A stretch of DNA of 32,054 bases from contig ONYL01000024.1 in the NCBI GenBank assembly GCA_900322035.1, positions 1 through 32,054 of the forward strand, written 5' to 3'. This document shows, one piece after another, positions 1 through 32,054 of the stretch (position 1 is its first letter; each line of letters opens with the position of its first letter). The position numbers and the translations under genes were made by a program. Source of the stretch: an uncultured Prevotella sp. GTDB lineage: Bacteria; Bacteroidota; Bacteroidia; Bacteroidales; Bacteroidaceae. The notes below the pieces were generated by a model, which worked only from the letters and a program-made list of their open reading frames with translations, had not been told where the DNA came from and did no database searches.

Positions 1-73
1 GACCCATAGCTCCGGTAGGAGCGTAAGCCTGGACATGACCATTTTCCTTCCCCTTTACATATAAACTTACCAT
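1..73 (-). CDS. Partial CDS, N-terminal 24 residues of an unrecognised protein
   Basis: An open frame starts with ATG at 73 and runs off the left edge after 24 codons (MVSLYVKGKENGHVQAY, then APTGAMG). No stop interrupts it. A TAnnTTTG promoter element (TACCTTTG, minus strand, 108-115) lies 34 bases upstream and would give a leader of roughly 30 bases, which supports this start. The codons look protein-like, but I do not recognise the family. The bases just upstream of the ATG (78-92) are identical to a stretch near the other end of the window (31810-31824), in opposite orientation, so the start region may belong to a repeated element. Function unknown; a transposon-borne gene is possible but not shown. 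Confidence 0.45.
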   Translation of the reverse strand, partial: MVSLYVKGKENGHVQAYAPTGAMG

Positions 74-107
74 GAATCCACGGAAAATATCCGCTGTGCA
101 GCATTTA

Positions 108-115
108 CAAAGGTA
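108..115 (-). promoter_or_regulatory. Putative -7 promoter element for the left-edge gene
   Basis: Minus-strand TACCTTTG fits the Bacteroidota -7 consensus TAnnTTTG. No convincing -33 TTTG is seen about 20 bases upstream, so this is weaker than the other promoters in the window. Confidence 0.35.
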
Positions 116-121
116 ACTAAA

Positions 122-153
122 AGGGCTGACACCTCGTGAGAAGTGTCAACCCT
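122..153 (-). terminator. Stem-loop terminator downstream of the TfoX-like gene
   Basis: AGGG-C-TGACAC pairs with GTGTCA-A-CCCT around a loop of about 10 bases. On the minus strand the stem is followed by TTTTAG and on the plus strand by AATTTTG, so it may work in both directions. It would end the transcript that includes the 317-595 gene. Confidence 0.6.
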
Positions 154-176
154 AATTTTGTACAATCAAAAAAGTT

Positions 177-302
177 TTAGCGGACAGCAATATTTCCTTT
201 CAGATAAACAAGTTTGTATGAGATTTTTGGTCTGGCAGATTCTTTGCGCATGGGGAAGGTCCAAAGCAAGAATAGCGCATGAGAAAGGCATTGCTGAGAC
301 AT
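177..302 (-). CDS. Possible small ORF, 41 residues, behind the TfoX-like gene
   Basis: An ATG at 302, 14 bases after the stop of the TfoX-like gene, opens 41 codons ending in TAA at 177, and a stem-loop terminator follows at 122-153. The predicted product has a short hydrophobic stretch near residues 9-16 (ALFLLWTF) and a basic second half ending KLVYLKGNIAVR. It fills the space between the upstream gene and the terminator, which is the main argument for it. There is no recognisable family, no Shine-Dalgarno sequence, and a frame of this length can arise by chance, so it is only a candidate. Confidence 0.25.
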   Translation of the reverse strand: MSQQCLSHALFLLWTFPMRKESARPKISYKLVYLKGNIAVR

Positions 303-316
303 TCAATGAGAACGTA

Positions 317-595
317 TCATAATGCGTTGACCACCTTGAGGACTTTATCCTTATCGGAGAAATCGAGAATATAGGCTTCTTTTGCTCCCTCGTAGGGATG
401 ACCTGTCTCGGCGCCGGCCATCAGTTCTGCAATGCATGGTAACTTCTTGACGTAGCAGATATTGTCACATGCAGTGATGACACATTTCCCGTTGACATAA
501 ATGATGTAATCCCCCATCATCTTCCTGCTGCGCACTTCGCCCAACGGGGAGAGGGTGTCGCAGATGAAATCGATGAATTCTCTTGTACAGGCCAT
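317..595 (-). CDS. TfoX N-terminal domain-like small protein
   Basis: The 92-residue product resembles the stand-alone TfoX N-terminal domain: an N-terminal helix, then SPLGEVRSRKMMGDYIIYVN, where the R-x-M-F/M-G segment is the family hallmark, then GKCVITACDNICYVKK and a C-terminal part with LMAGAETGHPYEGAKEAY. Full TfoX (Sxy) proteins are competence regulators in gammaproteobacteria; short homologues like this are common and their role is not established, so competence should not be assumed, although dprA is nearby. A promoter with TTTG, 20 bases, TATCTTTG lies at 715-746, predicting a leader of about 110 bases. A small ORF (177-302) and a terminator follow. The start is the only ATG near the family's usual N-terminus. 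Confidence 0.8.
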   Translation of the reverse strand: MACTREFIDFICDTLSPLGEVRSRKMMGDYIIYVNGKCVITACDNICYVKKLPCIAELMAGAETGHPYEGAKEAYILDFSDKDKVLKVVNAL

Positions 596-714
596 ACTGA
601 TGTTGTTTTATAGGTTATTGTAATAAAAACGGAATGTAGATTCCTGTTGTCGGTCAATTGTGCCGTGGTTCGCCTCTGCATGGGGTAGGGTGGGATGCCG
701 CGACCCGACTGCTG

Positions 715-746
715 CAAAGATAGTCTTTTCCTTCCTTATTCACAAA
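715..746 (-). promoter_or_regulatory. Promoter of the TfoX-like gene
   Basis: Minus-strand TTTG (743-746), exactly 20 bases, then TATCTTTG (715-722): a full match to the Bacteroidota -33/-7 pattern. Transcription should start near 708, leaving about 110 bases of leader before the ATG at 595. Confidence 0.7.
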
Positions 747-844
747 CTTTGGCCTGTCAAAATCATGCCTTTGTGATTTTCTCTTTATAAACCATCATTC
801 GGCATGGGCTACTCATGTCGCATTTTCCGCATACTCATGCCGGC

Positions 845-945
845 TGCCAAATGGGGGCCCGTGGGCTTGCATATGCCGTCCCGTGGGCTTGCATATGCCA
901 TCCAGTGGGTTTGCATATGCCGTCCCGTGGGGCTACATTTGGCAT
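845..945. repeat. 22-base tandem repeat, four units, with internal palindromes
   Basis: Units start at 858, 880, 902 and 924, each 22 bases long. The first three share the core GTGGGCTTGCATATGCC with one or two changes, and the fourth has diverged (CTACATTTGGCAT). The first three units contain the palindrome GCATATGC. The array is flanked by an inverted pair, TGCCAAATG at 845-853 and CATTTGGCA at 936-944, the right arm lying inside the diverged fourth unit. No coding function is evident. It sits between two divergent genes, so it could be a hypervariable spacer, a protein-binding array or a relic of a short dispersed repeat. Confidence 0.8.
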
Positions 946-1071
946 CCCGCATGATCAATTCATCATCCATAGTTCAGTTTTTTTGGCTGCGTAACTAATG
1001 TAAAGGGATGATACATGAGCCATTTTTGTTAATTTAAAATAGCAAACCGCTATAATGTGCCTAAAAATCAT

Positions 1072-1079
1072 TATCTTTG
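1072..1079 (+). promoter_or_regulatory. Putative -7 element upstream of dapB
   Basis: TATCTTTG matches TAnnTTTG and lies 30 bases before the dapB ATG. No clear -33 TTTG is visible 19 to 21 bases upstream, so only the -7 half is supported. Confidence 0.45.
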
Positions 1080-1109
1080 CCAAAACATAAATTTGTAACA
1101 GAATAGATT

Positions 1110-1865
1110 ATGAAGATAGCACTGATTGGCTATGGAAAGATGGGCCACATGATAGAGCAGATCGCCCTGCAGCGTGGCCACGAAATCGTATGTAAAATCG
1201 ACGTTGACAATCAGGAGGATTTTGACTCTCCAGCATTCGCCTCGGCCGATGTCGCCATAGAATTTACCAACCCCTCAGCCGCCTACGGCAATTATCTCAG
1301 GGCTTTCAAGCACCACGTGAAGGTGGTCAGCGGTTCTACAGGTTGGATGAAAGACCATAAGGAAGACGTGGAACGCATTATCCGTGAGGAGCATCAGACG
1401 CTGTTCTGGGCTTCCAACTTCTCTATCGGCGTGGCCATCTTCTCGGCAGTCAATAAGTATTTGGCCGGTATCATGAACCAGTTCCCCCAGTACGACGTAG
1501 AGATGGAAGAGACCCATCACGTGCATAAACTCGACGCTCCATCGGGTACGGCCATCACGCTCGCCGACGAGATCGTGGAGCGCCTCGACCGGAAAAGCTG
1601 TTGGAAGAAAGGCACCTGCACCTGGGACGACGGACATGTGGATGGAAACAGCGACCACAACCCCGACGAACTTCTGATCGACAGCGTGCGCCACGATGAG
1701 GTGCCGGGCATACACACCATCAGCTACGACTCCGAAGCCGACTGCATCACCATCAGTCACTCTGCCCACTCACGCAAAGGCTTTGCCCTTGGTGCAGTGC
1801 TCGCTGCCGAATTCACCCAAACCCACGAGGGACTGCTCACCACAAGCGACCTCTTCAAGTTTTAG
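1110..1865 (+). CDS. dapB: 4-hydroxy-tetrahydrodipicolinate reductase DapB
   Basis: DapB reduces the cyclic product of DapA with NAD(P)H in the diaminopimelate pathway, which supplies lysine and peptidoglycan precursors in the cytoplasm. The 251-residue product starts with the nucleotide-binding Rossmann motif ALIGYGKMGHMI (residues 4-14) and carries the substrate-binding signature EETHHVHKLDAPSGTA at 133-148, including the His-His pair, the Lys at 140 and the PSGTA loop. SGSTGW at 74-79 matches the conserved cofactor loop. Length is slightly below the E. coli enzyme, as usual for this phylum. A -7 element lies 30 bases upstream, and lepB follows after 72 bases on the same strand, so the two may be co-transcribed. 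Confidence 0.96.
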   Translation: MKIALIGYGKMGHMIEQIALQRGHEIVCKIDVDNQEDFDSPAFASADVAIEFTNPSAAYGNYLRAFKHHVKVVSGSTGWMKDHKEDVERIIREEHQTLFWASNFSIGVAIFSAVNKYLAGIMNQFPQYDVEMEETHHVHKLDAPSGTAITLADEIVERLDRKSCWKKGTCTWDDGHVDGNSDHNPDELLIDSVRHDEVPGIHTISYDSEADCITISHSAHSRKGFALGAVLAAEFTQTHEGLLTTSDLFKF

Positions 1866-1937
1866 ACGGATGCCCTTGTGCGCCGCTTTCTTTCCCTTGT
1901 GAATATTCATTGAAACCAAATTAATTTTAGATAAATC

Positions 1938-3470
1938 ATGATTGATAAAGAAAAGGCCAAGCTCGATCCACGGAAACAGTGGGCGAAGTTTTGCGTCGTT
2001 CTCGTTCTCTATTTGCTGTTTTTGCTTTGGGTGAAGAGCTGGTGGGGACTGCTCGTAGTGCCCTTCATCTTCGACGTATACATCACCAAGAAAATCCGTT
2101 GGCAGTGGTGGCGCGATGCCAACAGCGTCACACGGTTTATTATGTCGTGGGTCGACGCCATCGTATTCGCCCTCGTGGCGGTATATTTCATCAACCTCTT
2201 CTTTTTCCAGAACTTTGTCATTCCTTCTTCCTCGTTGGAGAAGAGCCTGCTCACGGGTGATTACCTTTTCGTGTCGAAGCTGAGCTACGGCCCCCGCATT
2301 CCCGAGACACCACTCACCATGCCGCTCACACAGCATACGATGCCTGTCATCAACGTGCAGAGCTATATTTCCTGGCCGCAGTGGGACTACCGCCGTGTGA
2401 AGGGACTCGGGCATGTTGAACTCAACGACATCGTCGTCTTCAACTATCCGGCCGGAGACACCATCCTCACCGAGCAGCCTTACCAGACCGAATACTACGA
2501 CATGGCCTACAACAACGGTCGTGCCATCTATAATCAGCAGACGGCAAATCCCGCCGACCCGTCGGTGATGAGCCCACAGCAGCAGCTCGACTTCTTTGCC
2601 TACTGCTATCAGCTTGGCCGCACCTACTTGCAGGACCACCAGCTCAATTACGGCTCTATCCACTGGCGCCCCGTAGACCGCCGCGAGAACTACGTGAAGC
2701 GCTGCGTGGGACTGCCCGGAATGACGTTGCAAGTGAAGAACGACATCGTTTATCTCAACGGCAAACCCAACAAGGAGCCCGACAATGTGCAGTATGCTTA
2801 CTTTGTGAAACTGCACAATGTCAACACCATGGATCTCATGAGTGACAGATATGACGACATGCGCAAGGAATTGGGCATCACGATGGAAGACCTCGAATCG
2901 TTGGGACGTCTGCATGGTACAGATGTAGAAAACGGACTCGTGCTCAACCAGCAAGTGCTGCAGCAGTACGACGGCTACATGCCCCTCACGTCGAAAGCGC
3001 TGCAGGGACTCAAGCGTGCCGGACTGATCTCCTCCGCACGCCGTGTGACCGACAAGGACCTCTATTCTGGAGCCGTGTATCCCCTCAATCAGATCTACGG
3101 TTGGACGCGCGACAACTATGGGCCTGTCGTAATACCGAAGAAAGGCATGACCATCCACCTCAACATGCACAACATCGCCGTCTACATGCGACCCATCGGT
3201 GTGTATGAGGGCAACGACCTCAAGGTGAAGAACAACCGCATCTATATCAATGGCAAACTTGCCACGAAGTATACCTTCAAGATGGACTACTACTGGATGA
3301 TGGGCGACAACCGTCACAACTCAGCCGACTCACGCTATTGGGGCTTCGTGCCCGAAGATCATATCGTGGGCAAGCCCATCTTTATCTGGTGGAGCAGCGA
3401 TCCCGACCGCCACGGTTTCTCCGGCATCAGATGGGGCCGGCTGTTCAAGATGGTCGACAACATCAAGTAA
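1938..3470 (+). CDS. lepB: Signal peptidase I, long Bacteroidota form
   Basis: This is the membrane-bound S26 serine protease that removes signal peptides from exported proteins. The 510-residue product has hydrophobic segments near residues 17-47 and 72-92, then the catalytic box IPSSSLEKSLLTGDYLFV, where Ser99 is the expected nucleophile, then YVKRCVGLPG with Lys254 as general base, and the GDNRHNSADSR box at 456-466. Bacterial enzymes are usually 200 to 350 residues; here a long insertion lies between the Ser and Lys boxes (about 120-245) and another between Lys254 and the last box, as is usual in Bacteroidales. It is preceded by dapB and followed 94 bases later by a second S26-fold gene. 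Confidence 0.95.
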   Translation: MIDKEKAKLDPRKQWAKFCVVLVLYLLFLLWVKSWWGLLVVPFIFDVYITKKIRWQWWRDANSVTRFIMSWVDAIVFALVAVYFINLFFFQNFVIPSSSLEKSLLTGDYLFVSKLSYGPRIPETPLTMPLTQHTMPVINVQSYISWPQWDYRRVKGLGHVELNDIVVFNYPAGDTILTEQPYQTEYYDMAYNNGRAIYNQQTANPADPSVMSPQQQLDFFAYCYQLGRTYLQDHQLNYGSIHWRPVDRRENYVKRCVGLPGMTLQVKNDIVYLNGKPNKEPDNVQYAYFVKLHNVNTMDLMSDRYDDMRKELGITMEDLESLGRLHGTDVENGLVLNQQVLQQYDGYMPLTSKALQGLKRAGLISSARRVTDKDLYSGAVYPLNQIYGWTRDNYGPVVIPKKGMTIHLNMHNIAVYMRPIGVYEGNDLKVKNNRIYINGKLATKYTFKMDYYWMMGDNRHNSADSRYWGFVPEDHIVGKPIFIWWSSDPDRHGFSGIRWGRLFKMVDNIK

Positions 3471-3564
3471 TCATCCCTCATATCGTGACGTCGCATCTTT
3501 TCTCTCCCTCCCAACGTGGCAGAGATGGTGCGGCGCCTCGTCTTAAACCTTCCCACAACGCGTA

Positions 3565-3975
3565 ATGAGACAGCTGTGCAGATTTCTTCTGGTCGTGGCA
3601 ACATCGGCCGTCGTGATGTTGCTGCTGCGTCTCTTCGTGTTCGGCATCTACGAGTCGCCCGTCGACATCAACGGCAGAATCAGCAAAGGCGACTGCGTTT
3701 TTGTCTTTCGCCTCAACAAAGACCATTTGTCCAAAAACGACATTGTGGCCTTCCATGGCAAGGGAGGTTGTGCCTTAGGCGAAGTGATTGGACTCCCGGG
3801 CGACACGCTTTCTCTCTACCGGCAGAGATATGTCATACCTCACCGTCCTTGTCCCAAGGAATGCATGTGCGACGACTGCGACTTGTTTCTTCTCAATACG
3901 GGTTGCGGCGAGTGTCTTGTCTTCCGTCGCGACATTACCGGCAAAGCCTGCACGCTCTGGAATCTGCCTTGGTAA
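3565..3975 (+). CDS. S26 signal-peptidase-like protein lacking the catalytic pair, cysteine-rich
   Basis: The 136-residue product keeps the outline of a signal peptidase: one N-terminal membrane helix (about 7-28), a segment ending KGDCVFVFRLN that aligns with the box after the nucleophile, and EVIGLPGDTLSL that aligns with the Lys box. By eye the positions of the nucleophilic Ser and the general-base Lys are not conserved: the region before GD reads SPVDINGRIS, with Asp34 near the Ser position, and the residues before VIGLPG are ALGE rather than a Lys-Arg pair. The last box with GDNR and DSR is missing. Instead there are six cysteines within 22 residues (96, 100, 102, 105, 114, 117). It lies in the usual lepB - S26 - WbqC order. 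It is probably a non-proteolytic partner or a specialised derivative; an active enzyme with shifted residues is not excluded. Confidence 0.7.
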   Translation: MRQLCRFLLVVATSAVVMLLLRLFVFGIYESPVDINGRISKGDCVFVFRLNKDHLSKNDIVAFHGKGGCALGEVIGLPGDTLSLYRQRYVIPHRPCPKECMCDDCDLFLLNTGCGECLVFRRDITGKACTLWNLPW

Positions 3976-3990
3976 ATATATCTACGATCA

Positions 3991-4704
3991 ATGATTTCCA
4001 CAGCCATACTCAGTACAACTTATTTCGGTCCCATACAGTGGTATCAGAAGCTCAACCGCTACAACTCGTGCCTTGTGGAGAAGCATGAGAACTTTGTCCG
4101 TCAGACCTACCGCAACCGTTGCACAATCGCCACGGCACAGGGGCTGCAAAACCTCTCAGTTCCCGTTGAAGTAGACAGTGACGTGCCTTTGACGAAGACT
4201 GCTGTCAAGGACGTGCGCATCTCCGATCATGGCAACTGGCGTCACCTACATTGGCACGCCTTGCTTTCGGCCTACGGAGAGAGTCCTTTTTTCGACTATT
4301 ATGCCGATGACTTGAGACCTTTCTTTGAGAAGAAGTGGACCTATCTCATCGATTTCAATATGGAGATCACGCAGAAGATGTGCGAGCTGCTCGATATTCA
4401 GCCCCACGTGAGCTACACCCAACGCTACCTCTCTCCGGCCCAGTATGGCTCGCTGACCATGCTCTCGCTCGTCTTCGACGACATGCGCCGCCACATTGGA
4501 CTGCAAGAGCATGACAATCCCGAAACGCAGACCCTCTATCACGATTATCGGGGGGCGATTCGTCCCAAGCATCCGATGGACGATGAATCGTGGAAGCCAC
4601 GCCCATACTACCAGGTATTTCGGGAAAAATATGGTTTCCAAGCCAATCTTTCCATCCTCGATCTGCTCTTCAACGAAGGCAATGAGGCGGTGATGTATCT
4701 TTGA
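3991..4704 (+). CDS. WbqC family protein
   Basis: The 237-residue cytoplasmic protein has the N-terminal pattern of the WbqC family: a short strand, then TTYFGPIQWYQKLNRY, then a segment of the type RNRCTIATAQGLQNLSVPVE, then a region with HWHALLSAYGESPFFDYYAD. WbqC-like proteins occur in O-antigen and other surface-sugar clusters and in many Bacteroidota next to lepB; their biochemical reaction is not firmly known and a transferase role has been proposed. The gene begins 15 bases after the S26-like gene, so they are probably one transcript. The end is convergent with dprA, with about 220 bases between them and no clear poly-T terminator. Confidence 0.85.
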   Translation: MISTAILSTTYFGPIQWYQKLNRYNSCLVEKHENFVRQTYRNRCTIATAQGLQNLSVPVEVDSDVPLTKTAVKDVRISDHGNWRHLHWHALLSAYGESPFFDYYADDLRPFFEKKWTYLIDFNMEITQKMCELLDIQPHVSYTQRYLSPAQYGSLTMLSLVFDDMRRHIGLQEHDNPETQTLYHDYRGAIRPKHPMDDESWKPRPYYQVFREKYGFQANLSILDLLFNEGNEAVMYL

Positions 4705-4900
4705 AACTGACCTTCCCTATTTGGTATTTTCCTCTACTGAAGTGATGTCTTTCGATCTATTGCGTTCTGAAATATCGTTGGATTCCAACGATTGATCGGA
4801 TTTTCCTTTGAGTAGTAATAACAGACAGTTACGGTTCCTTGGGCGATTGTGCAAATGAGGCATGATAACCCTTGGCAGTTTTCTCGCCTTTGGGAGAATG

Positions 4901-4939
4901 TGTCATTTGCTGTAGGAGTAAGCGCTACAGCAAATGACA
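4901..4939. repeat. Perfect 15-base inverted repeat across the dprA stop codon
   Basis: TGTCATTTGCTGTAG (4901-4915) is the exact reverse complement of 4925-4939, with a 9-base loop. The right arm is the last four codons and stop of dprA. There is no T-run on either side, so a classical terminator is not shown. It may protect the 3' end of the dprA mRNA or be a duplicated inverted copy of the gene end. A smaller palindrome (TCGTTGGATTCCAACGA, 4775-4791) lies closer to the WbqC gene. Confidence 0.8.
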
Positions 4940-6058
4940 GACGCTCCCGGGCAGAGATCGCGCTACTCCTTTCATTTCCAACTCAAACATCTCTGCGGCC
5001 ACCTTGCCTACCGACAGGCCGGTCATGTTGGAGAGCATGTTCACTTGCAGGTCGTTGGTCTTCTGCAAGGTTTCGACAATGCGTTGCTGATCGGGCGACA
5101 GATCGGGAAACATTTGCCGCTCGATGCCTTCTTTCTGTGCACGTTCCAACCTTCTGTCATCCAGCCAGCCCATCGACTCCGCAAAGTCTTTGGCCGACGT
5201 GATGAGTGTGGCTCCGTTCTTTCGGATGAGGTTGTTGCATCCCTCGCTGTATTCCTGGTTTATGTTGCCCGGAAAGGCGAATACCTCCCGCCCGTATTCC
5301 TGAGCGATGCCGCATGTGATGAGTCCGCCGCCATGAGCTGCGCTTTCCACGAGAACTGTGGCGTCGCACATTCCCGCCACAATGCGGTTGCGCCGTACGA
5401 AGTTCATCTTGTCGGCATTGGTGCGCGTCATGTATTCTGTCAGGAGTCCGCCTTGTGTCAGCATGCGTTTTGCTGTCTCTCGGTGTCGGGGAGGGTAGAG
5501 GTCGTCGAGGCCGTGGGCCAATACGCCTACGGTCTCAAACCCCTTTTCGAGTGCATTGCGATGTGCAGCGATGTCCACACCGTAAGCCAGTCCGCTCACC
5601 ACGAGCATACGATTGCCACATATCTCGCGCAGACCGTCGATGAAGTGCCTCACGATATCCTGCCCGTAGATAGTGCAATGGCGCGTACCCACGATGTTGA
5701 TGACGCGCATCTGGTTGAGGTCTGCCGTCCCTTTATAATAAAGAATGAGCGGACCGTCGGCGCATTCGGCGAGTCTTTGGGGGTATGCGTCGTCACCCCA
5801 GCGGAGAATTCTCACCCCGTGTTGCTGTGTCCACTCGTATTCCTCTTCGGCACGGTGGATATGCGCCTCGCAGTCGCGTATGCGTTCCACCAATTTTGGG
5901 GAGGCATCGGGTATGACCTCACGCACGTCTTTGCGGTGGTCGATGATGGCTGTGGCTGATCCCGCGTGCTTATAAAAGTCGAGAATGCCCGTCAGATTGT
6001 AGTAGCCCACTCTCGTGAGGGCCATCATGGCAATTGTTTCCTTTGTAGAACTGTCCAT
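4925..6058 (-). CDS. dprA: DNA-processing protein DprA
   Basis: DprA binds incoming single-stranded DNA and loads RecA during natural transformation. The 377-residue product has an N-terminal helical region (1-110), then the Rossmann-like core with NIVGTRHCTIYG (121-132), SGLAYGVDIAAH (155-166), the RRNRIVAG segment (222-229), and ESAAHGGGLIT followed by FAFPGNINQEYSEGCN, all diagnostic of the family, and a C-terminal winged-helix-like domain (about 325-377). Length is normal. It is the last gene of an operon, starting 2 bases after the thioesterase stop. Its stop codon lies inside a perfect hairpin (4901-4939). Presence of dprA alone does not prove competence, since many non-transformable bacteria have it. 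Confidence 0.95.
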   Translation of the reverse strand: MDSSTKETIAMMALTRVGYYNLTGILDFYKHAGSATAIIDHRKDVREVIPDASPKLVERIRDCEAHIHRAEEEYEWTQQHGVRILRWGDDAYPQRLAECADGPLILYYKGTADLNQMRVINIVGTRHCTIYGQDIVRHFIDGLREICGNRMLVVSGLAYGVDIAAHRNALEKGFETVGVLAHGLDDLYPPRHRETAKRMLTQGGLLTEYMTRTNADKMNFVRRNRIVAGMCDATVLVESAAHGGGLITCGIAQEYGREVFAFPGNINQEYSEGCNNLIRKNGATLITSAKDFAESMGWLDDRRLERAQKEGIERQMFPDLSPDQQRIVETLQKTNDLQVNMLSNMTGLSVGKVAAEMFELEMKGVARSLPGSVCHLL

Positions 6059-6060
6059 TG

Positions 6061-6477
6061 TCAGTCGTCATTGAGATATTTGGCAAAGGCACGGTCGTAT
6101 TCCTCGCAGTTGGACAGTTGGCCGTTGATCAGGCATACGAGTGTGGCCTCGCAGTGGAAACACAATTTGTTGTCGCTCTCCCGGTAGAGATCGTGGATGA
6201 AAATGTAGCGTATGCCTTTTTTCACCAGTCCCATACGCGATATGATGGTGTCGTCGCATCGGAGAGGGACTTTGTATTCCAGACTCATGCGTGCCACGAC
6301 GGCATCGATGCCTCGATTGTGCATTTCGGCGAAGCTAAGCCCCTCCTGCTTCATGAAGCGGTGGCGGGTGTGCTCGGTGTAATGCAGATAACGTGCGTTG
6401 TTGACGATGCCCTGGATGTCGCATTCATAGTCGCGGACCTCCATCTGGGTGGAGAAGATGTATTTTGTAGCTTTCAT
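6061..6477 (-). CDS. Acyl-CoA thioesterase, hot-dog fold (4HBT/YbgC type)
   Basis: The 138-residue product begins MKATKYIFSTQMEVRDYE and carries the 4HBT signature DIQGIVNNARYLHYTEHTR, where Asp20 is in the place of the catalytic acid, followed by a region with RMGLVKKGIRYIF typical of the central strands. Such enzymes hydrolyse acyl-CoA thioesters in the cytoplasm; the substrate cannot be read from sequence. A longer frame extends upstream, but the ATG at 6477 overlaps the stop of the DUF2851 gene in an ATGA arrangement and gives the usual length, so this start is preferred. dprA follows after 2 bases, so the three genes form a tight operon. Confidence 0.88.
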   Translation of the reverse strand: MKATKYIFSTQMEVRDYECDIQGIVNNARYLHYTEHTRHRFMKQEGLSFAEMHNRGIDAVVARMSLEYKVPLRCDDTIISRMGLVKKGIRYIFIHDLYRESDNKLCFHCEATLVCLINGQLSNCEEYDRAFAKYLNDD

Positions 6478-7781
6478 ATTTTGAATGATTTTCCTTTGAG
6501 ATATTCGTAGCCGATCCGGCAACGCATGCATTCTTTCTTGTCGCAATATTCCTTTTTGAGCTGAATCAGTGCCTGACTGTCGCCGGCGCTTTCCACGGAC
6601 AGCCCGCATCCCTGCCACATTCTGACGATGTTGTTGTTCTCGGCCTTGAGTGCATCGAGAAAGTCGAAAGCCCGATTGCAGAGCCGGTCATCGTCTTTGT
6701 GTCGGCCGTAGGCAAAGAGCATGGGAATGGCAGTGTTGATAATGATAAGGTTGGCCGACGCAGCCGACAGCTTTTTGGTGCTTTTAGGTCCTGGGGCACC
6801 GAAGGTATAATGCGTGCGCCAATAGTCGGTCACTTCTGTTTGCAGCAGGTTGGTAACGTCCTTCAGCGACTCCTGCTCGATGAGTTCGCTCAGCCCCGTC
6901 TGCCGTCGGTAGTAGAGTGTCGCCAATTGAGATATGCGGATGTGTGGAAAGTTCTGTGGGCGGAGGCGAAGAAAGCGCCAGAGCTTATAATCCATGGGTT
7001 GCAGCTGGAACTTGTGGGCCATGTATCGGTATTCGTCGCGCAATCGGTCGAAATAGCCCTCTTTGTGAGCCGCCGCCTTATAACGCTCAGGCAGACAGTC
7101 TTCTTCGAGCAGTCCGGCCTGCCCCATGAAGATGGCTTCGATCTGAAAGATATCATCGCGGTGGTGTCCCACCTTGTCAAGCGGTACGTTGAGCGCCCAC
7201 TGCTCGAATGCGTCACTGTTAGTGCCGAATCCGAAGTTGCGCGCCAATGTGACGAAATAAGCGTTTTCCCATGACCCTCCACATTGCTTGACACGCCTCA
7301 CGATATCGTCGGTCTTGCGTTCCAGCCGTTCTGTCTCCATGGCCGACAGCCAGGAATGTATCATCAGTTTGGAAAGAGTGGGTATGATCTTGTAGCAGGG
7401 CGGATAGGTTTCCGTGCGCAGCAAGGCCTCATAGTTGTCGGTCACGCTTCGTGGAACCTCAAGTTTCATCTGTGGCAATATCGTCCCATTCATGGTTCTT
7501 GCCTCTGCGTCTACTTTGCCCACTACGTGGAGGATGACGCTGTCGTAGTTGGCATCCTTGTCATGCCCGTGCCGATACCAGTCACTGGCCTTGTCGTGAA
7601 TCTCCACATTGCCCACCCACAGCGTATGGTCGATTTTCACCTTCGCATTGAAGAAGTCTGGACCGGCGTGCATGTTGTGCAGCCCAGGATCGATGACCTC
7701 AACACTGCGGCCGTCTGTAGTGGTGAGCTGAGTCAACTGAAATAGCTTATGTTGCCAGCAATAATGAATGAGTTCTTCCAT
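6474..7781 (-). CDS. DUF2851 family protein
   Basis: The 435-residue product matches the pattern I associate with the Bacteroidota family DUF2851: an N-terminal MEELIHYCWQHKLF, then GRSVEVIDPGLHNMHAGPDF, then KIDHTLWVGNVEIHDKASDW, and a C-terminal HKDDDRLCNRAFDFLDAL and KKECMRCRIGYEYL region. The N-terminal part with HAGPDF, WVGNVEIH and later DSVILHVV looks nuclease-like in its arrangement of acidic and His residues, but no activity is established. No signal peptide or membrane helix is seen, so it is probably cytoplasmic. It is the first gene of the operon with the thioesterase and dprA, translationally coupled to the former. Confidence 0.85.
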   Translation of the reverse strand: MEELIHYCWQHKLFQLTQLTTTDGRSVEVIDPGLHNMHAGPDFFNAKVKIDHTLWVGNVEIHDKASDWYRHGHDKDANYDSVILHVVGKVDAEARTMNGTILPQMKLEVPRSVTDNYEALLRTETYPPCYKIIPTLSKLMIHSWLSAMETERLERKTDDIVRRVKQCGGSWENAYFVTLARNFGFGTNSDAFEQWALNVPLDKVGHHRDDIFQIEAIFMGQAGLLEEDCLPERYKAAAHKEGYFDRLRDEYRYMAHKFQLQPMDYKLWRFLRLRPQNFPHIRISQLATLYYRRQTGLSELIEQESLKDVTNLLQTEVTDYWRTHYTFGAPGPKSTKKLSAASANLIIINTAIPMLFAYGRHKDDDRLCNRAFDFLDALKAENNNIVRMWQGCGLSVESAGDSQALIQLKKEYCDKKECMRCRIGYEYLKGKSFKI

Positions 7782-7813
7782 GATGCGACATCTTTAGTTC
7801 GGATTGCTAAAAG

Positions 7814-7821
7814 CAAAGATA
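7814..7821 (-). promoter_or_regulatory. Putative -7 element for the DUF2851 - thioesterase - dprA operon
   Basis: Minus-strand TATCTTTG fits TAnnTTTG and lies 33 bases before the DUF2851 start. A clear -33 box at the usual spacing is not seen. Confidence 0.45.
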
Positions 7822-7938
7822 CGAAAAATTCCGAACAATCACTGGCTATCAAGAAAAAGTTAGACGTTGGTGTGCAAAAAAAACATTCTTTGCCGTCTTT
7901 TTTTTCTTGTTATCCTCATCCTTCCATCTGCGTCTGCG

Positions 7939-8070
7939 AACATGCCAGACAACCTTGCGGTCACTGATGTGTTCCTCTTCTACGTTGACGACTTCGAAGA
8001 CATTGAGAAGGCCTTCGGGGAGAATAATGCTTCGGAGTGCCTCGTGTGTGAAAGATGTGTTGGAGTCTTT
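7939..8070 (-). pseudogene. Remnant of an insertion-sequence transposase N-terminus
   Basis: A minus-strand frame reads THEALRSIILPEGLLNVFE and continues VVNVEEEHISDRKVVWHV. The pattern LRxIILPEGLLxxFEVVxVEEE is typical of the short N-terminal region of Bacteroidota transposases of the ISAon1 kind. There is no start codon in frame before an upstream TAG, and downstream the frame runs into low-complexity lysine codons and a stop at 7849, so it is a fragment. Its position marks the boundary of the AT-richer exported-protein module. The family match is from memory of the motif only. Confidence 0.45.
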
Positions 8071-8191
8071 TATTTTGAATGATGTACCGTTGCACTATGA
8101 TATTTAGCTAACAGTTATTGTGTGGGCTATCCACGGACAAAATCTGTAGAGCCTAAAGTAGGGCGTACATAATTTTCACCTTAATACAAAG

Positions 8192-8232
8192 AAAAATCCT
8201 GTAAGTCGTTTTTTGACTTGCAGGATTTTTTT
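8192..8232 (-). terminator. Strong bidirectional terminator
   Basis: AAAAATCCTGTAAGTC pairs with GACTTGCAGGATTTTT with one mismatch around a 7-base loop. T-runs flank both sides. It lies 91 bases after the last gene of module B (8323-10179) and would end that transcript. Confidence 0.8.
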
Positions 8233-8322
8233 ATGGTGGCCCAAATGAAAGAACTTTTTTCTTCGTCAGTAGTGGGTCATCTGTCGAGTATTAAGCACCG
8301 GAACCCATCCAGTGTAAGACTG

Positions 8323-10179
8323 TCATTTGGCAATGCACTTTATTACCCTTGCTCCTTGTCGGATAATATATAACCCTTTGTCAGGAGCCTTTTGCAGCTC
8401 TACACCGTTAACAGTGAAATATTGTTTTCGGTCTAATCTCTTGTCGTTAAGTGTAGATGAAATAGCATCAGTCGTATTTATCGTTACTGCGTCCCAATCA
8501 ATGGCATTGCTGTTTGCTACTTCGCATTTAGGAACGGATGAAGAGTCATAATCCCAAATAAATGCTACAATGCCTAAATGATTTCTTACATAATCAGATC
8601 GTAGTGGTAAGTCACATGAATATTCATAGCTGTTACCATTCCATTCCAGAATATCTCCCCATACACTGTTGTATGCGCGCTCTACGTGCATGTGCATAAA
8701 GTCTGCGTCGGCACTGGCCTGATTCCGGTCTTCAATGCTGTCTTCATAGAGGAAAACGTTGATACGTGCTGGGTTTACAGTGAAGTTCTCCCGTACACGC
8801 TCGCCACTGACCTTTACATGTACATAGTTGTCGCTTGCAGAGTCCAAATAAGCTTTGATATTTAGATTTACAAATGCGGGTTCTTTCATGCGTTGTTTGG
8901 CGACACTGATTATATTCTCTGCTCCAGCCTCTGTCGAACCTGATGCCGGCATGAATATTGGCGATGTTTCTGTCTGGTTGGAGATGTAATCCCGTGTTGC
9001 TCTGTCAACGAGTAACGCTGGTGCAAACGTCTGGCCACCCATGTTATAGAACCACAGGTAATCGTTATCTGCCGGGAGTGTGAGCCAGTCTGTGTAATAT
9101 CCCGAATGGTGACACAAAGCATGAGCCTTGCCTTTAAGTTCATTGCTTTCCAATGCTTTGGCAAGTTGTTTCGCTACACGCGGACAATTGGGACATTGCT
9201 CTGTCGTGAACTCCTCAAACAGAACGTGGCGCTCATAATCGTGCATGGCAACGTTGAAAGAGTCAGCCTGTACGTTATCATTCATATCCTCATCACTGCC
9301 ATCTACAAGGTTGCAAAGCGTTACTGTTACCTGACGCTTTGCGGGAACATCGTTTGTGATGATGTCAGATGGGCTTACAGTGAACGTCACATATTTGCTT
9401 TCATTGTATGCCAATTGCTCGTTTATGTGGGCAGTGACGGTCTTGTCTGTTCCGTCGAATCCACACTGCATGTCAAACCCGTTGATAGTAGCTGTTGCAA
9501 TGTTCTTCACCAATGCCGTGATTTCCATGTTGCCACGGTCAACAATATACATGTTTGGCGCGCTAATACTTTGCAGTGCAAGATTGTACTTAGGCAGATG
9601 CTCTCCGTATACAAGTGCTTCTACAGCCAATGCACCTCTGTCACTACAATCCTTCCATGTAGAATCAGTGCCCATTTTTACAAAAAGAGCGTTAGGCTGT
9701 GGGTTGTTAATTATAGACAGGCCAACCGATGTGCTTTTTTGTAAGAAACTGTATCCTATATAAAGACCCTCTCCGTGTTTGATAGTGTAGTGCTGATTGA
9801 GAGCTATTCGATTCCATCCCTTTGCAGCGCGTGGCGTACTGCCAGTCTTGCCGGAGATGGCCCCGTAAGCAAGATCACTGCCATCTAATGATGTGCGTAC
9901 CCACACTCTGAGCGAGTCTATGTTGAGACGTGAGGCTAAGGCAGCGTTAATGCTGTCAATATGGTTGCCTGCATATACATTCAACTTTGCAGCTGGAAGG
10001 TATATGGCGCCGGAAATCCATGTGTTCTTGGCCGTAGAAGAAAAGCCTGTTGTTCCAGTTCCTTTATATCGTCCGTCAACATATCCTACATTCAGACCGC
10101 TAACTTGTGCTGTTGCCGCACCTACGTGCAGCAACAGCAGAAGTAAGGACATTAATAATATTTTAGCTGTTTTGTCCAT
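8323..10179 (-). CDS. Exported Omp28-like protein with a CxxC site and Por-type tail
   Basis: The 618-residue product has a clear signal peptide (hydrophobic 8-18, cleavage likely after residue 24). Residues about 30-195 look like a beta-sandwich with ADGTG-free repeats of unknown kind, 200-310 like a CARDB-type strand-rich domain, and about 319-560 match Omp28-type proteins, with FEEFTTEQCPNCPRVAKQL carrying the thioredoxin-like Cys329-Pro-Asn-Cys332 and later NMGGQTFAPALLVDR. The end (VNGVELQKAPDKGLYIIRQ, then ARVIKCIAK) resembles the short C-terminal sorting tail of Por (type IX) cargo. Omp28 is a surface protein of Porphyromonas; whether the CxxC is redox-active is unknown. The gene starts 29 bases after the adhesin-like gene and should share its transcript. 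Confidence 0.75.
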   Translation of the reverse strand: MDKTAKILLMSLLLLLLHVGAATAQVSGLNVGYVDGRYKGTGTTGFSSTAKNTWISGAIYLPAAKLNVYAGNHIDSINAALASRLNIDSLRVWVRTSLDGSDLAYGAISGKTGSTPRAAKGWNRIALNQHYTIKHGEGLYIGYSFLQKSTSVGLSIINNPQPNALFVKMGTDSTWKDCSDRGALAVEALVYGEHLPKYNLALQSISAPNMYIVDRGNMEITALVKNIATATINGFDMQCGFDGTDKTVTAHINEQLAYNESKYVTFTVSPSDIITNDVPAKRQVTVTLCNLVDGSDEDMNDNVQADSFNVAMHDYERHVLFEEFTTEQCPNCPRVAKQLAKALESNELKGKAHALCHHSGYYTDWLTLPADNDYLWFYNMGGQTFAPALLVDRATRDYISNQTETSPIFMPASGSTEAGAENIISVAKQRMKEPAFVNLNIKAYLDSASDNYVHVKVSGERVRENFTVNPARINVFLYEDSIEDRNQASADADFMHMHVERAYNSVWGDILEWNGNSYEYSCDLPLRSDYVRNHLGIVAFIWDYDSSSVPKCEVANSNAIDWDAVTINTTDAISSTLNDKRLDRKQYFTVNGVELQKAPDKGLYIIRQGARVIKCIAK

Positions 10180-10208
10180 ATTCGTAAATTAATGTGTCCT
10201 TATTGACA

Positions 10209-13200
10209 TTATTTCATTATCATCTTGTATGTCTTTACTGAGCCATCGGTATAAGTTGTCCGCACAATTGTTACACCTTGGCCGGGGACATTGAGCTTCT
10301 CACCGCTCAGACTGTAGTATTCGTTATGTGCAACAGTCCCGCTACCGTTAGTTTTCAGATGGTCTATACCCGTTGGATCAGCAGTTCCTTTCTTGTATGC
10401 GAATACATCGTCGAGACGCAGTATATACTGTCCTGTGCAGTTATAGTGGCGGAAAGCAAGATATACTTCTTTACCAGCATATGGTGTGAGGTCTATGGTT
10501 CGCTTCTGCCAGCCATTAATGTAACCTGTCTCGTCTTGTGTCGTAGCCACGTCGAGAGTTTCCTCGTAGGCAGGAGTTGTTGCAGCTAATACGCTGACGT
10601 CAGATATATTCTCATTGATGTAGAGTGCATAATGCTCTTCATATCTCGTAGGACTGAACGCAGATACATAGTAGGTTAAGGTAGCTCCATCCTCTGGGAC
10701 ATCAATTACAGGCGAGAATGTCCAGTTGTCGGGAGTAATGCTTCCTAAATTGTTGCTGTATGAAATAGAAGCTAAACAATTTTTCCCTGAGTGTACATAG
10801 TTTGGATTATCACCCCAAAGATTAGAGCCTAAGTCCCAGGTTTCACCGTCGCTATTTCCGTCGTAGGTTGTCCAACCGTAGGCTGCATTCTCAAAGTCGC
10901 CAATGAGCAACAGTCCTTCAGCAGTCTTGGTCTTGCCGTGACAGTTCACTGTAACAGCACCGCCATTAGTATAAATGGTTACAGAGTCGTTGTATTGTCC
11001 TTCTTTACCTGGATAGAACCATAGTGTAACGTCGAGTGATTGGTTGAAAGATGCCTTGTCGTTTGGTACGATCCCGTAGAAAGGACCGTTGCCATTGTTG
11101 CTGGCTGAAACTGAATCTACTGTAAGGTCTGACGAGCCTGTGTTGCGCAGGGTGACGGTTGCTGTAGTGTAACGCTGCGTTCCTACGTAAGTAGAGTCAA
11201 AGTATACATCCTTGTCGCTTTCCAGTTCGACGTTGTGTTCCTTGAAGTCTATCACGTGCAAACGAAGGTGTGAGAATTCAGCGCGGTTCTTGCCAGTGTA
11301 CATCTTATCACCCATCTGCTGGTATGCGAATGTAAAACTATGCTCTCCAGGTATACATGCAAGATAATCTTTCCAAGAATCATCGCTTCCGAACAATGCT
11401 TCTGAGCTTACGTCTTGTTGTCCCCAACCTTGCTTGTTACCGGATGTCATAGGATGTTGTACATCTACCTCTCCATAATCGTGTGACCAATAATCATTAG
11501 GATAGTCGGCTTGGCTGACTGCATCTGCCCTGCCTTCCCATGACATGTATCCTAATTTGCCCTCCGGTATGGTAAAGCTTACAGTGAAAGATGATTTTAT
11601 CTGTATGCTGTCAATGGTGTCTTTATCACAATTATAGTTGTAAGCAATTCCGTTGTCCACAACAAATGGATGACTATTGTCAGTTGTGAAAGTCATATAC
11701 TCTGCTCCTTCGTCAACGATCTTTGTAAAGTCGGGCATGTCAATCACCTGAGCTTTTACAGGAACTACGAAGTTGCCGGCTGATGTATTCACTGTTATGT
11801 TGGCTGTCTTATTTCCAGATGTCGTAGCTGATAAGGTTACAGGAATAGTCACGTTCATTAATGAGGATACCGGTGATACGTTGTTGTTTGGCTGGAACTC
11901 ATCGTTGTCTGTACTTACGCTATTTACTGTGAGATTATTCTTTCCTCTGTTTTGTATAATAATGCTTCCCTCGTTCGTCACGGTACTGCCTTTCTCTAAT
12001 ACAAAGTTGCCCATGTCAAGGCTCTTTGTTGTTAGCGAGGCTGAATCGGCAGGAAGTTTTGTGTTTGTCAGCTCAAGGTCGTATATGCACATACGATCCG
12101 TCTCGTTACCGGAATAGTAGTATTGATCGTATTGGAACCTTATCTGGTGAGTGCCTGGTGTAAGTTCGACAGATCCGGATATATCGTCGTCTAATGAGTT
12201 ATACGCGCGTATGGCAGTGTTCATGTCGTCGACGAACATGCCGGAAGCTGCATAATAGTTACGTCCGGTTGCTGCACCGCTATTGTGGCTGGTTCCTTTC
12301 CAGGTAAACTTGCCGCTCATGCCTTCAGGTACGGATAAGGTCGCTGTGAGCTTGCTCGACGCATTTCCTGATCCGTTGCATCCTGATGCAGCAACTACTT
12401 GCCCTGATGCCAAAGTGTCAATGGTGAAAGGATAATTGATATCTGTTTCAAATGTAATGTCACCTTTCTTTACTATTGGACTGAAATCAGGTTGTGGAAT
12501 GACTGTTCCCGACAATGTTACTGTTAACGGGTCGTCTTGTTCTCCTTCCACTGTCACAAGGCCTTCAGCTTCACCCGTTGCTGAATGGTTGAACGATAGT
12601 TTTATGTCTGTGCTGCTTTGAGCTGCAAGAGTTCCTGATACTGGAGTCGCCGTGAAAGCTCCTTCTGGATCAGCGTCAACACTAATCACATAGTCTGTGC
12701 TACTTCCGCCGGCGTTTACAAGTGTCAGCGTTCGTTCAATGGGCTGGTTGGGGAATGTACTGCCAAACTTACATTCAGACTGTGGCGTCATTAATAATGG
12801 CGTTGAAGTTGGTGCATACGCTGAGAAACTGTTATAGTCTGTGCCTGTACTCAGTCCGTAAGATGATGAGCCGTCGGCACTGTACATGGATACAGCGAAA
12901 TCTTGATCTGTATAAATACGTTTGAAATCACCATCTACGTGAAATACGAGATTGTCGGTGGGCGACATCTTACCGGTCTCCCAGTCGACCGTTCCCGAAG
13001 TCAGTACGCCAGGATAAGAACCTTGGTAGAAACCGGCAACTATTGTGGCTTCGCTGAATACGGTCGATGTAGGAATGGTGATGGTATGTGCAGTAGCATC
13101 ATACGTTCCTGACACGGGATATTCTATCGTTGGTGAGTAGGCCGTTGAGTCGTATAAGTTGAACAAGTTTTTGAGAGTGACCTTTGTGCCGTCTATTGCC

Positions 13201-13541
13201 ACACCAATCTTATATGTCTTCACATCGCCATTGCTGGGATCAAACGCATAGCTGTGATGAAATGTCCGGGCTACAGCAAAGTACTCTACAGTGTCAACGG
13301 CTTCCCCTGTGCGTTTCAGCCCTTTTTTCATTATAGGCTGTTTCATGCTGTGGGCTGCGCGTGTCTTTGGAATCAGCATCTTCAAAGCTTCTGAAGGTGC
13401 GCACTTGTTTAGATTAAGTGGGTCCACGTCTGCTGCCATCTGCTTTGCTTCCGCTTCATTGGCGGGGATATGGGTTTGTCCCCATGAGCCTATCGCAAGA
13501 AAAGTAAATGCCAGGGTTAAAAGTAGTAATCTCTTTTCCAT
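10209..13541 (-). CDS. Large exported protein with choice-of-anchor D and J domains
   Basis: The product from the ATG at 13541 has 1110 residues; a TTG two codons upstream is less likely. An N-terminal signal peptide (LLLLTLAFTFLAIGSWGQ) is followed by a unique region (about 60-260), three HYDIN/choice-of-anchor-D-like beta domains (signatures FGSTFPNQPIERTLTLVNAG, LTTKSLDMGNFVLEKG and VYFDSTYVGTQRYTTATV), separated by beta-sandwich parts, and a cleaved-adhesin or choice-of-anchor-J domain at about 876-1050 (GDFENAAYGWTTYDGNSDG, WTFSPVIDVP, LRLDDVFAYK). The end (EYYSLSGEKLN, then TIVRTTYTDGSVKTYKMIMK) is a Por-type tail. It is probably a surface adhesin or carbohydrate-binding protein. It lies behind the TPR/AraC regulator, with a 217-base gap holding its own promoter. 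G+C is lower than in module A. Confidence 0.75.
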   Translation of the reverse strand: MEKRLLLLTLAFTFLAIGSWGQTHIPANEAEAKQMAADVDPLNLNKCAPSEALKMLIPKTRAAHSMKQPIMKKGLKRTGEAVDTVEYFAVARTFHHSYAFDPSNGDVKTYKIGVAIDGTKVTLKNLFNLYDSTAYSPTIEYPVSGTYDATAHTITIPTSTVFSEATIVAGFYQGSYPGVLTSGTVDWETGKMSPTDNLVFHVDGDFKRIYTDQDFAVSMYSADGSSSYGLSTGTDYNSFSAYAPTSTPLLMTPQSECKFGSTFPNQPIERTLTLVNAGGSSTDYVISVDADPEGAFTATPVSGTLAAQSSTDIKLSFNHSATGEAEGLVTVEGEQDDPLTVTLSGTVIPQPDFSPIVKKGDITFETDINYPFTIDTLASGQVVAASGCNGSGNASSKLTATLSVPEGMSGKFTWKGTSHNSGAATGRNYYAASGMFVDDMNTAIRAYNSLDDDISGSVELTPGTHQIRFQYDQYYYSGNETDRMCIYDLELTNTKLPADSASLTTKSLDMGNFVLEKGSTVTNEGSIIIQNRGKNNLTVNSVSTDNDEFQPNNNVSPVSSLMNVTIPVTLSATTSGNKTANITVNTSAGNFVVPVKAQVIDMPDFTKIVDEGAEYMTFTTDNSHPFVVDNGIAYNYNCDKDTIDSIQIKSSFTVSFTIPEGKLGYMSWEGRADAVSQADYPNDYWSHDYGEVDVQHPMTSGNKQGWGQQDVSSEALFGSDDSWKDYLACIPGEHSFTFAYQQMGDKMYTGKNRAEFSHLRLHVIDFKEHNVELESDKDVYFDSTYVGTQRYTTATVTLRNTGSSDLTVDSVSASNNGNGPFYGIVPNDKASFNQSLDVTLWFYPGKEGQYNDSVTIYTNGGAVTVNCHGKTKTAEGLLLIGDFENAAYGWTTYDGNSDGETWDLGSNLWGDNPNYVHSGKNCLASISYSNNLGSITPDNWTFSPVIDVPEDGATLTYYVSAFSPTRYEEHYALYINENISDVSVLAATTPAYEETLDVATTQDETGYINGWQKRTIDLTPYAGKEVYLAFRHYNCTGQYILRLDDVFAYKKGTADPTGIDHLKTNGSGTVAHNEYYSLSGEKLNVPGQGVTIVRTTYTDGSVKTYKMIMK

Positions 13542-13572
13542 AAGCAAGATTAATTTGATGTTTTTTACTATG

Positions 13573-13580
13573 CAAATGTA
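13573..13580 (-). promoter_or_regulatory. Putative promoter of the choice-of-anchor D/J gene
   Basis: Minus-strand TACATTTG fits TAnnTTTG, 31 bases before the ATG at 13541. A -33 box is weak (TTTTC about 23 bases upstream), which would suit a promoter that depends on an activator such as the regulator encoded just upstream. Confidence 0.5.
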
Positions 13581-13758
13581 CGGAAAAGAATTCGAATAGA
13601 AGTGAAAATGTTATATTTACATGTCCTAAATCATGAATTTGTGCACAGGTTGTTATAAAAACCTTTGTATAGTTTAAATATTTAAGCAAGTCTAATATTG
13701 TCTCAAATACTGTTTTTACGGGTTCTTATACATCTAACCAGTGCTGTTTTCACCTTGT

Positions 13759-15408
13759 TTATTGTTTTCTGTCACTGTTTTTGCTCCGGTTGATTCGCAA
13801 ATATTCTGATGGCGTTAGTCCGGTTATACGTTTGAAAGATGTGACGAAGGTGTTGCGGCTCTTGAATCCAACACTTGTCGAGTAGCCCTCTATCGTGTAG
13901 TTGCCGTATTTTTGTGCATCGTTCATCATCTTGCAAGCCTGACGGATTCTATATTTGTTCAGAAAGCTATTGAAATTGCAGTGAGCCTTCTCGTTAATCA
14001 CCTGCGACATGTTTCGATAGTTGGTTCCTGCGAGCTCTGCCAAGCGTCGTATGGAGAAGTCCATTTCCAATATCTCATTGCTATTGTCCATCACCTCGCA
14101 TGCCTTCATGTAAATAGCCGTTTTCTCTGCCTCATTCAGTCTGGAGTCCTTGTATTTTATATTCTTGTCTTCCACAGGCATTACGTCAACGGTGGAAATC
14201 ATTTCTTGCACCTTGTTGTAGAGCGCTTCGTTAGAGTCGCTTAATTGTCTGTTCTTGCGTGCGAGTATTATTGCGAAGCCCGAAACGAGCACAACGATCA
14301 ACAGTAAAATGGATGCTGCTATTTGTATCGTCATTTTCTCTGTGCGTTCTTCAGCAATCCTGTCGTTCTGCTTGCGTAGATTGTCCATGAACGATAGTTC
14401 TTTTAATCCTGCCACTTGTTGGTAATTCAGCATCTCTTCCTTGGCACTCAGATATTTGCTATGATATTTCTCTGCAGCCTGACCGTCGCCCATTAGCCGC
14501 ATCACCTGCCATATTTCGTAGTATATTTGAATACTTACGTCTTTCATGCCGTAGCGTGTGGCTAACGCTTCTGCCTTGTGTAGGTTGATTAATGCCGCGT
14601 CGTATTCTTTCATTTGTTGTTGAATCTTGGCCATGTTGAAAAGACCTACTGCCGTATAGCGTACGTGCGAGTCATCGTCGGGCATCATCTTGGATTGCTT
14701 GTCAAACAAAGCAATAGCGGCTGTCAGATTACCTTTTTGTATTTGTTGGTAGGCTTCATAGTATAATAAGTTGAATTTTGTGAACTCTGGTTTGTCATTG
14801 TTTTTTAATTTCCTGAATATATTCCATTCCTTGTCTAATGAGTGCGGCTGATTTAACTCCCAAGCTATGGATATGGCATTGCCGAAGGCAGTGTTGAGGG
14901 TGTTGTAGTTCTTTTCGGCAAGAGCTGTATGAAATGCCTTTTTGATGTAGTACAGTGCCTTTCTTAATGCGTCATTTCCACCGCCCTGCTCACCTATGCT
15001 ACTGAATAGATGACCATAGTCCATGTAGAGTGTAGACAACTCATAGTGTATTTCCTGGCATATGGCACTTGCGCGTAATAAGCTCTCATAAGCTCTGGAA
15101 AGATCGTAGTATCGAAATAGGTATACGTAAGCTTTTACAGTATAGCCTCTCACGATGATTTTCTTTTCATCCTCAGACAACTGCTTACTGTATCTTTCCG
15201 TTAGCATTGATGCGCAAAGCAATGCACTGTCGCTCATGCTTGGTGTGTTGGCATAGTGACGGGATGTGTTCAATAGCTTTTCTGAGTCAAAGGTTTTCCA
15301 CACACTGAAAGTGTGCGGCTGGCTTCCGGCATATCCTGTTTTTGACCACAATAGCATTAATGTGATCATAAAAATAATTGATACAATTTGTATTCCCTTT
15401 CTCCTCAT
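13759..15408 (-). CDS. Membrane-anchored TPR - AraC-type regulator (module B)
   Basis: Taken from the ATG at 15408 the product has 549 residues: an N-terminal membrane or signal segment (IVSIIFMITLMLLW), a region of TPR-like helical repeats (about 50-345, with patterns such as AVGLFNMAKIQQQMKEYDAA), a second membrane helix (about 361-384), a charged linker, and a C-terminal AraC-type DNA-binding domain (about 450-540) ending TSFKRITGLTPSEYLRINRS. The layout predicts a periplasmic sensor joined to a cytoplasmic DNA-binding domain. A frame start 13 codons further up (15447) is possible, but a TAATTTTG element at 15414-15421 falls inside it. The likely target is the exported-protein gene downstream. 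It has the same plan as the regulator at 20922-22634 but is only distantly similar by eye. Confidence 0.8.
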   Translation of the reverse strand: MRRKGIQIVSIIFMITLMLLWSKTGYAGSQPHTFSVWKTFDSEKLLNTSRHYANTPSMSDSALLCASMLTERYSKQLSEDEKKIIVRGYTVKAYVYLFRYYDLSRAYESLLRASAICQEIHYELSTLYMDYGHLFSSIGEQGGGNDALRKALYYIKKAFHTALAEKNYNTLNTAFGNAISIAWELNQPHSLDKEWNIFRKLKNNDKPEFTKFNLLYYEAYQQIQKGNLTAAIALFDKQSKMMPDDDSHVRYTAVGLFNMAKIQQQMKEYDAALINLHKAEALATRYGMKDVSIQIYYEIWQVMRLMGDGQAAEKYHSKYLSAKEEMLNYQQVAGLKELSFMDNLRKQNDRIAEERTEKMTIQIAASILLLIVVLVSGFAIILARKNRQLSDSNEALYNKVQEMISTVDVMPVEDKNIKYKDSRLNEAEKTAIYMKACEVMDNSNEILEMDFSIRRLAELAGTNYRNMSQVINEKAHCNFNSFLNKYRIRQACKMMNDAQKYGNYTIEGYSTSVGFKSRNTFVTSFKRITGLTPSEYLRINRSKNSDRKQ

Positions 15409-15538
15409 GACTGCAAAATTACAAATATTTTGCGTAAACTGTTGCATTCGTTTGCACTTTATCCGCTATGAAAATAAATTGATTATAGCCACTTGAGGTT
15501 GGGTAAAGAAAAAACAAAAATGGATATGGAGTGATGAT

Positions 15539-15599
15539 CCATACAAAAGCCGCCTTGTCTTATCCCGTCGGGGGATGAAGACAAAGCGGCTGTGTATGG
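15539..15599 (-). terminator. Long stem-loop terminator after the M6 protease gene
   Basis: On the minus strand AGCCGCTTTGTCTTCATCCC pairs with GGGATAAGACAAGGCGGCT around a short CCGA loop, followed by TTTTG. Outer bases (CCATAC with GTATGG) extend the stem. It lies 39 bases past the M6 protease stop and separates module A from module B. A second, weaker hairpin with TCTTGC and GCAAGA arms (15609-15634) lies between it and the gene. Confidence 0.7.
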
Positions 15600-15637
15600 T
15601 TACTCAACTCTTGCAGGATCTCCTCCCGCAAGATGAG

Positions 15638-17806
15638 TTATCTGATCACGATTTTCTTGCCATTCTTTATGTATATGCCACGTGGCAGGCTGTCGGCGTT
15701 CATTCTTACGCCTTGGAGATTATAGACCGCGTTGTCGACATGCATGGCAGTTTTCATCTCACCAATGCTGTTGTAGGTGGCATCCATCAGCAGCACCTCG
15801 TCGAGGAACATGCGCTTCACCGGCGAGAACGTCAAAGCCAGCAGGCCTTCGCCTGTGATTGTGGCCGTGCATTCAGTCCATTTGTCCTTAGCCAGCTCAA
15901 AGCTTGATGGCGTGACGGTGAAGCCTCCGCTCGGTCTCAGCGTGAGTGTCGTGCCGTCCTTGCCGAATGGCGCAGCTAAGAACGTGAGAGTGGCGGTGCC
16001 GTTTATCTGGATATCGGGAGTCGTCACGTCGCCCGACTTCTTGCTGGTTCCTGTTTTCACACATTGGTCGGCACCCGAGATGGCATCGCCGTCCCAACCG
16101 TCGTTGTCGGCCACGAAGGCTGCCGTGCCAGCCTGCCCGCCGCTGAACAGACCGTCGTTGCCGCCACTGCCCTCACAGCCGTTGAAACTCTCGTAGAACA
16201 GCGTGCCGGGTTTGTGCTGAGTCGTATCGGTCTGATTGGAGAAATCGACAAAGGAGAATGAGCCCACACCGTTGTCGTCCACATAGATGCTGTTGATGGC
16301 CACATTCAGCATACGGCGGTTGTTGAGGTTGCGGTTGTAGGTGATGGCCGCTGGAGTGGAGTAGTTGGTCAGACTGTCATTGGCCAAATAGGGATAGGGG
16401 TCTGTGTCCTCGGTGGTCTTCCATTTCAACATGGTGTTGGGATTGAAATATTGCGAGTCGTCATCGTCGTCGGCATGTACCAGGGTGAGACGCTGATGAT
16501 CGTTTTTTATTCCCTTCAGTCCATATTGCGTAAAGTCTCCCGTGGCGTTGACGAGGTTCAGTGCCCACAGTGTTGAGTCGTAGTCCACGTGAGTGACGAG
16601 CATACCGCTGCCCGGAAGGCCGGCATCCCATCCTTGCCGTTGCCGGTTCTCTATGAGATAGTATTCATCGCGGTGCCCTTTGTTGTAGATGATGAACGTC
16701 TGTCCACCGGAAATGCTGGGCTGGATGTCCGTCACCACGGTGTCGCCCAAGAGCTCCACGGGATCATTCCAACCGCAAAGCATTCGCTCATAGGCCGAAT
16801 ATCCGGCTGGGAGGAACGAGCCGCCATTGTAGTTGCCCGAATCCATCAGGTCCCAGTCGCCCATACCGAAGTTGCCTTGGTAGAGGATGTCGTACATGTC
16901 GGGGAAACCCATGCAATGGGAAAACTCATGGCAGATGGTGCCGATGCCTTCCAGATCGCCAAATCCATCCACTTCATTGCTGCATGCAAACTGGTCGATG
17001 GTGACGCCGTCGAGGCTGAGTGTCTTCCCGTAGTCCGACTCAGATAACTGCCATGACTGCGGCCACACGGTGCTCTCGGCATTCACGCCGTCGGCCTCGC
17101 CCATACCTGCATAGATCACGTAGACCTGGTCTACCTTGCCGTCGCCATTCCAGTCGTACTGACTGAAGTCCACCTGGTCGTCTATAGCCATACAGGCCTC
17201 GGCCACCATTGTGCCGGGACGAAGGTCGTTGCCGTTGGCATCGTTGCCGCCATAGTAGGCCTGGGGATGCCCAAGCGTCACAGGTCCGACGACATCAAAC
17301 TGGAGCGTAAACTTGCCATAGCTCTGCGCGTAGAAATAGTCCTGCACGCTGCCCATAAACTTGCCTTCACGATAATCTTTGGCGTTGGCAATGTCGTCGT
17401 AGAGTGCCTGATTGTGGGCGGACTTGAAGGTGGTGTCGGTATATTGCACGAGGATGATGAGTCCACGCTGTGTACCCTGGAAAACACTCTTGTCCACATC
17501 GCCGATGCGCCGCGGACTGCGGCGGACCGCGGAGCGGGCTGCCATGCGGCGCACGCCCGTCGTGCTCAATTCGGATGCGGAGACCTGCTTCAAGCGCTGA
17601 TTATCGAGGGGTAGATAGCGCTGACCTTCCGCATCGGCAAAGTAGTGGAAACGCTCATCGCCGATGAGCTGTACTTTCACCTGGGTGCCGTCGGCAAGCG
17701 TCTTCGTGCGCCATAATCCACGTTTGGCGGGAACGGCTGCGGCCAACAGAGGCAGACCTACCAATAAGGCCGTCTGCAAGAATCGTAATATAGAATGGGT
17801 TCTCAT
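15638..17806 (-). CDS. Secreted M6-family metalloprotease with Por-type tail
   Basis: The 722-residue product starts with a signal peptide (ILRFLQTALLVGLPLLAAAV), then a pro-region with an Arg-rich stretch (about 87-101), and a catalytic domain from about 112. The zinc motif HEFSHCMGFPD (His293, Glu294, His297, Asp303) is the HExxHxxGxxD signature of the M6 (immune inhibitor A) family. DWNGDGKVDQ at 218-227 looks like a calcium-binding loop. C-terminal beta domains follow, and the end reads VYNLQGVRMNADSLPRGIYI then KNGKKIVIR, a common Prevotella form of the Por-type sorting tail. M6 enzymes degrade host or environmental proteins. The gene starts 12 bases after the adhesin-like gene, so it is its operon partner, and a terminator follows at 15539-15599. 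Confidence 0.88.
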   Translation of the reverse strand: MRTHSILRFLQTALLVGLPLLAAAVPAKRGLWRTKTLADGTQVKVQLIGDERFHYFADAEGQRYLPLDNQRLKQVSASELSTTGVRRMAARSAVRRSPRRIGDVDKSVFQGTQRGLIILVQYTDTTFKSAHNQALYDDIANAKDYREGKFMGSVQDYFYAQSYGKFTLQFDVVGPVTLGHPQAYYGGNDANGNDLRPGTMVAEACMAIDDQVDFSQYDWNGDGKVDQVYVIYAGMGEADGVNAESTVWPQSWQLSESDYGKTLSLDGVTIDQFACSNEVDGFGDLEGIGTICHEFSHCMGFPDMYDILYQGNFGMGDWDLMDSGNYNGGSFLPAGYSAYERMLCGWNDPVELLGDTVVTDIQPSISGGQTFIIYNKGHRDEYYLIENRQRQGWDAGLPGSGMLVTHVDYDSTLWALNLVNATGDFTQYGLKGIKNDHQRLTLVHADDDDDSQYFNPNTMLKWKTTEDTDPYPYLANDSLTNYSTPAAITYNRNLNNRRMLNVAINSIYVDDNGVGSFSFVDFSNQTDTTQHKPGTLFYESFNGCEGSGGNDGLFSGGQAGTAAFVADNDGWDGDAISGADQCVKTGTSKKSGDVTTPDIQINGTATLTFLAAPFGKDGTTLTLRPSGGFTVTPSSFELAKDKWTECTATITGEGLLALTFSPVKRMFLDEVLLMDATYNSIGEMKTAMHVDNAVYNLQGVRMNADSLPRGIYIKNGKKIVIR

Positions 17807-17818
17807 TGTCGTGTCGGA

Positions 17819-20797
17819 TTATTTAACGATGATTTTGCTTGAACGGTTGCCTACCTTTATGATATAGATGCCTGCGGGAACATGGATGCGGCTGTTGCCG
17901 ATGCCTGCGTAGACACGTGTTCCACCAAGGGCATACAGCTCAACGTGCTGTCCGGCTGCGTTGTCCACCACCACGAATCCCTTGCCACTGCCGACCAGCG
18001 GAGCCTGGGCAAGGATGCCATTGAGGCCCGTCGACACGGTATAAGGATGGGAGGCATTCGACTCGCCAGATTCGTAGACTGTGGTGATCTGGTAGTTGTG
18101 GCTCTCACCGTCAGCCTCGTTGTCGGTGTAGCTGAATTGCGTGGGTGCCACGGTAGCCAAGAGCGTGCTGTCGCGATAGATCCGGTAGCCGGCCACCTTG
18201 ATGGTGTCGGGCTGATAATAGATGTCGTCGAGCATCAGCATGAACTTGTCGGCCGAAATGGTGTGGATGGCAAAATAGCGGACACCTTCAGGAATACTGA
18301 CCGAATATTGCGTCCAGCTGTCGGGCACCTTGTCGGCATCGAGCAGCTTCTGGGTGAAGTCGGAAGTGGCCTGGCCTGTAGTGGAGCCCAATACTTCGAA
18401 ATGTTCCAGCAAGCCGTTGTTGTCTCCGGCAAAGAGAGACTTGGCCCAAAGGGTGGCCGTCTGACTCTTGCCGTTGAGGGCGGGTGAGATGAGCCAGTCG
18501 TCGTTGTGGCCGCTCGCCACAAACTCAGGATCGGCAGCCATGCAGCAGAGGAACTTGTCGCCGCTGTGCGGGGCTATCTCCGGATCTTGCGTGAGGTCGA
18601 GGCCTGCGGCCGTGGGATTGAACACCATGTAGGCCATGGCATCGCCCCAGTGGGGGAAGCTCACGCCGTTGATGCCATAGGTGTAGGCTTGGTCGCCGTC
18701 GACGAGAGTCCACGGGCCGAGGTAGCTGATGCGCCAGTCGGGATAGTTCTCGAAGTCTTCGGTCACCTCTGTGGGCTGAACCACAGGATTCCATGAGAGC
18801 ACAACCTTGGTGCCGTCGACGGTTCCTGTCAACTGGGTATTGGGCAGATAGTCGTAGTGGGCGGTGAGCAGCGTGTCCTTGCGGGTGGTGTTGTTGCCCG
18901 GCACCTCGTCTGCATCGTAGACCACTTCGGCATAAACGGCCGACTGTTCGGGAGTGAATACGTCGGGGACAAAGCTGAGCTGGGTCACGGCGTCTTGTTG
19001 CGGAAGCAGATTCCCGCCATTCTGCGTGGCCGCAAGCTTACCGTTGCAATAGAGATTCACGGTGTATTCGCCGGATGTCTCGCTGCCCTCGTTGCTCACT
19101 TTCACGCCAAACGAGCTCTCCTTGCCCACGACCAGTGCGTCGGGAGTGTTGTCGAAGCCGACCGAGAGGTCGTTTTGCTTGAGGCTCTTGAGCTGGATGT
19201 TGTCTACGATGGCAGGCTTGTTGATGTCGTTGATGATGGCATGGAGGCGCAGTACCACAAAATCGTCCTTGTCCATTCCCGTCACGGGAACCAGCACCTT
19301 GCGCCATCCTTCCTCGCCCTGCAGCGTGGAGAAGTCGATGGTCTGAACCACGGCATCCTCGTTTTGCATCTTGGAGATGATCAACTCTATGCGGTTGTCG
19401 GCACCGGGATAGGCATAATAGGCCAGCGACAAATAGGGGTCTTTCTCGTTCTTCAGACTGATTTTGCCCGACGAGAGCCAGCCCTCGTCGCCTTTGCTCT
19501 CACCGGCAAAGCGCAGGCATCCGCCGTCGTTGTCGTAGCTGAGATCGCTTGTGGCACGCCAGTTCTTCTGTGTGTCAAACTGCCACCACCAGAGATTGCC
19601 GTCGGCCGTGCTGCCCTTGACAAACGATTCTGCGAAGGGCAACCGTGCGGGCTTGCCGGTGCAGACGTAGTTGGAGGCGGCCTTTGCGCTCAGTCCGGCT
19701 GTGCTCTTGGCTGCCAAATAATACTGCATCACACCGGTGACGTTCTCCGGATGGGCGTCGTCGTCGACATATTCGGTGTCCTCTATGCCGCTGTTGATTT
19801 CATCTTCGGCAAAGTCGTAGAGGGTATAGGTCACCTTGTCGGGATCCACGTAGCCGCCGTTGGCTCCAATGGTGTCCACGGCTTCCCATGTGGCCGTATA
19901 GGTCTTGCCGTTGTCGGTGAGCTTGAATGATGTAGGTGGCTGAGGCACGTCGATGCCGAAGTACACATTGCGTGTGGCTTTCCGCCCCTCACCCGTGGAA
20001 GAAAAGGCTGTTACCGAGAATTTATTTATTCCCGGCATACCGCCCTTCAGCCGGCATTGCAGTGCCTGTCCGGGCTGTGGCTCACTGAAGGATTGCACGA
20101 GCGTGTCGTTGCGCGTCACCTCGATCTTGGTCAGCGCGCTGAGGGCGTTGCCGGTGGCGTCGTTGGTGGGAGCGACGAAGCTGAGACTCACGTCTCTGGC
20201 TCCCTTGGGGGCTCGCGTCAGCTTTAGGTTCGTCACGGAGTCGGGGGCTGCGGTCTGTGCGCCGGCTGTCACGTCGATGTCGTCAATTCCAAGATAGAAA
20301 TTGTTGTCTTGGGTCGTGGCATGGAAACCGATGCGGTAGTCGCCGGTTGTGGTAGGAGTGAACTCCGTGGTATAGGAGGTGAATTCGTCCACGTTGACTG
20401 CCATGTCGGCCACAATAGTCTGATAGGCCGAAGGATCGTCGCCCAGTCCGAAGGCCACGCTCATCTGCTCGGGATAATAGCCATTGTAATATTTAAAGGA
20501 GAGCACGTAGCTGCGGTTGCCCTCAAGATGGAGAAGCGGAGTGAGCAGCCAGTCGTCTTTCCCGTTGTCGCCCGAGTTGCAACGGGCGTAGGGATTGTCG
20601 TCGTTGCGCCACACCCAGGTAGCGCCGTCGTTGTTGCTGTCGATCACCATGAAGGTGTTGAAGTTTTTCTGAGCGTCAAAACTCTCATGATAAGGAATTG
20701 CCGCGCTGGCTTTCTGTGGGCCAGGGCTTTGAGCCCATGATGTCGTACTCATGCTCAGCAAAGCCAATGTCAGTAAAGGTAAACTCTTTTTTCTCAT
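17819..20797 (-). CDS. Exported adhesin-like protein with repeated choice-of-anchor J and FnIII domains
   Basis: The 992-residue product has a signal peptide (LLTLALLSMSTTSWAQ), then three cleaved-adhesin/choice-of-anchor-J domains: about 35-185 (IPYHESFDAQKNF, WLLTPLLHLEG, YLGIDDIDV), about 385-535 (LPFAESFVKGS, GWLSSGKISL) and about 680-880 (VTEDFENYPDW, DDWLISPALNG, FMLMLDDIYY). Fibronectin-III-like segments and a CARDB-like domain (after LKQNDLSVGFDN) separate them. The tail (HVELYALGGTRVYAGI, later PAGIYIIKVGNRSSKIIVK) is a good Por secretion C-terminal domain. Related domains occur in gingipain adhesins, where they bind haemoglobin and matrix proteins; that role is only possible here. 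It is driven by a promoter at 20836-20867 and followed after 12 bases by the M6 protease. Confidence 0.82.
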   Translation of the reverse strand: MRKKSLPLLTLALLSMSTTSWAQSPGPQKASAAIPYHESFDAQKNFNTFMVIDSNNDGATWVWRNDDNPYARCNSGDNGKDDWLLTPLLHLEGNRSYVLSFKYYNGYYPEQMSVAFGLGDDPSAYQTIVADMAVNVDEFTSYTTEFTPTTTGDYRIGFHATTQDNNFYLGIDDIDVTAGAQTAAPDSVTNLKLTRAPKGARDVSLSFVAPTNDATGNALSALTKIEVTRNDTLVQSFSEPQPGQALQCRLKGGMPGINKFSVTAFSSTGEGRKATRNVYFGIDVPQPPTSFKLTDNGKTYTATWEAVDTIGANGGYVDPDKVTYTLYDFAEDEINSGIEDTEYVDDDAHPENVTGVMQYYLAAKSTAGLSAKAASNYVCTGKPARLPFAESFVKGSTADGNLWWWQFDTQKNWRATSDLSYDNDGGCLRFAGESKGDEGWLSSGKISLKNEKDPYLSLAYYAYPGADNRIELIISKMQNEDAVVQTIDFSTLQGEEGWRKVLVPVTGMDKDDFVVLRLHAIINDINKPAIVDNIQLKSLKQNDLSVGFDNTPDALVVGKESSFGVKVSNEGSETSGEYTVNLYCNGKLAATQNGGNLLPQQDAVTQLSFVPDVFTPEQSAVYAEVVYDADEVPGNNTTRKDTLLTAHYDYLPNTQLTGTVDGTKVVLSWNPVVQPTEVTEDFENYPDWRISYLGPWTLVDGDQAYTYGINGVSFPHWGDAMAYMVFNPTAAGLDLTQDPEIAPHSGDKFLCCMAADPEFVASGHNDDWLISPALNGKSQTATLWAKSLFAGDNNGLLEHFEVLGSTTGQATSDFTQKLLDADKVPDSWTQYSVSIPEGVRYFAIHTISADKFMLMLDDIYYQPDTIKVAGYRIYRDSTLLATVAPTQFSYTDNEADGESHNYQITTVYESGESNASHPYTVSTGLNGILAQAPLVGSGKGFVVVDNAAGQHVELYALGGTRVYAGIGNSRIHVPAGIYIIKVGNRSSKIIVK

Positions 20798-20835
20798 ATT
20801 GTCTGAGGGTTAGTTTGATAAAAGGATTCTATTTG

Positions 20836-20867
20836 CAAAAATAGCGGAATGGGGCCCTCACCCCAAG
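20836..20867 (-). promoter_or_regulatory. Promoter of the adhesin - M6 protease operon
   Basis: Minus-strand CTTG (20864-20867), 20 bases, TATTTTTG (20836-20843). The predicted transcription start near 20829 leaves about 30 bases of leader before the ATG at 20797. It lies between the regulator stop and its presumed target. Confidence 0.6.
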
Positions 20868-20921
20868 TTTTATGCCATTTTTCTTGTTTGAATTCGTCAC
20901 GTTGTCTGTTTAAATCTGTCA

Positions 20922-22634
20922 TCACCTGTCAGTTTGTACGGCTTTGCGGTATTCATTCGGGGTCATACCGTATTTCTGATAGAACAAAGTGTAAAGGGTG
21001 CTCGTCGAAGAGAATCCGCAGTCATGGGCCACGGCCTCGATGGTGTGGTTGGAATGCTGGCGCAGCAGCGAGCAGGCATGTTCGAGCCGCAGGTCGTTGA
21101 CGAAGTGGGCATAACTGGTCTGCGCGAATTTTTTGAAGAGTTGTGCAAACTTGTTTTTAGGGATGTTGAGTTCCTCAAGCAGCTTGTCACGCGAGAGGTT
21201 TGGGTCAAGAAAGAGCTGCTGCCTAACCAGTCGGTCGTAGAGTCGGCGGTAGAGAATGGTGTCGGTGTCGTTTTCTCCCATTTCATCGTTGTTTGGCTGC
21301 TTTTCCTCAGCCATGAAGCCTTGGATGGGCTCTTTCTTCTGGAGTTGTTCGATGTATTTGGCCATGCGCTGGTTTTTCTTCAGTATGAGGGCGGCGTTGC
21401 GCTTCTCGCGCAGCACCAACAAGGTTCCCGCGGCCAGGATGACGATCACGATGACTATCATCTCTTTTTGGCGCATCTTGGCCAATGTGCGCTCCTGCTC
21501 AATGGCCTGGGCCTTGTTCTCGTAGTTGTTGGTGATCTCGGTGATGGCACTTTGTTCCTCGTTGTGGCGGAAGGCATTCTGCAGCGAGTCGAGCTGCCTG
21601 AAGGTGGCGATGGCCTCGTCGCGGCGCCCCGTCTTGTCGTAGGCGTCGGCCACTTGGCGGTAGAGTTGGCAGAGATCAAAATAAGGTTCCTGCCCCAGAT
21701 CGATGATGTTGGGACGAATGCGGTCCCAAAGGCTGATGATGTCGTCCCATCGGCAGGCCTCGGTCAGATACTCCACGGCATGAAGATAGTCGTAACTGAA
21801 AGGATCCTTGGTCTTGAGAAAGTTGCCGTAGCAGGCTTCAGCCTCTTGTTCTCGTCCAGCGCGCAGCAGAAAAATGGTCTTGTGAATATCGATGTCGGCC
21901 TGCCACCGTGGGTCGGAAGCAGAGAAGGGGCTGCCCTTCGCGGATTGTGAGGATTTGACGAACTGCTCCAGCTCGCCGATGGTGGCCAGTCCGTCTCGGT
22001 GATCCTCCTGCATCATCTTGATGAGGGTGATGTAATAGTAGTAGATGTCTTCATATTTCTTTGGGGTCGTGCCCTTCTTGGCCAGGTTGATGGCTTGCCT
22101 GAGCATCTGATAGCTCTTGTCGGTGAAACCGCCTGAATGGGCGATTTTTCCCTCATTAAAGACCACTACCGACTGCATGTAGGGGGTGTTGCTGTCGGCT
22201 GTCAGCTTCTTGAGCATCATCGCATAACGGTTCATCTCGGCGAGATTGTGGTTGTTGTCGAAGCACATGAGCAGTTTACCGATCACTTTCTGCTGAAAGG
22301 CGATGTCGCCGCTTGCCCGTTCGTCGTAGAGTCCGCGCTTATAATACTTGAGGCTCTCGAAGAAATTGCCGCGGTTGTAGTAGAGGTCGCCCCTGATTTC
22401 GTTGGAGCTATACGGCTCTATTTGCCCTGCCGACTCTAATTGGCGGAGAAGGGAGAGCGATTTTTGCAGGTCGGTGAAGTTGTAGGAGTAAATCTTGTCG
22501 ATCTTTGCCCGAGTTTCGGGAGAAACCTTTTCTTTGGCTTGAACATAGGCAAAGGCTGATAAGAGAAGGACTGCAAGCATCAGTCTCATTAAAAATGAGT
22601 ATGCCCGACGACTGCTTATATTTTTGTCACCCAT
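20922..22634 (-). CDS. Membrane-anchored TPR - AraC-type regulator (module A)
   Basis: The 570-residue product has an N-terminal membrane or signal segment (about 16-33), TPR-like helical repeats over about 40-350 (for example GDLYYNRGNFFESLKYYKRG and VADAYDKTGRRDEAIATFRQ), a second membrane helix (about 391-408), a basic linker and coiled segment, and a C-terminal AraC-type helix-turn-helix domain (about 480-565) with HTIEAVAHDCGFSSTSTLY and KYGMTPNEYRKA. It should sense a periplasmic signal and act on DNA from the membrane. The likely target is the adhesin - protease operon directly downstream, which has its own promoter in the 124-base gap. The ATG at 22634 is placed 40 bases after a good promoter; an ATG 15 codons later (MRLMLAV) would also give a signal segment. 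Confidence 0.82.
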   Translation of the reverse strand: MGDKNISSRRAYSFLMRLMLAVLLLSAFAYVQAKEKVSPETRAKIDKIYSYNFTDLQKSLSLLRQLESAGQIEPYSSNEIRGDLYYNRGNFFESLKYYKRGLYDERASGDIAFQQKVIGKLLMCFDNNHNLAEMNRYAMMLKKLTADSNTPYMQSVVVFNEGKIAHSGGFTDKSYQMLRQAINLAKKGTTPKKYEDIYYYYITLIKMMQEDHRDGLATIGELEQFVKSSQSAKGSPFSASDPRWQADIDIHKTIFLLRAGREQEAEACYGNFLKTKDPFSYDYLHAVEYLTEACRWDDIISLWDRIRPNIIDLGQEPYFDLCQLYRQVADAYDKTGRRDEAIATFRQLDSLQNAFRHNEEQSAITEITNNYENKAQAIEQERTLAKMRQKEMIVIVIVILAAGTLLVLREKRNAALILKKNQRMAKYIEQLQKKEPIQGFMAEEKQPNNDEMGENDTDTILYRRLYDRLVRQQLFLDPNLSRDKLLEELNIPKNKFAQLFKKFAQTSYAHFVNDLRLEHACSLLRQHSNHTIEAVAHDCGFSSTSTLYTLFYQKYGMTPNEYRKAVQTDR

Positions 22635-22673
22635 TTCTTACTCGTTTATGATGATTTTGTTAGAAACCAGCCA

Positions 22674-22704
22674 CAAATATAATAAAAAAAATGTTTTTTC
22701 CCAA
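22674..22704 (-). promoter_or_regulatory. Promoter of the module A regulator
   Basis: Minus-strand TTG (22702-22704), 20 bases, TATATTTG (22674-22681), placed 40 bases before the ATG at 22634. Confidence 0.6.
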
Positions 22705-22778
22705 TAGTAGTCGCTGTTTTCCTTTTTGTTTTGCTATGATAGAACTTCTTGGCGCGTGGCGCCGGTGGGCAGCTCATC

Positions 22779-22800
22779 TTGCGTGGCGAATGCCACGCAA
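22779..22800. repeat. Perfect 9-base inverted repeat, GCGTGGC family
   Basis: TTGCGTGGC and GCCACGCAA are separated by four bases. Two further CGTGGCG copies occur near 22755 and 22830, and a second hairpin (GCCGGTTTC with GAAACCGGC) lies at about 22847-22872. The cluster has no T-run. It may be a dispersed intergenic palindrome or a binding site; it lies upstream of the module A regulator promoter and downstream of the ybeY terminator. Confidence 0.65.
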
Positions 22801-22878
22801 TGGCATGGCGTTTGCTGAAAATTGTTTTTCGTGGCGTTGATTTCTGCCGGTTTCATCGTGAAGAAACCGGCAGATACA

Positions 22879-22915
22879 AAAAATGCTGACCTCCAAAAAC
22901 TCGGAATTCAGCATC
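22879..22915 (-). terminator. Terminator of the dusB - ruvB - coaD - ybeY operon
   Basis: On the minus strand ATGCTGA pairs with TCAGCAT, with further CC/GG pairing inside, and is followed by a run of six T. It lies 91 bases past the ybeY stop. Confidence 0.7.
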
Positions 22916-23005
22916 TTCTTATATAAACCGTCAGTATATCTATAGCGGAATCTCATCTTCGCAGGAGATTACTTCTAAAATAGGATTCCGGTTTTCTATT
23001 GCCGT

Positions 23006-23416
23006 TTAAAGCAAGGCCAGTGCCTCGTCTTCGTTTTTCTCCATAATTTCTCGCTCTCCTGGGCCTTTGTCGTTGATGCCGCAAAGGTGTAGAATGCCAT
23101 GGATGATGACACGGTGAAGCTCGTCGTCGTAGGATTTGCCAAATTGTTCCGCATTGCTGCGCACTGTGTCGAGTGAGATCACAATGTCGCCGTTGATGAC
23201 GTCGCCCTCGTCGTAGTCGAAGGTGATAATGTCGGTGTAGTAGTCATGACCAAGATATTGGCGGTTTACCTCCAATATTTTCTCATCGTTGACAAACATA
23301 TAACCTATAGACCCCACCCGGCGGTCATGCAGGGTTGCCACCTTGCGGATCCAAGCTGTTGTCTCCCGGTGCTTAATGTCGGGCATAGGGACACCGTCTG
23401 ACTGATAACTAATCAT
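23006..23416 (-). CDS. ybeY: Endoribonuclease YbeY, rRNA maturation factor
   Basis: YbeY is a single-strand endoribonuclease needed for 16S rRNA 3' maturation and ribosome quality control. The 136-residue product shows the family core NDEKILEVNRQYLGHDYYTD followed by ITFDYDE, and the metal site HGILHLCGIND at 106-116. His106 and His110 match the canonical HGxLHLxGxxH motif, but the third ligand position is Asp116 instead of His; as far as I recall Asp at this place is usual in Bacteroidota, so it is not a defect. The gene starts 17 bases after coaD and is the last of a four-gene operon ended by the terminator at 22879-22915. Confidence 0.93.
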   Translation of the reverse strand: MISYQSDGVPMPDIKHRETTAWIRKVATLHDRRVGSIGYMFVNDEKILEVNRQYLGHDYYTDIITFDYDEGDVINGDIVISLDTVRSNAEQFGKSYDDELHRVIIHGILHLCGINDKGPGEREIMEKNEDEALALL

Positions 23417-23433
23417 ATAATATAATGTATGTT

Positions 23434-23919
23434 TTATTTGTTCTCTTTGCTAAAAACATCCTTTTCATCGTTTTTTTTAGGTTTTGGGAGAAAGGCTGTG
23501 ACATCCTTTCCGAAGTGTTCCAACTCTCTGACTAACGAGCTGCTGATCAGAGCCAGTTTGGGATCAGCCGGCAGAAAGATCGTCTCTACTTGGCCAAAGT
23601 GCCGGTTGAAGTCGGCCTGCATGATCTCATATTCGTAGTCTTTAACCGATCTTACGCCTCTGACAATGAAGGCCACGCCCTCCCGCTTGGTGAGGTCTAT
23701 GGTCAGGTCGCTGTATGCCATCACGTCCACCCGTTTTTCGCCGGCATAGAGTTGGCGGATAGCCGTCACCCGCTCGTCGATCGTGCGGCTGGTATGTTTC
23801 AGTTCGCTCTCGGCCACGGCTATGATCAGCCTGTCGAAGAGTGGCAGCGCACGGTCTACGATGTTTTGATGACCAATGGTGAAGGGGTCAAAAGTGCCGG
23901 TGAAAAGGCCTGTTTTCAT
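23434..23919 (-). CDS. coaD: Phosphopantetheine adenylyltransferase CoaD
   Basis: CoaD transfers AMP from ATP to 4'-phosphopantetheine, the fourth step of coenzyme A synthesis. The 161-residue product has GLFTGTFDPFTIGHQNIVDR with the nucleotidyltransferase TxGH motif at 14-17, the middle segment EGVAFIVRGVRSVKDYEYE, and ISSSLVRELEHFGKD, which matches the SSxxRE motif of the family. Length is normal. Its start lies 12 bases after the ruvB stop and ybeY follows after 17 bases, so it belongs to the operon. Confidence 0.95.
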   Translation of the reverse strand: MKTGLFTGTFDPFTIGHQNIVDRALPLFDRLIIAVAESELKHTSRTIDERVTAIRQLYAGEKRVDVMAYSDLTIDLTKREGVAFIVRGVRSVKDYEYEIMQADFNRHFGQVETIFLPADPKLALISSSLVRELEHFGKDVTAFLPKPKKNDEKDVFSKENK

Positions 23920-23931
23920 ATTTTTCCAGAT

Positions 23932-24963
23932 TTAAAAGAATGTTGGTTCCATGATGTTGCCACTATAGGGGTTGCGACCTAAATGGTCGTAGGCGAGTTT
24001 GGTCACCATGCGGCCACGCGGTGTGCGCTTGATGAAGCCTTCCATGATGAGGAATGGCTCGTAGACATCCTCTACCGTCCCCGCGTCTTCGCCGATGGCT
24101 GTGGCTATGGTGCTCAGGCCAACGGGGCCGCCGCGAAACTTGTCGATAATCGTCAGGAGGATCTTATTGTCGATTTCATCGAGACCGTATTCGTCGATGT
24201 TGAGGGCCTGCAGGGCCATTTTCGCCAAGGCGTGGTTGATGCTTCCATCGCCTTTCACCTGGGCAAAGTCGCGCACACGGCGCAAGAGTCCGTTGGCAAT
24301 ACGGGGCGTGCCACGGCTGCGGCGGGCTATCTCGGCCGCGGCGTCGTCGCTGATGGGTACCTTCAGCAGCTTGGCCGAGCGCCGGATGATCTTCTGAAGC
24401 GTCTCGGGGGCGTAGTATTCGAGATGCATGTTGATGCCAAAACGGGCCCGAAGCGGCGCGGTCAACATACCCGACCGGGTAGTGGCACCGATGAGCGTGA
24501 AGGGATTCAGGTCTATCTGTATGCTGCGGGCCGACGGACCCTTGTCGATCATGATGTCGATGCGGTAGTCTTCCATGGCCGAATAGAGATATTCCTCCAC
24601 TACGGACGACAGCCGGTGGATCTCGTCGATAAAAAGCACGTCGTTCGGTTCCAAAGAGGTGAGGATGCCGGCCAGATCGCCCGGTTTGTCAAGTACGGGC
24701 CCGCTGGTGATCTTGATGTTCACTCCGAGTTCGTTGGCGATGATGTTGCTCAGCGTTGTCTTTCCCAATCCCGGCGGTCCGTAGAGTAGGGTGTGGTCGA
24801 GCGGCTCGTGACGGTATTTGGCAGCTTCAACAAACACTTCCAGGTTGTCAACCACCTTTTTTTGTCCGTTGAAATCGCTGAATCTGAGAGGCCGTAGGGC
24901 GTTTTCAAACTCCTTCTCTGCCGAGCCTTGCTGCTCGTTTCTTATGTCGAAATCTTCTGCCAT
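23932..24963 (-). CDS. ruvB: Holliday junction branch migration ATPase RuvB
   Basis: RuvB is the hexameric AAA+ motor that, with RuvA, drives branch migration of Holliday junctions in recombination repair. The 343-residue product has the RuvB start [19 protein letters not shown], Walker [10 protein letters not shown] (62-70), Walker [11 protein letters not shown] (109-118), the sensor and arginine-finger region [18 protein letters not shown], and the C-terminal winged-helix domain with [16 protein letters not shown] and [15 protein letters not shown]. It starts 5 bases after dusB. ruvA and ruvC are not in the window. Confidence 0.97.
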
Positions 24964-24968
24964 GGGCT

Positions 24969-25973
24969 TTAGTAGTTACCTTGTTCTTGACCTGTCGAGA
25001 GCGTTCTTCTGCATTCTTCCAGGATGGCTGTGAGCTCCTCGACGGTGTTGGCGCGAAGCATGGCGATGCGTGTCTGGCGGAAGTTGGGTATTCCCTTGAA
25101 TATGGGACTTGCCGCAAGGTGCCGCCGTGTATGCAATATGCCGCGGTATTCGTCGATCCGCTCCACGTTGATGCGGAGCTGTTCTTCCAAAATGTCGATT
25201 TTATCGTTCAAGCTGAGAGGTTTGCCCGCCTTGTCGGGATGCATGTAGTCGAGTATCTCCTTGAACAACCAGGGGCATCCGAAGGTGGCCCTGCCGATCA
25301 TCACGGCGTCTACGCCATACTTTTCGAAGGCTTCCACAGCCCCTTCGGGCGTGGCGATGTCGCCGTTGCCAATGATGGGGATGTGTATGCGCGGATTCCT
25401 TTTCACCTCTCCGATGAGTGTCCAGTCTGCCTCTCCGGTATACATCTGCGATCGTGTGCGGCCGTGTATGGTCAGCGCTTGTATGCCACAGTCCTGCAAC
25501 TGCTCAGCCAAGTCGGTAATCACGTAGTGCTCTTTGTCCCATCCCAGGCGAGTCTTGGCCGTAACGGGCACGTTGACAGCCTTGACCACATTGCGGGCGA
25601 TGTCGAGCATCAGCGGAATATTTTTCAGCAGGCCTGCGCCGGCACCTTTTCCGGCGACTTTTTTCACCGGGCAACCAAAGTTGATGTCGATGACGTCGGG
25701 ATGCCACTGCTCCACGATTTTCGCTGCCTCGACCATGGAATCCACGTCCTTACCGTAGATTTGTATTCCTACCGGGCGCTCCTCGTCGTTGAGGGTCATC
25801 TTGCTGAGTGTGGATTTGATGCTGCGTACGATGGCATCGGCCGACACGAATTCCGTGTAGACCATTGCGGCGCCGTAGCGCTTGCAGAGCATTCGGAAGC
25901 CAATGTCGGTCACGTCCTCCATGGGAGCGAGGAAAAGGGGCTTCTCGCCGAAGTCTATATTACCTATTTTCAT
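24969..25973 (-). CDS. dusB: tRNA-dihydrouridine synthase, DusB type
   Basis: Dus enzymes use FMN and NADPH to reduce uridines in tRNA loops. The 334-residue product has the FMN-barrel start [40 protein letters not shown] with Cys101 in the place of the catalytic cysteine, [17 protein letters not shown] and [11 protein letters not shown] followed by [17 protein letters not shown]. Length fits DusB. It is the first gene of the dusB - ruvB - coaD - ybeY operon. A TAACTTTG element (25982-25989) ends 8 bases before the ATG, implying a very short leader or leaderless message; the -33 box is unclear. Confidence 0.93.
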
Positions 25974-25981
25974 TCTGATTG

Positions 25982-25989
25982 CAAAGTTA
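25982..25989 (-). promoter_or_regulatory. Putative -7 element of the dusB operon
   Basis: Minus-strand TAACTTTG fits TAnnTTTG and ends 8 bases before the dusB ATG. The transcript would have almost no leader. A -33 TTG is seen only at a spacing of 24, longer than usual. Confidence 0.4.
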
Positions 25990-26096
25990 CAAAGTTTTTT
26001 TCATTGTACCCGACAATAGGATTTATTTTTCTCTCGGAAGGCATCTTCGGTCCAAGGAGGGCCGGTCTGAAACTTCCCGCTTTAGAGAAAAGCAAA

Positions 26097-26132
26097 AGGC
26101 CGACAACAGGTTTTCACACCTCTTGTCGGCCT
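26097..26132 (-). terminator. Terminator of the 40-residue peptide gene
   Basis: On the minus strand AGGCCGACAAGAGG pairs with CCTGTTGTCGGCCT (one mismatch) around an 8-base loop and is followed by TTTGCTTTTC. It begins 25 bases after the stop of the peptide gene at 26157 and isolates it from dusB. Confidence 0.75.
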
Positions 26133-26156
26133 TCGCTCTCTATTTACCGGTAAGAC

Positions 26157-26279
26157 TTAGACAAATCCACAAGACCCACCATGCATCAGGGCCTCTCCGT
26201 AGGGTTCTACTACGTCTTTCCAATAATTCTCCCAAATTTTCTGTGCTTTCTGCTTCAAATTCATAAAAAACTGTTTCAT
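26157..26279 (-). CDS. Small peptide gene, 40 residues, unknown function
   Basis: The frame begins MKQFFMNLKQKAQKIW, continues as a helix-forming, Trp- and Tyr-containing segment (IWENYWKDVVEPYG) and ends HGGSCGFV. Expression signals are unusually complete for a short frame: a -33/-7 promoter (CTTG, 20 bases, TAACTTTG, 26433-26464), a purine-rich AAAGGA nine bases before the ATG, and a stem-loop terminator directly behind it. The predicted transcript is only about 330 bases and carries a leader of about 145 bases. The product has no signal peptide. The Gly-Gly followed by a five-residue end with one Cys recalls leader/core boundaries of secreted or modified peptides, but no processing enzyme or exporter is adjacent. 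I do not recognise a family. A structural small protein or dual-function RNA are alternatives. Confidence 0.65.
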   Translation of the reverse strand: MKQFFMNLKQKAQKIWENYWKDVVEPYGEALMHGGSCGFV

Positions 26280-26432
26280 AATTTTTTCCTTTCTTTTTAG
26301 TGTTACATGTTTTTAACTAACTCTTTCTGCTTACCTTCACAGGCTCGCTCTTGTTATCCTGAATCTAATTACCTTAGAATACCTTTCGGCTTATCGCCTT
26401 ATATCATTATCCTTGTTTCATCTTTCTGGGTG

Positions 26433-26464
26433 CAAAGTTAAGGCCATTTCAGTGAATAATCAAG
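26433..26464 (-). promoter_or_regulatory. Promoter of the 40-residue peptide gene
   Basis: Minus-strand CTTG (26461-26464), exactly 20 bases, TAACTTTG (26433-26440). It has the same two boxes and spacing as the divergent crcB promoter. The transcript should start near 26426. Confidence 0.7.
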
Positions 26465-26500
26465 AGATTGTCAGTAGAATTTTGATTTTTCTGTGCTACT

Positions 26501-26582
26501 TTTGACTTGAATCAAATCTTGTCAGTCGGAGGCTTGACCCAAGTCAATTCTTGTCATCATCTTTGCTTGTCGTAGCTGACAA
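26501..26582. promoter_or_regulatory. Three short dyads and a 22-base imperfect direct repeat between divergent promoters
   Basis: Dyads are TTTGACTTGAATCAAA (26501-26516), TTGACCCAAGTCAA (26534-26547) and TTGTCGTAGCTGACAA (26567-26582). The first two lie in two imperfect direct copies (26503-26524 and 26535-26556, 17 of 22 bases equal by hand count, both ending CTTGTCA) spaced 32 bases. The cluster lies between the -33 boxes of the peptide gene and crcB, the right place for operator sites. The binding protein is unknown. Confidence 0.45.
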
Positions 26583-26637
26583 AGGGCTGTTTTTGGGCCT
26601 TTCGCCGATCATCTGCATGGGCTTCTTCCCCCTTTTG

Positions 26638-26669
26638 CTTGGTCGTTTGATAAGAAATGAGTAACTTTG
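26638..26669 (+). promoter_or_regulatory. Promoter of crcB
   Basis: CTTG (26638-26641), exactly 20 bases, TAACTTTG (26662-26669). The start near 26676 leaves a leader of under 30 bases before the crcB ATG, too short for a riboswitch. Confidence 0.7.
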
Positions 26670-26703
26670 CGCCTGCGAAAGTATTCGGAATAACAATAAT
26701 CGC

Positions 26704-27078
26704 ATGAGAGAATTTTTTATTGTAGGTATGGGAAGCTTCCTTGGTGGCAGTTCCCGTTACGCCGTGTCGCAAATGATGAAAATGATTTTTGGGACAACTA
26801 CACCATTGGGAACCCTCACGGTGAACATTGTGGGTTGTTTCCTGATCGGGCTTTTCTCTGCCTGGAGTGCCGACAGCCGTTGGCTCTCGCCCTCCTTACG
26901 GCTCATCCTCGTCACCGGATTCTGCGGAGGCTTCACCACATTCTCCACTTTCATGAACGAGAATGCCACGATGCTGCGCGGAGGTGACTATGCCCTTTTC
27001 GGCGGATATTTCTGTGCAAGCCTGCTCCTCGGTTTCGCCGCCCTCATCGGCGGACATTATCTCGTCAGTATATTATAA
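26704..27078 (+). CDS. crcB: Fluoride ion channel CrcB/FluC
   Basis: FluC forms a dual-topology dimeric channel in the inner membrane that lets fluoride leave the cell. The 124-residue product has four hydrophobic segments and the family marks GSFLGGSSRY (10-19), TLTVNIVGCFLIG with Asn41, and GFCGGFTTFSTF (72-83), which holds the Phe residues lining the pore and the central cation site. Length is normal for the single-gene, homodimer type. It is transcribed from a promoter 35 bases upstream, divergently from the small peptide gene, and the HAD phosphatase gene follows after 20 bases. Confidence 0.95.
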   Translation: MREFFIVGMGSFLGGSSRYAVSQMMKMIFGTTTPLGTLTVNIVGCFLIGLFSAWSADSRWLSPSLRLILVTGFCGGFTTFSTFMNENATMLRGGDYALFGGYFCASLLLGFAALIGGHYLVSIL

Positions 27079-27098
27079 TACTAAACCCCTTTTATTTG

Positions 27099-27926
27099 AT
27101 GCAACAGCAACAATATAAAGTCATCGTGCTCGACCTTGACGGCACACTCACTAACGATAAGAAAGAAATAACACCCCGCACCCGGTCGGCCCTTACGGAG
27201 GCTATGCGGTTGGGAGTAAAGGTGGTGCTGGCTTCCGGAAGGCCTGTCTACGGCATTACGGCACTCGCCGAAGAACTTGACCTGAAACATTATGGAGGCT
27301 ATATCATGGCCTTCAACGGTGGAAAAATCATCGACTGCGGCAGTGGAGAGGTGATCTTCAACCAGCAACTTGACGATCGTGCGATACCTTTGCTCTATCG
27401 GGAGGCAAAGGAAAGCGGCATGGAAATCCTCACTTATCAAGGACCAGAAATCGTGACTACAAAGCGCGAAAACAAGTATGTGCTCACGGAGGCCTTCATC
27501 AATAAGATGAAAGTGCGGCAACTCGACGACTTTCCCAAGGAGGTTGTCCCACCGTTGAACAAATGTCTGATTGTCGGTGATCCCAATCCCCTCCATCAGT
27601 TGGAATTACAACTCAGCGTCCTACTGAAAGGAAAAGTGGATGTTTACCGTTCTGCCGGCTTCTTTTTGGAATGTGTGCCGCCGGGTGTAGACAAGAGTCT
27701 GTCGCTTCAGAGATTGCTCGACCGTCTTCATCTCACCCGTGAAGAGGTCATCGCCTGTGGTGACGGATACAATGATCTCTCGATGATTCGCTTTGCAGGA
27801 CTGGGCGTTGCCATGGCTAATGCTGCAAAGGAGGTGCAGGATGCCGCCGACTATGTCACATGGTCGAATGAGGAAGACGGCGTGGCGCATGTCGTAGAGA
27901 AGTTTGTGCTCAGAGCCGCGAAATAA
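27099..27926 (+). CDS. Cof-type HAD phosphatase
   Basis: The product from the ATG at 27099 has 275 residues; a TTG one codon before is less likely. It has HAD motif I VLDLDGTLTND with the nucleophile Asp12 and acid/base Asp14, motif II VVLASGRPVYG, a large C2-type cap (about 85-190), and motif IV VIACGDGYNDLSMI near the end. This is the Cof/YidA subfamily, whose members dephosphorylate small phosphorylated sugars and cofactors in the cytoplasm; the substrate is not predictable here. It lies 20 bases after crcB, so the two are probably co-transcribed, and a long hairpin (27973-28020) separates it from the convergent LOG gene. Confidence 0.92.
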   Translation: MQQQQYKVIVLDLDGTLTNDKKEITPRTRSALTEAMRLGVKVVLASGRPVYGITALAEELDLKHYGGYIMAFNGGKIIDCGSGEVIFNQQLDDRAIPLLYREAKESGMEILTYQGPEIVTTKRENKYVLTEAFINKMKVRQLDDFPKEVVPPLNKCLIVGDPNPLHQLELQLSVLLKGKVDVYRSAGFFLECVPPGVDKSLSLQRLLDRLHLTREEVIACGDGYNDLSMIRFAGLGVAMANAAKEVQDAADYVTWSNEEDGVAHVVEKFVLRAAK

Positions 27927-27972
27927 AGATCGTTGTCGGTTATTCTGATCGTTGGCAAGCCAATATATGTAA

Positions 27973-28020
27973 ACGGCAAGAAGGGCGGCATTCTTGTGTG
28001 AATACCGCCCTTCTTGCCGT
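27973..28020. terminator. Bidirectional stem-loop between convergent genes
   Basis: ACGGCAAGAAGGGCGG-C-ATTC pairs with GAAT-A-CCGCCCTTCTTGCCGT: about 20 base pairs with one mismatch and a 6-base loop. The minus-strand side is followed by TTTA, the plus side has no T-run. It lies between the HAD gene and the LOG gene and probably ends both transcripts. Confidence 0.7.
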
Positions 28021-28054
28021 ATGTGGTTCTCCGTATGGATTTTGGAGCGGGAGA

Positions 28055-28588
28055 TTATTCTCCGATGAGTTCCGTGAGCTGCTCAAAAGTGTTGGCCACA
28101 GGCATCAGCGTGTGATAGTCGCCACGTATCATGCCTTTGGCCTGCAAATAGTCGAGCAGTTTCACGAGGGGATCCCAAAAGCCGTTGACGTTGTAGATGA
28201 TCACTTGCTTCTTGTGGTAGCCAATACTGCGCGAGGAAGCTACGGAGAATATCTCGTCGAGCGTGCCTACTCCGCCGGGGAGGGCCACCATGACGTCGCT
28301 CTGGGCCAGCATGAGATCTTTGCGCTGTGAGAGCGAGTCGCAGGGAATGTCTACGTCGACGCAGTCGCTCCTTCTTGAGCCCCGTTCCACAATGTCGGGA
28401 ATCACGCCAATGGCTATGCCGCCGCCTTGGTGCACGGTCTGCCCGATGCACTCCATGAGACCGCTGTTGGTGCCTCCGAAGACGAGCGTGTGGCCCCGCT
28501 CGACCATCCACTGGCCCAACTGGCGGGCCGCAGCGAAATAGTCCTCGCCGATATTGTTGTTGGCCGAACAGAAAACGCCTATCTTCAT
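28055..28588 (-). CDS. LOG family protein (TIGR00730 type)
   Basis: The 177-residue cytoplasmic product has a Rossmann-like fold start (MKIGVFCSANNNIGEDY), TLVFGGTNSGLM, and the signature PGGVGTLDE at 104-112 of the LOG/lysine-decarboxylase-like family. Members with this motif are cytokinin riboside 5'-monophosphate phosphoribohydrolases or, more generally, nucleotide phosphoribohydrolases; older lysine decarboxylase labels are wrong. In bacteria the natural substrate is often unknown. Its ATG overlaps the stop of the flavodiiron gene (ATGA), so the two are translationally coupled, and it is the last gene of the operon. Confidence 0.88.
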   Translation of the reverse strand: MKIGVFCSANNNIGEDYFAAARQLGQWMVERGHTLVFGGTNSGLMECIGQTVHQGGGIAIGVIPDIVERGSRRSDCVDVDIPCDSLSQRKDLMLAQSDVMVALPGGVGTLDEIFSVASSRSIGYHKKQVIIYNVNGFWDPLVKLLDYLQAKGMIRGDYHTLMPVANTFEQLTELIGE

Positions 28589-29769
28589 TGCAGCAGCCTT
28601 TCTGCCATAGCCTTGCCCAAGGCCTCACAACGGGCCACGACTTCACTATTGAGTCCCTGTTTCATCTCGACGGGCTGCCCCACTGGCTCGAAGTGGATGG
28701 CCTGTTCGTTCCATTCTCCAATCTTCTTCACGGCCTTGCCAGCCCAGCTGTATGAGCCAAACCATCCGATGAGATGATTCTTGATGTCGCGGTTGGCCAC
28801 TTCTTGCAGCAACACGTCCATTTCGTGATAGAGACCGGCATTGTAAGTGGGGGCGCCTACGATGAGTCCGCGGAAGCGGAAGATGTCGCGAAGAATGAAG
28901 GAATGGTGCTGTGTGGAGACGTTGTACATCACGATATTCTTCACTCCTGCCTGCGATGCGGCACGGGCAATATATTCAGCCATGCGCTCTGTGTTGCCAT
29001 ACATGGTGCCGTAGCAGATGACGAGGCCCGGGTCGGTCTCATAGAGCGACATGCGGTTGTACATGTCCACTACACGGGGGATCTCCTTGTGCCATACAGG
29101 GCCGTGGGTAGAGCAGATATAGTCCAGTTGCAGGCAACCTAACTTTTTGAGAGCGTTTTGAACGGGCACACCGTATTTGCCCACAATGTTGCTGTAGTAG
29201 CGCGTCATTTCCAGCCAGCACCATTCGGTGTCGATTTCGCTGTCGATGATTCCGCCATTGAGGGCACCAAAGCATCCGAAGGCATCGCCGCTGAAGATCA
29301 CGTGGTCGGTGGCGTCGTAGGTCATCATGGTCTCGGGCCAGTGCACCATCGGCGTGAGGAAGAACTGCAAGTTGTGATGGCCCAGCGAGAGCGTAGTGCC
29401 ATTACATACCTCAAGCCTGTTGTCGTCGATGTGGTAGAAACCGTGAAGCATGTCGAAAGTCTTCTTGTTGCCCACGACCTTCACATTGGGATAATACTTG
29501 CGAAGCAGCGAGAGCGAGCCACTGTGGTCGGGCTCCATGTGGTTGATGACAACATAGTCGATGGGGCGGTCGCCCAACACCTCGCGCAGCCGTTCGAGGA
29601 ACTGCATGAAGAAGCCTACCTCCACCGTGTCGATGAGACAAACTTTCTCGTCGTCGATGAGGTAGGAATTGTAGCTCACGCCATAAGGCAGCGGCCATAG
29701 TCCCTCGAAGAGCGCTTTCACGCGGTCGTTGACACCCACGTAATACACCTTGTCTGTTATTTCTATCAT
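28585..29769 (-). CDS. Flavodiiron protein (A-type flavoprotein)
   Basis: These two-domain cytoplasmic enzymes reduce oxygen to water or nitric oxide to nitrous oxide and protect anaerobes. The 394-residue product has an N-terminal beta-lactamase-like domain with the diiron ligands HMEPDH (His77, Glu79, Asp81), His143 in MVHWPE, Asp162 in SGDAFG and His222 in STHGP; all six expected ligands are present. A flavodoxin domain starts near 245, with the FMN loop YGTMYGNTERMA at 253-264. No rubredoxin domain is fused, so an external electron donor is needed. It lies 9 bases after the PfkB kinase gene and overlaps the LOG gene, forming a three-gene operon. Confidence 0.94.
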   Translation of the reverse strand: MIEITDKVYYVGVNDRVKALFEGLWPLPYGVSYNSYLIDDEKVCLIDTVEVGFFMQFLERLREVLGDRPIDYVVINHMEPDHSGSLSLLRKYYPNVKVVGNKKTFDMLHGFYHIDDNRLEVCNGTTLSLGHHNLQFFLTPMVHWPETMMTYDATDHVIFSGDAFGCFGALNGGIIDSEIDTEWCWLEMTRYYSNIVGKYGVPVQNALKKLGCLQLDYICSTHGPVWHKEIPRVVDMYNRMSLYETDPGLVICYGTMYGNTERMAEYIARAASQAGVKNIVMYNVSTQHHSFILRDIFRFRGLIVGAPTYNAGLYHEMDVLLQEVANRDIKNHLIGWFGSYSWAGKAVKKIGEWNEQAIHFEPVGQPVEMKQGLNSEVVARCEALGKAMAERLLQ

Positions 29770-29778
29770 AATTGCTCG

Positions 29779-30711
29779 TTATTGATGTTTCATTTTCTCT
29801 CCAAATTCTTTCGAGACATAGTTGCTCTCGGTTTTGCAGCATTCGTTGGAGAAAAGCTGTGCCGTGGCGATGAGATTGTCCCATTGGCTCTCGGTAAGTC
29901 CCCTCTCGATGTCGCGTCGGGTGATGTTGTGCTTCAGCAGTCCGTAGACGAATCCCGCATTAAAGTTGTCGCCTGCGCCGATGGTGCTCACGGTGTTGGT
30001 CTTCTCTACCGGATAGCTCTTGGAAAGGCCATTGTCGGATCGCACTTCTACGGGGTCTTGTCCCTGCGTATAGATAAACTTGCGGCAATAGAAGCTGACC
30101 TCTGCATTGTATACCTTGTCGGCCGAATCTTTCTTGTAGAGCACCTCAAAGTCCTCGCGGCTGCCGCGCACGAAGTCGCTGTAGCCTAAGTTGTCGAGCA
30201 GGTTGGGTGTGATTTTCATGATTTCGTCGCTGTGGGATTTGCGGAAGTTGACATCGTAGTAGAGAATGGCTCCACGTTCGCGCGCATATTCCAGAAACCC
30301 GGCCACCTGCGGGCGCACCACGGGATTGACCGAGAAGAATGAGCCGAAGATCACCACGTCGTCGGGATGGATTTCTGGATAGCTGAATTCCAGCCGGTCG
30401 TGGGGATGGTCCTTATAGAAGATGTAGTCGGCGTTGTTGTCATCGTCGAGGAAGGCAAGCGATATGGGCGACTTGCTGTCGGGAAACACGTTGACATCGT
30501 CGGCGTTGACACCGTTGGCGCGCAGAAAGCTGATGATTTCGTTGCCAACGCGGTCGTTGCCGGCCTCACTGATGAATCTGGTCTCTATACCGCAGCGTCC
30601 CAAAGATATTGCGGCATTGAAAGCGGAACCGCCCGGGACAGCGCAGATGGGCTGTCCGTTCTTGAAGATGATGTCGAGCACGGTCTCGCCAATTCCAATT
30701 ACTTTTCTCAT
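29779..30711 (-). CDS. PfkB-family carbohydrate kinase
   Basis: The 310-residue product is a ribokinase/fructokinase-type sugar kinase. It has the substrate-binding N-terminus GIGETVLDIIF followed by AVPGGSAFNAAISLGRCG (Gly-Gly at 27-28), the middle FISEAGNDRVGNEI, and the ATP and catalytic motif VSTIGAGDNFNAGFVYG, where the GAGDNF stretch at 245-250 carries the catalytic Asp248. The specific sugar is unclear, with fructose the common guess for this form. The reading frame extends 51 codons further upstream, but the strong promoter at 30801-30831 would start the transcript inside that extension, so the ATG at 30711 is preferred. It is the first gene of the operon with the flavodiiron and LOG genes. 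Confidence 0.9.
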   Translation of the reverse strand: MRKVIGIGETVLDIIFKNGQPICAVPGGSAFNAAISLGRCGIETRFISEAGNDRVGNEIISFLRANGVNADDVNVFPDSKSPISLAFLDDDNNADYIFYKDHPHDRLEFSYPEIHPDDVVIFGSFFSVNPVVRPQVAGFLEYARERGAILYYDVNFRKSHSDEIMKITPNLLDNLGYSDFVRGSREDFEVLYKKDSADKVYNAEVSFYCRKFIYTQGQDPVEVRSDNGLSKSYPVEKTNTVSTIGAGDNFNAGFVYGLLKHNITRRDIERGLTESQWDNLIATAQLFSNECCKTESNYVSKEFGEKMKHQ

Positions 30712-30800
30712 GATGTAAAACCGTTCATTATATAGGCCTTCGTTGTCGCTATGGTGGCGACTGAGTGCCCGACAGCAAAGGCCGAGGGTCTTCTTTTGTG

Positions 30801-30831
30801 CAAAGATACAGTAAATTGGCGAAATAACAAA
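30801..30831 (-). promoter_or_regulatory. Promoter of the sugar kinase - flavodiiron - LOG operon
   Basis: Minus-strand TTTG (30828-30831), 19 bases, TATCTTTG (30801-30808). The start near 30794 leaves about 80 bases of leader and decides the kinase start at 30711. Confidence 0.7.
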
Positions 30832-30950
30832 CTCCCAAAGATTTATTTTTCGCAAGCGGGCCAAATCTCAACGCGCCACGCTCTCCATTTCGCGGTGGTT
30901 TCCACGCCCGCATGGAGTATGGAAGTGTTCACTGATCTGATCAGACGGCA

Positions 30951-31060
30951 GGGTAGTCGACCATGGCAGTCTTTCTATATTCGCTCTGACTCAGGCCAGT
31001 CACCCGCTTGCAGGTAGACGTAGTTTGTATTGGGATAAAATGAATTGTCACCTAATGAAC
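30951..31060 (-). pseudogene. Remnant of an AraC-type regulator C-terminus
   Basis: A minus-strand frame reads CKRVTGLSQSEYRKTAMVDY and ends PAV with a stop at 30951. KRVTGLSxSEYRK is the characteristic end of AraC-type DNA-binding domains. Just upstream, in a different frame, the sequence reads GDNSFYPNTNYVY, which could be the preceding helix region, so at least one frameshift separates the two. Nothing like the rest of the domain is left because the membrane-protein gene ends at 31067. It is best read as a truncated, frameshifted relic. Confidence 0.5.
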
Positions 31061-31066
31061 AGAATT

Positions 31067-31594
31067 TCACCCGCATTGAACGGCGGTATCCTTACGGTGC
31101 GGGGTATAGCCTTTGCTCTGCACTTTCCTTCGCATCAGCATATAGCCGAAAAGCCTTGCAGGACTCATAGACAGTACCGCCCACATCCAAAGCCAAAAGC
31201 CAAGATGGGCAGCATAAAGAAAGGTATAAAGATCCTTATGCAGGGAGTAGCCGATGGAACTCTCCAGATAAGCATGGTAGAACAGATAGGCAAGATACAC
31301 AGCTTCCACTATTCCCCACTTTTTTATATAATAAACCAACCAGTCGAGGAAGTTCTTTGCCAGACTCTTCACAGCCTTATGATCAAAGGAAAAGGGAACA
31401 TCAAAAAGTCCGTTTTTGGCATAAGGTCTATAAATAGTGATATAAAAAGCGCATAAGGAAAGTATGTTGATATGATTCAATGTGCCAAAGGAAACAGAAT
31501 CATTGAAGATGTACCTCAGAATCAAAACAGCAACGGTGCAGAAGACTACGTAAAGTAGCACAAAGCCTGATAAAATCTTTAATTTCCCCATCAT
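31067..31594 (-). CDS. Small membrane protein with about four helices, unknown family
   Basis: The 175-residue product (174 if the second ATG is used) has hydrophobic segments near 8-29, 41-57, 94-110 and 123-143, with a polar loop of about 35 residues between the second and third and a basic C-terminal tail (RRKVQSKGYTPHRKDTAVQCG begins at 155). No signature is recognised. It overlaps the end of a short cysteine-rich frame: the stop of that frame (TGA) lies inside the ATGATG at this gene's start, so translation is probably coupled, and both would use the promoter at 31735-31764. Possible roles are immunity, export or sensing for the small peptide, none of them shown. An AraC remnant follows. 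Confidence 0.7.
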   Translation of the reverse strand: MMGKLKILSGFVLLYVVFCTVAVLILRYIFNDSVSFGTLNHINILSLCAFYITIYRPYAKNGLFDVPFSFDHKAVKSLAKNFLDWLVYYIKKWGIVEAVYLAYLFYHAYLESSIGYSLHKDLYTFLYAAHLGFWLWMWAVLSMSPARLFGYMLMRRKVQSKGYTPHRKDTAVQCG

Positions 31595-31707
31595 TTAAAC
31601 ATTTTGCTATTCAACAAACAACTATCTTCAACACAAAGAGAACAATATGGAAGGCCACAACCTTTAATAAAGGTGTACCTTCCAATGATAAATACTAATC
31701 TTTTCAT
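31591..31707 (-). CDS. Short cysteine-rich ORF, 38 residues, coupled to the membrane protein
   Basis: An ATG at 31707 opens 38 codons: a basic-hydrophobic start (MKRLVFIIGRYTFIK), a segment with four cysteines (GCGLPYCSLCVEDSC) and the end LLNSKMFK. The stop overlaps the start of the membrane-protein gene. A TAAATTTG promoter element lies 28 bases upstream, so the ribosome meets this frame first. There is no Shine-Dalgarno sequence, which is normal here. Against it: the stretch 31649-31683 can form an imperfect hairpin (GGAAGG with CCTTCC arms), so the region might instead be a structured leader. If real, the peptide could be a secreted or disulfide-bonded signal, a toxin or a translation leader. 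Confidence 0.5.
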   Translation of the reverse strand: MKRLVFIIGRYTFIKGCGLPYCSLCVEDSCLLNSKMFK

Positions 31708-31734
31708 AAATTTAGGTTTAATTTAATCTCTGTG

Positions 31735-31764
31735 CAAATTTACGAAAAAAAATATCGCAATCAA
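31735..31764 (-). promoter_or_regulatory. Promoter of the cysteine-rich ORF and membrane protein
   Basis: Minus-strand TTG (31762-31764), 19 bases, TAAATTTG (31735-31742). Transcription should begin near 31728, about 20 bases before the ATG at 31707. Confidence 0.6.
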
Positions 31765-31809
31765 TACTTTCACAATATTTAAATATACTTTAACTTATTT
31801 CGGATCACT

Positions 31810-31824
31810 GGATATTTTCCGTGG
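31810..31824 (+). repeat. 15-base sequence repeated in inverse orientation at the left end
   Basis: GGATATTTTCCGTGG here equals the reverse complement of 78-92. Similarity extends about 12 bases further (TT, A and GGTAA are shared) and then stops. In the left copy it lies just before a start codon; here the corresponding codon is ACG and no gene follows. It may be a dispersed element or a relic of the same gene start. Confidence 0.6.
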
Positions 31825-31910
31825 GTTAACGGTAAAGAGATCCAAGATTGCTACCATGCAATTTACCTGACTTCGGTAATGTGCCTCTATAAACCACTCT
31901 AAAAGATTTA

Positions 31911-31949
31911 GTGTCACCCTTTCACCAAAGGTGTTGTGTCACCCTTTCA
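31911..31949. repeat. 14-base direct repeat at the end of the right-edge gene
   Basis: GTGTCACCCTTTCA occurs at 31911-31924 and 31936-31949, a period of 25 bases. The second copy contains the stop codon of the partial gene. A CACC-rich dyad lies between them (CACCTTTGGTG on the minus strand). It could be the end of a mobile element. Confidence 0.6.
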
Positions 31950-32054
31950 GCCCAGAAGATAAGGAAAATAGTCACGAACGGGCTTTAGCTGCCGATGGAG
32001 CTCTGGGACTGAAGTTATGGGGATAGCCTTACGAGCAAGCTCGACGGCTCCCCC
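31947..32054 (-). CDS. Partial CDS, C-terminal 35 residues of an unrecognised protein
   Basis: From the right edge a minus-strand frame reads GGAVELARKAIPITSVPELH then RQLKPVRDYFPYLLG and stops with TGA at 31947. The amino-acid composition is protein-like, with a basic amphipathic end. The start lies outside the window. I do not recognise the family; a transposase end is possible because of the direct repeats at its stop, but this is not shown. Confidence 0.45.
   Translation of the reverse strand, partial: GGAVELARKAIPITSVPELHRQLKPVRDYFPYLLG

What the first reader, a model, noticed from the sequence alone, without database searches (positions are those of the whole stretch)
26157..26464. Stand-alone gene for a 40-residue peptide ending HGGSCGFV
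Seen: a short frame with its own consensus promoter, a leader of about 145 bases, an AAAGGA before the ATG, and a terminator right behind the stop, so the whole unit encodes only this peptide. Inference: a helix-like N-terminal part followed by Gly-Gly and a five-residue Cys-containing end could be leader and core of a processed peptide, or a small regulatory protein. No modifying enzyme is adjacent, so it would have to work in trans.
Basis: partly seen in the sequence, partly recalled or inferred. Interest (0 to 1): 0.72.

Follow-up and report, generated by a model that had tools for sequence, protein, structure and literature searches.

The report
Tiny protein in a shared regulon
A 40-residue protein with no match in two large protein-family libraries belongs to a conserved family in Prevotella-type bacteria, and a DNA element before its promoter also stands before small RNAs and other tiny proteins in related genera.

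Summary
In detail: on the minus strand, 26157-26279 encodes a 40-aa protein with its own promoter box, a leader of about 150 nt, a ribosome site and a terminator. It belongs to an unnamed microprotein family: 32 of 398 genus genomes match the profile (one looks false), and 17 of 17 measurable pairs of other members have dN/dS of 0-0.48. Members share a cationic amphipathic helix, a YGEAL-type motif and a short tail. GG is present in only 14 of 27, so a leader/core peptide is not supported.

The main result is upstream. In 35 of 35 loci a TTGAC-N4-GTCAA palindrome (up to 2 mismatches) is centred 75-77 nt before the end of the -7 box; the window has two copies. The window's genome has 9 such promoters (control 0), before this gene, a membrane peptide related to one encoded ahead of the microprotein in 13 other loci, two secreted proteins and probable small RNAs. 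In other genera the module precedes FopS RNAs, PII genes and other microproteins. It tracks a short CRP/FNR protein with a PETLSR helix (94/100 versus 8/50 genomes). Binding, signal and function are untested; that protein was not found in the incomplete window genome.

The parts
26157..26279 (-). 40-aa microprotein gene, stop codon included
   Evidence: Translation; family members in about 30 other genomes; dN/dS of other members below 1
26287..26292 (-). AAAGGA, ribosome-binding purine run
   Evidence: Sequence; similar purine runs before the ATG of many other members, by eye
26280..26432 (-). leader between -7 box and ATG, 153 nt; its folding energy is not unusual (z -0.8 against 200 shuffles)
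26352..26360 (-). AGGATAACA, a motif seen in many leaders or ribosome sites of the family and of other units with the same promoter
   Evidence: read by eye; not counted
26433..26440 (-). -7 promoter box TAACTTTG
   Evidence: Bacteroidota consensus TAnnTTTG recalled
26461..26463 (-). -33 TTG of the same promoter
26502..26515 (-). operator 1, TTGATTCAAGTCAA, centre 76 nt before the end of the -7 box
26534..26547 (-). operator 2, TTGACTTGGGTCAA, 32 nt further upstream (108 nt)
   Evidence: a second copy at 107-108 nt in 11 of 35 loci
26091..26137 (-). intrinsic terminator hairpin behind the stop
   Evidence: fold -31.4 kcal/mol, T-rich tail

Best explanation
It is a microprotein gene in a Bacteroidaceae-wide regulon governed by a CRP/FNR-type activator. 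Shown by sequence: a palindrome at fixed distance before the promoter, a short unit with terminator, and a conserved product of mostly 35-40 aa with a cationic amphipathic helix, a YGEAL-type motif and a short small-residue tail. Inferred: a short CRP/FNR protein with helix MTPETLSR binds the palindrome and activates transcription when it senses a membrane, redox or nutrient stress. The peptide then lies along the inner face of the cytoplasmic membrane through its helix and modulates a membrane complex or the membrane itself. In some lineages it works beside a ~29-aa transmembrane peptide encoded in the same leader; in the window's genome the related peptide lies behind a separate copy of the same promoter module.
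For: Operator: 35 of 35 loci have the palindrome (18 with 0, 14 with 1, 3 with 2 mismatches) centred 75-77 nt before the end of the -7 box; elsewhere in these loci 9 sites with up to 1 mismatch in 362,944 nt. Own genome: 9 modules, reversed control 0, one before a homologue of the TM peptide (22.1 bits, best of 300 shuffles 6.3). Regulator: strong hits to the PETLSR protein in 100 of 151 genomes; at least 2 modules in 94 of those 100 versus 8 of 50 without (Fisher p 1e-22; rank test on the counts 1e-19). In passages of PMC1274295, Ser or Pro at CRP position 180 goes with TTGACnnnnGTCAA, while proteins that lost Glu 181 read other motifs. Protein: dN/dS 0-0.48 in 17 of 17 measurable pairs, pairs not independent; helical moment above the shuffled mean and positive helix charge in 27 of 27; helix 2-35 in the model. 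Partner: intact TM peptide in 13 of 35 leaders.
Against: The PETLSR protein was not found in the window's own genome, which is 86.9% complete. The 151 genomes are related, 12 of the 150 counted were those in which I first found the protein, and the threshold of 2 modules was chosen after seeing the counts. 8 genomes have at least 2 modules without a strong hit and 6 have the protein with fewer than 2. No palindrome of this class lies before the six PETLSR genes read, so no autoregulation was seen. Membrane location rests on composition only; the window copy has the joint lowest helix charge (+2). The TM-peptide frame looks broken in L069 while the microprotein is intact. The helix shuffles compare a best window with single shuffles, which favours the real peptides. 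No expression, binding or phenotype data.
Confidence: 0.5

Rival explanations
1. A secreted signalling or modified peptide: helix as leader, cut after Gly-Gly, with the short Cys-containing end as product, processed by enzymes encoded elsewhere.
For: 14 of 27 members have GG before a short tail; 20 of 27 have Cys in the last six residues; tails differ between subfamilies and are alike within them.
Against: 13 of 27 lack GG. The predicted helix crosses the GG. No neighbour family (frames of 90 aa or more) recurs in more than 6 of 35 loci. No NCBIfam or Pfam hit. Glu is at -7, not at the -8 of the usual motif (recalled). Processing enzymes elsewhere in the genomes were not searched for.
Confidence: 0.12
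2. A type I toxin-like membrane peptide whose mRNA is held in check by an RNA from the same region or by small RNAs of the same regulon.
For: Stand-alone short amphipathic peptide, leader of 55-365 nt, varied genomic places; small-RNA-like units share its promoter module.
Against: One match per genome in all 32 matching genomes. No antitoxin RNA was seen, but none was searched for. The window leader is not unusually structured (z -0.8). The peptide is more charged than known toxins of this type (recalled).
Confidence: 0.12
3. The RNA is the functional product (a FopS-like small RNA), and the frame is a by-product or a second function.
For: The same module precedes FopS small RNAs in L259, L263 and L272 (73-76 bits, cut-off 56) and probable noncoding units in the window's genome; AGGATAACA and TTCAATAGG recur by eye.
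Against: Codon constraint: dN/dS 0-0.48. No Rfam hit in the window at gathering score.
Confidence: 0.15
4. The palindrome is read by another regulator (HcpR, the 2gau-like or the 1zyb-like CRP/FNR protein, or a non-CRP protein), not by the PETLSR protein.
For: HcpR is the only CRP/FNR protein found over the cut-offs in the window's genome. Proteins outside the CRP/FNR family were not tested.
Against: G220 (8 modules) and G526 (a module before its peptide gene; its total was not counted) show neither HcpR nor the 2gau-like protein. The 1zyb-like protein is in 146 of 151 genomes, module-poor ones included, and was not found in G023 and G049, which have 11 and 12 modules. The motif published for BT4338/Crp is TATGTTnTAnAACATA (passage of PMC3878776).
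Confidence: 0.2

Closest known systems
FopS small RNAs of Bacteroidaceae (RF04319) and their unidentified enhancer (PMC11697453: start of abstract and passages seen)
   Same: Three FopS loci in two other genera sit behind the same operator-promoter module; the paper says an unknown transcriptional regulator possibly enhances FopS transcription under bile and perhaps other membrane stress.
   Different: The window unit encodes a conserved protein and has no Rfam match. Most FopS copies in Bacteroides-like genomes probably lack the module: 15 genomes of genus g3 have 1-5 modules, against 14 FopS copies in B. thetaiotaomicron.
HcpR1 / FNR-type regulons reading TTGACnnnnGTCAA (PMC1274295: passages seen)
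   Same: Same palindrome and the same residue rule at the recognition helix, by my own alignment.
   Different: The candidate here is a short protein without a PF13545 match. I recognised no hcp or nitrogen-oxide gene among the units read; this was by eye.
Cur (BT4338) carbon-starvation regulon with small RNA MasB (PMC10994844, PMC10294740: passages seen)
   Same: A CRP-family activator that drives a small RNA in Bacteroides.
   Different: Different published motif (TATGTTnTAnAACATA, passage of PMC3878776).
Stress-induced amphipathic or membrane microproteins of bacteria (recalled)
   Same: Stand-alone, 30-40 aa, amphipathic, regulator-controlled.
   Different: No match in Pfam (window copy) or NCBIfam (window copy and two other members).

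Membership tests
CRP/FNR-controlled transcription unit | palindrome of the FNR class at fixed phase before a promoter | tested here: met
   35 of 35 loci, 75-77 nt, up to 2 mismatches
CRP/FNR-controlled transcription unit | regulator co-occurs with the element | tested here: met
   94/100 versus 8/50 genomes; but not found in the window's genome itself
CRP/FNR-controlled transcription unit | regulator binds and activates | not testable with these tools
   needs gel shift and knockout
Double-glycine leader peptide | conserved GG before the core | tested here: not met
   14 of 27 members
Double-glycine leader peptide | peptidase-transporter nearby or in trans | tested here: inconclusive
   no recurrent neighbour family in more than 6 of 35 loci; neighbours were not all identified and trans copies not searched
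FopS small RNA (RF04319) | covariance model match | tested here: not met
   no match in the window at gathering score
Type I toxin | antisense or trans antitoxin RNA | not tested
   no dedicated search made
YGEAL microprotein family (defined here) | 35-40 aa, basic amphipathic start, YG[DE]AL-type motif (variants in the second tier), short small-residue tail | tested here: met
   profile match 5.8e-19, but the window copy is a row of that profile; 31-51% identity to the 13 other first-tier members

The most novel reading that the evidence does not exclude
A CRP/FNR-type activator with a PETLSR helix, not described in what I could search, runs a Bacteroidaceae-wide regulon whose outputs are mostly tiny: microproteins, TM peptides, secreted ~118-aa proteins and small RNAs including some FopS copies. 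It would be a candidate for the unknown enhancer of FopS transcription, and this peptide would be one of its membrane effectors.
Probability: 0.4. Interest if true: 0.82.

Novelty: new variant of a known kind. Interest (0 to 1): 0.64.

Why it matters
Frames this short are often skipped by annotation. If the regulon is real, one compact DNA rule (palindrome, about 61 nt, -7 box) would predict many unannotated small genes and small RNAs in abundant gut bacteria. It would also give a testable candidate for the regulator that the FopS authors call unknown, at least for FopS copies that carry the module.

Tried and rejected
Direct search with the single 40-aa query gave mostly chance matches at E up to 1 (97 of 301 genomes, its own included); two in-genus hits with a full-length small frame opened the family. 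The DNA motif found 19 of 398 genomes, of which 5 are not small genes of this kind. The profile's 32 include one likely false match inside a 198-aa frame (G425). Plasmids gave one chance hit and phages none (one member as query). No recurrent neighbour. In 399 family genomes 6 matched: 4 clear genus members and two weak hits in longer frames that I do not count. Regulators set aside: the 1zyb-like protein; the 2gau-like protein and HcpR, both without a hit in G220 and G526. No palindrome of this class before the six PETLSR genes read. Likeness of 25-aa TM peptides of another genus to the TM peptide failed a shuffle test (3 of 3). Of 11 microproteins from other genera, two (L173b, L274b) beat all 300 shuffles against the family profile and nine did not. 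Several module matches outside the genus look like chance (inside long frames or before tRNAs). The paper searches (the last found nothing) listed no paper that, by title and start of abstract, is about this peptide family or this operator.

Full report
What is there. The frame at 26279-26157 on the minus strand encodes MKQFFMNLKQKAQKIWENYWKDVVEPYGEALMHGGSCGFV. AAAGGA precedes the ATG. A TAACTTTG box with TTG 20 nt upstream gives a leader of 153 nt counted from the box, and a strong hairpin with a T-rich tail follows the stop. The neighbours are a Dus-like gene downstream on the same strand, which has its own TAACTTTG, and a CrcB-like gene divergent upstream (both names recalled, not searched).

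A family. The window peptide has no Pfam or NCBIfam match; two other members, tried in NCBIfam only, have none. A search with the single sequence led to two in-genus small frames sharing YG[ED]ALLRGGSYG. A degenerate DNA pattern hit 19 of 398 genus genomes; 14, the window's included, are frames of 38-40 aa. A profile of these hit 32 of 398. The second tier keeps the helix and mostly YGEA but ends GRGYTCA, SRGLAGA, SRGCACV, SKGIA and the like. One of the 32 (G425) is probably false. In 399 genomes spread over the family, only four same-genus genomes are clear. Named carriers are Hallella mizrahii, H. bergensis and nine records labelled Prevotella sp. or uncultured Prevotella (11 loci). Of 32 pairs at 60% identity or more (not independent), 17 give a finite dN/dS, all 0-0.48; 14 have saturated synonymous change and one has none. 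The window copy has no relative close enough for this test.

The protein. All 27 aligned members have a positively charged helix part and a helical moment above the shuffled mean (the comparison favours the real peptides because the best window was chosen). AlphaFold2 gives one helix, residues 2-35, and a loose end (mean pLDDT 74); a model of 40 residues says little about partners. GG is present in 14 of 27 and Cys in the last six residues in 20 of 27, so a conserved cleavage site is not supported.

The operator. In 35 of 35 loci (34 fetched plus the window) a palindrome TTGAC-N4-GTCAA with up to 2 mismatches is centred 75-77 nt before the end of a TAnnTTTG box: 18 perfect, 14 with one and 3 with two mismatches. 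Eleven, the window among them, have a second copy at 107-108 nt. Elsewhere in these loci there are 9 sites with up to one mismatch in 362,944 nt; two-mismatch background was not counted.

A regulon. In the window's genome the pattern TTGAN6TCAA-N58..64-TANNTTTG occurs 9 times, the reversed control 0. The 9 units (read by eye) are this gene; a 31-aa TM peptide (L142); two 120-aa proteins with signal-peptide-like starts (L146, L147); and five stretches read as small RNAs, with no convincing frame before a terminator-like hairpin (L139, L141, L143, L144, L145; L143 has one 25-aa ATG frame). The L142 peptide matches a profile of 13 hydrophobic peptides encoded in the leader of the microprotein in other genomes (22.1 bits against 6.3 for the best of 300 shuffles). 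Thus two small frames lie in one leader-gene unit in 13 of 35 loci and behind two copies of the module in the window's genome. In L069 the TM-peptide frame looks broken.

Beyond the genus. 126 of 151 family genomes have at least one module match. 15 of 15 genus genomes have 6-13, against 0-2 for the reversed control; several other genera are near control level. Units read in other genera (16 loci and 20 regions picked by me, not at random) include ~117-119-aa proteins with signal-peptide-like starts, microproteins of 24-43 aa, two PII genes (L261: Pfam P-II 6.7e-20; L273 by likeness), and three FopS small RNAs. Some matches were clearly chance.

Which regulator. CRP/FNR proteins found by their helix-turn-helix in 8 genus genomes fall into an HcpR-like, a 2gau-like and a 1zyb-like type. 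None tracks the module: G220 and G526 show neither of the first two, and the 1zyb-like protein is in 146 of 151 genomes yet not in G023 and G049, which have 11 and 12 modules. A search by the cNMP domain in 14 genomes found a fourth, short type with helix M[TS]PETLSR in five module-rich genomes (G220, G023, G049, G202, G152) and in G526, whose modules were not counted. Over 151 genomes, 100 have a strong hit (E below 1e-55), 15 a weak one; 94 of the 100 have at least two modules, against 8 of 50 others, the window's genome left out (table typed over). Exceptions with two or more modules and no strong hit: G012, G021, G047, G086, G096, G156, G163, G235, of which G021, G047 and G163 have weak hits. 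Exceptions with the protein and fewer than two: G003, G009, G042, G053, G059, G067. Twelve of the 150 were discovery genomes, and the cut at two modules was set after the counts were seen; the rank test (1e-19) needs no cut. Passages of PMC1274295 relate Ser or Pro at CRP position 180 to TTGACnnnnGTCAA; the helix here reads P-E-T-L-S-R there by my own alignment. The window's genome (86.9% complete) showed no such protein, so the link rests on relatives.

How it works, most likely. Shown: gene, family, palindrome, shared module. Inferred: activation by the PETLSR protein and a membrane-bound peptide. The companions suggest an envelope or nutrient stress: a TM peptide; secreted proteins with weak likeness to CpxP/Spy models, far below the cut-offs; FopS RNAs, which rise with bile salts in Bacteroides thetaiotaomicron (PMC11697453 passages); PII genes. 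I put 0.75 on the palindrome being a CRP/FNR-type site, 0.65 on the PETLSR protein as its reader, and about 0.45 on membrane action.

Novelty. The kind (a regulator-controlled microprotein) is known. I found this family, this operator rule and this regulator in none of the libraries or paper searches named above. The FopS authors write that an unknown regulator possibly enhances FopS transcription; this gives a candidate for copies that carry the module.

Noticed in passing
L148 (window genome, contig 16), 95-1489 (+) and 1498-2172 (-): The only CRP/FNR gene found in the window's genome is HcpR-like (best solved match 9day) and lies convergent to a 464-aa protein that looks like a DUF438/hemerythrin/PAS protein (recalled; no NCBIfam hit).
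   Followed up: partly
L261 (g14) and L273 (g21): The same module ends 306 and 283 nt before a PII nitrogen-regulator gene, with a short Asn/Gln-rich frame in the leader.
   Followed up: partly
L169, L170, L171, L177, L179, L182 (genus g3): Between palindrome and -7 box lies a second motif like ATGTTATAAAACAT, which resembles the published BT4338/Crp motif; two regulators may share these promoters (by eye, not counted).
   Followed up: no
L175 (genus g3): A module match stands before a 125-aa frame and then a frame that looks like NuoA, the start of a respiratory complex I cluster (recalled).
   Followed up: no
L139, L143, L145 (window genome): Three related probable small RNAs of about 180-240 nt with near-identical terminators and the same promoter module; no Rfam match at gathering score.
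   Followed up: partly
L069: The TM-peptide frame in the leader looks broken while the downstream microprotein is intact.
   Followed up: no
window 13759-15447 (-) and 20922-22634 (-): Two large proteins with TPR-like and C-terminal AraC-type regions beside long secreted proteins with T9SS-like ends (recognised by eye only).
   Followed up: no
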